DNA of 64,000 nt, from assembly GCA_037893245.1 (NCBI GenBank), contig JBAIAA010000882.1, positions 434,001-498,000 on the forward strand, written 5' to 3'. The translations under genes were made by a program, and so were the position numbers. A model generated the notes under the pieces. It was not told where the DNA came from, ran no database searches, and saw only the letters and a program-made list of their open reading frames with translations. This document shows, in pieces, positions 1-64,000 of this stretch. Positions within the stretch are counted from its first letter, which is position 1; each line of letters opens with the position of its first letter. The stretch is from Crossaster papposus (Eukaryota; Echinodermata; Asteroidea; Velatida; Solasteridae).

Positions 1-395
1 TCATTCTCCACTGTACATCTCGGAGCTTTTTCAAACTAATGTTCCCCGCCGTTCAGGTCTTCGCTCCGGCAACTTGCACAGGTTGTCGGAGATCAGATCG
101 AGACGATCGTGGGGAGACAGGTCACTCGTAGTAGCTGCACCACGAGTTTGGAATACTCTCCCAAGGGACATCCACGAATCTTCATCCCTACAGTGTTTTA
201 AGTCAAATTTGAAGACTTTCTTATACACCCAAACCTTCTCGTGATTTGATTAATACTTCATTCACTGATTCGAACCTTTTTTCCTCCAATTTTTTATTTT
301 TTTCTCTCCTGATGTGCGCCTTGGGTGTCCTGTTTCTGGACAGATATGTTGCGCGGTATAAATGTGTAATTATTATTATTATTATTATTATTCAA
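1..395 (+). mobile_element. 3' end of an L2/CR1-type LINE
   Basis: Bases 1-244 read on the plus strand as the C-terminal tail of a LINE reverse-transcriptase ORF. It has the usual APRVWNTLPRDI block followed by FKSNLKTFLY, then a stop at 242-244. A short 3' UTR follows with GC-rich text near 300-360, ending in an (ATT)n run at about 368-391, as is common for L2/CR1 3' ends. The 5' part lies outside the window or was never copied. The family assignment is by eye; the exact clade (L2, CR1 or a relative) is not resolved. Confidence 0.75.
293..298 (-). promoter_or_regulatory. Possible polyadenylation signal of the lectin-like gene
   Basis: An AATAAA hexamer on the minus strand, about 345 bases beyond the stop codon of the secreted lectin-like gene at 643. 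It would put the 3' UTR across the LINE tail. Only the hexamer is seen; the region is AT-rich, so chance is a real alternative. Confidence 0.25.
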
Positions 396-642
396 CAAAC
401 ACATTATTATGCATGTGGGTCAGGGACACAAGCGTTCGTTTTGGTTTCGATTTCCCTCAAATTTATTGGAACTTGGAAGGTAAGCCACGATTTCATAGAG
501 TCTGATATTCATGCTAAACCCATCAAGATAGTTTGGTACAACTCATACAAAATACGATTGCAAACAACTAGTGCTTAAAACTGTACAATTTGATTGTGCC
601 TCGAGTTTACGTGCTGCGTAAACAAATCCAGGGTGTGACTTT

Positions 643-695
643 TTATACGGTCGCAAAGGCTTGAATGCGCAAGGCGTCGGCGTAATACACGTCAC
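643..695 (-). CDS. Exon 12: C-terminal tail and stop
   Basis: 53 bases from the acceptor after TTTTTTGTTACAG to a TAA at 645-643. It adds DVYYADALRIQAFATV. Phase 1 in, with the stop in that frame. No known motif; the acceptor is good, but the short tail could be replaced by another last exon. Confidence 0.6.
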
Positions 696-3600
696 CTGTA
701 ACAAAAAAGAAACAAAATCAAACTTGTGAGTTTTTAAGAGAATCAAAATTTGCCATTATTACAAATTTGGCAGTTCGTAAAAGCATCGTTGATGTAGAAA
801 CAAACAGAACCAGACACCAAACAGTCGTTACCTTGTGATTTGCCGAACACCTCAACTTCGCACATGCTCACAGGCTTGCTGTTGATGCCCGTGATGAAAA
901 CGTAGCGGCCGTCTACGCTTGGCACGCACTCGACAGGCAGAGGGCGGTGTTTCTGAAGATCCTCGACGGCGAGGGCGCCACCACACGGCTCTACCGAGGC
1001 TACGAACGGGTCGTCGGCGGTGGTACCGACCACAATTTTGGCGCCTGTCATGTCGATCCCTGCACAAGAAGACGTCAGACGAAACAGGTTTTATCCACAT
1101 TTGCGAGTGGATACTGTGATCCTGAGCAGGTGTTTTAAAATCAATTCGCCAGGATCGAGCCTGTCATCGCTCAACTTATGAGTTTGACAGTGCCACTTTA
1201 GCTCTATCTTCTAGATATTCTCATAGGAAATATAGGCTTGAAGTTGAAGTCAAAGATTACTCACATTTGGTAAGATCAGGGAAAGGACTGATTACTACCA
1301 TAGTCACGGTAACAATCGCCCCCAAGTCGACTTGCCACAAAGGGTCGCTGCCTTCATCTGACACAATGACAATAGACAAATAAACAACAAGGGAAACTGG
1401 TTAGGTACATTTGCATAAAGTGAACAAAGGAAATTGGCAAGGCGGAATTTAAACCTGCGACCTTCTGTATACCAGAGGTCGCGGGTTCGAGTCCCGCCTC
1501 GCCAGTTAAAATGGATAGCGCGTGAGAGCCGAATACAATGAATGTAGCTAAAGGAGTGTTATAAAGTAAAATTGTTTAAAAAATTGTTTTGGACTTGTTT
1601 TGACCGAAAGGTATTTATGAATGAAAAAAAAATATATGTACTTGGCTAATGTTTATCACGGTATGTTTAAAACTAGGGGACGTCAACCGGTTAGGTTTTA
1701 AACATACTAATAAAACAAAACAGCACATTACTTATTCCCTAAATGGCAGAAATAGAAAAGAAGGGGCATCTTCACGAATTGTTGTAGCGACTTCGATGTT
1801 GCAACCATGGTGATAGAAAGTTTATACTCTAACTCACCAGTTTGGCAGCAGGTAAGGTCCGCTTCGTGGACGCCTACCAGACCGTCTACGCACAGCGAGG
1901 CGTTACGGGCCAACACGCTGCTCTGCCAGGTAGGCTGTCCCTCCAACTTGGGAGTCGTTCCTTACGGTCCGATAAAATACAGAACACATTTGTTATAACA
2001 CCATATTAGACAATAAAAATAAATTTCTCGTCCGATTGTTTTGAGAGAAAATGGAAGATAAGGGTATTTTGTTGGCTTGATGTATTTTGTATATACGTGT
2101 ATTTATCGCAGAATTAAGGGGCTTTATTAAAGAATCCGTCATATTAAATTGGAGAGGTAGAATCTTCATTTTTGGAACCTGCGGATAGAAATTACCTAAA
2201 GTTAATTAATACCAGTCTTATCTAATGAATAATATAAAATGTGTGGTTAAGCATACCTTAATAATTTAATCCACATTAAAGCAAAATTGAAAGTGCGCCA
2301 GAATGCAAAATAGTCTGGCACCATCCTATTCAGCAGTTCACAATTTATAAAATACATTCAGGGAACACGACAAAAATGGCTTCCTTGTCAATAAGGCCCA
2401 TATGGGGTCGCGTTATGTGATAATAGACAAGTAATCCTTTGAACTTACTACACTAATTTGCTTGGTTACCTTTTTGATACCTGCAAAAATGCTATATTTT
2501 GGCTTTCAATTGTCTATAGTCTCGATCGCATACTTACTCCCATCGGCATCAACAGAGATGTCGCAGAACCCCAATGCACCGTAACCCCCGTCTATTCTCA
2601 TGCCCAGGTACCGCCCCGAGGGTGAGTCGTTCTGCATCTGGCACAGGATGGTGATGCTGTTACCCTCGCGGGCTGGGTCGGTTATCGGTAACCCGCACGG
2701 CTCTCCCTTCTCTATCATCGACGGATTAAAACCCACGCGGAACTGCGCTCCAGTCAACTCGGTCTCTGCACAAAAAAACGAAAATATTGATATGCTGAAA
2801 ACAATTGATCTTGTTAAAAAAATAAAAATAAAAATAAAATAAAGATCAATAAATAAATAAACAATTATCACAAAATAAAAATACATGTACGATGAAAAAA
2901 CAAAAAGCAAAACAAAAAAGAGTTGAAGAAGCTAATATAAGACAGACAAAAACCCAATGAGCATTGTTTCTTACTTCCTTTTCCAGGTGCACATGCCGTA
3001 ATGATTATCTCCTCCAGAGAGAAAGTGTCACCCATGTCTACCACCCACCACGGCTCAAACTCATAACCTAATACACACAGTGGCAAACGAAACAGGGGAG
3101 TAAGCTTTGTACAGTTGAAATAGACCGACCAAGTAGGCCACACCCTGCATTGACAAATTGACCAATAATAGTGCATGATTTAAAGGTCCGACAAATTGTC
3201 GCAATAGACCTTGTTACTCTAATTATAATAATGAATGTTATTATGGGCCTTTTCGAAAACCTGGCTTTGTCTTCGTCTTTGGCTTATAGGGTGATTTTAA
3301 GTTGACAACTTCGCCAACTTTAGCCACATTCTGGTGTCTGTTTGTGCTTCAGAAACATTCAATCCGTCGATATGAACCCAAAAGTTCGATTATTTCCGTT
3401 TGTTTCAATTTCAATTTGCTTCTCAATGATTTGAAATTTGGAGGCGAAGCCGAAGCTGAAGACGAAGTTAAGGTTTAGAAACCCCCAACATAAGTCCATG
3501 AGAAGGAAGTGAATTACGGTCCCATTGAAAATGTGCAGGGGTCCAATTATTCGGGTCATTTTCTAACAGGTTGCTGGGTATAAGAAAGACATTTGACACA

Positions 3601-6600
3601 CCTGTGCTTGTCCTGGTCGTCGCGTCTAAATCCACGCCGAACTCACCGCGACCAGGGGCGCGTGTGGAGCTCTGACTGGTAGGTCGACCGCGGGACAACA
3701 AATCTATACGAACGGGACGCGAGGAAAAATTAACATTATCGGTGTTGATATAAGTTGTTATAACGAGCTTGATATTCACAATTTGGTAAGATTCGCTAAT
3801 GTGAGTGCCTGAATGGGCACTTAGTTTCGTAAATTTCACGATATAAATGCCGGTCCATTTGGTGTATATTATAGATAATATTAACTACTTCTTCAAAAGC
3901 CACATCTGAAATCACTGGTGTACGGCTACGACTTATGTTGTTGTTGTTGGCATTGCCTCAGTCAGTATCCGTATCCTCAGATAAAAAAGTCTGTTTCAGA
4001 CACAGCCATAGACAACCTTAATACCTCTGTTCATCCAGTGCACTTTGCTCAGCGTTCTAGCAAACGCAATGACCGGTAGTTTTTCCGTCGCCCATATCTG
4101 AGACTCGTCTGCGCTCGACTGAGGGACCCACCTCAGCCAGCCCTCCACGGCGCGATTACCCCGGATTTCGGCGTGGATACCTAATATGTCGGCGCTGGAA
4201 AATAAAATAAAATACAATACAAAAACAGCTCTAAGTTTCACCAAAGCATTAGTCCTTCTCCCATCTCTGAACTGTATCCGATTGTTACTTGCAGAACAGA
4301 ATGACACAGACGCAATTTAATCATACAATTCAAGGATTGCCTGCTAAATCCCGCATAAGTATTTGACCGGTCATTTGGATCCCAGTAGCCTTTGGTATGG
4401 CTGACACAGTAGGAGGGTGCAGTTTGGTTTGGTTTTGTGTCAGCTGTACCTTAAAAAGGCTAATACATGTTGAACCTGCCTGGTCACCTAGACATACCCT
4501 TTAGCCGTCCAGTTGAAGACAAATTTGGCGTTTTGATCCAAGTCCTTCCAGGGAGAGTTGAGCAGCCGGTCGTAGGTGAACCAAGATGTCGAGTTACAAC
4601 CACTCGCGTTGAACAACAACTCTAGTTGTGATCCGTTATTACCTCGCAAGGAGATTTTGACCTGAAATAGAAAAAAAAATACAGATAACGGGAAACTCAC
4701 GATTTTCTGTGGCCAATAATAATTGCACATCACGAGTTTGTTTGGGTGTTTGTTGTGGGTGTTGGGGTGTTTAGGAATCGGAATCACTTTGAATGATTTG
4801 TTTGTTATCGTATAGAGCGCTTTGTCCAGTTTACTCCAAGGTTTAGGTTTTGTACTGGCCTTTGAGTTTAAACGACGAGGATTTTGTCATCAGGAATTAT
4901 CGATCACCGCTGAGATCTGATTACGGGAAGTCCTTGTTCAGCTAAATTACACGTTGCTCTTAGGTAGGGGAGGGCAAGGTTTATTGAACGATAGAAAACA
5001 ATCAGCTGAGTCACTATTACCACCCAATGGGCGTGGTGACCGCAGCATCCTTCCTTAAACTGATTATAGTTACTATGGATATAATGGACAATGCGAAACT
5101 AATACATGTATACAAACAGTACAAACTGACGACGAAGTATGCAGGAAAATAGAGACAAACGGCCGACAGAGCTTTCTTAACTTAATTGGCAAAAATATTT
5201 AGTCCTGTTTTCCCGCCGTAACAATTCGGTAAGGTCTACCCCACAAGCAGAGTTAAAAACACGCGTGTCTCATTTTTACATTACAGGGCGATTGGGGTCG
5301 ATAGCATATAGTATTGCTGATGCCACTAGGATGTATTTTTAGGTCTTTTTTCAACAAAAATCTTTACTTCTGTTATCTGTGACGATTTCCACTTATCCAA
5401 TACGCTCGAGTCTAGTTCGATGCTGTTTGGGTTAGATCGATCGTAGTGCATCAGCTCAATCCATTCGCCGTGGGATGAGCTTGGTGTCATGGCAACCTTG
5501 TTTGGCTCTACAGTGGCGTCTTCCACCCGCTGCTGTATGGGATCTGTGAATATTACAAGAGGATAGGGTAGTGAAAGCGGTACGAATTCAGAGTGCAGTG
5601 AAATTACTCTTCTGCGACATTGGCAATACGCACAGTTGAAATAAGAAAAGACAAATAAAGATTGGTAAGACTGCGATTGTTTAACGCTGAAGTATACATT
5701 TTGCAGCAATCCAAAAAGTAACAAACTTAAATACAGTTGAAAAGCTTACTCGTTGTAAAGATTGACGCTAAATACCCTGTCAATCCCCTGTCAATCCCTT
5801 CTCAGTCTCGGCCCCCACTCTATGGAACTCTTTGCCTCAGGAAATTCGTAGCTGTCAATCTTTACAAACCTTCAAATGCCTCCTTAAAACATTCATGTTT
5901 AACTCAACTTATAATTAGAATGCTTGTTTTGTTTCAAGTGACCTGGAAATTAATTATTATTGTACAGTAACTTTTCTTAAAGCGCCTCGGAATATGTCTA
6001 CATAGATAGATGGCGCTTTACAAATGCTTGTATTATTATTATTATTATTATTATTACTCATAATATCATGCTATCACTGGCATCATGTCCTAGCTGCATT
6101 CAGCTGAATGAGAACGCGCCCCAAATGTTAATTGTGCAATTCAAATTGTGTCTTGGCATGTACGTTTGTTACATGTACACAGTCTTTTTGGCTTTGAAGA
6201 TCTTGTTTAAGATCGAAACATTAGACCCTCTTAACTTATTTGATTTACATTAGAAATCTTAGAATTTTGTTTTCTCGGAATACACACCATTCTTTAGATT
6301 TTGAGCACTTTTGCTGCATGATTCAAGCGATAAAATGCACAACTTACAAAGAGGTCTGTAACATTGAGTGGATTTTGACCCAACCTGACAAGTTGAAGCC
6401 GTATAACGTTGCATTGATTGGTGGATCACGAGATAATGAAAAACTGTCAGTTGAGATTGAAGGTGTAAATCATGTCATTTTTGAACGCAATCAATATGCC
6501 TACTCAAACCACCCATGTCCCCCACCTCAGATGAATTATAATCTTAGGTGGGTGTCAAGCACTAAAACCGCTACACCCGCTGAATGTTAAAATCTGACAA

Positions 6601-7276
6601 TAGTCTGATGATGATACAAACCGCAATCAAAATGGCGTTGGATATCTTCCGGGTCACTTGAAATCACGGGGTGGTCTGTTTGAACAAACGGCAGCCCTCT
6701 GCCTTGTAGCACCGGTACCGCGTTGAAGCCGCCGGGCAGAATAGACGAACAGTCGCAAGGGTCATCCACCGGAAGTGTGACCCAGCGCGTGACCTCTCTT
6801 TGGTCTGGGTCACGCTCGTTGCCCAGGCTACAAACTTTGGCTTCGGTCATTAATGCGACTTCTGTCGGGTAAAACAAAGAAAGACCCAATCTAACCAGAA
6901 ATATTATCCGTTCTTTTTGGGTGTGCCACCCTGAAAAATAGATGTTCAAATTGTATTGATAATTTTCTAGTATTGGATTTGTTATGAGCTTTTCAATGAG
7001 ACATCGAACGGAAAAACCGGCCCACAATAGTAATTAATTAATTTAATAATTTCAACCTTTGAATTAGAAGCTTCTCTGAAAATTTTAAAATCTTCAACGG
7101 TTTGGCTTGCATTATAAGGCAATGTGGGATGGATCTATTTGCTCCAAATTTACAATGGTTTTATCAACATGTATATTATACTGTCAGTTTCATTGCGCAT
7201 ACTATCAACGTTGAGATCAATTTAACTGTTATGAAGACTCACCCGTAAGGAGGAACATTAGCAGTAAAAAAGCCAT
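643..7276 (-). CDS. Secreted protein with matrix-type module and two F-type lectin-like domains (12 exons)
   Basis: Coding exons in transcript order: 7276-7243, 6861-6622, 5543-5368, 4661-4498, 4194-4025, 3703-3602, 3067-2975, 2765-2538, 1960-1838, 1357-1265, 1059-832, 695-643. They total 1704 bases (567 aa plus stop). All introns are GT-AG and every phase matches. Order: hydrophobic signal peptide starting MAFLLLMFLL; a cysteine-containing N-terminal part I cannot assign; a module with NSTSWFTYDRLLNSPW, similar to a domain I know from cnidarian and deuterostome skeletal organic matrix proteins; then two F-type lectin (fucolectin) domains, each with a W-V/Q-VD(M/L)G core strand and a GRY..(I/M).... 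CEVEVFG-like last strand. No membrane segment follows, so secretion is likely. The fucose-binding R-x-D motif is not seen in either domain, so sugar binding is uncertain. A role in matrix or immune recognition is inference. Confidence 0.82.
832..1059 (-). CDS. Exon 11: last exon of F-type lectin-like domain 2
   Basis: 228 bases, phase 1 to phase 1. It encodes TGAKIVVG, a conserved Cys pair region and GRYVFITG with PVSMCEVEVFG, a textbook closing strand of an F-type lectin domain. Confidence 0.85.
1265..1357 (-). CDS. Exon 10: middle exon of F-type lectin-like domain 2
   Basis: 93 bases, phase 1 to phase 1, found by reading between exons 9 and 11. It encodes DPLWQVDLGAIVTVTMVV, the domain's core strand, and has a canonical GTGAGT donor. 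The R-x-D fucose motif is absent (ISPFPDLTKW follows). Confidence 0.78.
1434..1507. repeat. Head-to-head pair of tRNA 3' halves (palindrome)
   Basis: The plus strand carries a tRNA-like 3' half (GGTCGCGGGTTCGAGTCCCG then CCTCGCCA). Immediately to its left is an inverted, slightly diverged copy of the same half, so the whole 74 bases form a near-palindrome with arms of about 32 bases. No 5' half, A box or anticodon arm is present, so this is not a tRNA gene. It lies in the intron between exons 9 and 10 of the lectin-like gene. Confidence 0.7.
1838..1960 (-). CDS. Exon 9: first exon of F-type lectin-like domain 2
   Basis: 123 bases, phase 1 to phase 1. It encodes LEGQPTWQSSVL, ASLCVDGL and DLTCC. 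The acceptor TAAG is weak; it was chosen because it keeps the phase and begins shortly before the conserved GQPTWQSS. Confidence 0.72.
2538..2765 (-). CDS. Exon 8: last exon of F-type lectin-like domain 1
   Basis: 228 bases, phase 1 to phase 1. It encodes TGAQFRVG, a CG..C region and GRYLGMRIDGG with LGFCDISV, the closing strand that usually reads L-x-x-CE(V/I)EV. Same length as the matching exon of domain 2. Confidence 0.8.
2975..3067 (-). CDS. Exon 7: middle exon of F-type lectin-like domain 1
   Basis: 93 bases, phase 1 to phase 1. It encodes EFEPWWVVDMGDTFSLEEII, the conserved core strand. After it, where fucose binders carry an R-x-D motif and a Cys pair, the sequence is TACAPGKG. Confidence 0.8.
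3245..3486. mobile_element. Short GGCTTCGG-type inverted-repeat element
   Basis: The left end GGGCCTTTTCGAAAACC runs into GGCTTTGTCTTCG. The right end is the inverted counterpart (GCCGAAGCTGAAGACGAAG, then GGTTTAGAAACCCCC). About 242 bp, no ORF, so a non-autonomous element. Its ends resemble those of the 3.2-kb element at 14089-17270. It sits in the intron between lectin-like exons 6 and 7. Confidence 0.6.
3602..3703 (-). CDS. Exon 6: first exon of F-type lectin-like domain 1
   Basis: 102 bases, phase 1 to phase 1. It encodes LLSRGRPTSQSST and an FGVD segment, the standard opening of F-type lectin/F5-8C-like folds (G-x-P-T-x-Q-S-S, then A/G-V-D). Confidence 0.8.
4025..4194 (-). CDS. Exon 5: end of the matrix-type module
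   Basis: 170 bases, phase 2 in, phase 1 out (donor GTATTA). It encodes IHAEIRGNRAVEGWLRWV and a KLPVIAFARTLSKVHWMN strand. The EGWLRWV and V-x-W segments match the usual closing strands of this module. A small foldback at about 3910-3990 lies in the next intron. Confidence 0.75.
4498..4661 (-). CDS. Exon 4: core of the matrix-type module
   Basis: 164 bases, phase 0 in, phase 2 out (donor GTATGT). It encodes VKISLRGNNGSQLELLFNAS and then the diagnostic NSTSWFTYDRLLNSPW. The NxS/T sites are potential N-glycosylation sites, which fits a secreted protein. Confidence 0.8.
5368..5543 (-). CDS. Exon 3: start of the matrix-type module
   Basis: 176 bases, phase 1 in, phase 0 out (donor GTAAAG after SSQITE). 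It encodes HGEWIELMHYDR followed by a DSSVLDKWKSS helix-like segment. In matrix proteins of this type a similar D-x-W segment precedes the V-K-x-S-L strand that opens exon 4 here. Confidence 0.75.
5790..6056 (+). mobile_element. 3' end of a second L2/CR1-type LINE
   Basis: An ORF tail at 5802-5918 reads SVSAPTLWNSLPQEIR, then LQTFKCLLKTFMF and a stop. A 3' UTR follows with AAAGCGCCTCGGAAT and TGGCGCTTTACAAATG, then an (ATT)n tail at about 6031-6055. It is truncated at its 5' end as usual and lies in the intron between lectin-like exons 2 and 3. Confidence 0.8.
6622..6861 (-). CDS. Exon 2: unassigned N-terminal region
   Basis: 240 bases, phase 1 to phase 1. It encodes a cysteine-containing stretch with DDPCDCSSILPGG and ends at HFDC plus one base at the donor GTTTGT. 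I do not recognise the fold. The donor was chosen because it alone agrees with the phase-1 acceptor of the next exon; its weak consensus is the main doubt. Confidence 0.65.
6930..7010. repeat. Dispersed repeat, copy 1 of 2
   Basis: CCTGAAAAATAGAT and the following roughly 80 bases, including TTCTAGTATTG and GACATC, are matched by 36630-36725 in the same orientation. Unclassified; no coding content. Confidence 0.5.
7243..7276 (-). CDS. Exon 1: signal peptide of the lectin-like protein
   Basis: Thirty-four coding bases, ATG at 7276, encoding MAFLLLMFLLT plus one base. The donor GTGAGT gives phase 1. It is too short for a long ORF but is required by the phase of exon 2. Confidence 0.75.
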
Positions 7277-9024
7277 TTCTGTCCACGTATTGACTTTACC
7301 GTCAAAGATTCTGAAGTAACGATAATAACAAAAATCTTTAAGCGATTATCGGCATATATGCCAAATAATTATCTATCAAGAGCGTTCATTTTTTAGGCAT
7401 GCAATCTATCCAATACGGGCTTAAACGGCAGCTTAAAATTCGAGCTAGTAAAACCAATGATTTTGTACTTATACATGGTTAGTATTTTTTCTCTGCTACA
7501 GCGCTTTCATCGCAAAATGGTGATCGCAAGCGCGGAATGCTGTGCTTACAGAAATTAGGCTCTGGTATGCACTGCTAATCCTATATTAATGGAACTACCC
7601 GGGTCTAGATAACCCCATTATAAAACACAGGTGGCGGTCAATCAAATGAATATACAAAGCACATTAGGCTAGCTCAATTGTGAAATCAGCAACAAAATTT
7701 ATATATAATATAATAATGAAACATTAGCAACATGGCGAATTTTACCTCAATCTGTTTGAGACGAGTTTATACTTAAACTCACCGGCTCGGTCGCTGTGTT
7801 TACTGTATAGGCGCTAAGTTCGCCAGCGATGCCTTTCGGGACGTTCCCGCTTTAAAATGTGGCCTTTTTGGTGACCAGCGACAGCCTTTAAAGGTTTACC
7901 GTCTAATATCACGACCTTAACTGGCGAAATTCATACGAAAGATTGATTGAGCTCGTCATTGGGAAAATCGATGATTCCCGCAATATAACAAAACATTATT
8001 GTTTTCATGGTCGGCGCGCTTCGAGTGCTCTTTGATTGTAATTATTGTTTTGAAGGTAATGTAATTAAAAATTTAAGAATTTCACCCCTGGGGAAATATA
8101 TCGAGTTAGATATCATCGATTAGATGACGCTGTTGTTCAGCGCATATTTCAGTTGTTAAAAGACGTCTATGTTATTATTATTATGCATTTAGGTACGCTA
8201 TTCATAGTATAACTATATCACAGCGTTTACAATAGTAATGGGCAATACGTCAACAAATCTTCTTTTAAAAAAAATAAATTGGGTCTAGCATTGGTTTTTA
8301 CATGTACATGTACTACGAATTGTTAGGCAATTACTATAGCGTCTGCATGAATACACAATAAAGTAAATGCTTTATACTGAAAAGCATTTGCTATTTACTT
8401 TTTACTTCCTAGCATGTTTAAACCATTTTCCCACAATTTTATTCTTACTGGGTCACTTTCTCTATATAATCAATCTCAGTTTTGATCCATTTGGATCTAA
8501 ATTTATGTAAAATATCTACTTTAGTGTATTTTAAAACTCATGTTTTCGAGTCCCTAGTAACTGTTGGAGATCCCTGCATGGTTCGTTGAATAAAACGACA
8601 ATATTGAACAACACCTCAACAAGGAAAAAGAATGGGAACTGAGACGAGACGTAAGAATGTCAAATCCATGTGTTATTGACATTAAAGGTATAACAGTAAC
8701 ACGCACCATGTATTTCAATACACCCAAAGGTATTAACAACGATACTGGTTTATGTGTTTTATCTAAATATTATTATAATTTACTCAAAACAAATAAGTTG
8801 AATATAAAGTGATTTCACATTATTGTAATTAAAATTACATCTTAGAACTTTCCAATATTTACACAACTCTTGTAGTTATATATATTATTAAATATCTCAT
8901 ATACATTTTATAATTAAATATAGCTCTGAAATATTACAGTAGTTACACTTATACATTAGGTATGAAACATTAATTATTTGTTAGTGTTAATGCCATAATT
9001 GTTCACATCAATATCACATGATAT
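7277..9024. other. Non-coding stretch upstream of the lectin-like gene
   Basis: AT-rich sequence that should hold the promoter and 5' UTR of the gene starting at 7276. I see no clear TATA box. A small hairpin lies at about 8360-8402 (AAGTAAATGC against GCATTTGCTATTTACTT). No ORF here resembles a known protein. Confidence 0.5.
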
Positions 9025-9025
9025 T

Positions 9026-9485
9026 GGGTTTCCCGGCTATTTTTTAAACATTTTTCATTTAAATTCACCAACCGTCTCGCATTCAATTTCGTCGGTGAAA
9101 AAAATCACAAGCTTTTACAAAAACCATTTTAGTAATTTACCATTCAATTTCAAATTGTTGTCACTCTATGTAAACATTGTCTCGGGAACTGATATTCGTC
9201 AGTACAGATCAAATTCGTCAGAGATCAAATTTGTCTTATATCAACCAATGTCAAACTTATGTAAGACAAATTTGTATGATGTGTGCTTGACTCGATCTTA
9301 CATCAGACTAACACACATAGCATGAGTTTGAAATTGATTTAAGATGAATTTGATCTGTAAATTTGAAATTTAAGGACAAATGACCAAATTGGTTTGGTAA
9401 AAGCGCGTGATTTTTTTTCTCTGACGAATTGAATGAGTGTGTTGGTGAATTTGAATGATTTTTTAAAAAATAGCCTGGAAAACCT
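9026..9485. mobile_element. Foldback/MITE element with long inverted ends
   Basis: The left end (TTTCCCGGCTATTTTTTAAA, AAATTCACCAAC, AAAAATCAC) recurs inverted at the right end (GTGATTTTTTTTCTC, GTTGGTGAATTTGAAT, TTTAAAAAATAGCCTGGAAA). The arms exceed 100 bp with mismatches; total about 460 bp. No transposase is visible. Confidence 0.65.
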
Positions 9486-9956
9486 AAACATCCAAACTAT
9501 TCTTAAACGTCGTTAAACCGATTCTGAAAGAATACGGATAACCATACCTTTTCAAATAGAAAGCAACAACATACATATAGCATTATAGAACAATCAGAGG
9601 AACACAAATTGAAGCTATTTTTAAGCTATATAAATGCACCTATATAATGCGTTTAATACGGCCATAAACCTGAAATGTTGACGTTTAGAAAGTTACCAAA
9701 TAACCATCAAAATGTTCGGTTCTCAACACAAAACTCGGGGTGGGGGATCCAATGCCTAATCCCTTAGGGTAAAACGTGGGGAGAGGAAGGGGAGGGGGAG
9801 GTTATACCGTCATGTACACGATCTTCATCAAATTCAAACTATTGTATAGGCCTATTATTCATTTCATTTTGCGTGACAGTTGGCCAATTATACAATTGTA
9901 TTTCTTCTACAAAAAGATACACGTTTACGACCCTAGCCCTTTGAGCGAGTGCATTC

Positions 9957-10175
9957 ATGTTGGTACATTATGAAGCAAGATACAAGGCGGAGAGACCCCC
10001 CCCCCCCTCCCCATCGCCTTAATTGTGTTGGTCATTGTTTTCCTGGAATTATTTTCAATTATCCAGGGAGGGGGGTGCGTTAGGTAATAATAATCTGTAG
10101 CGATAGGGTTTAGAGACAAAAAAGGCGCCGGTTTGCCTTAAATCGTGCTGGGTATAGTTCAGTATGTGCCAAAAA
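9957..10175 (+). repeat. Dispersed repeat with C-tract, copy 1 of 2
   Basis: It begins near TGAAGCAAGATACAAGGC, contains a run of ten C, TGTTGGTCATTGTTTTCC and GCCTTAAATCGTGCTGGGT. The same landmarks appear in reverse order and orientation at 45955-46180. Unclassified, about 215 bp. Confidence 0.6.
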
Positions 10176-10800
10176 TACTCCGTGCGCACCCCATGAACGG
10201 TTCCCAAATAATGCGGAATATTATGGGTAAATTAATACTTCCAAACATAAACAACGTGTTCTCCTTTTTAACCACTTCCGGGGAAAACAATATGTTAAAT
10301 AAAATACAATATACGTAGACAAAATTGAATAAAGTTTAACTAATAGCTTAAGGCAATTTTTCAAAAAACCACAAAAGTTTAAGAAAACAAAATCAAATAT
10401 GGCAAGCAATGACAACAGAAGAAAAAGTAACCACTCAAAACTATGACACGGCCGGAGATATATAAATTCGATTGCAACTTTACCACCATCGAAAATTGAA
10501 AATTGTATTATTGGTAATGACAATTTTTCAGAGGAATCCGACGAAAAAAAAGAGGGAATATAAAACCTGATTACTCTGAATAATAATTTTAACAATTTTT
10601 TTTTTATTTCGCCGTGGCCCTAAAAATTGACAAAGATATTATCGAATTGGCCGAGAAGATTGTTCTTTTTATAGAATAAAACGTGTATTCCACAAAAGCT
10701 GACATAAAGCAGTAAAATGTGTTTTTCAAATACGTGCGGGAACATGTTTTGTACCAGTGTACAATATAAGCAAATCACCAAGCAAATCACCATAAAAAAC

Positions 10801-11062
10801 AACACAAATTGAGTGCACAATTTAATTTACTATGTGCTCTATCAGATAGACCTTTACCACTATGCATTAACATTTTCTATGTAAATTGACAATTCAATAC
10901 GGAAATCGACAATTATTTCAAAAAAACCCAAACCAAACACAATCGAGTGCACAATTTAATTTACTGTGTGCTCTATCAGATAGACCTTTACCACTATGCA
11001 TTTTAATTTTATATGAAAATTGACAATTCAATACGGAAATTGACAATTATTATTTCGTCATT
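10801..11062. repeat. Two-copy direct tandem repeat, unit 134 bp
   Basis: GAGTGCACAATTTAATTTAC at 10811 recurs at 10945. Both copies continue through GTGCTCTATCAGATAGACC to AATACGGAAAT(C/T)GACAATTATT. Only a few substitutions separate them, so the duplication is fairly recent. Confidence 0.8.
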
Positions 11063-12258
11063 GCGCTCTAAATTGAACTATAGCCTTGCAGTAACAATGT
11101 ATTGGCCGAGAACGTACAGCACTGTTATGTTAAATATACATACGAATCGTGTTACAAAAATACTCTCTTTAAAAATCTTACAATAGTTAAAGCGTGCATA
11201 CATTACAATAATTGAGTTTACAAATACGCGAAGTTTGTAGAAGCATCGACTTTCAAATTTCTGTGGTTTACCAAATAGACTATTTGAAGACGATTTAGTC
11301 AAACTGACTAAAACGTTTGCTAAGATGTGATTGTTCTCTTCATTTCGATTTCGTGTAATTAGAAAGTGCGCCCTCTGAAGAATTTCAGGCAAGATTTCTC
11401 ACTCACTCAATGAACAATTTTGCGGAAAGGAAAAGCGTATACCGCAAGCAGAAATGGCGCTGCGCGCGAGAACTCAAGCCGTATCCCAAACGAGCTTCCA
11501 GAGCTACGGCTACGTCTATTCTCAGCCTGCTCACGCGTAGTTTGTGCAGTTGAACATATTAATAGCCATAGACAAGATTTTCGGACGCGGCCATACAAAC
11601 ATGTCTCTTTCAAAACGCCCTCTATTTGTTTTCTGTCGGAACTGTAAGAGAAAACATAATTCAGTCCAGCTCGGCTTTTCAGAACACGAACCGTCAAGAT
11701 CGACTTGGATCGAACACGAACAACAAGACTATATTTGCAACGTTTAACCAATTATTCCAATTAGAAAATTGTTTTACCGACCATATTTTATAAAATACAA
11801 ATTTTACTCAAATTATGTTTTTCAAATGTTAATTTGTTTATATAAAAAGTATAGTTCATAAGCTACTTCAATAAACGTGATTTCGCTGGTTGAAATCCAG
11901 GAAATGGCGTCGTTTATACAGCGCCCTCGCGCTACCGTGTAAACGGTTTATTGATGTTACCCCTACAGCGCCCTCTTTTGGCAGCATATCTCCATTAAAA
12001 ATCCCGAAATCCTTTTTTTGTGCACGTACGTTCACGAATATAGTTTTCCTGCAAAATGAACCATGTTTAATTTGGATCGCCACACTATTATATCTTCGAA
12101 GTCAGAGCGGAATTGACGCAAACACTTCGAGGGTACAGGTCTCATTTATAAGCAGCAGTTTAAGTTTTGTACTTCAAACAGAATGGTTCAGGATTACAAA
12201 GTTCTTCAGCTTCAATTAAATTCTCGGGGATTCGTACATGTCCAATTGAATTGGAATA
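11063..12258. other. Non-coding stretch downstream of the synaptotagmin gene
   Basis: AT-rich with two GC-richer islands near 11420-11540 and 11900-12000, the latter repeating the words CAGCGCCCTC. Short overlapping ORFs exist on both strands but none has a recognisable domain. Confidence 0.4.
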
Positions 12259-12264
12259 TTTATT
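12259..12264 (-). promoter_or_regulatory. Possible polyadenylation signal of the synaptotagmin gene
   Basis: AATAAA on the minus strand, about 340 bases past the synaptotagmin stop codon at 12604. Position is plausible; only the hexamer supports it. Confidence 0.35.
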
Positions 12265-12603
12265 CAGACAGGCCAGACACCTATTTTTTCCCTTAAAGGG
12301 ACATTTCTTGTTGATTTAATATCGGGAAGTTCTGGCTTGCATTTAAATCTTAAATTGATTTATCATGCTTAACAGGAAGCACTGTAGAACATTGGAGTAA
12401 AATAGTGTGTGGCCCAATTTACCTGTTTGAGGAAAAATTGTCTCCCCCCAAGAAAATTCCTAGAACTACAAGGGAAACCGCGGCCTTGGGTGAACTGCCT
12501 TGTTATAGCTTGGTCCTAACACATATACCTGAACCCAACACCGTCAACCATTCGGCGAAGTCTCGCTTACGACGAGGCTGCCACCGCCATTGTTTCGCCA
12601 ACA

Positions 12604-12759
12604 TCAATCCTGCAGTGTGTGCCACATGGCCACGGGTTTTCTCGGAGACTGGGTCATGTCGTTCCAGTGGGTCTTGCCGAGCCCCGAGTACGTTTCCCCC
12701 ACCAGGATCACCCCCATCTTCCCGCTCTGGCCCAGAAGATCGTAGTCCACCACCACCAC
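12604..12759 (-). CDS. Synaptotagmin C2B, last exon and stop
   Basis: 156 bases, phase 0, stop TGA at 12606-12604. It encodes [24 protein letters not shown] and [14 protein letters not shown]. The HW and WHTL motifs are standard for the C2B end. Gly replaces the last acidic residue of calcium loop 3. Confidence 0.88.
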   Translation of the reverse strand: MVVVDYDLLGQSGKMGVILVGETYSGLGKTHWNDMTQSPRKPVAMWHTLQD

Positions 12760-15700
12760 CTGCCATAATATGAATATGCATAATAACAATTTTACAAAAG
12801 TCTTTTGAGAGGTAATTTTTCTTCAGTTATCAATGTATCAACAAACTAGTATGCACATTCTTGCATGTTAATTTTCTATTTCAAGGTCTCCAGATGCGCG
12901 CCAGAAGGGGTGAACCATTAGGCTTGATTATAACGTACCACCACTTTAGGTGATCAGGAAGATAATGAACTTTGGTTTTAGTTTGTTTCGTTTGCAACAC
13001 CATGGGTGCGTTCCACTCCAGCGAACTGTTTGCGCGAACGTTCGCCAACGTTTTGAGTTGGCGTTAGTTGAAGTGGAACGATATTTTAAAAACTACGTTT
13101 TCAAAATGGCGGCGCCCAGTGAAAGTGACATCGTTTGGTTCGCTGCTTTTTGTCCAACTCATTATTTTTCTTTAAAAGATCCCTGTGAATGCTCAAAACA
13201 ATCCACCGTTTATAACGAAAAGTATAAAACGTAAATAAAAACCGTGAAAAGAACCCTGCCGTCTGCTAACCGCTTCGCCATCATTAAAATACGTCACTGG
13301 CCAACAGCGAACAGCTCGGAATGTCGTTCGCCGTTTTCGCTATCGTTGGCCAACATAATTGGCGCACATTGCGTTCCGCTCACGCGAACAACGCTAACGT
13401 TGGCCAACGTTGGCAACGTTCGCTGGAGTGGAACGCACCCCATACCTCTAAGGAGGAAGTTTTCAGAGTAGACGCCGGCACGTTGAAGATGATCGCTTCG
13501 TTCCATACTGGGTCACAGGTGTTTTTTCTAACAGTCGTTTTCTTCTTTTTGATTCGTTTGTCTCCTTGTATAAGAGTTACCTTAACGAATGGATCTGAAA
13601 TGCCGAACAAAGCAAACGAAAATTACTGCAGTTACTTGTTTTCAGATGATTCGCATATTAAACTTGTTTTGCTCAGTGTTCAATATAATTGCTGTCGAAA
13701 ACGTAAGGGGCGCTGTTAAAAGAACGTGGACCCAGGTTATTGCTGCGTTCCAATCGCGTCGTGTTTATCGTGTTCACGAGTCGTATAATGGCGTTCTAAT
13801 CGCCTGGTAACTCGTGTTCACTAGGGAAATCGAGGTGGATTTTGTCTCTATGTTCACGACTTTATGATAACGAATGAAATACTCGCGCATGTGTGTTGGT
13901 TCACGATACGAGTTCTTGCGCGATAAAGAATGTCCTTACCGCACGACTATCTCGACTGTGCGCGTGCGTCTTGGTGAGTAGCGTTAGGAATGCGACCCTC
14001 TCGTGAACATGGAGACTAGACATTCACGGTGAACACGATAAACACGACGCGATTGGAACGCAGCATATGCCTCCACTAGTTGCGACCTGGGCCCTTTTCC
14101 AAACCTCCAGGCTTCGGCTTTGGCTTCGGCTCCGGCTTCAATTTATGAGGCTTCGTCTTCATGAGGCTCCGCGACAAGCCTAAAAGTTTTGGAACACCGA
14201 GGCTTCGGGAGGCTTCGGCTGGCTTCGACTAGCGACTCTATGCCATTCGTGATGCTTCGTTACATTCCGTTGAGTTACCGGCCTATGGATGGAAACATCG
14301 CTAATGAACGGCTGAAGCAATATTATTTTGCGCCTGCTTTCACTACGGGGACAATAGACGTATCAAGGAATAAATGTAAACTTGTATGTACATGTATATG
14401 CCATTTATTCACTCAACCAAAATCTGTCTTTTCCCCTTTTCGTAACCGCGTCTGTAGACCTCTGGAAAAGGTTTTATTTTGGGCACAATTTAAATATTTC
14501 CATTAAAAAAACCACACTTTTGGGTTTTTTTTTTTTTTTTTTTTGGGGGGGGGGGGTTGCAAGTGCCAGGCCAATGCCTCATTCAAAATACTTTGTTTGC
14601 ATCGCTATTGCTAAAAACGGAATCTGCTTTTACTTCGGGAAGAGACCTTGTAATTCTTTTTTTTACGATTTGATCTGCAGATTCGATCTAAAAGTAAGAT
14701 GCACTCCTTTAATATGCTGTGTCCGTCTTTCAAGGAAATAAATATGTACTTTTTGGCAAAGAATTGTCAACCATGTATTATTTATTACTGATGGTTTATT
14801 TGGCAAACAACATGGAAAAATAAACATTTAGATTAAGACAGGGCAACATAATTACAAATCATTCAATATAAAACTAAACAAAAGATTAAATTGAGAATAT
14901 AATTAAAAAATAAGTGCTCACATAGATAATTTAAAAGACAAAACTGCAAAAGAAAATCACAATGTTAAATTAAAAAATTAACAACAAAATATTTAAATTT
15001 TGAAATTTTAATGTATCCTTTGCTGTGACTTTTGGGAATATATATTATTGAAACCCCCTACCACCAGTACCATTCTAAAACAATAATAGCTCCTTTGAAG
15101 TAAGTTTTCACAAATTTAAAGACATGCCAGGATTAGGTTTGTTTTAAAAATAGATTGAGGCCTCAAATAGAGGCTGCTCAAAACCAACCTTTTTGAAATC
15201 GCTTTTGATTGATATGTTGTAAAAATTGTACTCCTTTCTTAAAAACATGTTGTTTTCCTTGATGTAATAGTAGTTTGTGATGTACATAGATTTTTGCCTT
15301 TTAATATTTTAATGAATCTGGTTTTATCATTTTACAGTGCATTTAAATTTATGTACATAACGTTTGCACTTCATAAATAACATTATTATTGCCAGGCCTA
15401 CATTTTATACTTTAAGACTTTCTACTGCTGACAATTGATTATTTGAAATATAATTTTCCCCAGCATATAAACAAATACCAACTGTCATTTGTAGTGCAGG
15501 CATAGGCATTATAAATAAGAGAGTTGAGTTAAGTTGACCAGGACCTGTTCCAATAATTCCATGCTGTTCCAGTGTTTACAAACAACATAAATAGGGAGTG
15601 AATAGTTTTTCTTCAAAATTGGGAGATTTAGGGGAGCAAATAATTATGTGAGCTCACTCAGTACAGATCTTTAGCTTTGATTGTTCAGAATATACCTGTG

Positions 15701-18700
15701 CAATTAGTCTCTATATTGTCAAAGATCCTTTATAACAACACGGCTGGCAAGCATAAATTGAGATTCTCCCTCTTTTGGCTGATGGACTTGGAGAGGCTTG
15801 TATTGGAGAATGAACCTTCCTCCACTGCTAGAAATAAGTAGTGGGAAGAAAATGAGCTGCCCATCTTTCCTAGTGCACACAATCCATGGTGGTGTAGAAA
15901 GTCAACGATGGAGTTTACCTGTGCTTGAATTCTGAATATCCTCAGAACCTATTAAGAACCATCAAGAAAATAAACAAAAGCAGAATTAAGAATGGTGAAG
16001 GTCTAGGACAAATTAGCAAGTTAGGTATACACACACACTTAATGCTTCAAGCGGTGGTGTTGGTGCAAACAAATTTGCCTCCCAAACAAGACATTGTGTT
16101 TTTCTCCTGAGGAAATGCTCCACAGGGATCACCAAATTGGTTTATGGCTCGTTCAGTTTAAGCAGCAAATATTTGGTTTATTTTGCGTCATCTAGTACAG
16201 ATTCTGCTTATGATAGAAACTAATCAATTTAATCAAAACACAATAAAAGTATACTTCTATTTCAAAAAGAAATTAGTTGTTAATTTCCAAACTAACCCCT
16301 TTTCCTTCCAGCTTCCAGCTCTAAAGCTTGTGACATGTTGAGATTTAGAGGTGAAATTTGTGAGCTACATTCTTTCTAAATCTCCAGCAATATTTCCATT
16401 TTTGTAGGCCTAGCCTAACTCAGATTCTGGTATTGAATATGAAACTATTTTCACTTATTTTTTGTATTAACATGCATGTGACAACGAGGTGTGGCAATGC
16501 GCTCAGTTAAACTGGCTATTGTTACGGCATGCCGTGCGATTCTCAGAATGGGTGCCGACTTCTCCATCTATGATCTAGTAATTAAATTGAACAGAAATTG
16601 CGAATAAATCCATGCCTAACGTTAGGCTACACCCTGTATAACATGCCCTTATATAACCATACCGACTTGTGGAAACTCGTTATGATCAATAGTTTCGGGT
16701 CAAAAGAAGCCAGAAGGCCGACTGCCATAACAATAGCCACTGTCCCACTGCCTTTATTTACAATTACATGTATAACCAGGCAGCTTGACTAGTGCGGGTT
16801 TGCATGGAAGTTGGTTGGACTATAGTTGGAATTGAAACTTTCGTCGAAAAAACGGTAGCATAACGTTAGGGTTAGAAATGTTGTCCTAGGTCCTATAGAT
16901 AGTATGATTATCTTCATGGTTACACGTAACATTTTCATTTGAGTTGGTAAATTTCTTTTAACAAAATCATTACTACTTACCAGTGAATTGTCGGTGAAAA
17001 CTTCCTTGCAAACGGCAGACACACCGCGAAAACAATGGCGGCCGTCGCAAACTTTTTTGTTTGTGATGATTTTGTGGCTTGTATCACGTGACAATACGTC
17101 ACGAAGCCTCCACGAAGTCACCTCCTCGCTCGGCAGGCTTCATAATTTAGCCAAAAACGGAGCCTCTTGATGAAGCCAAAGCCAAAGCCTCCATTTGGTA
17201 TGGGCTTCAAAATGGCGGAATGGAGACGAAGCCGAAGACGAAGCCAAAGCCGGGGGTTTGGAAAACAGCCTAGTCTTGTTTGCAAGACGATCTTCGCGAT
17301 GCGGGGCGCCCTCTAACGTACGCCGTAGACCACGCGCGAATAACCTTCGCTAAGATGTTATCGAAGGTCATTGCGTGTATGGTACGCACTGACCTCAACA
17401 CCTGGACGGATCATTGTCCATATTCTGCTGTGCTAACACTTGAAGTCGGCGCGAACTGGAAGTGCAACATGGCGTCACTGCTGTGAGCCAATGAAATGTC
17501 CAGTTGTAGAGGTCAGTGGATTTACCAACCAACTGAACTCTACACCTGGAGATTTCATTGGCTCACAGCAGTGACGCCATGTTGCACTTCTCTGCATGCC
17601 GACTTCAAAATGAAACAATGGATGATCTGTCCATGTATAGAGGTCAGTGATGGTACGGCGTACGTTAAAGGACGCCCGCATCGGCGGCCTACGCGCGCTG
17701 CATATACCGCGATATAGTTGCGACCGTGACAACAATCTATTAACAGCGCCCTCTGCTGAAATAATTCACACCAACAGCTTACAACTTACCAGCGCTACCA
17801 CTGATGTCCATTGTTTTCAGATTACGAGCCTTCATGATGACGATGGTTAGGCGTTCTGCGGTCGGCAGGTAGCTGATGGAGAACAAAAGGTCACCCAAAC
17901 TACCGTGTCTCTAGAATAGGAGAAAATACACATACACAACATCAGTGCTCAATTTGAATTAAACAAAAACCTATGATCAGACAGGAAGGGGCAATATACC
18001 AATTATCGGTTGTACATTGCTATCGTTTGAAGCAGCAAATGTGCTCAAAGTATAAAGAAAGGTGTTTGACCGTGGAGCAATAAACTAGTTTATTGCTCCA
18101 TGGTTTGACAAACAGCCTGATGACGTTTTTAGCTCTGTGAATTCTGCATATTCTGAAAAAAACAATATTCTAAGATTTCGATTTCAATTCAAACTTTGCG
18201 GAGTAGCAATTTGAATTGCGACCACAATCTGTGTTCTCAGACAGCGGATTACAGCTGAACGCACTGAACTTAGGCTATAGTAGCGCCGATGCGCGCCGTT
18301 CAAACTATTTGCGGACATTTCCAAAAGTGCGTCTCCGAGACGCATATTTTGAAAAAACATTATTTTGCTATTTTCTTCAAAATCACAATATGCCAGACGG
18401 AATAATTTCACAGGGAGTAATTAATAACATTAATATCTTTAGATCAAGTAAGCTTTTCAACAGTATTTTGTTTTGTTACCTTTTGGATAGCTACAAATAT
18501 ATTTATATAATTCTGTCGTCTATATACTGTCGTCACTTTCTACAGTGGCTCATTGCGCGTGTCACGCTCAGGTACAGTACGCGCTCCGGGCTCCTTCGAC
18601 CAATAGGGTTACCATAATGCGCGCGTACAGCGTTCCCCGTTTGCTGTTATACGACTGATGGCCTAGATCCAATTTACAGTGCGAAATGTCAACTATTTTG

Positions 18701-20845
18701 TTGTATTTCCTCGAGGGTTCGTAAATACACAACGATCTGTATGTCCATGTCTTTTCCCGAAATCTAATCAAAATGTCTGAATACGGCCCTTGGAAAATAT
18801 CCTCCAACAGGTCATCGTGTATGCATGCAAACTGGTTTGTTTATATACCGCTTGTGGGTCTTCCAGGTCGCTCCATACATCTACTTCTCGAGACACGTCT
18901 ATGTCCCCCAGGGGAATCGAGATTTCACCAATGGCGTCGTGTCTGGAGAACTTGTCAAAATCGTAGACGTTCATCCGAAGCGTCTTGGTCTGCGTCTCCT
19001 CGAACGTCATGGGGAACTTGAACCTCTCGTCGAAAGTCGGATTCAGAGTTTTCCTCTGAAACAAAAAACAAAAAACAGACAATGGGTGATATTCATTATC
19101 AAGGCCTGCTACAAATGGAAAGTCCTTTTGAAATCGTGCAGGGCACTGGTGCTATCATGCGCTCCGTGCGCTAACAAAAGAGGGCGCCTTTTCACCTAGC
19201 AACGACGTCCCATGGATCACATACAGAGAGGATCACATACACTTTCACTGGTTTCACACACGCCGTTCCTCGTTCATGTATGCATGTATCAGAGGTTCGT
19301 GCCCCCGGGGTTTTCCCCATTGGAAATTTCGAATTAAACACAAACAATATCTAAAACGATTGGTGCACCCCGCTGTGGATATAATGTATTACGCGGAAAG
19401 ATGGTTAGATGGGTGGGGAGAACGAGAGTCTGGATACCCCACCGACAGACAGGCCGACCGACCAACAGACGTAGGTCGCTAAAATACAAAGCAATGAACC
19501 TGGCAGTTTCTACCTGTACGTTGGACTGTCTGATTCGTTTTTCACGGTCGGGTTCCAAGGAAAGTTTGACGTACGGATCACTTGTCCCTCCAAAATCCAT
19601 CGCTGGAAGATTCTCGGCTACATGAAAGAAAACAAACAAATCCCCGAGAAAAGCACGAATTATTACAAACTAAGATGTTTTTAAGATATTCATTTTGAAG
19701 CTGATCATCTACCTTTTGAAGGCACCGGCAGGCTTCTTTCTCAATTAGATTCCGTATACATCTCCCCGGGCCTGTTTGTTTCCCGTAGATTTAGCGATCT
19801 AGAACGTCGATAGCGGTATTGGATCATGTTTTAACCGCTCCAACTCGCGAGGTGGGTTCGCAAGATCCAAGATGGAGACGTTTTGCAACAGTTGGAACGA
19901 AACATTAATTTTTCATCGTAAAGGTAATTATTGCATTACCTTCGATGAGTCGGACCACAAAATCCGAGGTGTTGAAGTCGTATTTGAGCTTGACGTGTAG
20001 CCGTCCGCGGTTGCACTTCTTCCTGGCCGTGTCGGCTTGGTCACCTCCCTCCGCCCCCTTCTTCAGCACCAGCACCGCATTGGTCCGGGCGTACAGCTCG
20101 GGTTGCACCGCCCCGAGGTCTGACTCGAACGACCCGCCGACGCTGGACTCGCTGGTCAGGCTGCGCCGGTCTAGGGCCTCGTTGATGCTGCCCGGAGTGC
20201 CAGGCGTGCCCACCAGGGAGTGGCGCGAGTGAGAGAGCTGACGGAGGTCCGGTCGGGACGCGCCCAGGGGCGTCTGGCCCTGCACGGACACCACCCCAGG
20301 CTGGACGGGCACCTTTTCCGATGGGATGTAAAACTCCTGCAATGTGGTCAATTATAAAGACCACCACAAACGATGTATGAGCGTGAATTTCAGTCGCTAT
20401 TGAATCCGTACTCATTGCGAGTATTGCGCGTGCTTATTAGGTGAAGATAATTAGGAGAGTGACCGGTCACGTGAAAGGCTTGAACCATTAGGGGCAAAGA
20501 ATAGGATAAAATAAGTCGATTTTTTCGCCAGATGTTATAACATGGTAGTAACTAGAATGGGTTTAACTAGAATGGGTTTAAAAATCGAATTCATAACGAA
20601 GTAAGTGCAGCCTCGTTTTCATTCCAAAATGGAAGATTCCCTTCTCAAACTTTTGTTTCGAGACCCTTTTGTTTTAATACCTGAGTTGGTTTGGCCATAG
20701 TCACATTCTTCTGGGCTTCGTGGTCTTTGTGTCGCTTCTTGCAGCTAGCGCAGAAGCTGGTGTACCTGTACAAGATGATAGGTACCACGACCATCAAGGC
20801 TGCCCCGGCCCCACACACCACTCCGATCACCACAACAGCCACCAT
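12604..20845 (-). CDS. Synaptotagmin, SYT3/5/6/9/10-like class (7 coding exons)
   Basis: Coding exons in order: 20845-20681 (exon itself opens at 20864), 20336-19940, 19617-19514, 19055-18849, 17910-17790, 13594-13446, 12759-12604; 1299 bases, 432 aa, the usual synaptotagmin length. All junctions are GT-AG with matching phases. Layout: a very short luminal end, a membrane segment (about residues 2-25), a Cys/Lys stop-transfer stretch that may be palmitoylated, a Ser/Gly/Pro-rich linker ending in a PELY motif, then C2A, C2B and a WHTL end. C2A keeps all five Ca2+-binding Asp positions ([22 protein letters not shown]). C2B keeps four (MDISGSADPFVK; DYD) but has Gly where the fifth acidic residue belongs. 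Known role of the family: Ca2+-regulated membrane fusion. Class placement is by eye; some C2B features also resemble SYT12. Confidence 0.88.
13004..13440. mobile_element. 437-bp inverted-repeat element abutting a splice donor
   Basis: Ends GGGTGCGTTCCACTCCAGCG and its exact inverse CGCTGGAGTGGAACGCACCC. Both sides are flanked by CAT, a possible 3-bp target duplication, which fits PIF/Harbinger-like elements. The interior has GCGAACGTTCGCCAACGTT-type words inverted around a 200-bp core. No transposase. Its right end coincides with base +6 of the synaptotagmin donor at 13445. Confidence 0.8.
13446..13594 (-). CDS. Synaptotagmin C2B, second exon
   Basis: 149 bases, phase 1 in, phase 0 out. It encodes [11 protein letters not shown], the polybasic [10 protein letters not shown] strand (binds acidic lipid and SNAREs in the family) and NPV-like [14 protein letters not shown]. 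Its donor GTATGG is immediately followed by an inverted-repeat element (13004-13440). Confidence 0.9.
13742..14064. mobile_element. 323-bp inverted-repeat element (MITE)
   Basis: A terminal inverted repeat of about 35 bases begins GCTGCGTTCCAATCGCG and runs through GTGTTTATCGTGTTCAC; the right end is its inverse. No coding capacity. It shares the GCGTTCCA word near its end with the neighbouring 13004-13440 element, so the two may use related transposases. Confidence 0.82.
14089..17270. mobile_element. 3.2-kb GGCTTCGG-type inverted-repeat element
   Basis: The left end (GGGCCCTTTTCCAAACC, then repeated GGCTTCGG/GGCTTTGG words) and the right end (GAAGCCAAAGCC, then GGGTTTGGAAAACAGCC) are inverted counterparts. 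Subterminal GAAGC/GCTTC words continue about 140 bp inward on both sides. The core is AT-rich with no recognisable transposase, plus a T20-G10 run near 14525-14555. It may be one long non-autonomous element or two nearby ends of separate copies. It lies in the intron that splits C2B. Confidence 0.5.
17304..17676. repeat. Large foldback inside the synaptotagmin intron
   Basis: The left arm from GGCGCCCTCTAACGTACGCC and the right arm ending GGCGTACGTTAAAGGACGCC are inverted. The central part contains CAACATGGCGTCACTGCTGT inverted as ACAGCAGTGACGCCATGTTG. Arms are about 170 bp with a short spacer. No ORF of interest. Confidence 0.75.
17790..17910 (-). CDS. Synaptotagmin C2B, first exon
   Basis: 121 bases, phase 0 in, phase 1 out (donor GTAAGT). 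It encodes [20 protein letters not shown] and [14 protein letters not shown]. It is absent from simple ORF lists because its frame is closed by stops nearby; it was identified by the [10 protein letters not shown] signature. Confidence 0.88.
18066..18102. repeat. Perfect short palindrome
   Basis: AGCAATAAACTAGTTTATTG and the bases around it form a near-perfect 32-base dyad centred on CTAG, flanked by GTGG/CCATGG. It lies in the intron between C2A and C2B. Function unknown. Confidence 0.75.
18371..18500 (+). repeat. Dispersed repeat (GATAGCT family), copy 1 of 4
   Basis: Landmarks: TTTTCTTCAA, ATGCCAGACGGAATAA, CAGGGAGT, TTTTCAACAGTATTTTGTT and GGATAGCTACAAATAT. The same order is seen at 61871-62011; the right half also recurs at 42140-42210 and 48310-48392. 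Unclassified. Confidence 0.65.
18849..19055 (-). CDS. Synaptotagmin C2A, calcium loop 3
   Basis: 207 bases, phase 0 to phase 0. It encodes [15 protein letters not shown] and [17 protein letters not shown]; the three loop-3 aspartates are present. It ends with [11 protein letters not shown]. Confidence 0.9.
19514..19617 (-). CDS. Synaptotagmin C2A, calcium loop 1
   Basis: 104 bases, phase 1 in, phase 0 out. It encodes [20 protein letters not shown]; both loop-1 aspartates are present. The KRIRQ segment corresponds to the polybasic strand, which is weaker here. Confidence 0.88.
19940..20336 (-). CDS. Synaptotagmin linker and start of C2A
   Basis: 397 bases, phase 0 in, phase 1 out. It is GC-richer than its surroundings. 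It encodes a low-complexity Ser/Pro/Gly linker, the PELY motif typical just before C2A in the SYT3/6/9/10 group, and the first C2A strands ([16 protein letters not shown]). Confidence 0.88.
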
Positions 20846-20864
20846 GGCGTCTAAATACTCGCAA
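20681..20864 (-). CDS. Synaptotagmin exon with start codon and membrane segment
   Basis: The acceptor at 20864 follows CTTTGCAG; the donor GTATTA leaves phase 0 after AKPTQ. The ATG at 20845 sits in a strong context (GACGCCATGG), so the 19 bases before it are probably 5' UTR from an upstream non-coding exon. It encodes a hydrophobic segment followed by [17 protein letters not shown]. No in-frame ATG lies earlier in the exon. Confidence 0.8.
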
Positions 20865-22373
20865 CTGCAAAGGAAGAACAAATCAGGGTGGTGAATCAAC
20901 AAATCAAATGCTTGAATGGGTTTTAATTACAGCTTTTCCCTCAGTATATGCGAATTTGAATCGAGAAGCCAAGTTAGAGCTGTCATATCTTAGTCACCGT
21001 TTGATCTTTTTGCTTTTACATAACAAATACAGAGTTTAAAGTGACAACATTTGCAAACATCAAAACGAAACTACTGAATTATTACCCCCAAATGCAAACA
21101 ACGTATACTACACTGTACCTTTAATTTAGTTTTACACTTAAACAATAAAAACAGCACCGAATTAAGACTCTTTTCTGCACGGCTTTTTTTAACGAGAAGT
21201 TGTAGCGTTTTACTGTGTGAAACACTCGTGTCTCTTCTCTGCCGGGATCTTATAACCTCGAATGATGCTTTTGTTTCGTGCTTGACGGTACGACGCCAAC
21301 AAAGCAGGAAATTAAAAATAAACACACAAACGAAGCGGGAACAGGTAGAAGGATACGATACACTATGATTAACCAAAAAATAGAAAAGAAAACACAGTTG
21401 TACCAAGCGTTTCATTTTGGCAGGCGTTTAGAATGCACAGACACAAACTCTAATCGCTTATAGAACGACCGTAGTCCTTTCAATAGTGTACATTATGACA
21501 AATGATGGTAGTATTTTATTTAAAAACAATGATTTTGGTTAAATATACCCGCAAAAAAAACATTGTCATGGGACTCATCCTCAAAAACCGTTGCATAATT
21601 TCATTGAAAGATGCATGATCTGTAAGCATTTTCAGTACGCTGACGGCTGTTTTATTCACAAAATCTAAAATCACAGCTGTGACTGAATTCCGTGGCGGTT
21701 CAAAACATAAAACTGTCGTTATTAAATATGGCAATGGAACGCATGTGTTTATACGATACGAGGGGGTAGTTTTGTCAATCCACAATCTAATTTATTTTGT
21801 GGCGGGTTTTTTATTTTCCCGCCCGAAGGGGTAAAATAAACCTACCAAGTAGTTGGAAAGGATCTGAACTCGGAAAATAAACGTCTTAGCTTATACAACA
21901 AACACAATTCAGAGTGAGAATGTTTTTACAGTAAGCAGCGGTGAGAGCTCGCGGTCGTTCGCCTAAATCGAAGAGAATGAATTTAGGCAAAGCCAACGAT
22001 TGGAAAAGGCTATTAGTATGCAACGCAGTTCAGCTGAACCGCTCCAAGCCGACACCAAATTCCCGGTAGCTGATTCGAACAAATTGCTATTTTTAATGTA
22101 GAAAAAACAAACGACGCAGCCACTCCACTGACCAAAATATCACGGGACAGCCGTAGAAACAATTGGATTTCAAAACCCAAACCTTGAAATCAAGACAATT
22201 ATACAGCAATTCATGTACCAACCACCCACAATATAACAGTTAAAGGTAGATTACAGATTATGATACGAGGAACACAATCGGAGTGAAAAAATAAATAAAC
22301 AGGTTGGTTCTAACAAAGTTAACCCAAGTTTAAGGTGATTGTTCACCCACCTATCCCATAGAATATGTGTTTA
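20865..22373. other. Region upstream of the synaptotagmin start exon
   Basis: A 5' non-coding exon and promoter are expected somewhere to the right of 20864, because the first coding exon begins with a splice acceptor. I cannot place them. The stretch is AT-rich with no recognisable coding sequence. Confidence 0.4.
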
Positions 22374-22635
22374 TGGTGTTGGTGAGTAGGGTGTTTAGAA
22401 ATAATCTTGGAAAAATGCTAGGTCTAGCTTAATTGAATCTTGAGACATTACAGATCGTATGTACAAAACTGGCTTGTCCACGGGATTTGTTTACATTTAA
22501 AGTTTCTGTCTTCAACATGCTTATTTTACAATGACAGTTTTGTACATGCCATCCGTATTGAACCATATCTTAAGACCCAATTAAGCTAAACCTACCAATT
22601 TTTCCAGAATGATTTCACCCTACTCATCAACACTA
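22374..22635. mobile_element. Foldback MITE, about 262 bp
   Basis: The left end GGTGTTGGTGAGTAGGGTG and the right end CACCCTACTCATCAACAC are inverted. Pairing continues through TAGCTTAATTG and GTACAAAACTG to a central GACAGAAACT-type loop, so nearly the whole element can fold. No ORF. Confidence 0.75.
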
Positions 22636-25600
22636 AAATTATCTGTACAGACTGGGAAACGAAAATATCTTTTTGAGTAGCCACTAAAGATAATTATCGT
22701 GTATAGCGAATAGTTCTCCGTGTAATTTCATACGGTCAGTGATGCTGTTCCGGATCTGATCCCTCGGGGGTAAAATACTAATTGTGTTATCATTATAATA
22801 ATGAGATTTTGCGATCGTTGATATATGGGCTTTTATTTAGTAACACTATACCGGTGAATTTGAAGGAGAATTCCATACGGTAACCCATTTTGCGTCATCG
22901 CTAGCATTTGCGGGCTAATTTATTGGTAATTGGCTATACTTTTTGTTTTCATATAAGAGGTCGCGTTGGCCATTACGCTCTGTGATGAATCATTAATGTC
23001 AGTAATTAACCCCAATCTAGTACAATATTAATGGGGGAATGGAACAAATATCACAGGACAAAGCTAAGTTGCAGTGCTTGCGTTGCTGCTTAAAACTTAA
23101 AGTTTGATAGTATTACCACAAACTTTACTATGAGATTACAATATTACAGTAGGTTGTTTGATTAATGTTTGTAACATTTAGTTCAATGTTGCCGTTCATT
23201 ACAATTATGTACAATCATAATAGAAATTACTAGATAATAGAAACTATGTACACAGTAAGTTAAATAAAGAAGCGATATTAAAATTAAGTGACAACATTTA
23301 GGTATAAGGTTAAGCGTATAACGCTTTTGTGCCCTAACCTATGGACAGACAAATATACAAACAGGAAAACCACACAAAGGACAACAAAACACAACGTAAA
23401 GACAGATTAGTGTGAGACCAAAATTACGAATCAAGGAATAGATTTTTAAAAATATTTGTATAACAAAGTCAGACAGAGAAGGTGATGGTTTAAGCAAATT
23501 ATTTAAATTATTCCAGTACTAGATCCCTTGATAAGCAACCCTTTTTTTAGACATTGTAGTTCTGTTAAAATGGGCGAATACATTTCTCCTGGCACAACTT
23601 GGATTATTATAATTCTTCGAATATTTCATTGTCTCTGCTGTAAACACCTAGATTCATACGTTACTGATTATAACCATGAAAAACCGTGTGCAGCCATCGA
23701 GATGATTTCGCATTATAGCCACTCCATATTCCTCGATTTCTATACCACATGCATAACAGTGCATTAGTGTCGAGTAGGGCTGTGTCCCAATTACTTGGCT
23801 GCGGCTTGATATTACACATGAGTCTATGAGAAGAGGCTGTAGCCACTACCATAGACTCGCGTGTATACTCAAACAACAGCCAAGTAGGCCGTAATTGTGG
23901 TCTTATACGATAGTACAACATGGAACTGATTATTGCGCGCCAATACAGACGAACTATATACACATAAAACAACCTGCTTTTCCCCACTACTACCAGTACT
24001 TTCTAACAAACAGGAATAATAATGATATATTCTTGGAAAACAACGACAACCTACTAAAGGAATTGAATTTTAAAAAAAGGTTGTAGTACGGTTTACCCCT
24101 CTTGAAAATCAGTAGCGAAAGGAGATATTTTCGGCCGGGGCCGGCCGGGAGTTGTTTTTGCGGCAGTAAAATCATGTTGTACATAAATTGTTACGGTATA
24201 TGATAGGCATCATTCGGCACTTGGGGGCGTTCTTATTATTATTACTTGGTCCCTTAAAACACTCTCTACGTTTAAATCAAATAAGATAAATAAATTGCTG
24301 TCGTGTACCGCTTTTGTTGTAATGTCCTTTCTCCCTCGGCGTTAGTAATAGGGGCACCGTCCCCTCTGTGCTACCGCATAATAGAGTAAGAGTATTTTTT
24401 TTTTAATTGCGATTTATTTTTATTGGCATTTTTAGTACCTGCATGTTTTTTAATATTGTGCACACATGAAGCAAGATATAAGGCATATATCAATTGGCGT
24501 CTTACTTGATGTATTTTGCCCCTCGCTTAGTTTTCCTTCACACTGGAAAGCTTTTGAAAGGTACTGGCGCTTCGATTGAAAGCCGACGTTGAAATGAAAA
24601 ATTTATCACAATTTAGAGGGCAATTAGTTCCGTTTGTGTACGGGCTTTGCGAGACGGCTGTCTCGGCAAAAGAGACGTGAACGGTTTAATATTTTCTAAG
24701 TGCGCACGGGCGCAAAAAATTGAACCAACACAGAATTGGCGACGAGACATCTGGTGTAGCATGAAATATGGACCCTGGACACTGCGCATGTCTGTACAAA
24801 GTACATGTACTTGGAGTTAATACGGAGAGTCCACAATTTTATACGATATAGGTACGACTTCGCGAAGGCCGATCAACGGATTTGTAAGGTGACATTTCGC
24901 GCGGCTATTTAAAAACACGTGTGAGTTATGTGGTTCTGAAAAGATTTTTTTTCCAGAAACGCACAACTCACAGAAGATAAATAATTAATAATTACCACAT
25001 TACTGCTGCAAACAAATAACTTATCTTTTTATTAATTATTTTTATAACCTATAGGCCTACCTGGTTATTTACCCCCATTTCGGGGAACGAGAAATTCGAT
25101 GCAAATATATTTTATAAAATGTGAACATTTTCTTACACACAATTATAGAAAGCTGAATCGCTTGTTTTTGTTTGTTTGTTGGTTCGTTTATAAATTGTGT
25201 TAGTTTCCCATTTCTCGCTTTTGCACAGTATACCCTCCTTCAGGGTCTGCCCTAAATGGTAAACATTCGCCTCTTGGTATTTGAGACGTTTCGTTTTCAA
25301 GATAAACACAACATATTTAAAGCCCAGTTATTCAACGCAACAACTGACCCAAAGTAAACACTCGGTGATTGTATATACAAGGCTTAAGTTATTGTCAAAA
25401 TTAGACTTCTTGGTATTTCGATATTCTCGTCAGTATATCATCGAATGGAGCAATCGGGTAAACACTCGAAACTTGACACGGCCGTGGATCAATCACTCAG
25501 AACTGCTCCTTGTCTAGTCAAGGGGGGGGCTTAATAAAACTGCTCTAAATGTCAAAAGTGGTCACAAGATGTTTCCCGCCTTTTTTGGGCCAGTGGTCGT

Positions 25601-26946
25601 CTGCGCTGCGCGTTGTTTTTGCCCGACGGGGAACCACGGGCCATACACAGACAGCATACATACTGTATGTACACTAACAAGCGAATCCCAAACACACGAT
25701 TAGTCACTTGTTTAAGCCCTTTTAACTGACGGCAACGAGCCGTGGTAGGCGCCAATAATTCCCGCCACATCCTGCAATAAGCGCAAAGAATTGCTGCTAT
25801 TTCTGCCGAATTATTGGCAACCAGAGATAGGAATCCTCAATTATGGTGGGGTAAACAAAATGTAAAGGGAGGGGAATAACGACGAACAAAGTTGCTTATA
25901 AGTTGAATCTCAAGCATAAGGCGACGGTCGATAATTACGAAGGCCATGATAAAACACAGATGTCCTACTATTTTTGTACGTAAATCTTTAAGTTTTAATA
26001 TACAACAGTTATCATTAAAGCTGGAGTGCCGATATAATTAGAAAAGTGTTTTCAAAAACAGTTGGATAAGAATCAGCAAACGGAAGTTAGTTCTCATTTT
26101 GTATTCAGGAGTTATAAATGTATGCAAGTGTCTAAAAAATCTAGCAAAAGCGAGGTAAATTCAATCTTTAAAGGGGACGAGGTTGGAATAAGTTGTCTAA
26201 TTCATAATCTCTCATCACGGGTTTAGTATACAGCCAGGTGGATTGGTGCACAATGATAGAATTGCAGATTTGACCTTTGAAAAAGATATATAGATATAGA
26301 ATAACATGCAATGGCAGCCATTTTGAATTTTTTGAAAATTGCTTGTATTCTACCTACACTTTTTTCAAAGGACAAATCCGCGATGGGCCTATAGGATCTA
26401 ATTATCTTTCTCATGTCATACTACTATGATTGTGTGCCAAATTCCATTCTTTTATCATTTGAATTAAACTTGATTTTCACTATAATGTGCCTGACTATAA
26501 TTAAGTGCGCTTCGGCAACACACAATAGGCCAAACACTGAGCTCAAAATAATTCCGTGCAGAGCATTTTGCTGGACCATGGAAACAAATCAAGACGCCAA
26601 ATCTCATTTAATGTTATCTTCTATAACTATGCCCATACTAGTGTGGTGAACTTGTGTGCCATTTCTATCTTACCCCTTATTATTTAGCTCAAGCAAACAC
26701 ATTTTACGAGGATCTGGTTTTCTTTTTTCCCCTTCATTTTCTATTCTCTGCATCGGGTTTAGTTAAGAGCTTCTCACCCTTTATATTAATAACAAAAAGA
26801 GCGACAGCTAGCGCAGTGCATATTTGAACTGGCAATTTAAAGGTCTCTACACCTTGGAATAATAATAATTGATCGTGGCCTGCTCAACCAACTCAATTCT
26901 TCGAGATCGGTTTGGAATATTATGTTTCAACAAAACTATGCACCGA
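22636..26946. other. Intergenic, no gene seen
   Basis: AT-rich DNA with scattered short ORFs and no recognisable domain. A small foldback lies at about 23788-23890 (TACTTGGCTGC against CAGCCAAGTA). The word GAAGCAAGATATAAGGC near 24470 matches the start of the repeat at 9957. Confidence 0.45.
26290..26450 (+). repeat. Dispersed repeat (AAAGGACAA family), copy 1 of 3
   Basis: Landmarks: ATGGCAGCCATTTTGAA, TTTCAAAGGACAAATC, TCTCATGTCATACTA and GTGTGCCAAATTCCATT. Related sequence lies at 28258-28375 (same strand) and 31450-31562 (inverted). Unclassified. Confidence 0.55.
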
Positions 26947-27224
26947 AACTTGGTCATGTCGTAGGCTCACAAGTGGCGAGCCCATTTAACATGCATTAAT
27001 TACACAACGATATTTTATAGTTATTTGGAGATATCTTTAAACGAATTTGAGATATCTTGAATTATTTGAAGATATCTCTAATTAATTTATAATATCTTTA
27101 ATTATTCAAAAATATTTATAATTCATTTAAAAAATATCTCTTAGTCTTAATAACTCTATAATAAATGTTAAATCGGCTCGCCATATTATAGACAAATCTT
27201 GTGAGCCTACGTCGTCACCAAGTA
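26947..27224. mobile_element. Inverted-repeat element with internal satellite
   Basis: Ends: ACTTGGTCATGTCGTAGGCT with CACAAG and GGCGAGCCCATTTAAC; the right end is inverted (GTTAAATCGGCTCGCC, then CTTGTGAGCCTACGTCGTCA). Between them, 27010-27150 holds about five diverged units around GATATCTTTAATTATTT. No coding. Confidence 0.7.
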
Positions 27225-30200
27225 TCATCGCTACACTATCACTCTATACCTCCGTTTGCTCAAAGCTAGATCTTCTATTGTATATAATCTCAGTATTTGA
27301 GGGTATTAACCAATAGTAAACTACACGAACGCGCGATTGCACGACACAATCACATGACACACATAGACCAATCAAAATTGTTTTGCTTGTAGGTTTGAAC
27401 TTTAAGTGCACCCTAGGCAGCTAACACCCATTTTCAGCACTCCCATGTTATCACTTCAGACACACTGTGCCCCTGTGGTGCTGGTTTGTGGACGTGACGG
27501 GCATGTCATCACTGCGTAGCACTCATTTGTTAGCACTTTGTTTTTTTAGAGTGTATTTATGCACTGTAGACAAGTCATATTACGATAACCAAAGGATGGG
27601 TACTAATCATGCAAATATCGCGAGAAAGATGACAAGCACTCAAGTCAAGGCTTCGATCCTGCGCTGCCGCTGTGTGTATGTAGCGGGCAGGAAATCAATA
27701 AAATGAGAAAGCGACAAAGAGTCGTCTCTCTGTCTCTCTCCGGAAAACGGAAAAAAAATCAAATCTAAACCTACCTCGCCTGTCCCAGAAAAAAAAATGA
27801 CGAGGCTTTTATGTGACCAATAAATCAAGCTGTGTTTCCGTCAGATCGCGGAGAGAAGCAGAGATTAGAACTACAAGACCAAACCTTTCTAGGAAACAGA
27901 ATTCAGACGAAAAAAACCACACCATGGTATAAAGTTAAAGACATCGAGACTAAACTCTAATGGCAAACTCGGAAGAGGACCCTCGATTGTTAAGGCAGCA
28001 TGCCATGCTTGATGGGTCACTAATGAGTCCCCCACCCCTCCCCTCCCGCAAACCGGCGCCCAACCACTCGTCTGACCTAATAAGAGTGCACTATAGGGTA
28101 CACACAACATTATAGATTATACAGACTGGCTGAGGTTAATCCAACCCTTTACCATATACATGTTAGTACCAAGGTAAATAGTGGAGCAGAAAGGGGAATA
28201 ATTAACTTTGCCTTTGATCGCAGATTCGTCCTAGAACAAATATATAGGTAATAACAAGAAATTTGCAAATTTTTGTAAATGGCTGTCATTGCTTCTTATT
28301 CTATAGCTATATATTTTTTTAAAGGACAATTCTGTGATGGCCTTTCTCATGACATATCCTGACTTTTTGCCAAAATCTAATTATCAAAGAAACAATCTCG
28401 TAAAAGCGTTCCGTCTGTATAAGTCCTGAATACCAACAATTCGGAGAGAACGTAATAAGCTACAGCGTCTCCCAAAACAAGTGGAACGCATCTTTGTAAT
28501 CATAAAGTTACGGAAATTGCTTTCAAAAAGATGAACACAATCGGAAAGACTACAAATGTGGCTTTCATGTTTTTTTTAATTTCATCTGATAGTCTAGAAA
28601 TACCTAATTAACTAAAGCTCCCCCAAATCGATGCTGTGTCAATTTCCCGTTTGATTTTTTGTGTTGTGTGAACATTCCATTTCTTTTAACCCACAAAGAA
28701 AAAATCATCTATGTGTAAAATGCTGGTATTGTTTGGCTCTAAATTAGAAGCATTCTTCCTCTAAAAGTGGCGCACACTCGATTTGTGAGTGATGGTGGTT
28801 AATAAAACATACCAATTGACAAAAGCAAATAGGTTAGAACAAACGGCATATGCAAGCTAATTTAACTATCTTGAAGCTTATACAAACATTAATAGCAAAT
28901 GCCGAATATTTAATGAGAAAAATGACGCATTCCACTTGCAACATTTATTTAGGGACACGCTGTATAGTGCAGTGAGGCGAAAAACTAAATCTGCCTATTA
29001 AAATGTACACGGGACGGTCAAGTTATCCGGTAATTGTTTCCTTTTGCGATCGAGGATCGAAAAACAAAAGAAAACAATGGGAACAAAAGATCCTCGAAGG
29101 ACGGTTTCTTTGTCCTCGATCGGCAAGATAAGCGTAAAGCAATGGGGTTAGGTTTCAGTAAAGGAATAAAGGAAAACACAATAGGGAATCCTCGGTCGTC
29201 AGGCAATTCACGAACTATAGTATAATTGTTTTGTCAATTTCTTTTGTTTTGTCAACTTTTCCCCAATGTTTCCTTCAGAGAAGAACCTAAAATTGTACTT
29301 TGTGACCTAACTGGGAAAACTGAAAGAAAAATATACTTTGGATGAAATAACTTGTAATCCACCATTTAGAGCGTGAGGGTGCTTCAATCAACTCCGTTCC
29401 TACTCATTCATCTTCAGTTAAAATAGGAGGGCTACCTCGGTTTTCAAATCAAAATGAAGGACGTACCCGAACAGCGTGTGCAAAAGTAGCAATAATTCAT
29501 ACGCTGACAAGCTGTGAATCTAACACTTTTACGCAGCGCGGACGCCGAATCAAATAACACCGGCTGGTATTGGCCAAAGGGCGATTACGTCATTAGCGTT
29601 GACCCCTCGACCCCGTGTGACGTGCACCAATCCAATTGGGTTCATTGGCCTTCACTATATTGTTGTAGTTGTAACTCGAGCGAACGGACACAGACGCATA
29701 TCAGATTTTCGCCGCAGATTTATAGATCGTAGACCTTTTCTTCTTTATTATTACATTTACTTCGATCTTACCAAGAAGCGGACAAAGCGACACGGAGAGC
29801 AAGGATAAGACAAGATCCAACGGCAGAGATCCTTGATCCGAAGGATAACTCTATCCGGGAGTAGAGCTAAATTATGCAGTGAGATATTACATAGAGGGGA
29901 ATTTATCAATCAGTAAAGCTCTGCAATTGTCTCTTATACTAGCTTCTATCGGGAGAGGGAATATTGCAAATATACAAAAAAAAATGTAAAATTCCTTTTT
30001 AAAAGAAGCTATTACTTTGAATGGTCGGATACTATGGAAGTTTCGGTTACAAACAACTTGATCGTGGACGGAGCAACATAAGATTCTCTGGTGCGGATGA
30101 TGATAATTTTGATTATTTTAAGACATTTATTGTAAGCAACGTGCAATGCATTTAACAATACACATTGCCCCCGGCTCAGAAAATTGCACCAATCGAGCAA

Positions 30201-30423
30201 AATAAAACGTAAACTGAAGACAAAAACACTAATACAAACATACAGTAAGACAGTCTAATTTCTATAATAAAACGGCATAATTTGGTAAAAATATTGTTCT
30301 CGAAATGAACTTAAAAAAGAAATGTATTTAAGCGTGTACTCATATTAAGAGTCTGACTCGATATTCGACGTGTTAAGATTGAGGGGTTCCCTTCGTCTCT
30401 TATCGTTTTTTGAATGTTATTTC
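27225..30423. other. Intergenic, no gene seen
   Basis: AT-rich, with a (CT)-rich patch near 27720-27745 and a copy of the AAAGGACAA repeat at 28258-28375. GC rises near 29550-29700 without a recognisable ORF. Confidence 0.4.
28258..28375 (+). repeat. Dispersed repeat (AAAGGACAA family), copy 2 of 3
   Basis: Shares AATGGCTGTCATTG, TTAAAGGACAATTCTGTGAT and TTTCTCATGACAT with the copy at 26290-26450, with more divergence. Unclassified. Confidence 0.5.
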
Positions 30424-30498
30424 GGGCGAGACTCGAACCCATGACCTCCTGCTTTCCAGTGCAGACGTCTTACCACTCAACCACCGAGCTAGCTGGGG
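30424..30498 (-). repeat. tRNA-like sequence (SINE head or tRNA pseudogene)
   Basis: On the minus strand an A-box-like TAGCTCGGTGGTTGAGTGG and a B box GGGTTCGAGTCTC stand at tRNA spacing, with an anticodon-like arm around CTGCACTGGAAAGCAG. The acceptor stem does not pair (CTCGCCCG has no 5' partner) and the anticodon loop is one base too long. It therefore looks tRNA-derived rather than functional. Confidence 0.65.
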
Positions 30499-31449
30499 TC
30501 GGCTGGCTGGTTAGAATCTGATTAGCATCAGGTACCGCAACTAAATGTATCATAAGATGGAATTTGCGATGAATATGAGTATACACTGTAAAAAAATGTT
30601 GATGAAAGGAAAAAATCTATGAATATTTGTATTCCCATCACCCTGACGCAAATTATATCTTTATCGTCAGATAAGTGAGGATAAAAAAACGAATAAAACT
30701 CTTAATTATATGCTTTGTTCAGTTAGAAAACGTTGTACTTATTTCATGAACAAAACATACGGCAGAAAACTACGGTATGATACCCGGCGGGACGTATTGA
30801 TGTACGACATGTTTTATTTCCTACTAGATTTCTAATGCCACACATAAGCCCTAACCGTCTTCCCTTAATCCAATATTCCACACAATTTTGACCAATCGGG
30901 CGGCAGTAACCGCAGGGGAAACAAATTTCCGGCGAGAAAGTGCCGGGGATGTCGAGCTGTCGAGAATTCTCTAGGGGGATGATGCATGTCCATGGATGTA
31001 ATGGGTCAATACAATATCCCCTCTCGAAGAAGTACCCGGCCCCTGGGGAAATACCACTAGAAATTTCCCCTTGTCTAAACAATAGCAACTTCGATTGGCG
31101 ACTTGGTAAACACAAATCTCGGAAATTAGAGCTGTGGCTCTCGGTCTAGTTCAAATGTCATTTATTTCCTCCTTCAATTGACAGGGAATTCAATAGTTTC
31201 TTCCTTTTTAATCCGGTCATTAACAATTCCTCGGATACAGGGAACATTGTTATACCATGTGCAACTGTGCATGATCATGCGCGTCAGTGAAAAATATAAC
31301 AATAAAGAAGTACAACTGTCTGCTGCCACCAAGCGTTTGGATACCCCCTAAAAAACACACCATGAGGCTCCATTTACCCCCAGGATAATTGTTTGTTCTC
31401 ATATAGCTCAGCCGACAAAGTAGTACGGCAGATAGGGGATAGGATTGTG

Positions 31450-31562
31450 CATTTGATGATACAAGCATGTAATTTGGCACACAGTCAGAGTATGTCATGA
31501 TAAATCTATTATAAGACCATTGCACATTTGTCCTTCAATAACAAGCAATGGAAGCCATTTTG
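31450..31562 (-). repeat. Dispersed repeat (AAAGGACAA family), copy 3 of 3
   Basis: Inverted relative to the other copies: TAATTTGGCACACAGTC, ATGTCATGATAAA, TTGTCCTTCAATAA and GCAATGGAAGCCATTTT are complementary to the landmarks at 26290-26450. Confidence 0.5.
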
Positions 31563-31892
31563 ATATCCGTGCAGATCCAGTAATTAATTTTGCACAACAA
31601 CCGCCTCTCGACCGCTACATTTTGACCAATGAGCAGGCTTGGTTTGGGGGGCTAAACCGCTTATCACACGTTTGTGTGTTTGCAAACCCATAATTTTGTT
31701 CTCCACAGACTTCCAACTTTGGACATTTCAGTGTGACGAATATTCAATACAAACGTGATTTTACTAGTGCCTGAACGGCCCATCTAAAAAACGATAAACT
31801 CGGCGAGGCTAACTCGTCCAGGCATAAAAAGTATTACGTAATGTGGCAGTATAGAGATCAGTGGACGAATGTAGAGAAACATGGTCAGCTGA

Positions 31893-31978
31893 CACCAATC
31901 AACCAACCAGCAGCTTAGTCCACACAAAGAAGTTTCTACTTAAAATGACGTCACAGTCGACTCCGATTGACTGGCACG
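31893..31978. repeat. CCAAT/TGACGTCA repeat, copy 1 of 2
   Basis: ACCAATC, CCAGCAGCTTAGTCC, AAAATGACGTCACAGTCGAC and TCCGATTGACTGGCAC. The same string with small changes lies at 39651-39725. It holds CCAAT boxes and a palindromic CRE-like TGACGTCA. Confidence 0.6.
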
Positions 31979-32412
31979 CTGGGTCGCATAAATTAACATA
32001 ATTATATCGGATGTTGGTACGGAGATGCCTCCATCGTACGATGTATACTGAGACTAGTGATTGATATGCCCCAGTGCTCTTTATAAATATCGAGTACCGT
32101 GGAATTAATTCATCCGGGTTTCATTTTTGTCGAGATTGGAAAGATGTTCCCTGTGGGTAAAGTAAGCAGAGTAGAGACAGACAGTTTCGGTCACGTTCCA
32201 CGAAATTACAGCTCCTAACAACTTTTTGTTGGTTGGCTTTCTCAGATTAAGATGCGTTTACTTCACCGGTAATATAGAGTTACCTCCACATGGATATGAG
32301 CCAGTTTAATCGGTCAGTTTAATTTTACTCAGATTCAAACAGGAATCAATATTACTTGGCAAAGAACCTTCCCCTTTAAAAAGAAAACGGGTTTGGGTGG
32401 GGCAAGAGTATG

Positions 32413-32653
32413 TATAGACGATGTGCCTCTGTTTACATCTGTATTCAAATGTGCCCGTCAATATGCGCACGAATCATGTTTTACATAAATTTGGTTAAGA
32501 GATGACATCAGAGGTCACATAATTCAAAGGCGATCTGACCTGCGACGTCACTCTTTAAGCAAATTGTATGTAAAACACGATGGGTGCGCATCACTGCCGG
32601 GCACATTTGAATACAGATGTAAACACGTGACGTCAGAGGGCACATCGTCTATA
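32413..32653. mobile_element. Foldback MITE, about 241 bp
   Basis: The left end TATAGACGATGTGCC and the right end GGCACATCGTCTATA are inverted. Pairing extends through TTTACATCTGTATTCAAATG and GTGTTTTACAT. No ORF. Confidence 0.78.
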
Positions 32654-33204
32654 TAATCTCTATCATTCTGTGTATATATAGATACAAACATAACCAGTGT
32701 TCTCAAGATTCTTTAATTAATGGAACAACTACTTCAACACATGCATATGCAAGTATAGTTATTGCAGATGCAATATAGTTGTTTCTATGCAAGGTTTTAC
32801 CCTAGTTTGTCATTAAAGTGCTGTCAGTATAACTTTTCCATTTATTATTTCCTGGTTAACACGGTTATATCCACCACTAAAGATGATTGTAAACAATTCC
32901 AAAATGTACATTTCCAAAATGCTTCAACCATATTGTTTTCAGCCCAATATCACATTATGGTTGGAAAAGTAGAAACGCAAGTTGCGATCGACATTATGCC
33001 TGATGCACTCACAATAACGAACTCGCAACGAACAGACGTAGCTCTAGTTTAATATTTTGTAATAATTTTCATGCAGCTGTTTCTGTGATTTGAATATTGA
33101 TTCTGAGGGACGTATACGGCAAAACGCTTAGGTTAGTACAGGCCAAGGTTCTTATAAGTATTGTGCCAGTTCGTCAGTGCGGGACGAGCGGTGTTAATAA
33201 CAAT

Positions 33205-33385
33205 AATAAATACGGTAGAAACATGTAGAAATAATTATAACTACCAAACTACCATATAAATACGGTAGAAATAGGTACAAATAACTACCATGTAACTTGT
33301 AACCATGTAAATTACGGTAGAAATAGGTGGAAATAGGTAGAAATAACTACTACCTAATTATCATATAAATATGGTAGAAATACGT
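33205..33385. repeat. Degenerate minisatellite (TAGAAATAG type)
   Basis: Imperfect units of AAATACGGTAGAAATAGGTA followed by AACTACCATAT repeat about four to five times with changes. Simple-sequence growth; no coding. Confidence 0.65.
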
Positions 33386-33844
33386 AGTCGGTGGGCTTCA
33401 CAACCAAAGTAAAGATCTGAAACCATTCTAGTTACCAAAATCTGGAAAACGTGGTACTAATTTTGTTGTCCATATAGTTTTCCCCCTTCATATCATGCCT
33501 TGAGAACTGATGCAGATGGAGTTAATATCCCCAATGGAAAGAAGCAATTTTCATACCATGTCAATCCAATTAGATTTAGGTTGTTATCTTGCTCAGTGGA
33601 GCGTCACATCTCAAATGAACTTTCGTCTTGTGGCAGAAATTGAAGTAAACTGTACTTCTACGATATGCAAGGTGTGTTAAGAGAAAAAAAAGTAATCCGA
33701 AATTAACGGTAAATACAGGATGTTAAAGTTATGGACTTAACGCTTTTTGATGCAGTTGCGTCGACCATACAAGGTGGTTCATTATAGTTATCCATAAATA
33801 TCTTATTAGAAATCGTCAATGATTAAAAGTACCATCGATTTGTA

Positions 33845-34127
33845 GAGCGCCAAGGTCCAGTGGTTATACGATCTACGGTGTTTGACCCATGCGCGAAGGT
33901 GCGTGGGTTCTCACCCTGCCCGGAACATGGTGCTTGTGCCCTTGGGCAAGACACCCAACTCCATTTGCCTCTGACCATCCACAAGTATAAATGGGTACCT
34001 GAGAGGGTCCAGGCCGATTGAGCACATTATAACGGCTCCCGCGTGGTCATAGCCTGATGAATTGGGTAATAAATGTAAAGGGCTTTGAGATAGTTGATAC
34101 GATGCTTGATAAGCATTACAATTATGT
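33845..34127 (+). mobile_element. tRNA-derived SINE with conserved central domain
   Basis: A box near CCAAGGTCCAGTGGTTATAC, B box GTGGGTTCTCACCCTG, then the core TGCCCTTGGGCAAGACAC and CCATTTGCCTCTGACC. The tail has AAAGGGCTTTGAGATAG, like an L2-type LINE 3' end. This head-core-tail order is that of the long deuterostome SINE families with a shared central domain. Not expected to encode protein. Confidence 0.78.
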
Positions 34128-34680
34128 TTTTAAAATCAAAAGCTAAAAATATTCTTTTGCCCTCTAGTATATGGGTGGTTGTGTTTAAGATAATAATAAA
34201 AAATATCTTGCTTCAAAATTGAAAAGAGTGGTTTTGAATGCTATCCAGTATAAAGTATCTTATCAACTATTCGTCTTAAAATTGTACTTTTTTATTCTTA
34301 TCATTCAACACGTGTCGTTTAACACGTTGCTAGCAGCGAATCGCACCGCTGGATTGCGACAAGATACACTCCCGGCTCTAAAACTTCCTCTTCAATAACA
34401 GAGACAGCCACTGTCAACTATGCTCTATATGATTTCCAATCAGTGTTAATTTCATGTTCAAGTAATACTTAGTAATCTGTTGAAAAAAATATACGTCAAA
34501 CCGATTTATTGTGCCAATGTTAATCCATTTGATTCACTCTGCATGCGTGTTGGTAATCTGTTAGGATAGACTATCGGGCTTAATTCCTCAATCTAATCAG
34601 GAAACCTGGCGCAGAGCCAATAGCGTGATTGGCTGATACAAAATATTGCTACATGCAAGTCAAATATGTTTCCTTATCTA

Positions 34681-34927
34681 CCAGAAGCCAATTTCATAGT
34701 GCTGCTAAGCACCAAAATTTGCTTGGCACAAAAATGTCTTGCTCATTAAAAACAGGTTACCAGCCAAAATTCTACGTGTTTTTCATGCTAAGCAAACAAC
34801 CAGCTGATTATCAATCAAAAGCAATAAAAATCACGTGACAATTTGGTCTGTAACCTTTTTTTTGCCAGGACAAATTTCATGCTAAGCACATTTTTGTGCT
34901 TAGCAGCTCTATGAAATTGGCTCCTGG
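34681..34927. mobile_element. GCCAATTTCAT MITE, copy 1 of 2
   Basis: The left end CCAGAAGCCAATTTCATAG and the right end CTATGAAATTGGCTCCTGG are inverted, followed inward by CTGCTAAGCAC and GTGCTTAGCAG. The interior has AACAGGTTACCAGCCA and TGTAACC. A related 245-bp copy lies at 44016-44260. Confidence 0.82.
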
Positions 34928-36629
34928 CAATAAATGTGTTTTATATTTCTGGAATAATATAGGTGTTTCTCCCGGTCAATTTCGGAAAATAAACGACCAA
35001 TTGAAGCGAAGTTAAATGCTGCTCGAAATCATCATTTAATTTCGTTTCATGAGTAGTCACTAGTATTATTGCATTATGATTTCAGCGAAATAATAAACCA
35101 CCCAATTTAACAATCCACTCGAACAACAGTCAAATTCGCAGCGTGTATTTTAATTCGAATTTATTTATTTAGCACGCATTTGTGGAATTTGTAAAACCTA
35201 ATTAACTTACAGTCTAGATCGATAGAGTAGGGTCTAAACTGTATAAATACCGAATTTCGTTTAAAAAAAAGATTAGGGAAAAACGAGATTGAAAAATTGT
35301 GTGTACGCGTCTATGGAGATGTTTCTCGAATGACCCATCGAAGGTAATTATTATAACGCTTTTATAATGACATTCATTCCTATAAAATGAATCACATCCT
35401 TTCAGAAAAAAAAATCAAGGGGATTTCATTTCACAAGGTGTAATCGAAAACTGACTATCATCCTGCAATAACCAAACGTCGTATCAAAATCCTTGATTGT
35501 CAGAAAACCTCGACAAGCGACACAAAGAATCGTGGCCCGAGGTTAGTCGCTTAAAAAAAATCTCAAGGAATCCAAGAAAACATGAACGCCGGATAGACAA
35601 GATGATTACATCGGCATTTTTTTTTCTTTGGGGGGGGGGGGGGGGGGGGGGGGAGGAGAAACAATATGCCTAATGTACCTAATGTCTTTCAATGACATCT
35701 GCATCCCCAGTCGATACCCATATCATACAATTCCGCGCTGTGGTATAGTTAAAGGGAAAGTATACCTTTTGAAACTAACCAACCAAATTGTTTTTAAAAA
35801 CCTTACTTGATGTAAATAAATTAATGACTTCCTGTGAAATTACTCCTTCTGCCGTGCTGTCATTTTAAAGAAAATAATCAATGAAGTCCAAAAATGCGTC
35901 TCAGAAAAAACAATTAAAAGAAATTTACATTAGTAGTTGGTTCTGGAAATCCCTTGGTAAATAAGCTGGATAGTATACAAATAGCAAAAAGAAATGAAAA
36001 GTAATCAAACAACTTGCGACACTGCAGATTCAATTTCTTTAAAATAATTGTTATTGTGGGAGTGGTTTTGTGTGTTATGCGAAATAGTATCGTTCATAGT
36101 CCTGTTTTCTATTTAACAACAATTATTGATAATTGTATTTTTTTTTTAAAGGTGCATTCAGTCGTAACAAAAAAAATCAGCGTACGATATTCCAAAATGT
36201 GCACTGATAATTTGTTTTGTGTATATTTCCAGTTAGGCTTATAATTTCAGTTTAGATAATCAATATGCATCCCACATCAGTATAAAAACAACCACAACGT
36301 ATCCAAGCGTGGAAATGTTTAGCTAATTTATATTGGAACGTGCACTGCAATGAGTCATTATGTTGTCTCATCTTCAATCAACCGTTATACGGGCACTTTC
36401 CGTTAATATCCGAGATTGCAATAGATATAGGCCTACGTCCTAATGCGGAGGTTCAAAGGTCAAAGCTGTCTTAGACGTCAAAACAAGGCGGCGATATATT
36501 CCTCCTAATACTAGATTCCTAAGGAAGTGACTTCATTATAGATGACAACCACGCAATATTGAACGGCTTGAACCAAGGTCCTGGACCGCTGTACTGTGTA
36601 AAGTTGGTGTGTCTTTGCTTTCAGGGGGT

Positions 36630-36725
36630 TGCATCCTGAAAAATAGATTTTCAAAATGAAATGATAAGCTTCTAGTATTGCATTTGTTATAGGTTTTCGA
36701 ATAAGACATCACAAAAAATACAAAT
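36630..36725. repeat. Dispersed repeat, copy 2 of 2
   Basis: CCTGAAAAATAGAT, GATAAGCTTCTAGTATTG and GACATCAC match 6930-7010 in the same order. Confidence 0.5.
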
Positions 36726-38009
36726 CGGAGTTTGTAAGGGTTTTCGTGATAATGCTCGTGAAACACAAGAACAAAGAAATGAAAGGGCACTTATAAAATA
36801 ATCATCACAAAACCTGACGATACAAAATAATGTGGCGCAGTTAAGGGACAATCTATAATATTTGGGATGGGTACATGGATCACCTGAGAGTACTTCTGAC
36901 TCCACTATCCTTGGAGCAAATTCTACACTTCCCATATTGCAAGCAACACATTAGGGAACTTGGGGGACGTGATATGGAAGGTGATACGGCACGGCCTTTG
37001 CACACTCTTGCCTGAATGATAAACGAACGTGTCTCTTCGGAGCCACAGTACATACACTGAACCAATACATTGTGTAACGGACTCTTGATGTCGTCCGAGC
37101 GGTTTATCGTGTAATACATCCCGTTGGACTCAGCACCAATCTATCATTGGGTACCGTGGGACAGTGCTGAGTCCAATGTCCCTTAGTTTATATTAACATT
37201 ACTCACACTATCTGAACACGCCAGGGAGAGACATGGAACACGTCTGTCTCGTTTTAATTCCAAACCAGTTCTCCTCGTTTATTAACCCAGCGAACACTTT
37301 AAATCATGTTTTTAACTATCTCATTTATAATTATTAGTCCTAAACCCCGCCCTATATGTGATTGGATAGTTAACTCTTCCCTTATTGGTCACTGTACTAT
37401 TCGAGCGTCACAAAAGTCACAAGAGGGCGCACTTATTTTCCCGTTGGTAAGAAATGCATGCGCAGTAGAAGCCGTCCACGGCGATTAATGCCGGAACTGA
37501 AATAGACAATGACGCCATAAACAAGGGACGACTGAAGGTAATCTCATTTCTAATGGAAAATACTTTAGCACAAACCAAGCCACACCGAGCCGTACACCAA
37601 TACGTACATGACCACTAAAGGCTCCAAGCTGGGATTGCAATATAAAGCGAGTTAGGTAATTCACCCGCGAGCGTGCATGCACATCGCGACCCGACAGTAT
37701 TAAAAGCGACACTGCGTTCTGGAAAGTAGTACAAAACGTGTTTTTAAACGAAAAGAGTTTTAAAAACAGGAAATAGGAAACAGGAAGGAGCATTAACAAG
37801 TAGGATATAAACGGTTATGCGTATACTAGATTTCTTCTACAGGATTTCAGAGTATGGAAGGCGGCAAAATATGAATTTGTATATTCTGACAGGCTAAGGC
37901 GATTTAAACAATCGTTTTCACAGGACCTGCCAACTGAACGTCGAAATGATATTTAGGGGAATTATTGTTAGGATTCTTCTCTATTTTTATGGACGTTGCT
38001 TATAATATA

Positions 38010-38040
38010 AACGGTAAACGGTAAACGGTAAACGGTAAAT
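38010..38040. repeat. Short 7-bp tandem array
   Basis: About four perfect copies of AAACGGT in a row, within a looser stretch rich in ACGGTA. Only 30 bp long. Confidence 0.8.
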
Positions 38041-39650
38041 ATACGGTATATTACCATCACTGAACGGTTGGAAAAAAATACTGGGCAAATTGACACATAC
38101 ATTTTGGTCAATAGATGCAGTTATCACAAACCTCTTTGTCAATATTCACATAGATCCGCCGTTTGTGATATTCATTCCAAATTTCCGACTGTGTTTAGCT
38201 AGCAAACGAGAAACAGCCAGTAAAATGGCCCAACTCCGTGGCCAAACCGAGGCGGGAATTTATTGATTGGTTGTTTTGTCCTGACCTATATTGTGTAGAA
38301 TGGTCTTACGAGAACTTGAAGGGGCCGGTTTAATAAGAGACCTGCCTATTGGCATTGAGAAATCACCAGGCCTGAAGCTTTATGCTAAGTGGACTTTAAA
38401 GGGGTATGTATCTCGTCGAAAGAATTTCCAAGACAAACTATCGTACTCTTTTCGCATAGGCCTAACCTATAAGCAACTTAAGCCGAATTATTGGACCGCA
38501 CCCCAGGGCCCAACGTATAATTAAAGCTTGTCTGCAAGCACTAATGTGTCTGGCATTCAGTGCGGCGCCAGTCTCTGACTGTATACCAAGATGTTTCTCG
38601 TGTAGTTTTTTTAATATAAATCGTTTTCCTAGTCAAATGAGGCCTTGTCATTTTCTAGGCACCAACTAACAAACCCATCTTTTTAAAGAATAGCTTAAGA
38701 ACTGTACTTTTATCTAAAAACTAAAAAAAATATGAAAATATATATTTCTTTTTGCTGTATATAGAGATGTGTAAACTTGCGTGAATCGAATTTGTTATTA
38801 TAACGACAAAATATCGAAGACACAGCGGATTTTACGACAAATGATTTCTCAACATCCATTATCTTGTTAAAACACAATGTCTTGTGGCACGTGGTACAAT
38901 AAATTATGCCCCACTTTAATGCCAAAGAATTCTAGAGAGAACACTGTTGTTTTAGGAGAGTAGTTTTGGTGCATAACAATCACTCTACTCAGTAACTGTT
39001 TATGTTAGGACTAAGCAAATTATCGATGTGCTTGCCTATATACCTTGCATATGCCGAATTCCATCCTCGTTCTAATCGACCTGGTGGTATCGATACGACA
39101 AACAACTTTTCCCCTAAAGAACAAACCTCAACCCGACACCGATACCATACAAATGATGAGATAAAATAAAACAAACAAGGGGCTCGTCGCTATACACAAG
39201 TCTAACATTTGAAAAACAAACATGAATATTGATAGGTCAAACAGAACTGGAAACGAATCCTCTGTTATTACTTCGGCAATATTGGCGCGGATACCACAAA
39301 TAGACATTATAATAATTATATGACACGCACAAATTATAATATTTCGGCTGTAGATACAAAAGCACGATAGGGAAAGACACGACTTTAGAGCACGGCTATG
39401 TAATGCTTTATATCGGATGCATTAACAAGCAGACAATCTTCATCTGACCGAGGACGAATTTACAATCACAGTATTCTATAAAAAAAACCACCACACACAC
39501 AAAACAACTGGGTCGCTCATAAAAGCTGTGTCTCTTCAGAAGTCAGGGTTAAAAATTACGGAGCATAGAAAAAACCCATTGTGTTTTGGTGAAAAAGCTT
39601 TCTATTGCGATATCGCGTCTTCTGTTCCTCATGTTATAAAAACCACGGGA

Positions 39651-39725
39651 ACCAAATTGGCCAATCAGCAGCTCATTCCTCGTTTCTGCTCGAAATGACG
39701 TCAGTCGACTCCGATTGGCCGGCAC
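39651..39725. repeat. CCAAT/TGACGTCA repeat, copy 2 of 2
   Basis: ACCAAATTGGCCAATCAGCA, GAAATGACGTCAGTCGACT and CCGATTGGCCGGCAC match 31893-31978 in order and orientation. Confidence 0.6.
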
Positions 39726-40584
39726 ATGGGGTAGACGTTATCTCATTCGTGTATAATGTCTGATACTCAGACTACAAAGTCGAACATGTCCAAATACCCG
39801 TGAAACAATCACAGACTTATGTGCGCGTATATCCGCATTTATGATCCATGTATTTCTATATAAAACGGTTCCCGATTTAGTTCGTATAGATCGTTTACGA
39901 CTTGCTGTTCCGTGAAGGTGATGTTGAATTGATCGGTAACATAATGAAAACTGCCGCTGATAAGCGAAGACAAATGGTTTTGCGTCACCTATACGCTCTA
40001 GTGCTGGGCGGGGTATACATTTACATATTTTCGTTGACAACAATATTGATGAGCTAATTTGTGTACGGCAGTGAACCCGCGCTGCGCTACCGACACATGC
40101 GTTGAATAAATTCAAAAGCCTCCAATGCAAACATATAGTACCCAGTTTTATCACAGTGTCTTGTGTAGACCACAGCAGTGCCGTATAACAGTTCGTCTTC
40201 GAATCCCATGAGTTTTTCTTTTTACACGGCGCAAACGCAAGTTGCTCTCCAGCACAAAACGGCGCACTTTTCTCGCCCGCAAACAACGACACATGATACC
40301 AAAATGTAAGCTATTTGCTCGACGTTTGCGATATGGGTATTTCATTTCCAATTCCATTGAGATTACATGTAATGTCGAGCTGTCAAAATATAAAGCTTTG
40401 TTTTTTGACAACATACACTGGAAGCGTTACCTGAAGATAGAAAAAAATACTACTCAAAATGCTAGCACGCGATAGTTTGCTACACCGCGCTTTCAGATTT
40501 CTTATAAGGCGGGAAACATTGAGTGAATTATTGTGCATAACCGTTTTACTGGAGAAAAAAAAATGAACTGAATAAACCACCCTA

Positions 40585-40860
40585 ATCAACTTTCGTAACT
40601 AACGGTTGATTAACATAAATTACCTAAACGTCGGTAACAACGTTGGGTTAACTGACTATTTTGTTACCAACCGTTGGTTACCAGGTGAATTACACAACAG
40701 TAGGTTAAAACTAATTGGTTAAAAATTACACCTATTTTACCCATACCAACGTTGGGTAAAATGTACCACCATTGGTCAAATTGGAGAACTGTAATCTTTG
40801 TTGGTAAAATTGTTTTAACCAACAACATATTAATACATGTTTTGAGAGTGTATACATGTA
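40585..40860 (-). repeat. ACACTCTCAAAA-ended element, longer copy
   Basis: On the minus strand it begins ACACTCTCAAAACATG and continues through TTGTTGGTTAAAACAATTTTA and CCCAACGTTGG, with many TTGGTTA/AACGTTG words. A shorter relative starts at 48120 on the plus strand with the same end. Probably a non-autonomous DNA element; the far end is not clearly defined. Confidence 0.5.
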
Positions 40861-41112
40861 CATCATGGTATACACCTACGAAATACAAAATTCCTCCCAG
40901 AATCCTCCCTTCACTGTCATTGACAACAATACGCCGTCAGTCTGCCTTTAGTTCTGCAAATCCCGGTAAATGGGTTAAGTATGCCCCGTGACATGAATGT
41001 ATCTGGACATATAACTCTAGCAAATACTCGGACGAGATGTCTTCCGGACAGCCCCGCTATATGAATACAAAAGAGTTCAACTACTTTACACTCGAAACCT
41101 TTAGTAATATAC

Positions 41113-41753
41113 AGGGTGTCCACATAAAAATTATACCTATTTTCAAATTCATATTATTGCAAAACTACTGAATGTTTCTGAAAAATACAAAATGTCTGTT
41201 GAAAGGGTAGAAAGCCCTCTGTCCAATGGTATAAGGTTCATTATGTCATTGCCATGAATGACTGAACAAACAAGACAGTTATGAAAGGTACTGAAATCAG
41301 CACTGTGACAAGTTGGGATGATAAGGCGGGAAGTGGGAGACATGAGACGAAGATGCCAGCTATGCATTAACATGAATAGTGGCCATGTGGAGGGTACATC
41401 ATCTTAAATTTGTCAGGTAAGTGTACCACAAAAAGAAAGGGATCAGAAAAAATGATTCATCGACCCAGTCATTGCTTTTTGAATGTGATTAAAGCGTAAA
41501 ATAATGTGTCCTTACAAACACCTGCCTGAGCTTTGTTACACCAGTAAAAACAACTTGTCACAGTGCTGATTTCAGTACCTTTCATAAATGTCTTGTTTGT
41601 TTAGTCTTTCATGGCAATGACATAATGAACCTTATACCATTGGACAGATGGCATTCTACCCTTTCAACAGACATTTGTATTTTTTTGAAACATTCAGTAG
41701 TTTTTCAATATTATGAATTTGAAAATGTTTATACTTTTTATGTAGACACCCTG
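41113..41753. mobile_element. 641-bp inverted-repeat element with TA flanks
   Basis: Ends CAGGGTGTCCACATAAAAA and the inverted ACACCCTG, with arms of about 210 bp that match at most positions (for example GGTACTGAAATCAGCACTGT on both sides). It is flanked by TA on each side, as Tc1/mariner-type insertions are. The 230-bp core has no transposase, so it is non-autonomous. Confidence 0.82.
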
Positions 41754-42139
41754 TATACCACATTGCAAACCTTAAAAAAACCACAATGCCCCAAATCGCG
41801 CATATAAATTGATAAATGTTTAGAGTAAGTTTCTATGATGCTTCGAATGAAATGAAATCTAAATCGCTTAATGCTTTATTGCAAAAAAATAGTATAATTT
41901 ATATACTTATTACTATAGTATGGCTCATTGCATTCGCCTGGGAAACTATACGTGACTGTTGTTATGGATTAAGTGCTAACGGGATAGGAGAGTTGGTTGG
42001 GAATGTGGTTTGGAGTGTCTTCACAGGCGTGTCTAAAATGATTGATTACCAAAAGAGATTTTAATTTCGCAAGCATTGATCCGTGGGGGATATTTTCGTG
42101 TCAGAAAGAACAATTTCATGGGGAGTTCATAGTGTCAAT

Positions 42140-42210
42140 AATAAGTTGTTCACAGTATTTTGGTTGGTTAATTTTTGGATAGCTGCAAAAAGGTATACTT
42201 TAGCTTTAAA
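42140..42210 (+). repeat. Dispersed repeat (GATAGCT family), copy 2 of 4
   Basis: TTTTGGTTGGTTAATTTTTG then GATAGCTGCAAAAAGGTATA. Matches the right half of the longer copies at 18371 and 61871. Confidence 0.55.
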
Positions 42211-42899
42211 CGGTTTGTCTCGTCTGTGTTATCGTCGGCCCGTGGCTGGCCAACTGCCAACGACATTCGATAATAACGACAGTATATATAGGGCGTATCT
42301 ATATTGTCCCAAATCTCAATGTTCCCCAGTCTTTATGTTCCCCGATCCCTATTTCCCAATCTCTATTACCCCAATCATGTTGGTTTTGCTTAGGGTTTAG
42401 GACTGTAGAACATAGGGACGGTGAACATCCTAGGTACGCATCAGTCCCGATGTTATATGTTCCCCGGTTCCAGAACCTAACCCAAATCCTAAAGAAAAGA
42501 TCGGGGAACATAGAGACCCTATATACAGATTGTGAGCCTGGATAAACTTGGATAAACAAAATCATGAACTTCATTTTTTGTTAAAGGGCTTCTCTCACTT
42601 AAAAATGAAATAAAAATAAGAAAAGAAATAGGCGCACTAACTTTTAATACAAAATGAGACTTTTCGTGGTAAACAAGCCTAATACAAAATTAATGAGAGA
42701 GGTTTTCGGATATACACAACATGAAGTGATGAACTCCAACATATTTAATCTCCGGAAAAGAATCAAAATATTCGCATTGTGTTCATTACGCTTACAAGCA
42801 GGAGAAAAAATTAGAATGATCTCTTAATTGTCGGAATTGTTTTCTTAACGCAGCGAATTGCAGCCGAATTACAAGAAATTACAAGAAATGTTCCGTGTA

Positions 42900-43660
42900 T
42901 ATTGACGAGTAGACAACAGTACATCCCGAGCCGACAGATATAGATTCGTACGGTATACGCACCGGACGACCGCACAGCGGATTCAATCAACCGTTAAACG
43001 ATTATGACTGCTGACCAAGTAATATAAACCCGAGCCGCGCCGCTACTCAAGTAAGACGGAGCATTTTAGGCGGCCGTGCCGAAAGATGCATCGGAGCTTG
43101 TCGCGATGAACATCGTCATTTTCATCATTTTCATTAAAATCCCGCGATTCCGCAAAATAGGCGGCAAAAGGGGATCTATTTCCTAAATAAATACAGCGAG
43201 TGCCTCCTTACAGGGCATTGTATAGGAAATATGGGGCAAGCGGCGTAATGTCACGGGTCTGTATACAAAAAGCCAGTTAGGGCGCGTCGCTGGTAAATTT
43301 AATATTCCGCACACAGCGATCTTGATAAAACGAACAAGCTGTCGACACAAGGGCCTGTTTGGAATGAACTTCACACGGGGTTCGTATTGCACTTTCTGTG
43401 CGATCGCTGCCTGCCTTCTAACTACGCACGCATTCACGGAGATGCTCTGAACAAAATGGCTGCAACATTTTGGTCTTTTTTAGTCTGCCAGACTGCGAAA
43501 ACAAAAATAAAGATGTTCACGACACGATGAGGACAACATTAGCCAATGTGGCTGGGAAAAGTGGTGTCACGAAACTGGAACGCGAGGCACGAGTGAAGAC
43601 GACGGCCTTTAATTACCCGGCGCCCCGCGCGCCATAATCACAGGCGCCTGGACTTGACAC
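42900..43660. promoter_or_regulatory. CpG-richer patch in the intergenic region
   Basis: CpG dinucleotides are visibly more frequent here than in the flanks (for example CCCGAGCCGCGCCGC near 43030 and CCCGGCGCCCCGCGCGCC near 43617). A TATAAA word at 43023 precedes it on the plus strand. It could be a promoter for an unseen exon (such as the synaptotagmin 5' exon) or a non-coding RNA. No coding evidence. Confidence 0.25.
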
Positions 43661-44015
43661 GAACTACGTGGTTTTGTATTCTATATATCTATAATACGAA
43701 CACATTAAAACGCCTCGAGAAATTGGTTGCAGAATGAGACGGCAATTATTGCATTGATGTGCAAACAAAACTGGTGCTTCAACTAAAGGAAATGAAAGTT
43801 TTCGACCAAAAAATACAAATAAAATGTGCAGTTTCAGCCCTGTCAGTCGGGGGCGATAACTCGTCAAATGACCAGGAAAGATGATTACTTTGTAGGAGGT
43901 TTCGGCTTCGGGAAGTATACGTCATCTAATTCAATAGAAGTATACGTCATCAAATTCAATATAAGTATACGTCATCAAATTCAATACATAGGGCTATTAT
44001 AAGTCCAATGCGACA

Positions 44016-44260
44016 CGGGGCCAATTTCATGGAGCTCCGCTAAGCACAAATATTTTACTTAGCACAAAATGTCATGATTGCTCAATCAAAACAGGTTACC
44101 AGCCACAACTCCATGTGTTTTTCAATTCTATTAGAAAAAAACTAGCCGAATACCAACAAACATCCCATGAAAATGGTTTGTAACCCTGTTTTTGCCAAGG
44201 AATAATCTTTATGCTGAGCATCTTTAAGTGTGCTGGGAAGCTCCGTAAAACTGGCCCCTG
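44016..44260. mobile_element. GCCAATTTCAT MITE, copy 2 of 2
   Basis: GGGGCCAATTTCATGGAGCTC at the left and GAGCTTCC-like GAAGCTCCGTAAAACTGGCC at the right, with AACAGGTTACCAGCCA inside as in the copy at 34681-34927. More diverged ends than copy 1. Confidence 0.75.
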
Positions 44261-45954
44261 GGCGGGGGAGCAGATACTGAGAGGAATCGTACTGCTCGAC
44301 GCCATGGAGACGAGGTTGAGTAGGCCTGCTAATTAACGTTACCGTGTCTAGTATTTAATTATGTCAGCAATAGGGGACAAGCGACGTTTATATTGCACCG
44401 CGCGGAAAGGGATCAAACGAGACCGTCTGAAATAAAACTAAGTTCCTCCGGGGACAGCCAGAAAGAAACAGCAGAAGATTCAAACAGAAAAGAAAACCGT
44501 CAAGAACCATATATCCTTAATGCCGAAAGGTAGAATCCTGTTAACCGCATTAGGCATGTAAATCCAGGTTTGTATTGAATCTATGACGGTTCGGGTTTTT
44601 TTCCGGTTTCGATTTATAATGAAGTTACAATCGATCTCTTGACACGAAGAATTTGCGATGCTTGAACAATTACAATTAACAAAACTCAACTCCATACATG
44701 TAGCTGTCTGTGATGCCTAGAGATGTGTACTTATACACGGATACCGATATATGCAGGAACTGGGTACCCTATTGAAGTAAAACACTGGTACCGCGGGTAC
44801 CCGTGGAAGAACTAGATCCAACCCCAACATTCAAATTCTCGAAGTTGTCTGAAATGCACCGACTCTGGTTGACATTAACATTTTCCCGACCGACCACTAG
44901 TTGCCAAAACACTACGAAAAAAAGGAAAGAATTATACGCAAGACTTCAAAAACAAAAATATTTATAATACTAACCGGCAATGGGTAAATAGGGAGACTTT
45001 CCCATAGACGCATGCACAAATCTTTTCAAACTTTACTGTCACCTTAGCCGATTTTCCCATTTTTTTCCCCTACGAAGTTTGGACCTATTTTAGACCCTGC
45101 TCTACAAATATAACTCATTTGCAACGATAACATTTTACCTCCTTGTCTCCCTATTAACACTTGTTTCCCTATTATCAAACAAGTTTCGATAAATGTCTAT
45201 TTGTACATTTAGTATAATTACAAATACAATTTAGTTTTTGAAGAATACTCAATCAACGGGGCTTCAATTTGTCCGCTTGTGGCAGCCCATACAAAATGGC
45301 GGCCAATGTTTACAAATAATTGTCATTAACAGAAAACCGCATGCAAACTGCAACTTTCGCGAGCGCTATCTGTTCTCCATTAAAATGCACACGAATTTGA
45401 CACCTATTTCGGCTTCTCGTGTAGCCTGGCTTTCAGTTTAAAACTACCTTACTTTCGTTTTGTCCTAGGAGGTTATTTGATAACTTGTAAAATTGGGAGG
45501 TTCGGATATTCGGTCTCGGAGCCGGTTCCTGAGTCGGGTACTCGGGTATCCGGTTCCGATGCACAGCCCAGATTATATATTCAAATGGAAGGCATGAACC
45601 CGAGATAGAAGCTCGGAAGATCTGTAATATATTTATATGTGCAATTTTCGAGCTCAACTTGGTATGCTTTTAGGTTATTCAGGATTGTTGTCATGACCAC
45701 GGGACCTTGAATATTTTACGGATGTACACAGCGAATACAGGTTATTGGCCAATAAAACGTAAAAGTTAAATACCTAATTATGCTCGTTAATTCACCACAC
45801 GGTACTTTAACTCACACCACAGTGACTCAAAATAGCTCAACATGCACACGCATCCATTGCGGTTGTTGTCAAAAATGTTAGTTTCAAAAAGTAAAGTGTT
45901 CTTCACTTGGCTGAATTCGAAGATTCCTGTCGAGTTTTGTTCTCTTAATTTGTG

Positions 45955-46180
45955 CATGTACTAGTACACCCAACACGATTTAAGGCAGAGCGGACCCCAT
46001 TTGTCCCTAACCATATACACACGGGACTAGTGTTACCTAACAATACCGCCCCCCCCCCCCCCTCTCTCCTAAATATCTAAATAGAAAAACCTGAAATTCC
46101 GAAAACACAATGACCAACAAAACAAGGGGGCGGTGAGGATCTCTTTGATGTCTTATATCTTGCATCGTGTGTTGAAAATA
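45955..46180 (-). repeat. Dispersed repeat with C-tract, copy 2 of 2
   Basis: Inverted relative to 9957-10175: CACGATTTAAGGCAGAGCGG, a 14-base C run near 46049-46062, AACACAATGACCAACAAAAC and ATATCTTGCATC appear in mirrored order. Confidence 0.6.
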
Positions 46181-47929
46181 GTTGGTGCATGTAAAACATA
46201 TGAAGTCGAGCTTTTAGAGTTAATAAATCTTCTTCTTATCGTGTCCACAGTTAATAAATGAGAATGCTAAGTGTCCTCGTTCAGAAAAAAACACTTCCCG
46301 TAAAGCGCCGAAGTGACGTAGGATTTAGAGATAAAAAACAATCCTATTAAATATTTAGACATTTCTCACCCTGTATTTTGTGCCAAAACACACCGGCATG
46401 TTTCCGTATAATAAGGCTACTTTGCCTGCGGCATGCCTATCCATCATCCCGTCTAAAGTCCTTCAGTGATAACGAACTGTCTTCTATTTAATTTCCTCTG
46501 GTACAATTACCCATACGTTTAATAATTGCGAGGACGGCCAATTGTGCACTCTTGGTATTTTCCAACTGAAAGCGAGACACGTATAATGTGCGTATATATC
46601 TCTGTAGTGTTTGGTTTTAGGGGACCGTCTGTCGTACATGTAGACGACCCACCGTCTAATTACTATTTGTAAGATTCTTTGACGCTTCAGTCTCAATGGT
46701 GAAACGCATAAGAAACACGGTCGTCTTTATTGCATGCGCCCATTGACGTTAATCTTAAGCCAATAAGGCTGTTAATTAACGAAGCCATTTTGGGGGCATA
46801 AATAAACTTGTGAATAGAAAGGCAATGACATTAAGTTCACTGCTACTTGAGCTAAATAGTAAATTTTTACAATCTTTCTACAAACTGTTCAGGTCCACTA
46901 AGTTGAACCACGGAGAAATAAGGGGGATAATAACCTTGTTAAAAAAAGTGATACCGAAATATCTCGATTTGGGCCACTACTAGTTTTAGCTCCAGATACT
47001 ATTTTGTGAAGCACATCAGTCGGAGGTTCTTTCACAACGTAAAACCGCGCCTGCGAATTTAAAGGTATGATACACCATTAGAAATTGCTTGGTTTTAGTT
47101 AGGGTTAAAGAACAACATTTGTGTATTATGTACGTTGACGTATGCCATACATGGGTGAAATGTTTTACACCCTACACCCGATGCGCCTTTCCAATTCCAA
47201 CGCTTATTAAACGGTGCGACCACGCATCGATAACGCGATGCAGACCCGCAGCATTTCAAAGCATTTGAAAAGAATGGTCCCGGGTGCACCAAATACCAAC
47301 GCCAACATGCAAAATCGATATTGATACGTACTTCAATAAAATGTCGAGCCCACGTGCAGACCAAATAGAGAAAACCTTTACGCAAATGGAATTAATGTGT
47401 TATGAGACCGAGCCAACTGTTAACATAATACCAACATGTTTTGGTCGATCGATAAGCAAATACATCCTAAATGCTGTATATAGCGTGTATTTGCGCCGAT
47501 TACCCACTACAATCAGTATAGTTTCACGGAAAAACAACAGCAGCAAACTCGTTCGCCCACTCATTAAATTGGACCGTTAAGTTTGCTTCATAAACCGCCA
47601 GGAAAGAACAATAATAAAAGGAATAATTGTTAATGATAAACGGAAGCCAAATGCCACAGGACAGATGCGGTATAAGCTCCTAAATGCCTAATTATTAAAT
47701 TGATATCAGAATCGAATCCAACAGTAAAAAAAAAAAGAATACAAATAATACAAATAATAATGATCAAAATAATGTATGTATATAGCGTTAAATTGCCTAA
47801 CGATACAAGGCGTTGTATCATTATTAATCCGGTCATTGGCTGCCATTTCGGCGCAAAGCAGCTAATAACAACCATCTCTGCCCTCACAGATATAGATATC
47901 CAATTACACCTGGGTGGAGAGCAGCAATG

Positions 47930-48058
47930 AGTGACAAAGTGCCTTGCCCAAGGGCACACGTACCCTAGTCCCAGGCTGGACTTGCACCCACAACCTACAG
48001 CTGTGCCCACAAGCCACGAATTCGATGCACGAAGCCACGGCAGTCCACTATTATACAT
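47930..48058 (-). mobile_element. tRNA-derived SINE fragment
   Basis: On the minus strand: a tRNA-like head with B box GGTTGTGGGTGCAAGTCC, then the core TGTGCCCTTGGGCAAGGCAC. The same core lies in the SINE at 33845. The tail is missing or diverged beyond recognition. Confidence 0.65.
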
Positions 48059-48119
48059 TCCAGTGTTTGCTTTCTTTCTATAAGTTACAGCTCTTTGAAT
48101 GATTATGTATTAAAAGGCG

Positions 48120-48290
48120 TACACTCTCAAAATATGTAATAAAATGTTGTTGGTTAAAAATTTGTTACAATTTTAGCCAACAGTGTGTAAATGTCTCCAA
48201 TTCAACTTGACAAATGTTGGGTACATTTTACTTAACGTTGGGTAAAAAAGGCTATTTTGTTTTACACAAATTTGTATTTTCCAAAAGTGC
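48120..48290 (+). repeat. ACACTCTCAAAA-ended element, shorter copy
   Basis: Starts ACACTCTCAAAATATG, then TGTTGTTGGTTAAAAATT and AACGTTGGGTAAAA, paralleling the minus-strand copy at 40585-40860. Confidence 0.5.
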
Positions 48291-48309
48291 GTTCTCAATC
48301 TAACCAATC

Positions 48310-48392
48310 CAGTAATCCGGTAAGCTTTTCAATAGTACGTTGGTTGGTTATTTCGTTGATAGCTGCAGTAGATATACTACAGCTTTAAGCTA
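48310..48392 (+). repeat. Dispersed repeat (GATAGCT family), copy 3 of 4
   Basis: GTAAGCTTTTCAATAGTACG, TTGGTTGGTTATTTCGTTGA, TAGCTGCAGTAGATATACT. It lies directly after the 48120-48290 element. Confidence 0.55.
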
Positions 48393-51300
48393 AGTCTTTC
48401 CACTCGCTGACAGTGCCCATTGTATCAACAATGACCGGGCGTATGCAATAATGAATAATTTACTATTAATATTTAGCAAATAAACTTTTAATATCTGGCA
48501 GTTCGTTAAATGTTATTATTTCTGGCGTTTCTCTTATCTCATAAAATCCAGTAAATTTGTGTTCATACAAAGTGACTAAATTTCACAGAAAATCGTGCAC
48601 AGAATCTCTCCGACATTTCATTAAAGAATTTGGCATTATAATTTGACATTATTTTTTACATTTTAATGAAATTTACATTTTATTAAATCATTTTATTTTA
48701 TTAAATTAGTTTATGCGTTTGATGGCGCATTATATGTATATCGGCCAAATCTCACATTTTTCAAATAAAATGTCGTATTTTGTCAAAGTTTGTATGTAAA
48801 ACCACAGTATCTCACACATCTCATTTACGTGCATCGAACAAGTGAATTGAATGTGGGTGTTATGATTGGAGAAACCAAAACAATAAAATAAAGAAGTCCG
48901 TACAGTTACCATGGCAACCGTTTCCTGCGGCTCATTGGGTGTAAATTACATTATTGTCTCGCACATCAGACGACTATTAGCATTTTTTGCGACACAATAA
49001 TTATAATTTTTAGTTGGTGTCTGTAGCAAAAGGCTATGTGACTCGGTTCCACTTCAAACACAAGAAGCCTATATAAGGCATTTCCCTTTAAAGGAATTGA
49101 ACAAAATGCTGGTACATTTAGGTTACAGAATGATTGGTTAGCGCAAATATTATTACTGTCACGTGATGCACAGCCTTCCCAAATTGGAAGACAAGCCCAA
49201 TACTGGGTAAATATGGTTCTTTTATATTCAAGACGTAGAAACAAACATTTATAGTGACCAAGAATGTTTGGTAAAACACCCCGAGTATATAGCAAAACTG
49301 CAGCACGCATTACAGCCATAATTATTCTAGATAAACCACATTACGAGCTAAAGAATACGGGTCTATGAATATCTAATTTGAATTTATTATCATGTTAATG
49401 TTAGCCACAATTTATCTTTAGTACAACATTTTTCACGTATTCGGAATCTTTCAAAAGATCAAATAGACATATACGAAATGCCGGTTTATCAACTAAAGTA
49501 AAATTCTGGATTCTGTTAAACTATTCGATTTTGTTTAACTGAAGAGTTAAAAAAAACCACACACATACATTATGAGCAAACGAAATGAACGAAATGAACA
49601 ATATAATCCAATGGTCTCCTTGGACGTGATAACTTAATTATTTTCACTGTCACAAAAAAGTCAAAGGCTGCAGTCTATCGCATTATATTTAGCGAGCGGC
49701 GTGGCGCATTTACATAATTGGAATGCACAATCATTTCGACGGCACTGCGTATATTCAACTGGGCGCGATGGTTAATCAGTTATTTAAAATCTCTTTCGAT
49801 ATTACAGTTTTCCACTCGGGATAAACAGTAACAATTTATCTTACCTTCAGCAGCCAAACAATACCTCCCCATTTGAAGCAACTTACCGTTGAACAATGTG
49901 AACACCACAGGCGGATTCGGGTAGTCAAACCCCACTCGATACTCCTTGCCGTATGTAGTTTCACACATCCGTTAAAATAGTGCCAAGTAAATTCCCTGTC
50001 TCCAGTTTTAAACAAACACCTGGGCTCGCCGGTTATAAATAAAACAGCTCTGCCTCGCAATCGCAGCCCCAGTCATCCAGTGCCAAAAAAAGGGAGAAAT
50101 TTGCCGTGTTTCACCTTGTGTGTACGATAATGCAGACAGAACGTCCGGGTCGCATAAGTGAATAGAATCAGAAGGCGGGAATATTAGACCGACTGTCACA
50201 CCACGATGGTCAACACCATCTCAAATTAACGACACATGTCCCTTGTCGTTATGATCTCTCACACACTAGTGATGCAGTGTTGGGAGTGCGCACGTAACGT
50301 ATGTACGTTTACATGTGTATTTCAGAGATACCCGCATTTGCACGCACTGATGAAGTGTGCATTTACATGCATTATTTCTCGGCTGGTATAACCTCCATCA
50401 AGGTCCGCGGTTTGTTTTTGTATTACCATAATACCAGTCTATTTATTGTTTATGGGTATGGCGACTGCCTCTGCTCTCTCGGTTGTCTCACGAGAGATGC
50501 GTATCCCAGTCTACACCGACTAGACGAGCTGAGCATTTTTGAATGCATGTACACTGGGACCTCCATGGACAAATCTAAATAATTATCCAAATTGAACTAT
50601 GAACAACTGACTATCAGTACCAGCACAAAGTATTGACATGTGAATCACAATGGAAACGTACCATTTCTTGCGGGCGGTATGTGTGGTTACCGCCTAAAGC
50701 CAGTAGTGGTGGGAGGATTGTCTATAACTACCCATCCCAACATGTTTTGTTAGCTCCATGGTTAGCTGTACAAGGAATATATATAATTTGAAAACATCGA
50801 AAAACACGTGGTGTGCTGTCATTAAAAAAAGTTGTATTTTATATCAATTGTTAACGCTGGTCGCGCCGACAAGCGTTGAAAAAACCGGCTTCTTTCAAAT
50901 GCTACCCCTGCAGTTTACCCTAGTTAGTCCGCATTTTGTTGGCAATCGGCGGTATGAACGGGTACAAGCCACTTTAGACTGGTTCTATGACCGTACAATT
51001 CCCAGACGTTTATAAATTGCTCCGTTTAATCTTAAGTGGGGTATGGAAACCAGACTACAAGAACATCGTTGTTTTTCTTTGGTTTTTTTGCATCTACTTA
51101 CTGTAGGCCTACTTACAAACACAAACTTTCAAACAATTTATCCCAATTTCACAGTAAAATACAAACTGACAGTCCTGGCTTCCACACTTCTTCTATTACA
51201 AACCCCAAATTTTTGAACCATAAAATGCTCTATTACTATTAGCAAAAAATTAGAGAGCATGCACATCGTGATTTGTCCAGCGTAGGCAATTTTCAGCCTA

Positions 51301-51899
51301 TTTACTGTTAGCTCCGTTGTACATGTACATGTAAACTAAAGTTCGCTCGTACCGTGCGCATGGGCAGTGGGCACGAGCAACTTTTAGTTTCTTGCAATAG
51401 AGGGCGCGCAACACAACTGATGGTCACCGGCACCGCGGTCGTGAAAACGCTTGTTCCTACCCGTTTCTTTTTACAATAACGTCCGGTATTATAGAAAGAG
51501 TATATCATAATTTTAGGCCCTTTTTCCGCATTCGTTATATACCCCCATGTACGTCCCACGCCGCAACCGTTTCGTACGCAACAAAGTCGCCACTTCGCAC
51601 GGGCCAATACATGTATTGTAGTTCTGTGTGCATATAAAAGTTAGACCTGATTCACTTTAATTGGACTTGATTATAATATTAGGCAGAGATAATGTTGAAA
51701 ACGAAATCAAATGCTTAATTTTAAAGATTGTGTATGTGACGTGATAATGACATCACACGAGCTAGGACCCATGCTCTACTGATGTGGTATTGCAAACTCA
51801 ACTATTTTCTTTTAGAAACTCACAGTAAAAAAAAGATAGTTACCTACGTCCATGCTTCTACAGTCTAAAGTCAGAAAAAGTCAAGGTTAAACATTTTCT
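48393..51899. other. Intergenic, no gene seen
   Basis: AT-rich to 49700, then mixed composition. Short overlapping ORFs at 49780-50200 and 50301-50582 have no recognisable domain or splice support. No tRNA or snRNA gene was recognised. Confidence 0.4.
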
Positions 51900-52151
51900 C
51901 CGCGAGAGTCACCCTCCCCCTCCCCTTTTTCCTGGATTTAGTCCACATCCGTGGGGAAAATGCGGTGATGCGCGCTCTGGCGCCAGGCTGACAAAGTACA
52001 TAATGCATGCTATGCAGCGCGCTAGATCGAACGTAACCGCTATTAACCGCCGAGTTTGTATAGCGCCGCCACTCGACGAAACTGCATGCAAGACTCCAAT
52101 CCGAATAAGAATCGAAAGGGAGTAGATTTTCGCCCTTTTCTTGAATTCAAA
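51900..52151 (+). promoter_or_regulatory. TNPO3: TNPO3 promoter region and 5' UTR
   Basis: GC- and CpG-richer than the AT-rich flanks (GCGCGCTCTGGCGCCAGG near 51970, ACCGCCGAGTTTGTATAGCG near 52047), with no TATA box in the usual place, as expected for a housekeeping gene. An in-frame ATG lies upstream at 52086 (CTGCATGC, weak context). The ATG at 52152 (AAAATGG, strong context) matches the known TNPO3 start, so it is preferred. Confidence 0.45.
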
Positions 52152-52268
52152 ATGGATGCACCACCAACCATTGAGACGGTTATTCGGGCCGTGTCGACCC
52201 TCTACCACAACCCTGATGCCTCGGAAAAAGAAAGGGCGTCTCGGTGGCTTCAGGAATTCCAACGATCC
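52152..52268 (+). CDS. TNPO3: TNPO3 exon 1
   Basis: 39 codons from [10 protein letters not shown] to FQRS, phase 0 at GTAAGT. It holds the [14 protein letters not shown] helix of the importin-beta N-terminal region. Confidence 0.93.
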
Positions 52269-55200
52269 GTAAGTTTTCAGTTCCGTATGACATGCATGAT
52301 GAAGATGGTACACATGATTGATTGAGTGTAAAATGAATGTGCCAGTTTTCGGACAAGTCCGAGTAGGCCCAGCTAAAATAATGATTGATGGATTTCACTT
52401 TGCTAATAAATTCTTACAGATTCAGGATACTATGCATAACAATATTTTGCAGTTTTTCTCCATAGAATCTTAAAAATCCGTCATCTCAAAGACTCAAAAT
52501 CCATTTTTGCAGTAGGCAAAGAAAGGACATGAAGAAAGCGGCGCGGGCGAGGATGCTAAACATGTTTTTTTTTACTCGGCCTAGTAACATTGGACCATTA
52601 CGCAAATACTTCTGCCATTGTGACATCACAATAGTCACAAGGAATTGTGTAAAGGAAAAAGCATCAAACATTTTTCTTTTTCATTCCCACAATCCCTTGT
52701 GACCATTTGTGACGTCACAATGACAGCGGTATTTGCGATATGGTCTATGGAGGTAGCCTATCCTGAATCTGCCGAACTCCCCCAACGTCGGGCCAAATAT
52801 GAATTAAAATAGTTTGTTAAGTTCTCATTACCACCCGCTTCAATTTTCACACTCGTCTTCACTCCTGTGAAGTGTGAACCTTCGCTTACTGCGAAATACA
52901 TTACCACACAAGCCTTCTTCTAAGCAGGCTATGCAAACAAGTAACAACTGACTGTAATTAGTATTTTGTATTTTCCATAATTGTTGTGCCCCCTTGTAAG
53001 TTGTAGGTAATTTATGATAACTTTGCTCCTCTCAATTTAATACTGCGGAAATAGGAGATAGATCTGATTAAATTTAAAAAATGAAAATTGCTCCCCAGAC
53101 TTTTTTTGAATCTTATTTTTGAGAACCTAATTGTTGTTATTACCTTTAAACTTGGCTGGTTAAGTACTAAGGTCCTTGTCTTGACCTCAAGGAAATGTTG
53201 GAATATGTTGTCAGCTAAAGAGTGAGTTGGCCTAAACTTTATTTTGCATGTTTTTTACCACTTTTTTAGGTCGGAGCCTAGAGTTTCAGACTTTCTAAAA
53301 AAATAATAAAAAACCCAAAAAACTGCACATCAAGTACACAGAAGCAGTTAAACTTCCAGCCATTGCTTTGAAGCCATCAAGGTCAAGTCTTGCCCCAATA
53401 TCCTGTCCGTAAATAGACGGGCGTATAATTTAAGGAAATGCTCGATTTGTAAACAACTAGGGAATGGCTTATCGTCTTCTGTGATCTTGCCAGGTTTTCT
53501 TTGGAGAGTTCTCTGTAGTCCCAGCCCATGGGTCTACGTTGGTGACTAAGGGCTATTGCAGGAAGCCAAATGATTTTTAATTTTTATATTTGTTGATAAC
53601 GTATTTTAAATTCACATGGGACCAGAAAATGTTGTGTTATCATCATCTTGCACGCAATTATTGAGTTGCCTACAATTTTTGAAAAGACAGAGTTGCTCTG
53701 TGTGTAAAACCTAAGATAATTTCTGCAACAATTTCCCTTTAATTTATTTCTCATCATTTGCTCTGAAACTTTGCAGTTAATTGCTATTGGTCTTTATTCG
53801 TTTTTGTCTCGCCTGAAAGAAGATCAAGAAGAGACGACATGTACGCAATCACTATTTCTGTACAGTACGTTGTACACATAGTCTGTATGTGTCATTTTTG
53901 TCAGTTTCAAAAAAATTGGTCTTGCATGCAAAGTTGAAGTCCAATTGCAATCAAACTTGGGTCATAGATGCAATTTATAACACCTCACTCACAGATTCTG
54001 TGTCTTGATTGGCCGAGAGCGCGTCACGTGTCACTTGCTATTTTTACTATTTTTTACTTGCGCTCCAAAAAGACTATACCACGCAGCCTCGTTCTGAAAA
54101 AGTACTATGCGCATAGCAACACACGTACTATGCGCATAGCAACGAAAGCGTGACTGAAACCCAGACGTGTGTTTCGGTGCATTGCGTAAACATTGCTCTA
54201 TCACCCTCGCACCCATTCATCAAGGCAACAAAGTACACGTATGATAGTTTGATCACTGAATTTGTTGTCATTACTATACTTTCAGGAAGCTTAAATTGTG
54301 CAGAATCTGTGAGTGAGGTGTTATAAAACAAATATTGACTGCTTTATTTCGCGGTATAGTAAAACTAGCCTCCCTCGGTGATCCATGGAGCATTCTATTT
54401 TCCCTCGGCTTCGCCTCGGGAAAATAGAATGCTTCATGGATCACCGAGGGAGGCTAGTTTTACTATACCACTCAAAGCATTCAATATTTGTATAATGTAA
54501 ACTTGCATGTCAAATTTGTAACTCTTGGCGCAATCGAGGCATGGCAGTTAACACAACTATCACAGCCTACCAATATCAAATGTACTTACACGGGTCCAGT
54601 TTACAGAACTGTTAAAACTGATCACTTGATATTTGAGTTCAGGCACAAGTCCCTTCATAAAGCTTGAATAATGACAGGTTGAATAATGACAAAGGACTGC
54701 TTTTGTTAACAGTTCATTTGAATAGCTAGTGACTTGACTTGAGACTGAAAAACTTGTGATGGACTTGCAGGGACTTGCAGGGACTTGCAGGGACTTGCAG
54801 GGACTTGCAGGGACTTGCAGGGACTTGCAGGGACTTGCAGGGACTTGCAGGGACTTGCAGGGACTTGCAGGGACTTGCAGGGACTTGCAGGGACTTGCAG
54901 GGACTTGCAGGGACTTGCAGGGACTTGCAGGGACTTGCAGGGACTTGCAGGGACTCGAATACAAGTTGCCAGATAGATTTTGATAGGAAGAATATCTGGC
55001 TCGATCATCAATCAAGTTGTTGAAAACTGAATGTTTTTGTTTTTTTGTTTTTTTACTAAGTATTGACTGGTTTTTGTTTTTGATTCAAGTTGTAAACAAT
55101 GAAATATCATACAAACAAATAATTGATATTTTTTGGGGGTAACAGATGCATTCTTGGCAGATCTCCGACCAGCTACTGAGGATGAAACAAGACGTAGAGG

Positions 55201-58200
55201 TCTGCTACTTTGCTGCTCAGACAATGCGATCTAAGGTGCGTAAACATTGGATTTATATTACAAGCATGTTGATGAACAGTACACACTGTACATGTAAACA
55301 AAAGTGTATAAACATCCCTAGAAATTTGTACATTTCAAAGAGTGATCCTTGGGGTGAGGTTCTTCACAACTCTTCCGAGATTGGAGGTCGAAAGTCATCT
55401 AGGGGTCATTTTAGCCCCTTGATAAAAAAACACACACCAAAAATTGACCTTTTTAAAGCACATTTGTTGTATCACTTGTTTCTTATTTTCTAGATCCAAT
55501 ACTCTTTCCACGAGCTGCCAGCGGACTCCCACCAAGCCCTGAGGGACTCGCTCATTAACCATATTGAGAGTCTTAACGATCCCAACTACCAGATAATCCT
55601 GACCCAGCTCTGCCTGGCCCTCTCCGACTTGGCTCTGCAGATGGTCATGTGGAAGAACTCTCCCAATTTTCTCATCCAGAGGTACGCGTTTGGTGCAACC
55701 AGGGATGTAGTTGGATCCACTCACAAGTCCAATCTATCAGCAAGAGTGGATGCAAGGAATGCTCCTTTGAGAAGCTTGTGATCAGATTTGAATTGAGACT
55801 GGAAGACTTGTGATGGACTTGCAGGGTGTTGTGATTTTAAGTACCTGCTTGAAATCATTTTTCTGATTTTTTTTGTTTACCCCAATTAGTGGAGCAGATT
55901 TCTTTAAATTCATAAATTGATAACAATCATTGTTAATGGTTACATAATCTCCTTTTTCACAGGTTCGCTGCCGGTACCTCCCAGATTCCTATCCTCCTTG
56001 AGTTACTGACGGTGCTACCAGAGGAGATCCATAGCCGGTCCTTGCGTCTCGGCATGAACAGGAGAGAAGAGTTCACTCAGGAGTTGGCCCAGGTGGCTCC
56101 GACTGTAGTCCAAATAATGGTAAGCGTTTTACCCCTAGAAAAGTGTTCACACACGAGTTGGCCCAGGTTGCTCCAACTGTGGTCCAAATCATGGTAAGCG
56201 TTTCACCCCCAGAGAAGAGTTGGAGTTGGCCAGTCTTTCAAATTGCCACGCGAATACTGGAATCGATGCTCTGTGAACTAGAATCGGCTACATCAGAGAA
56301 TCGATTCTGCAAACGATTCCGATTCCTAGTTTAAAATTGATTCCTCTCTATTCTGGTGTGAAATTACCCAATCCTAGTGGCTACTGTCACAACCTATACA
56401 AAAAAAACCCTTCCTCTTTCATAGCTTATGAGTTATGATAGGGTTTGATAAATAGAGTAGCTGGCTGCGTTTTGGCAATGAGAAGGAGGGTTAATTTAAG
56501 AGAGATTCTTGTTGGTCCTTGATTTCCCAGGGAGCCTGCTGCGAGACATCCATGGGCGATCATCGTCTCTTAGGCAGGATCTTCAAGTGTCTATCTAGCT
56601 GGTTCTGTCCCGGCATCTTACCTAGCAATGATGTTGCCGGCAGCTCGATAGTCAACTTGCTCCTCGATGTCCTGGTGAGATGCTCAAGTCTTTTACCTCA
56701 TTTCACGCTTTCAAGTATTCCAACTTTCCCTACTTTTTTCCAGTTTTTGTGTTGTCTAAACAAAGTTTATGGAGACCTTGATCAGTCCTAAATTCTTTAT
56801 TATTGTACGTAGCCTTGCAGGATCGTATGTCGTACTGCAATTATGTAATTTAAAGTAATAGATTCAGTTTAAAAAAAAAAAAAAATTACCCATTGAAAAA
56901 AATCCCCTTAACCAGTTCGCGCCGGGATTATTTTAACAACGCCGAGCCGACGGGCGGGATTATTTTTAACGAAACTCGATCCGAAGCGTGTTCAGGCTGA
57001 TAGTGCCGGGAAGCACACCCACGCATTTCCGGCCTTGCGCGCTGCTGACATACATTTCCGAACTTGAACTTGGCGTGTTTGTGCGTCATCCGTTTTGAAT
57101 TTTTGAAAATTTTTGAGTTTATATACGTCATCCGGCGCGAACTGGTTAAACAAATAAACCAATGTACCTTTTACTTCCAACAATTTTGATCAACATTTTT
57201 GAAAGTTTTTGTGGGCTTAGTGAGCAGGGGTAATAATTGTAGCACCGCGAGCGCTGTTATTGGTGGATACGTGCGCTTTATAAATATCCATTATTATTAT
57301 TATTATCATAGATGACAATTTTTTACAAAATGGACTTAAAAAATCACCTGTATTGGTTTAATACTAGAATACTAGAAATACGTCAAAATTAATTGTTATA
57401 TGATTTTTTTATTTTATTTTAGAAGAAGCCTGACACCCCGTCCATGCTTCACGAGGCAGCCAGTGATTGTATCTGCTCAGCCCTGTATGCTATGGAGGAT
57501 ATAGAGGAGCATCTATCCCTGGCTGAGACGCTGTACACTGGAATCATGCAGTTACCCGAATCCTATTCACTGGTTGTTGCCAGCGAGGACGTGGATAAGT
57601 AAGAACCACATTTTTGACCTGTCGCTACAAAATGAGCTTATAATTCTATAAATAAAAATATTTAAATGCGCTTTACAAAACAAAACTAAAGAAATCCTTA
57701 AAATACATTAAAAAGTTCAAATTTCAAAACAAGTTTAAAATGCACTAAAATAGTTATTATAAATTTAAGTTATTAAAAACTAAAAAAGAAGTAATAAGAA
57801 ATTATACAATTAAGACATTACAGAGACAATGATGGGATTCATTAAAAGAGTCCTCATATCTAGTTTGAAGAAATTTTTAGCTTTTCCTAGTTTACCTTTT
57901 CTCCATCTTGAAACATTGACGTAACTCGTGGGTGACGAGAGAAATCATGTCAGGGGGCTAGGTTGATCCAGTTTATAGACTAGCTAGTCAAACCACGCAG
58001 TGTACGATTGACAACTAGATTGACTATGGTTAAAGTCTAGTGGACTCTAGTCACTAGTTGCTAGTCACTAGTTGCTAGTTGCTAGTCCCAGTTGCTAGGG
58101 GTTTCATTGGTCACTTAACCCTAACCCTCCAGGGTATTTTGGCTAGAAACCCTGCCAGACGCAACAGATTGCATACTTTGTCACATTGACTTGTGTGCAG

Positions 58201-61200
58201 AGTCTAGCAAGGTCAAGCAGTCACCACAGATGCACTGTGCTGGATCTGGCAGGGTTATGGTTAAGCCTGCTGCCAAAGATGCCCCAAGTTTGATTGATTT
58301 ACTGGAAATATTTAAAATATAAAAAATATAATTTTAGTCTGGGTCTCATTGGTTAAACGCAATTTTTTTTTCTGGAAATTCCCAGGGCAGTCAACTACAG
58401 CAGAATATTTACAGAGCTGGCAGAAGCATTCATGGAAGTCATGGTTGAAACCCCAAATCAGGTACGTACGACATCAGATACATCTCTGATAATGTCTCAA
58501 AATAAACAGCATCACATTTTCTTTCCACCGTATGCCAACAAAAACCACCAGTTAATAGTGACAAATATATTATTGAGACTTATTTGTGGGGACTCGGTCA
58601 GAAATGTGTCCATGTGAGCCACGTTTTGTTTATTTTTAGGGTCTTGGAGACTTGAGTATTCTGGACGCTGTGCTGACCTGCGTAGGCCACTGTCAGTACG
58701 AGGTGGCGGAAATCACCTTCAACTTCTTCTACCGCCTCTCTGAGATTCTCTACAAGAGGCGACAGGACAAACTGAATGAGATCTACCGACCCTACATAGA
58801 GAGACTCGTCAGCGCCTTGAGCACTCACTGTCAGATGGATTCAGATCACGTGAGTTTTTGTGTCGCCTAATAAGTTGGGGAGACTGACCAGTCTTAAACT
58901 CTTTATGAGTATGACTGTATCTCCGCAACATTCTTGACGTTTCAGTAGCTACTCAGCAGAATACTCTCTTGATGTCGGCATTTCTCGACCTTCGTTCCTT
59001 TACAGGAAGGAATCCCAGAAGAGAATGATGACTTTGGCGATTTCAGGATCAGAGTCTCGGAACTCATCAAAGATGTCATCTTCCTGATTGGCTCAACCAC
59101 TTGCTTCTCACAGGTACGCTGCCTTACGACAAAAGATCCTAATAATGTATCTTACTTAGAACGCTTTAATTTTAGTAATGTAACGGTGTAGCCGAGAGCT
59201 TAGTTGAGAATGGAGCACAAGTGAGTATAGCAGGTGCCAAATGAGGCTTATGATGGAGTGGGCGACACACGTGACCTGCTGTTCACGTTTTTTCATGTTT
59301 TTTTTAATTTATTTTTCTGACTTTATTTGTACAGATGTTTCGAAACCTAGCTAGCCAGGGTTCAGCTGTCACGTGGTATGTCACCGAAGCTTCACTGTTT
59401 GTCATGTCGTCGGTTGCCAAGAATGTACTCAGGTGATTTTTTTATTCAAGTTTTTTCAGATTTGAGTGTTTTAGGTCGCCTAACCGCGTGACCCAAAATG
59501 CTCAAAATTGGGTTTTGGAGTTTTCCCATGTATGGCCAAATAATTACAGCAAATTTAAAGAAATCTGTAAATGGACGCAGAAAAGTGTTAGATTTGACAC
59601 AGAATGACCCTTTTTTTTTTCGTATCCTGTGGACGTCAATTGTTCGCAGGTCCACCGTACATATGAAATGTTCGTACAAACACAGAAGTAGTTGTTGAAG
59701 TGATGACTGTGTATCTCTAATAATTTAATAATAATAATAATATTGTGTTGTTTCAGTGATGAGAATGGCGTGGTTCCTCAGGTCATCCAAGCCATCTTAG
59801 CTCTTCCAGACGAGACCCACGTTGCCGTTAAGTACACGAGCATCCAGATGCTAGGAGAACTATCGGAATGGATCGACAATCACCCACAGACTATCGGTAA
59901 AATCAGTGCTGATCGCAAGCTATCAGAAGTCTGTCACAAGATGGTCACAAGATGGTCACAAGATGGTCACAAGTCACTCACGAGACAGTTACAAGTCAAT
60001 CAATGAAATTGTTTTGTGGGTGCCTTTTGGGGCATCATTTACTAGTCGCTGAAACAGTTTTGCCAGGTGAAAAAATCTTTAGACTGAGACTTTCATATTT
60101 CTAAAACACCCTGTCTCCCACTTTTCACGCAGAGCCCATTCTCAATTTCCTGACCAGCGGTCTGCGCAACAGCCAGCTGTCTTCGGTGGCAGCCACTGCA
60201 ATCCAGCACATCTGTATGAGGTGCCAAGACCACCTGGCTTCACACTTGGAGGGCCTCCTACAGATTGCCCAGGCCGTGGACGCCTTCAACCTATCACAAG
60301 AGGCTGCCTTAGGGTTGATAGAAGGTAAGGGTCACGGTAGAGCAAATGTACGAGGTGCCAGGCCCACTCCTACAGATTGCTCAGGCCGTGGACGCCTTCA
60401 ACCTGTCGCAAGAGGCTGCCTTAGGGTTGATAGAAGGTAAGGGTCACGTTAGAGCAAATGTAAGAGGTGCCAGGCCCACTCCTACAGATAGCCCAGGCTG
60501 TGGACGCCTTCAACCTGTCACAAGAGGCTGGCTTAGGGTTGATAGAAGGTAAGGGTCACGGTAGAGCAAATGTACGAGGTGCCAGGCCCACTCCTACAGA
60601 TAGCCCAGGCTGTGGACGCCTTCAACCTGTCCCAAGAGGCTGCCTTAGGGTTGATAGAAGGTAGGGGTCACGGTAGAGCAAATGTACGAGGTGTCAGGCC
60701 GTTAACGCCTTCAACCTGTCGCAAGAGGCTGTCTTAGGGTTGATAGAAGGTAAGGGTCACGGTAGAGCAAATGTACGAGGTGCCAGGCCCACTCCTACAG
60801 ATTGCCCAGGCCGTGGACGCCTTCAACCTGTCCCAAGAGGCTGTCTTAGGGTTGATAGAAGGTAAGGGTCACGTTGGTGCATCTGTACGAGGTGCCAGAC
60901 CCACTCCTACAGATTGCTCAGGCCGTGAATGCCTTCAACCTGTCACAAGAGGCTGCCTTAGGGTTGATAGAAGGTAAGGGTCATGTTAGAACATCTGTAT
61001 GGGTGCCAGGCCCACTCCTACAGATTGCTCAGGCCGTGGACGTCTTCAACCTGTCCCAAGAGGCTGCCTTAGGGTTGATAGAAGATGAGGGTCGCATGTC
61101 AGAGTATCTGGACGAGGGGCCAGGACCACTTGGCCTCACACATAGTTGGGGTTAAATTCAACAACCCAACACAATGAAAAAAAACACATTCGAAATGGCA

Positions 61201-63547
61201 AGAGGCATACATCTGTATTTTCATCTTCTCGATATGACAAATCTATGTCTTGCATTTTCATTTCATGTTCCATGTTTTTTAAATTATTGTTGTAGGTACG
61301 GCATTAGTTTTGACGAGGATGCCACTAGAGAAGATACAGGACGGTCTCAAACAGTTGATGCTAGCACAGGTCACTCCGCTTAATCAGGCAAGATTAGAAA
61401 CAGTTCACCGTAAAATGCATAAAACGTTTGTAAGGCGTCCTGGCAAAATAAGACAGAACTGGGCAGATGACGAAGTCAGGTTTGCTGGTATTAGGAAAGA
61501 CAATAACATTCTCCTTACAGTACTGTTTGTTTCACTTCAATCGGACATTCTGTTGACGAGTTATAGCTGTTTAAAGTTTGCGGTTATGGACATTTTCAAA
61601 CGGTATAAACCTGGGGAAATATATGCCAGGTGATCATTTCAACTTAATCTTTGCTTTTCTGGTACTTTACGCAGGTGTTAAAAGCAGATGCTGAACGGAA
61701 GTCCAGTTTGTCCAGCGATCCGACTATCTGGCTTGACAGAATAGCTGCAATATTTAAGTATGTCTGCCGCCTTCTTAACACTCGTCAATTCTTGAATCTT
61801 GTGGGACATGACCTTCCAATAAAACTAAAATATAGCTAACTCTTCAGTCGAATCTCAAGGACTTCTTTTATTATTTTCTTCAAGATGACAGCATGCCAGA
61901 AGGAATAAATTTCCAGGGAGTTTAGATTCGTTCATATCTTTACATTTAAGTACTTTCCAACAATTACTTTGTTGGTTACTTTTTGGGTGGTTGCAAAAGA
62001 TATACTGTCCCATTAAAAGGCATGTCGTAAAAATTCACTAGTTTTGTTTTTTGATGTTTGCAAATATATCCCTAGAATCACTGACTCATGCAAACTTCAC
62101 TTGAAACTGATCTTACATTGAGGATTTGTTGTAATTTTTATTTCCACGTTTTATTTTAGAAATACAAACCCTGCCATTACCAACGGGCAGACCCATCCAT
62201 GTCAAGCCATCCTGCAGGAGATCTGGCCAGTACTATCCAACACGTGCAATAAATATCAGGGTGATATCCGCATCATTGAGCGGTGCTGTCGGTGCATACG
62301 CTTCGCTATCCGCTGTGTGGGCAAAGGATCAGCACTGCTCCTAACTCCACTAGTCACGCAGGTCAGGCAACTTTTTCTTCCCTTGAATGCAAGGCTGTCT
62401 GTGCTTGACTCTTGGGCATCAAGACTTAGGGTGCCGCCTAAGATCCTCCCTTACTAGGATCCTCCCTTATATTACGTGGTGCTTGGCCTTCGGGCTACAT
62501 GAACGAACTGGGGAGAAAATAGCTTTGAGTTAAAGGCTGTCTGTGCTTGACTCTTGGGGATCAAGACTCAGGGTGCCGCTTAGGATCCTCCCTTATATTA
62601 CGTGGTGCTTGGCCTTCCGGCTACATGAACGAACTAGGGAGAAAGTAGTTTTGAGTTAAAGGCTGTCTGTGTTTGACTCTTGGGCATCAAGACTTAGGGT
62701 GCCGCCTAGGATCCTCCCTTATATTACGTGGTGCTTGGCCTTCGGGCTACATGAACGAACCGGGGAGGAAATAGCTTTGAGTTAAATGCTGTCTGTGCTT
62801 GACTCTTGGGCATCAAGACTTAGGGTGCCGCTTAGGATCCTCCCTTATATTACGTGGTGCTTGGCCTTCGGGCTACATGAACGAACTAGGGAGAAAGTAG
62901 TTTTGAGTTCAAGGCTGTCTGTGTTTGACTCTTGGGCATCAAGACTTAGGGTGCCGCCTAGGATCCTCCCTTATATTACGTGGTGCTTGGCCTTCGGGCT
63001 ACATGAACGAACTGGGGAGAAAGTAGTTTTGAGTTAAAGGCTGTCTGTGTTGTATGGGCCAATATTGCTGGTCGTAGTTTAGCTAGCTTGCCCACCTGGG
63101 CTTCACACAGCGAAACCTTGATCAACTACACGCACAAATCCCACACTGTGCGGGCGTACATGTAACCGTGTATAAGCCCTCACCTAGTTATGAGGACAGG
63201 CTCTTTGAAAAAACCAGATTGAGTAGTGGGGACATTTTTGAGTCCCCATAGCACATTGGGTCTTCAGTAAAGGTAGAACAAGTTAAAAATTGGGTTGGGG
63301 TATAATAAAAGAAAATGTAGAAGAAGACAAATTAGGGTGATGTTGAAAATTAAACTACTTTTGTATTTTTAGAAATGAACCAAGTTACACATTGAGTAAT
63401 GAACCTTTTTGATCATGTGTTTTGTCCTAGATGGTAACAATATATCAGGCACATCAGCATTCGTGTTTCCTATACCTCGGTAGTATATTAGTCCATGAAT
63501 ATGGTGACGATGTTGGCTGTATACCTGGCATCATAGACATGCTACAA
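52152..63547 (+). CDS. TNPO3: Transportin-3, N-terminal 724 codons (16 exons, runs off window)
   Basis: Coding exons: 52152-52268, 55146-55235, 55494-55681, 55963-56119, 56531-56674, 57423-57598, 58386-58461, 58640-58849, 59006-59113, 59335-59432, 59757-59896, 60133-60324, 61296-61369, 61675-61757, 62160-62361, 63431-63547. All are GT-AG and every phase matches. The product follows human TNPO3 throughout (for example [52 protein letters not shown]). Known role: importin-beta-family (HEAT-repeat) receptor that carries SR splicing factors into the nucleus and releases them on RanGTP. Exon 1 begins the importin-beta N-terminal region; exon 15 carries the arginine-rich helix region that in the human protein contacts phospho-SR cargo. 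About 200 C-terminal residues are beyond 64000. Introns hold several tandem arrays, two derived from its own exons. Confidence 0.96.
52588..52748. mobile_element. Foldback element in TNPO3 intron 1
   Basis: The left arm (GGACCATTACGCAAATACTT, CATTGTGACATCACAATAGT) and the right arm (TTGTGACGTCACAATGACAG, GGTATTTGCGATATGGTC) are inverted. About 160 bp with arms near 60 bp. No ORF. Confidence 0.72.
53975..54326. mobile_element. 352-bp element with perfect 26-bp inverted ends
   Basis: TTATAACACCTCACTCACAG plus ATTCTG at the left; the exact inverse at the right. The interior contains a direct repeat of ACTATGCGCATAGCAAC. No coding. It lies in TNPO3 intron 1 and directly touches the palindrome at 54329-54490. 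Confidence 0.85.
54329..54490. repeat. Near-perfect 160-bp palindrome
   Basis: Arms of about 75 bp run from CAAATATTG through GGTATAGTAAAACTAGCCTC and ATTCTATTTTCCC to a short CTTCGCC-type loop, then back. The inner 55 bp or so of each arm differ at only one or two positions. Hairpin-forming on either strand. Confidence 0.9.
54761..54955 (+). repeat. Minisatellite, 10-bp unit, 19 copies
   Basis: Nineteen identical copies of GGACTTGCAG followed by a partial unit. Because 10 is not a multiple of 3, all frames are open and give the repeating peptide [10 protein letters not shown] (plus strand) or [10 protein letters not shown] (minus strand); these are not genes. It lies in TNPO3 intron 1. Confidence 0.98.
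55146..55235 (+). CDS. TNPO3: TNPO3 exon 2
   Basis: 30 codons, phase 0 to 0, [20 protein letters not shown] to QTMRSK. The YFAAQT motif is the second helix of the Ran-binding N-terminal part. Confidence 0.95.
55494..55681 (+). CDS. TNPO3: TNPO3 exon 3
   Basis: 188 bases, phase 0 in, 2 out. [20 protein letters not shown] and [13 protein letters not shown] match the next HEAT repeats of the human protein. Confidence 0.95.
55785..55826 (+). repeat. Solo copy of the minisatellite seed
   Basis: TTGAGACTGGAAGACTTGTG then ATGGACTTGCAGGG matches 54739-54772, the left edge of the 10-bp array, but with a single unit. It lies in TNPO3 intron 3. Confidence 0.75.
55963..56119 (+). CDS. TNPO3: TNPO3 exon 4
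   Basis: 157 bases, phase 2 in, 0 out at GTAAGC after VVQIM. Contains [20 protein letters not shown]. Its last 40 bases and donor are repeated just downstream. Confidence 0.95.
56120..56232 (+). repeat. Tandem copies of the exon 4 end and its donor
   Basis: GAGTTGGCCCAGG at 56081 (exon 4) recurs at 56155. The copy continues to ATCATGGTAAGCGTTTCACC, so exon end, donor and intron start are all duplicated at a spacing of 74 bp. A third, shorter piece begins at 56223 (GAGTTGGCC). The copies differ from the exon at several positions. Confidence 0.88.
56531..56674 (+). CDS. TNPO3: TNPO3 exon 5
   Basis: 48 codons, phase 0 to 0. [15 protein letters not shown] parallels the human KVFRCLGSWFNLGVL. 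Confidence 0.93.
56908..57149. mobile_element. TTAA-flanked MITE, copy 1 of 2 (242 bp)
   Basis: TTAACCAGTTCGCGCCGG at the left and the exact inverse at the right, including TTAA on both sides as for piggyBac or Kolobok insertions. The interior shares GGGATTATTTTT, CGATCCGA, GGGAAGC and GTCATCCGTTTT with 63567-63808. No ORF. Lies in TNPO3 intron 5. Confidence 0.85.
57215..57311 (+). mobile_element. LINE or SINE 3' tail
   Basis: GCACCGCGAGCGCTG, GTGCGCTTTATAAATATCC and then (ATT)n at 57289-57306. The same kind of tail follows the two LINE ends at the left of the window. No ORF part is present. Confidence 0.55.
57423..57598 (+). CDS. TNPO3: TNPO3 exon 6
   Basis: 176 bases, phase 0 in, 2 out. 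[20 protein letters not shown] is nearly the human sequence. Confidence 0.95.
57940..58140. repeat. Degenerate CTAGTTG/CTAGTCA array
   Basis: Short units of CTAGTTG and CTAGTCA recur from about 58035 to 58100 in TNPO3 intron 6. Simple-sequence expansion. Confidence 0.65.
58386..58461 (+). CDS. TNPO3: TNPO3 exon 7
   Basis: 76 bases, phase 2 in, 0 out. [20 protein letters not shown], then ETPNQ before GTACGT. Confidence 0.92.
58640..58849 (+). CDS. TNPO3: TNPO3 exon 8
   Basis: 70 codons, phase 0 to 0. [20 protein letters not shown] and [15 protein letters not shown] match human TNPO3. Confidence 0.95.
59006..59113 (+). CDS. TNPO3: TNPO3 exon 9
   Basis: 36 codons, phase 0 to 0. [20 protein letters not shown] and [10 protein letters not shown], a strongly conserved segment. 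Confidence 0.95.
59335..59432 (+). CDS. TNPO3: TNPO3 exon 10
   Basis: 98 bases, phase 0 in, 2 out. [18 protein letters not shown] corresponds to human WEVTEAVLFIMAAIAKSV. Confidence 0.92.
59757..59896 (+). CDS. TNPO3: TNPO3 exon 11
   Basis: 140 bases, phase 2 in, 1 out (GTAAAA). [20 protein letters not shown] is highly conserved. The frame stays open past the donor to 60005 through a short repeated CACAAGATGGT block at 59936-59971. Confidence 0.93.
60133..60324 (+). CDS. TNPO3: TNPO3 exon 12
   Basis: 192 bases, phase 1 to 1. [40 protein letters not shown] and [15 protein letters not shown]. Its 3' part and GTAAGG donor are repeated in tandem immediately downstream. The first donor (60325) was chosen because it joins exon 13 in frame as EGTALVLTR, like human KGTALVLAR. 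Confidence 0.92.
60209..61154 (+). repeat. Tandem duplication of TNPO3 exon 12 end plus donor, 8 units
   Basis: Donor-side landmark GATAGAAGGTAAGG-like positions: 60321, 60433, 60545, 60657, 60746, 60858, 60970, 61081. Spacing is 112 bp except one 89-bp unit and a last one of 111. Each unit holds the exon's CTCCTACAGAT, AGGCCGTGGACGCCTTCAAC and TAGGGTTGATAGAAG, then about 20 intron bases. Six units keep GTAAGG, the fourth has GTAGGG and the last has GATGAG. The final unit also keeps a diverged copy of the upstream CCAGGACCACTTGGCCTCAC part. The first unit is the true exon. Confidence 0.93.
61296..61369 (+). CDS. TNPO3: TNPO3 exon 13
   Basis: 74 bases, phase 1 in, 0 out. [20 protein letters not shown], then MLAQ. 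The donor GTCACT is weak but placed exactly by homology. The frame stays open for 87 more codons past it. Confidence 0.88.
61675..61757 (+). CDS. TNPO3: TNPO3 exon 14
   Basis: 83 bases, phase 0 in, 2 out. [16 protein letters not shown] matches human SSDPTVFLDRLAVIFR. Confidence 0.93.
61871..62011 (+). repeat. Dispersed repeat (GATAGCT family), copy 4 of 4
   Basis: TTTTCTTCAAGATGACAGCA, TGCCAGAAGGAATAAATTTC, CAGGGAGTTTAG and TTTGTTGGTTACTTTTTGG, then GCAAAAGATATACTG. Longest match to 18371-18500. In TNPO3 intron 14. Confidence 0.65.
62160..62361 (+). CDS. TNPO3: TNPO3 exon 15
   Basis: 202 bases, phase 2 in, 0 out. [30 protein letters not shown] and the arginine-rich [18 protein letters not shown], which in human TNPO3 forms the helix that contacts SR cargo. 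Confidence 0.96.
62393..63055 (+). repeat. Intronic satellite, 126-bp unit, five copies plus a partial
   Basis: GGCTGTCTGTG-like unit starts at 62393, 62535, 62661, 62787, 62913 and 63039. The first unit is 142 bp owing to an internal repeat of GGATCCTCCCTTA; the others are exactly 126. Words: GACTCTTGGGCATCAAGAC, GTGGTGCTTGGCCTTCGGGC. The unit is a multiple of 3, so one frame stays open; I do not think it is coding. It begins only 31 bases after the exon 15 donor. Confidence 0.92.
63431..63547 (+). CDS. TNPO3: TNPO3 exon 16 (last in window)
   Basis: 39 codons, phase 0 to 0. [20 protein letters not shown], ending IIDMLQ at GTAAGT. The remaining exons lie beyond the window. Confidence 0.95.
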
Positions 63548-63566
63548 GTAAGTCAAATGTGGCGGG

Positions 63567-63808
63567 TTAACCAGTTCGTGCCGAGATTATTTTGACATTG
63601 ACCGGGCCTAGGCCCAGGTGCGGGATTGTTTTTCACGAACCTCAATCCGAGACAGGTTCAGGTTGGCATCTGTGGGAAGCTAACCCTGATCGCTGTGAGT
63701 CGGTTGCTGACAGATATTTCCAGACTTGCTCATGGTGTGTTTATCCATCCGTTTTAAATCCAGAAAAAACTTTGCGCGTGTACACGGCATCCAACGCGAA
63801 CTGGTTAA
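63567..63808. mobile_element. TTAA-flanked MITE, copy 2 of 2 (242 bp)
   Basis: TTAACCAGTTCGTGCCGAG at the left and CCAACGCGAACTGGTTAA at the right. Same length as copy 1 at 56908, with more divergence between its ends. It begins 19 bases after the exon 16 donor region of TNPO3. Confidence 0.8.
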
Positions 63809-64000
63809 CAGTTTAGAAATAGCTATATTTTGCGAGTTACATTACTGTTCACGGGAGATTGGCAAATATATCCATCTTCAAGATACACAATTTTGCACTT
63901 AAACAAATTCAGTAATTTTTCTTCAAGCAAATTTTCAAATTGCATGAATATTTTTTTTTGTAACGTTATTAATTTTGTAGGGCTGTTAATTTTCGAATAA

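What the first reader, a model, noticed from the sequence alone, without database searches (positions are those of the whole stretch)
60209..61154. A TNPO3 exon end and its splice donor copied in tandem into the next intron
Eight units (the true exon plus seven) carry the 3' part of exon 12, the donor and about 20 bases of intron; seven keep a GT and six of those an intact GTAAGG. Each unit also has an acceptor-like CCCACTCCTACAG, so a 61-base pseudo-exon could be included repeatedly. The 112-bp period is not a multiple of 3, so use of a later donor shifts the frame and usually meets a stop. TNPO3 imports SR splicing factors, so donor choice in this gene could in principle act as a feedback switch. 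That last step is speculation.
Basis: partly seen in the sequence, partly recalled or inferred. Interest (0 to 1): 0.75.

Follow-up and report, generated by a model that had tools for sequence, protein, structure and literature searches.

The report
Duplicated exon-intron boundary in TNPO3 intron
The end of one exon of an animal nuclear-import gene, with its splice signal, has been copied seven times into the next intron, a kind of repeat already described in lancelets, and nothing in the sequence shows that it acts as a switch.

Summary
It lies in an animal TNPO3 gene. Exon 12 ends at 60324. Seven units follow (spacing 112, 112, 112, 89, 112, 112, 111), then a partial exon-like tail to 61141. 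Of eight donor positions 7 keep GT and 6 are GTAAGG.

Corrections: each unit is about 18 nt of intron start plus exon 12 sequence with a 22-nt internal deletion. The "acceptor" CCCACTCCTACAG is therefore coding sequence; its core is in exon 12, is missing from U4, and scores below all 15 real acceptors placed. All 7 later donor positions and all 63 pseudo-exon combinations give a premature stop. The exon 4 donor has a second such duplication (2 of 16 donors, 0 of 15 acceptors scanned).

This matches "mirages", exon-intron boundary minisatellites of lancelet genes, which PMC3087553 (RT-PCR) and PMC3902484 say do not disturb splicing. Best reading: a neutral, recombining minisatellite whose first donor is normally used. 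Lancelet origin is inferred. The SR-feedback idea has no support; donor conservation is not above chance. A weak excess of synonymous differences hints at exchange with the exon.

The parts
60133..60324 (+). TNPO3 exon 12 (192 nt), source of the copies; donor AAG|GTAAGG
   Evidence: gene model; human transportin-3 match; donor ranks first of 16 with a recalled human-like matrix and fourth of 16 with the gene's own left-one-out matrix
60210..60343 (+). original segment: last ~115 nt of exon 12 plus the first ~18-19 nt of intron 12
   Evidence: alignment
60325..60436 (+). unit U1, 112 nt, ends before intact GTAAGG
60437..60548 (+). unit U2, 112 nt, ends before intact GTAAGG
60549..60660 (+). unit U3, 112 nt, ends before GTAGGG
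60661..60749 (+). unit U4, 89 nt; lacks the acceptor-like motif (23 nt shorter than its neighbours); ends before intact GTAAGG
60750..60861 (+). unit U5, 112 nt, ends before intact GTAAGG
60862..60973 (+). unit U6, 112 nt, ends before intact GTAAGG; keeps exon-like CATCTGT
60974..61084 (+). unit U7, 111 nt, ends before destroyed donor ATGAGG; most diverged row when counted with the intron start that follows it
61085..61141 (+). partial tail: decayed intron start plus exon 12-like piece (61106-61141, 30 of 36 nt match exon 60210-60245) that keeps the first 13 nt of the stretch deleted in the units
   Evidence: score 42, best of 1000 shuffles 25
61296..61387 (+). TNPO3 exon 13, whose acceptor is the normal partner of the first donor; its own donor is GC
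56063..56225 (+). second boundary duplication in the same gene: end of exon 4 plus donor GTAAGC copied at 74 nt, then a short partial third piece (read by eye)

Best explanation
It is a 'mirage': a minisatellite born from a tandem duplication across the exon 12/intron 12 boundary of TNPO3, probably in a lancelet. Copying started about 115 nt inside the exon and ran about 18 nt past the donor (shown by alignment). One copy lost 22 nt and was amplified, while the edge copies (exon 12 and the tail) were spared (the pattern is shown; the amplification is inferred). Units were then shuffled by unequal exchange or conversion, possibly with the exon itself (inferred). In RNA the first donor is normally joined to exon 13, because among the forms modelled only that product keeps the reading frame (frame shown; usage inferred). 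Rare use of later donors would give transcripts fit for nonsense-mediated decay (inferred).
For: Unit anatomy. The 22-nt deletion is in the 6 of 7 units that can be scored (U4 has a larger gap there) and absent from exon 12; the tail keeps at least 13 of those 22 nt. 53 of 100 pairs of informative splits fail the four-gamete test (the exon row is included, columns with three states were recoded as several splits, and U4 was masked near its gap, so pairs are not independent). Same architecture at exon 4. All 7 later donor positions and 63 of 63 pseudo-exon combinations meet a stop. Published mirages share the features: units of 10-160 bp, either boundary, cluster edges spared, length changes, splicing reported undisturbed (section read; passages).
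Against: The species is not established: no host genome is held and no lancelet sequence could be compared. No RNA was available. Five extra donors are letter-identical to the real one (AAGGTAAGG), so the sequence alone does not say why the spliceosome would keep to the first; exon length and enhancers are inferred reasons. Repeated mutation could explain part of the four-gamete failures.
Confidence: 0.8

Rival explanations
1. Splicing switch: SR proteins imported by TNPO3 favour later (intron-proximal) donors, making transcripts with early stops and so damping TNPO3.
For: Five further donors identical to the real one; every later donor position gives a stop, and all but the first alternative put it 111 nt or more upstream of the exon 12/13 junction. 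That SR proteins favour intron-proximal donors in duplicated-donor tests is recalled, not from a call.
Against: Donor conservation is not above chance (P = 0.08 and 0.23); one copied donor is weakened and one destroyed; with the GT donors the extended exons would be 304-841 nt; published mirages are said not to disturb splicing. No paper on this turned up: (amphioxus and TNPO3) listed one paper, on IRF genes; one search listed 10 of 69, and none of those titles concerns TNPO3 regulating itself.
Confidence: 0.03
2. Pseudo-exon array: 61-nt exon-like pieces are included through the CCTACAG acceptor-like motif.
For: Six of seven units have the motif 61 nt before a donor position; five of those six positions still have GT.
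Against: The motif is coding sequence from exon 12 and scores below all 15 real acceptors; 64% of 3341 AGs on the + strand of the window score at least as well as the U1 motif. All 63 combinations, including those that use the destroyed donor, meet a stop.
Confidence: 0.03
3. Assembly artefact: repeated or collapsed reads made or resized the array.
For: Tandem repeats are often mis-sized (general knowledge); a published lancelet mirage was reported as misassembled in a draft, and another had 3 against 6 copies in two assemblies (passages).
Against: Units differ from each other by 3.5% to 19%, with private changes and different deletions; exon 4 shows the same pattern.
Confidence: 0.06
4. The exon-like parts are kept by exchange with the true exon, so exon 12 and the array evolve together and the array is a reservoir of variants for the exon.
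For: Among U1-U7, 6 of 9 variable columns of the 3' exon-like part (60255-60324) are third positions, all synonymous (P = 0.04 by position; 0.009-0.045 for synonymous change under three mutation weightings). That part varies less than the 18-nt intron-like part (U1-U7: 9 of 70 against 12 of 18; U1-U6: 8 of 70 against 6 of 18, Fisher P = 0.03).
Against: With the 5' exon-like part (60209-60232) included the excess is 7 of 13, P = 0.10. With the exon row and without U7 the exon-intron contrast is P = 0.07. Exon 12 has a private A at 60293 that the seven units lack. Two of the nine columns (60275, 60281) are C-to-T at CpG sites.
Confidence: 0.2

Closest known systems
Lancelet 'mirage' minisatellites (Adh3, globin BflGb6 and BflGb9, PGBD5, troponin C)
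   Same: [quoted passage not shown] units of similar size (globin 150-160 bp, PGBD5 60 and 108 bp, Adh3 10-72 bp); edges spared from homogenisation in BflGb6; reported not to disturb splicing (PMC3087553, section 16 read, passages; PMC3902484, passages)
   Different: A gene not named in those passages (TNPO3), two separate arrays in one gene, both at donors; internal 22-nt deletion spread through the array; species not confirmed
Intron gain by tandem genomic duplication (Rogers model, AGGT)
   Same: Tandem duplication carrying AG|GT creates extra splice signals (PMC3443670, passages)
   Different: Here the duplication lies at an existing donor and the acceptor of exon 13 remains; no new intron is shown
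Poison exons / unproductive splicing of splicing-factor genes
   Same: Alternatives would carry early stops
   Different: No acceptor of normal strength and no RNA evidence; TNPO3 imports splicing factors and is not one itself (recalled); literature seen as a listing only

Membership tests
Mirage minisatellite | Tandem repeat units span an exon-intron boundary | tested here: met
   exon 12 end plus ~18 nt intron start in U1-U7
Mirage minisatellite | Units carry splice signals | tested here: met
   7 of 8 donor positions GT
Mirage minisatellite | Unit length within the published 10-160 bp | tested here: met
   89-112 bp at exon 12, 74 bp at exon 4
Mirage minisatellite | Cluster edges less homogenised | tested here: met
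   U7 (with the intron start that follows it) 0.81-0.88 identical to U1-U6, and the tail keeps sequence deleted in the units
Mirage minisatellite | Found in a cephalochordate genome | tested here: inconclusive
   no host genome held, no relative confirmed in viral contigs; an animal-type TNPO3 gene and G+C do not decide
Mirage minisatellite | Normal splicing is undisturbed; array length varies among individuals | not testable with these tools
   no RNA or population data
Intron gain by tandem duplication | A new intron formed between duplicated AGGT sites | not testable with these tools
   needs TNPO3 genes of related species; the seven AG|GT sites score -1.0 to -6.0 as acceptors against 12.5 for exon 13, which is itself in that matrix
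Regulated poison exon | Functional acceptor and donor with regulated use | tested here: inconclusive
   acceptor-like motif weaker than all 15 real acceptors, which speaks against it; usage itself could not be tested

The most novel reading that the evidence does not exclude
The array is a dose sensor: with five identical extra donors downstream, rising nuclear SR protein shifts donor choice towards the intron-proximal copies, whose products all carry early stops, so array length sets how strongly TNPO3 damps its own output; allele length differences would then tune it.
Probability: 0.03. Interest if true: 0.8.

Novelty: new member of a known kind. Interest (0 to 1): 0.3.

Why it matters
Boundary-spanning minisatellites are natural tests of how the spliceosome picks one donor among identical ones, and a proposed source of new introns. 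Two arrays in one gene suggest that they may be common in this genome. If exchange with the exon is real, coding sequence would evolve together with intron repeats.

Tried and rejected
Whole-genome search for the array: no host genome is held. Relatives of exon 12 in viral contigs: 56 stretches matched a pattern, none confirmed. Rfam, gathering threshold: no match. Donor conservation as a sign of selection: not above chance. AG|GT of each unit as recursive-splicing point: weak acceptors. A third boundary duplication near 13.0-13.4 kb, suggested by control scores: it is an inverted-repeat element, not a mirage. Literature on competing duplicated donors: one search listed two papers, neither on duplicated donors to judge by title; I used none.

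The splice matrices are rough: acceptor matrix from this gene's 15 acceptors (left out in turn for the real ones, all 15 for the motifs), human-like donor frequencies recalled and rounded. Exons were placed by eye against remembered TNPO3 features and then checked by frame and by the human match. The junction scan covered 31 TNPO3 junctions only, within 1 kb on each side or to the window's end; the minus-strand gene with C2 domains (3 of 10 ORF pieces matched) was not modelled exon by exon.

Full report
What is there. The + strand from 52152 to the end of the window carries a TNPO3 (transportin-3) gene that runs off the window's end. Sixteen exons could be placed; 15 have GT donors and exon 13 has GC. 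The joined 730 residues match human transportin-3 over its residues 4-726 of 923 (E = 5e-278); importin-13 is the next family (E = 1.2e-49). Exon 12 is 60133-60324 and exon 13 is 61296-61387.

Anatomy of the array. The last exon-like base falls at 60324 (real), 60436, 60548, 60660, 60749, 60861, 60973 and 61084: spacing 112, 112, 112, 89, 112, 112, 111. The following six bases are GTAAGG at 6 of 8, GTAGGG at one and ATGAGG at one. Aligned with exon 12, a full unit is about 18 nt of intron start followed by about 94 nt of exon 12, from about 60210 on, with 22 nt missing (exon 60233-60254). U4 has a longer gap. The tail after the last donor position is again exon-like (30 of 36 nt against exon 60210-60245, score 42 against at most 25 in 1000 shuffles) and so keeps the first 13 of the 22 nt deleted in the units. 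The simplest account is that the deletion arose in one copy and spread, and the edges were left out. The alignment program misplaced part of the tail; the pairwise alignment is used instead.

CCCACTCCTACAG is not a new acceptor: it is the exon's own coding sequence (Leu-Leu-Gln) brought next to other exon sequence by the deletion. Its core CTCCTACAG occurs in exon 12 and in 6 of 7 units. With a matrix from the gene's own 15 acceptors, unit motifs score -7.8 to -9.6 and the exon's own copy -6.2, and the weakest real acceptor, left out, scores -3.2; 64% of 3341 + strand AGs in the window score at least as well as the U1 motif. The donors are a different matter: AAGGTAAGG is the best of the gene's 16 by a recalled human-like matrix and fourth by the gene's own, and five copies are identical to it.

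Consequences for the protein. Extending exon 12 to any of the 7 later positions (6 of them with GT) gives a stop: for the first, in exon 13, 85 nt past the junction; for the other six, at the start of U2, 111-647 nt before it. All 63 combinations of the six 61-nt pseudo-exons also meet a stop; one of the six ends at the destroyed donor. Among these forms only the first donor keeps the frame. With downstream exons present, decay of the others is expected (general knowledge).

How the units changed. Of the 70 columns of the 3' exon-like part 10 vary over exon plus units (9 among U1-U7), and of the 24 of the 5' part 6 (4 among U1-U7), against 12 of the first 18 intron-like columns, half of them due to U7 alone. 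Among U1-U7, 6 of 9 variable columns of the 3' part are third positions (P = 0.04), all synonymous (P = 0.009, 0.03 or 0.045 under three mutation weightings). With the 5' part included it is 7 of 13 (P = 0.10); with the exon row added, 9 of 16 (P = 0.05). The contrast with the intron-like part, U7 left out, is 8 of 70 against 6 of 18 (P = 0.03), or 9 of 70 against 6 of 18 with the exon row (P = 0.07). This is weak but points to exchange with an exon under selection. Against it, exon 12 has a private A at 60293. The donor area is not unusually constant: longest invariant run 17 (P = 0.08), or 20 without U7 (P = 0.23). 53 of 100 pairs of informative splits fail the four-gamete test, some of them from recoded columns, as expected if units are shuffled, though repeat mutation could add to it.

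Not a single event. A scan of 31 TNPO3 junctions (16 donors, 15 acceptors) against their 1-kb flanks found two with strong copies, donors 4 and 12 (scores 98 and 128; the next best is 23). Against 1500 random places in the window 24 and 9 scored as high, and these lie in tandem arrays listed. At exon 4 the unit is 74 nt; of 8 differences in 56063-56119, 6 are third positions, one of which changes the residue; three further mismatches at 56060-56062 lie outside the copy and were left out. Such a bias is expected when the true exon itself changes mostly silently. A short third exon-like piece follows there too (by eye).

Comparison with what is known. Lancelet genes carry 'mirages', minisatellite-like tandem duplications of exon-intron boundaries: Adh3, globins BflGb6 and BflGb9, and others, with units 10-160 bp, either boundary, 6 and 3 copies in two haplotypes of BflGb6, spared cluster edges, and Adh3 data and globin RT-PCR that suggest normal splicing (PMC3087553, section 16 read). 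Lancelet PGBD5 has 60- and 108-bp cases, with 2 against 7 and 3 against 6 copies in two assemblies, and troponin C is named as another (PMC3902484, passages). The present array fits in each respect that I could test, apart from the species, which stayed open. That the window is from a lancelet is my inference from this likeness. I found no paper on such an array in TNPO3: the searches were made, seen as listings apart from the two papers named, and most subscription papers are not in the library.

Verdict. A real, well-read structure of a known kind, most likely neutral. The feedback switch is not excluded but has nothing in its favour beyond the extra donors and the stops behind them.

Noticed in passing
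56063-56225: Second exon-donor duplication in TNPO3 (exon 4, 74-bp unit, donor GTAAGC copied, short partial third piece).
   Followed up: yes
62454-63051: 126-bp x 4.7 minisatellite in TNPO3 intron 15, listed by TRF from 93 nt after the donor; the exon 15 donor showed no copy in its flanks.
   Followed up: partly
54761-54955: 19.5 perfect copies of GGACTTGCAG in TNPO3 intron 1; the unit ends in an acceptor-like TTGCAG.
   Followed up: no
61388-61389: TNPO3 exon 13 uses a GC donor (CAG|GCAAGA).
   Followed up: no
13004-13440: Inverted-repeat element (23-nt perfect ends, 437 nt) just inside what looks by eye like the donor of a minus-strand exon with a C2 domain.
   Followed up: partly
56908-57149 and about 63568-63808: Two elements with TTAACCAGTTCG-like ends (likeness by eye) in TNPO3 introns 5 and 16; the first has 18-nt perfect inverted ends, the second gave no inverted pair of 16 nt or more.
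   Followed up: partly
53974-54496: Nested inverted repeats in TNPO3 intron 1: 27-nt perfect arms and a near-palindrome with 57-nt arms.
   Followed up: no
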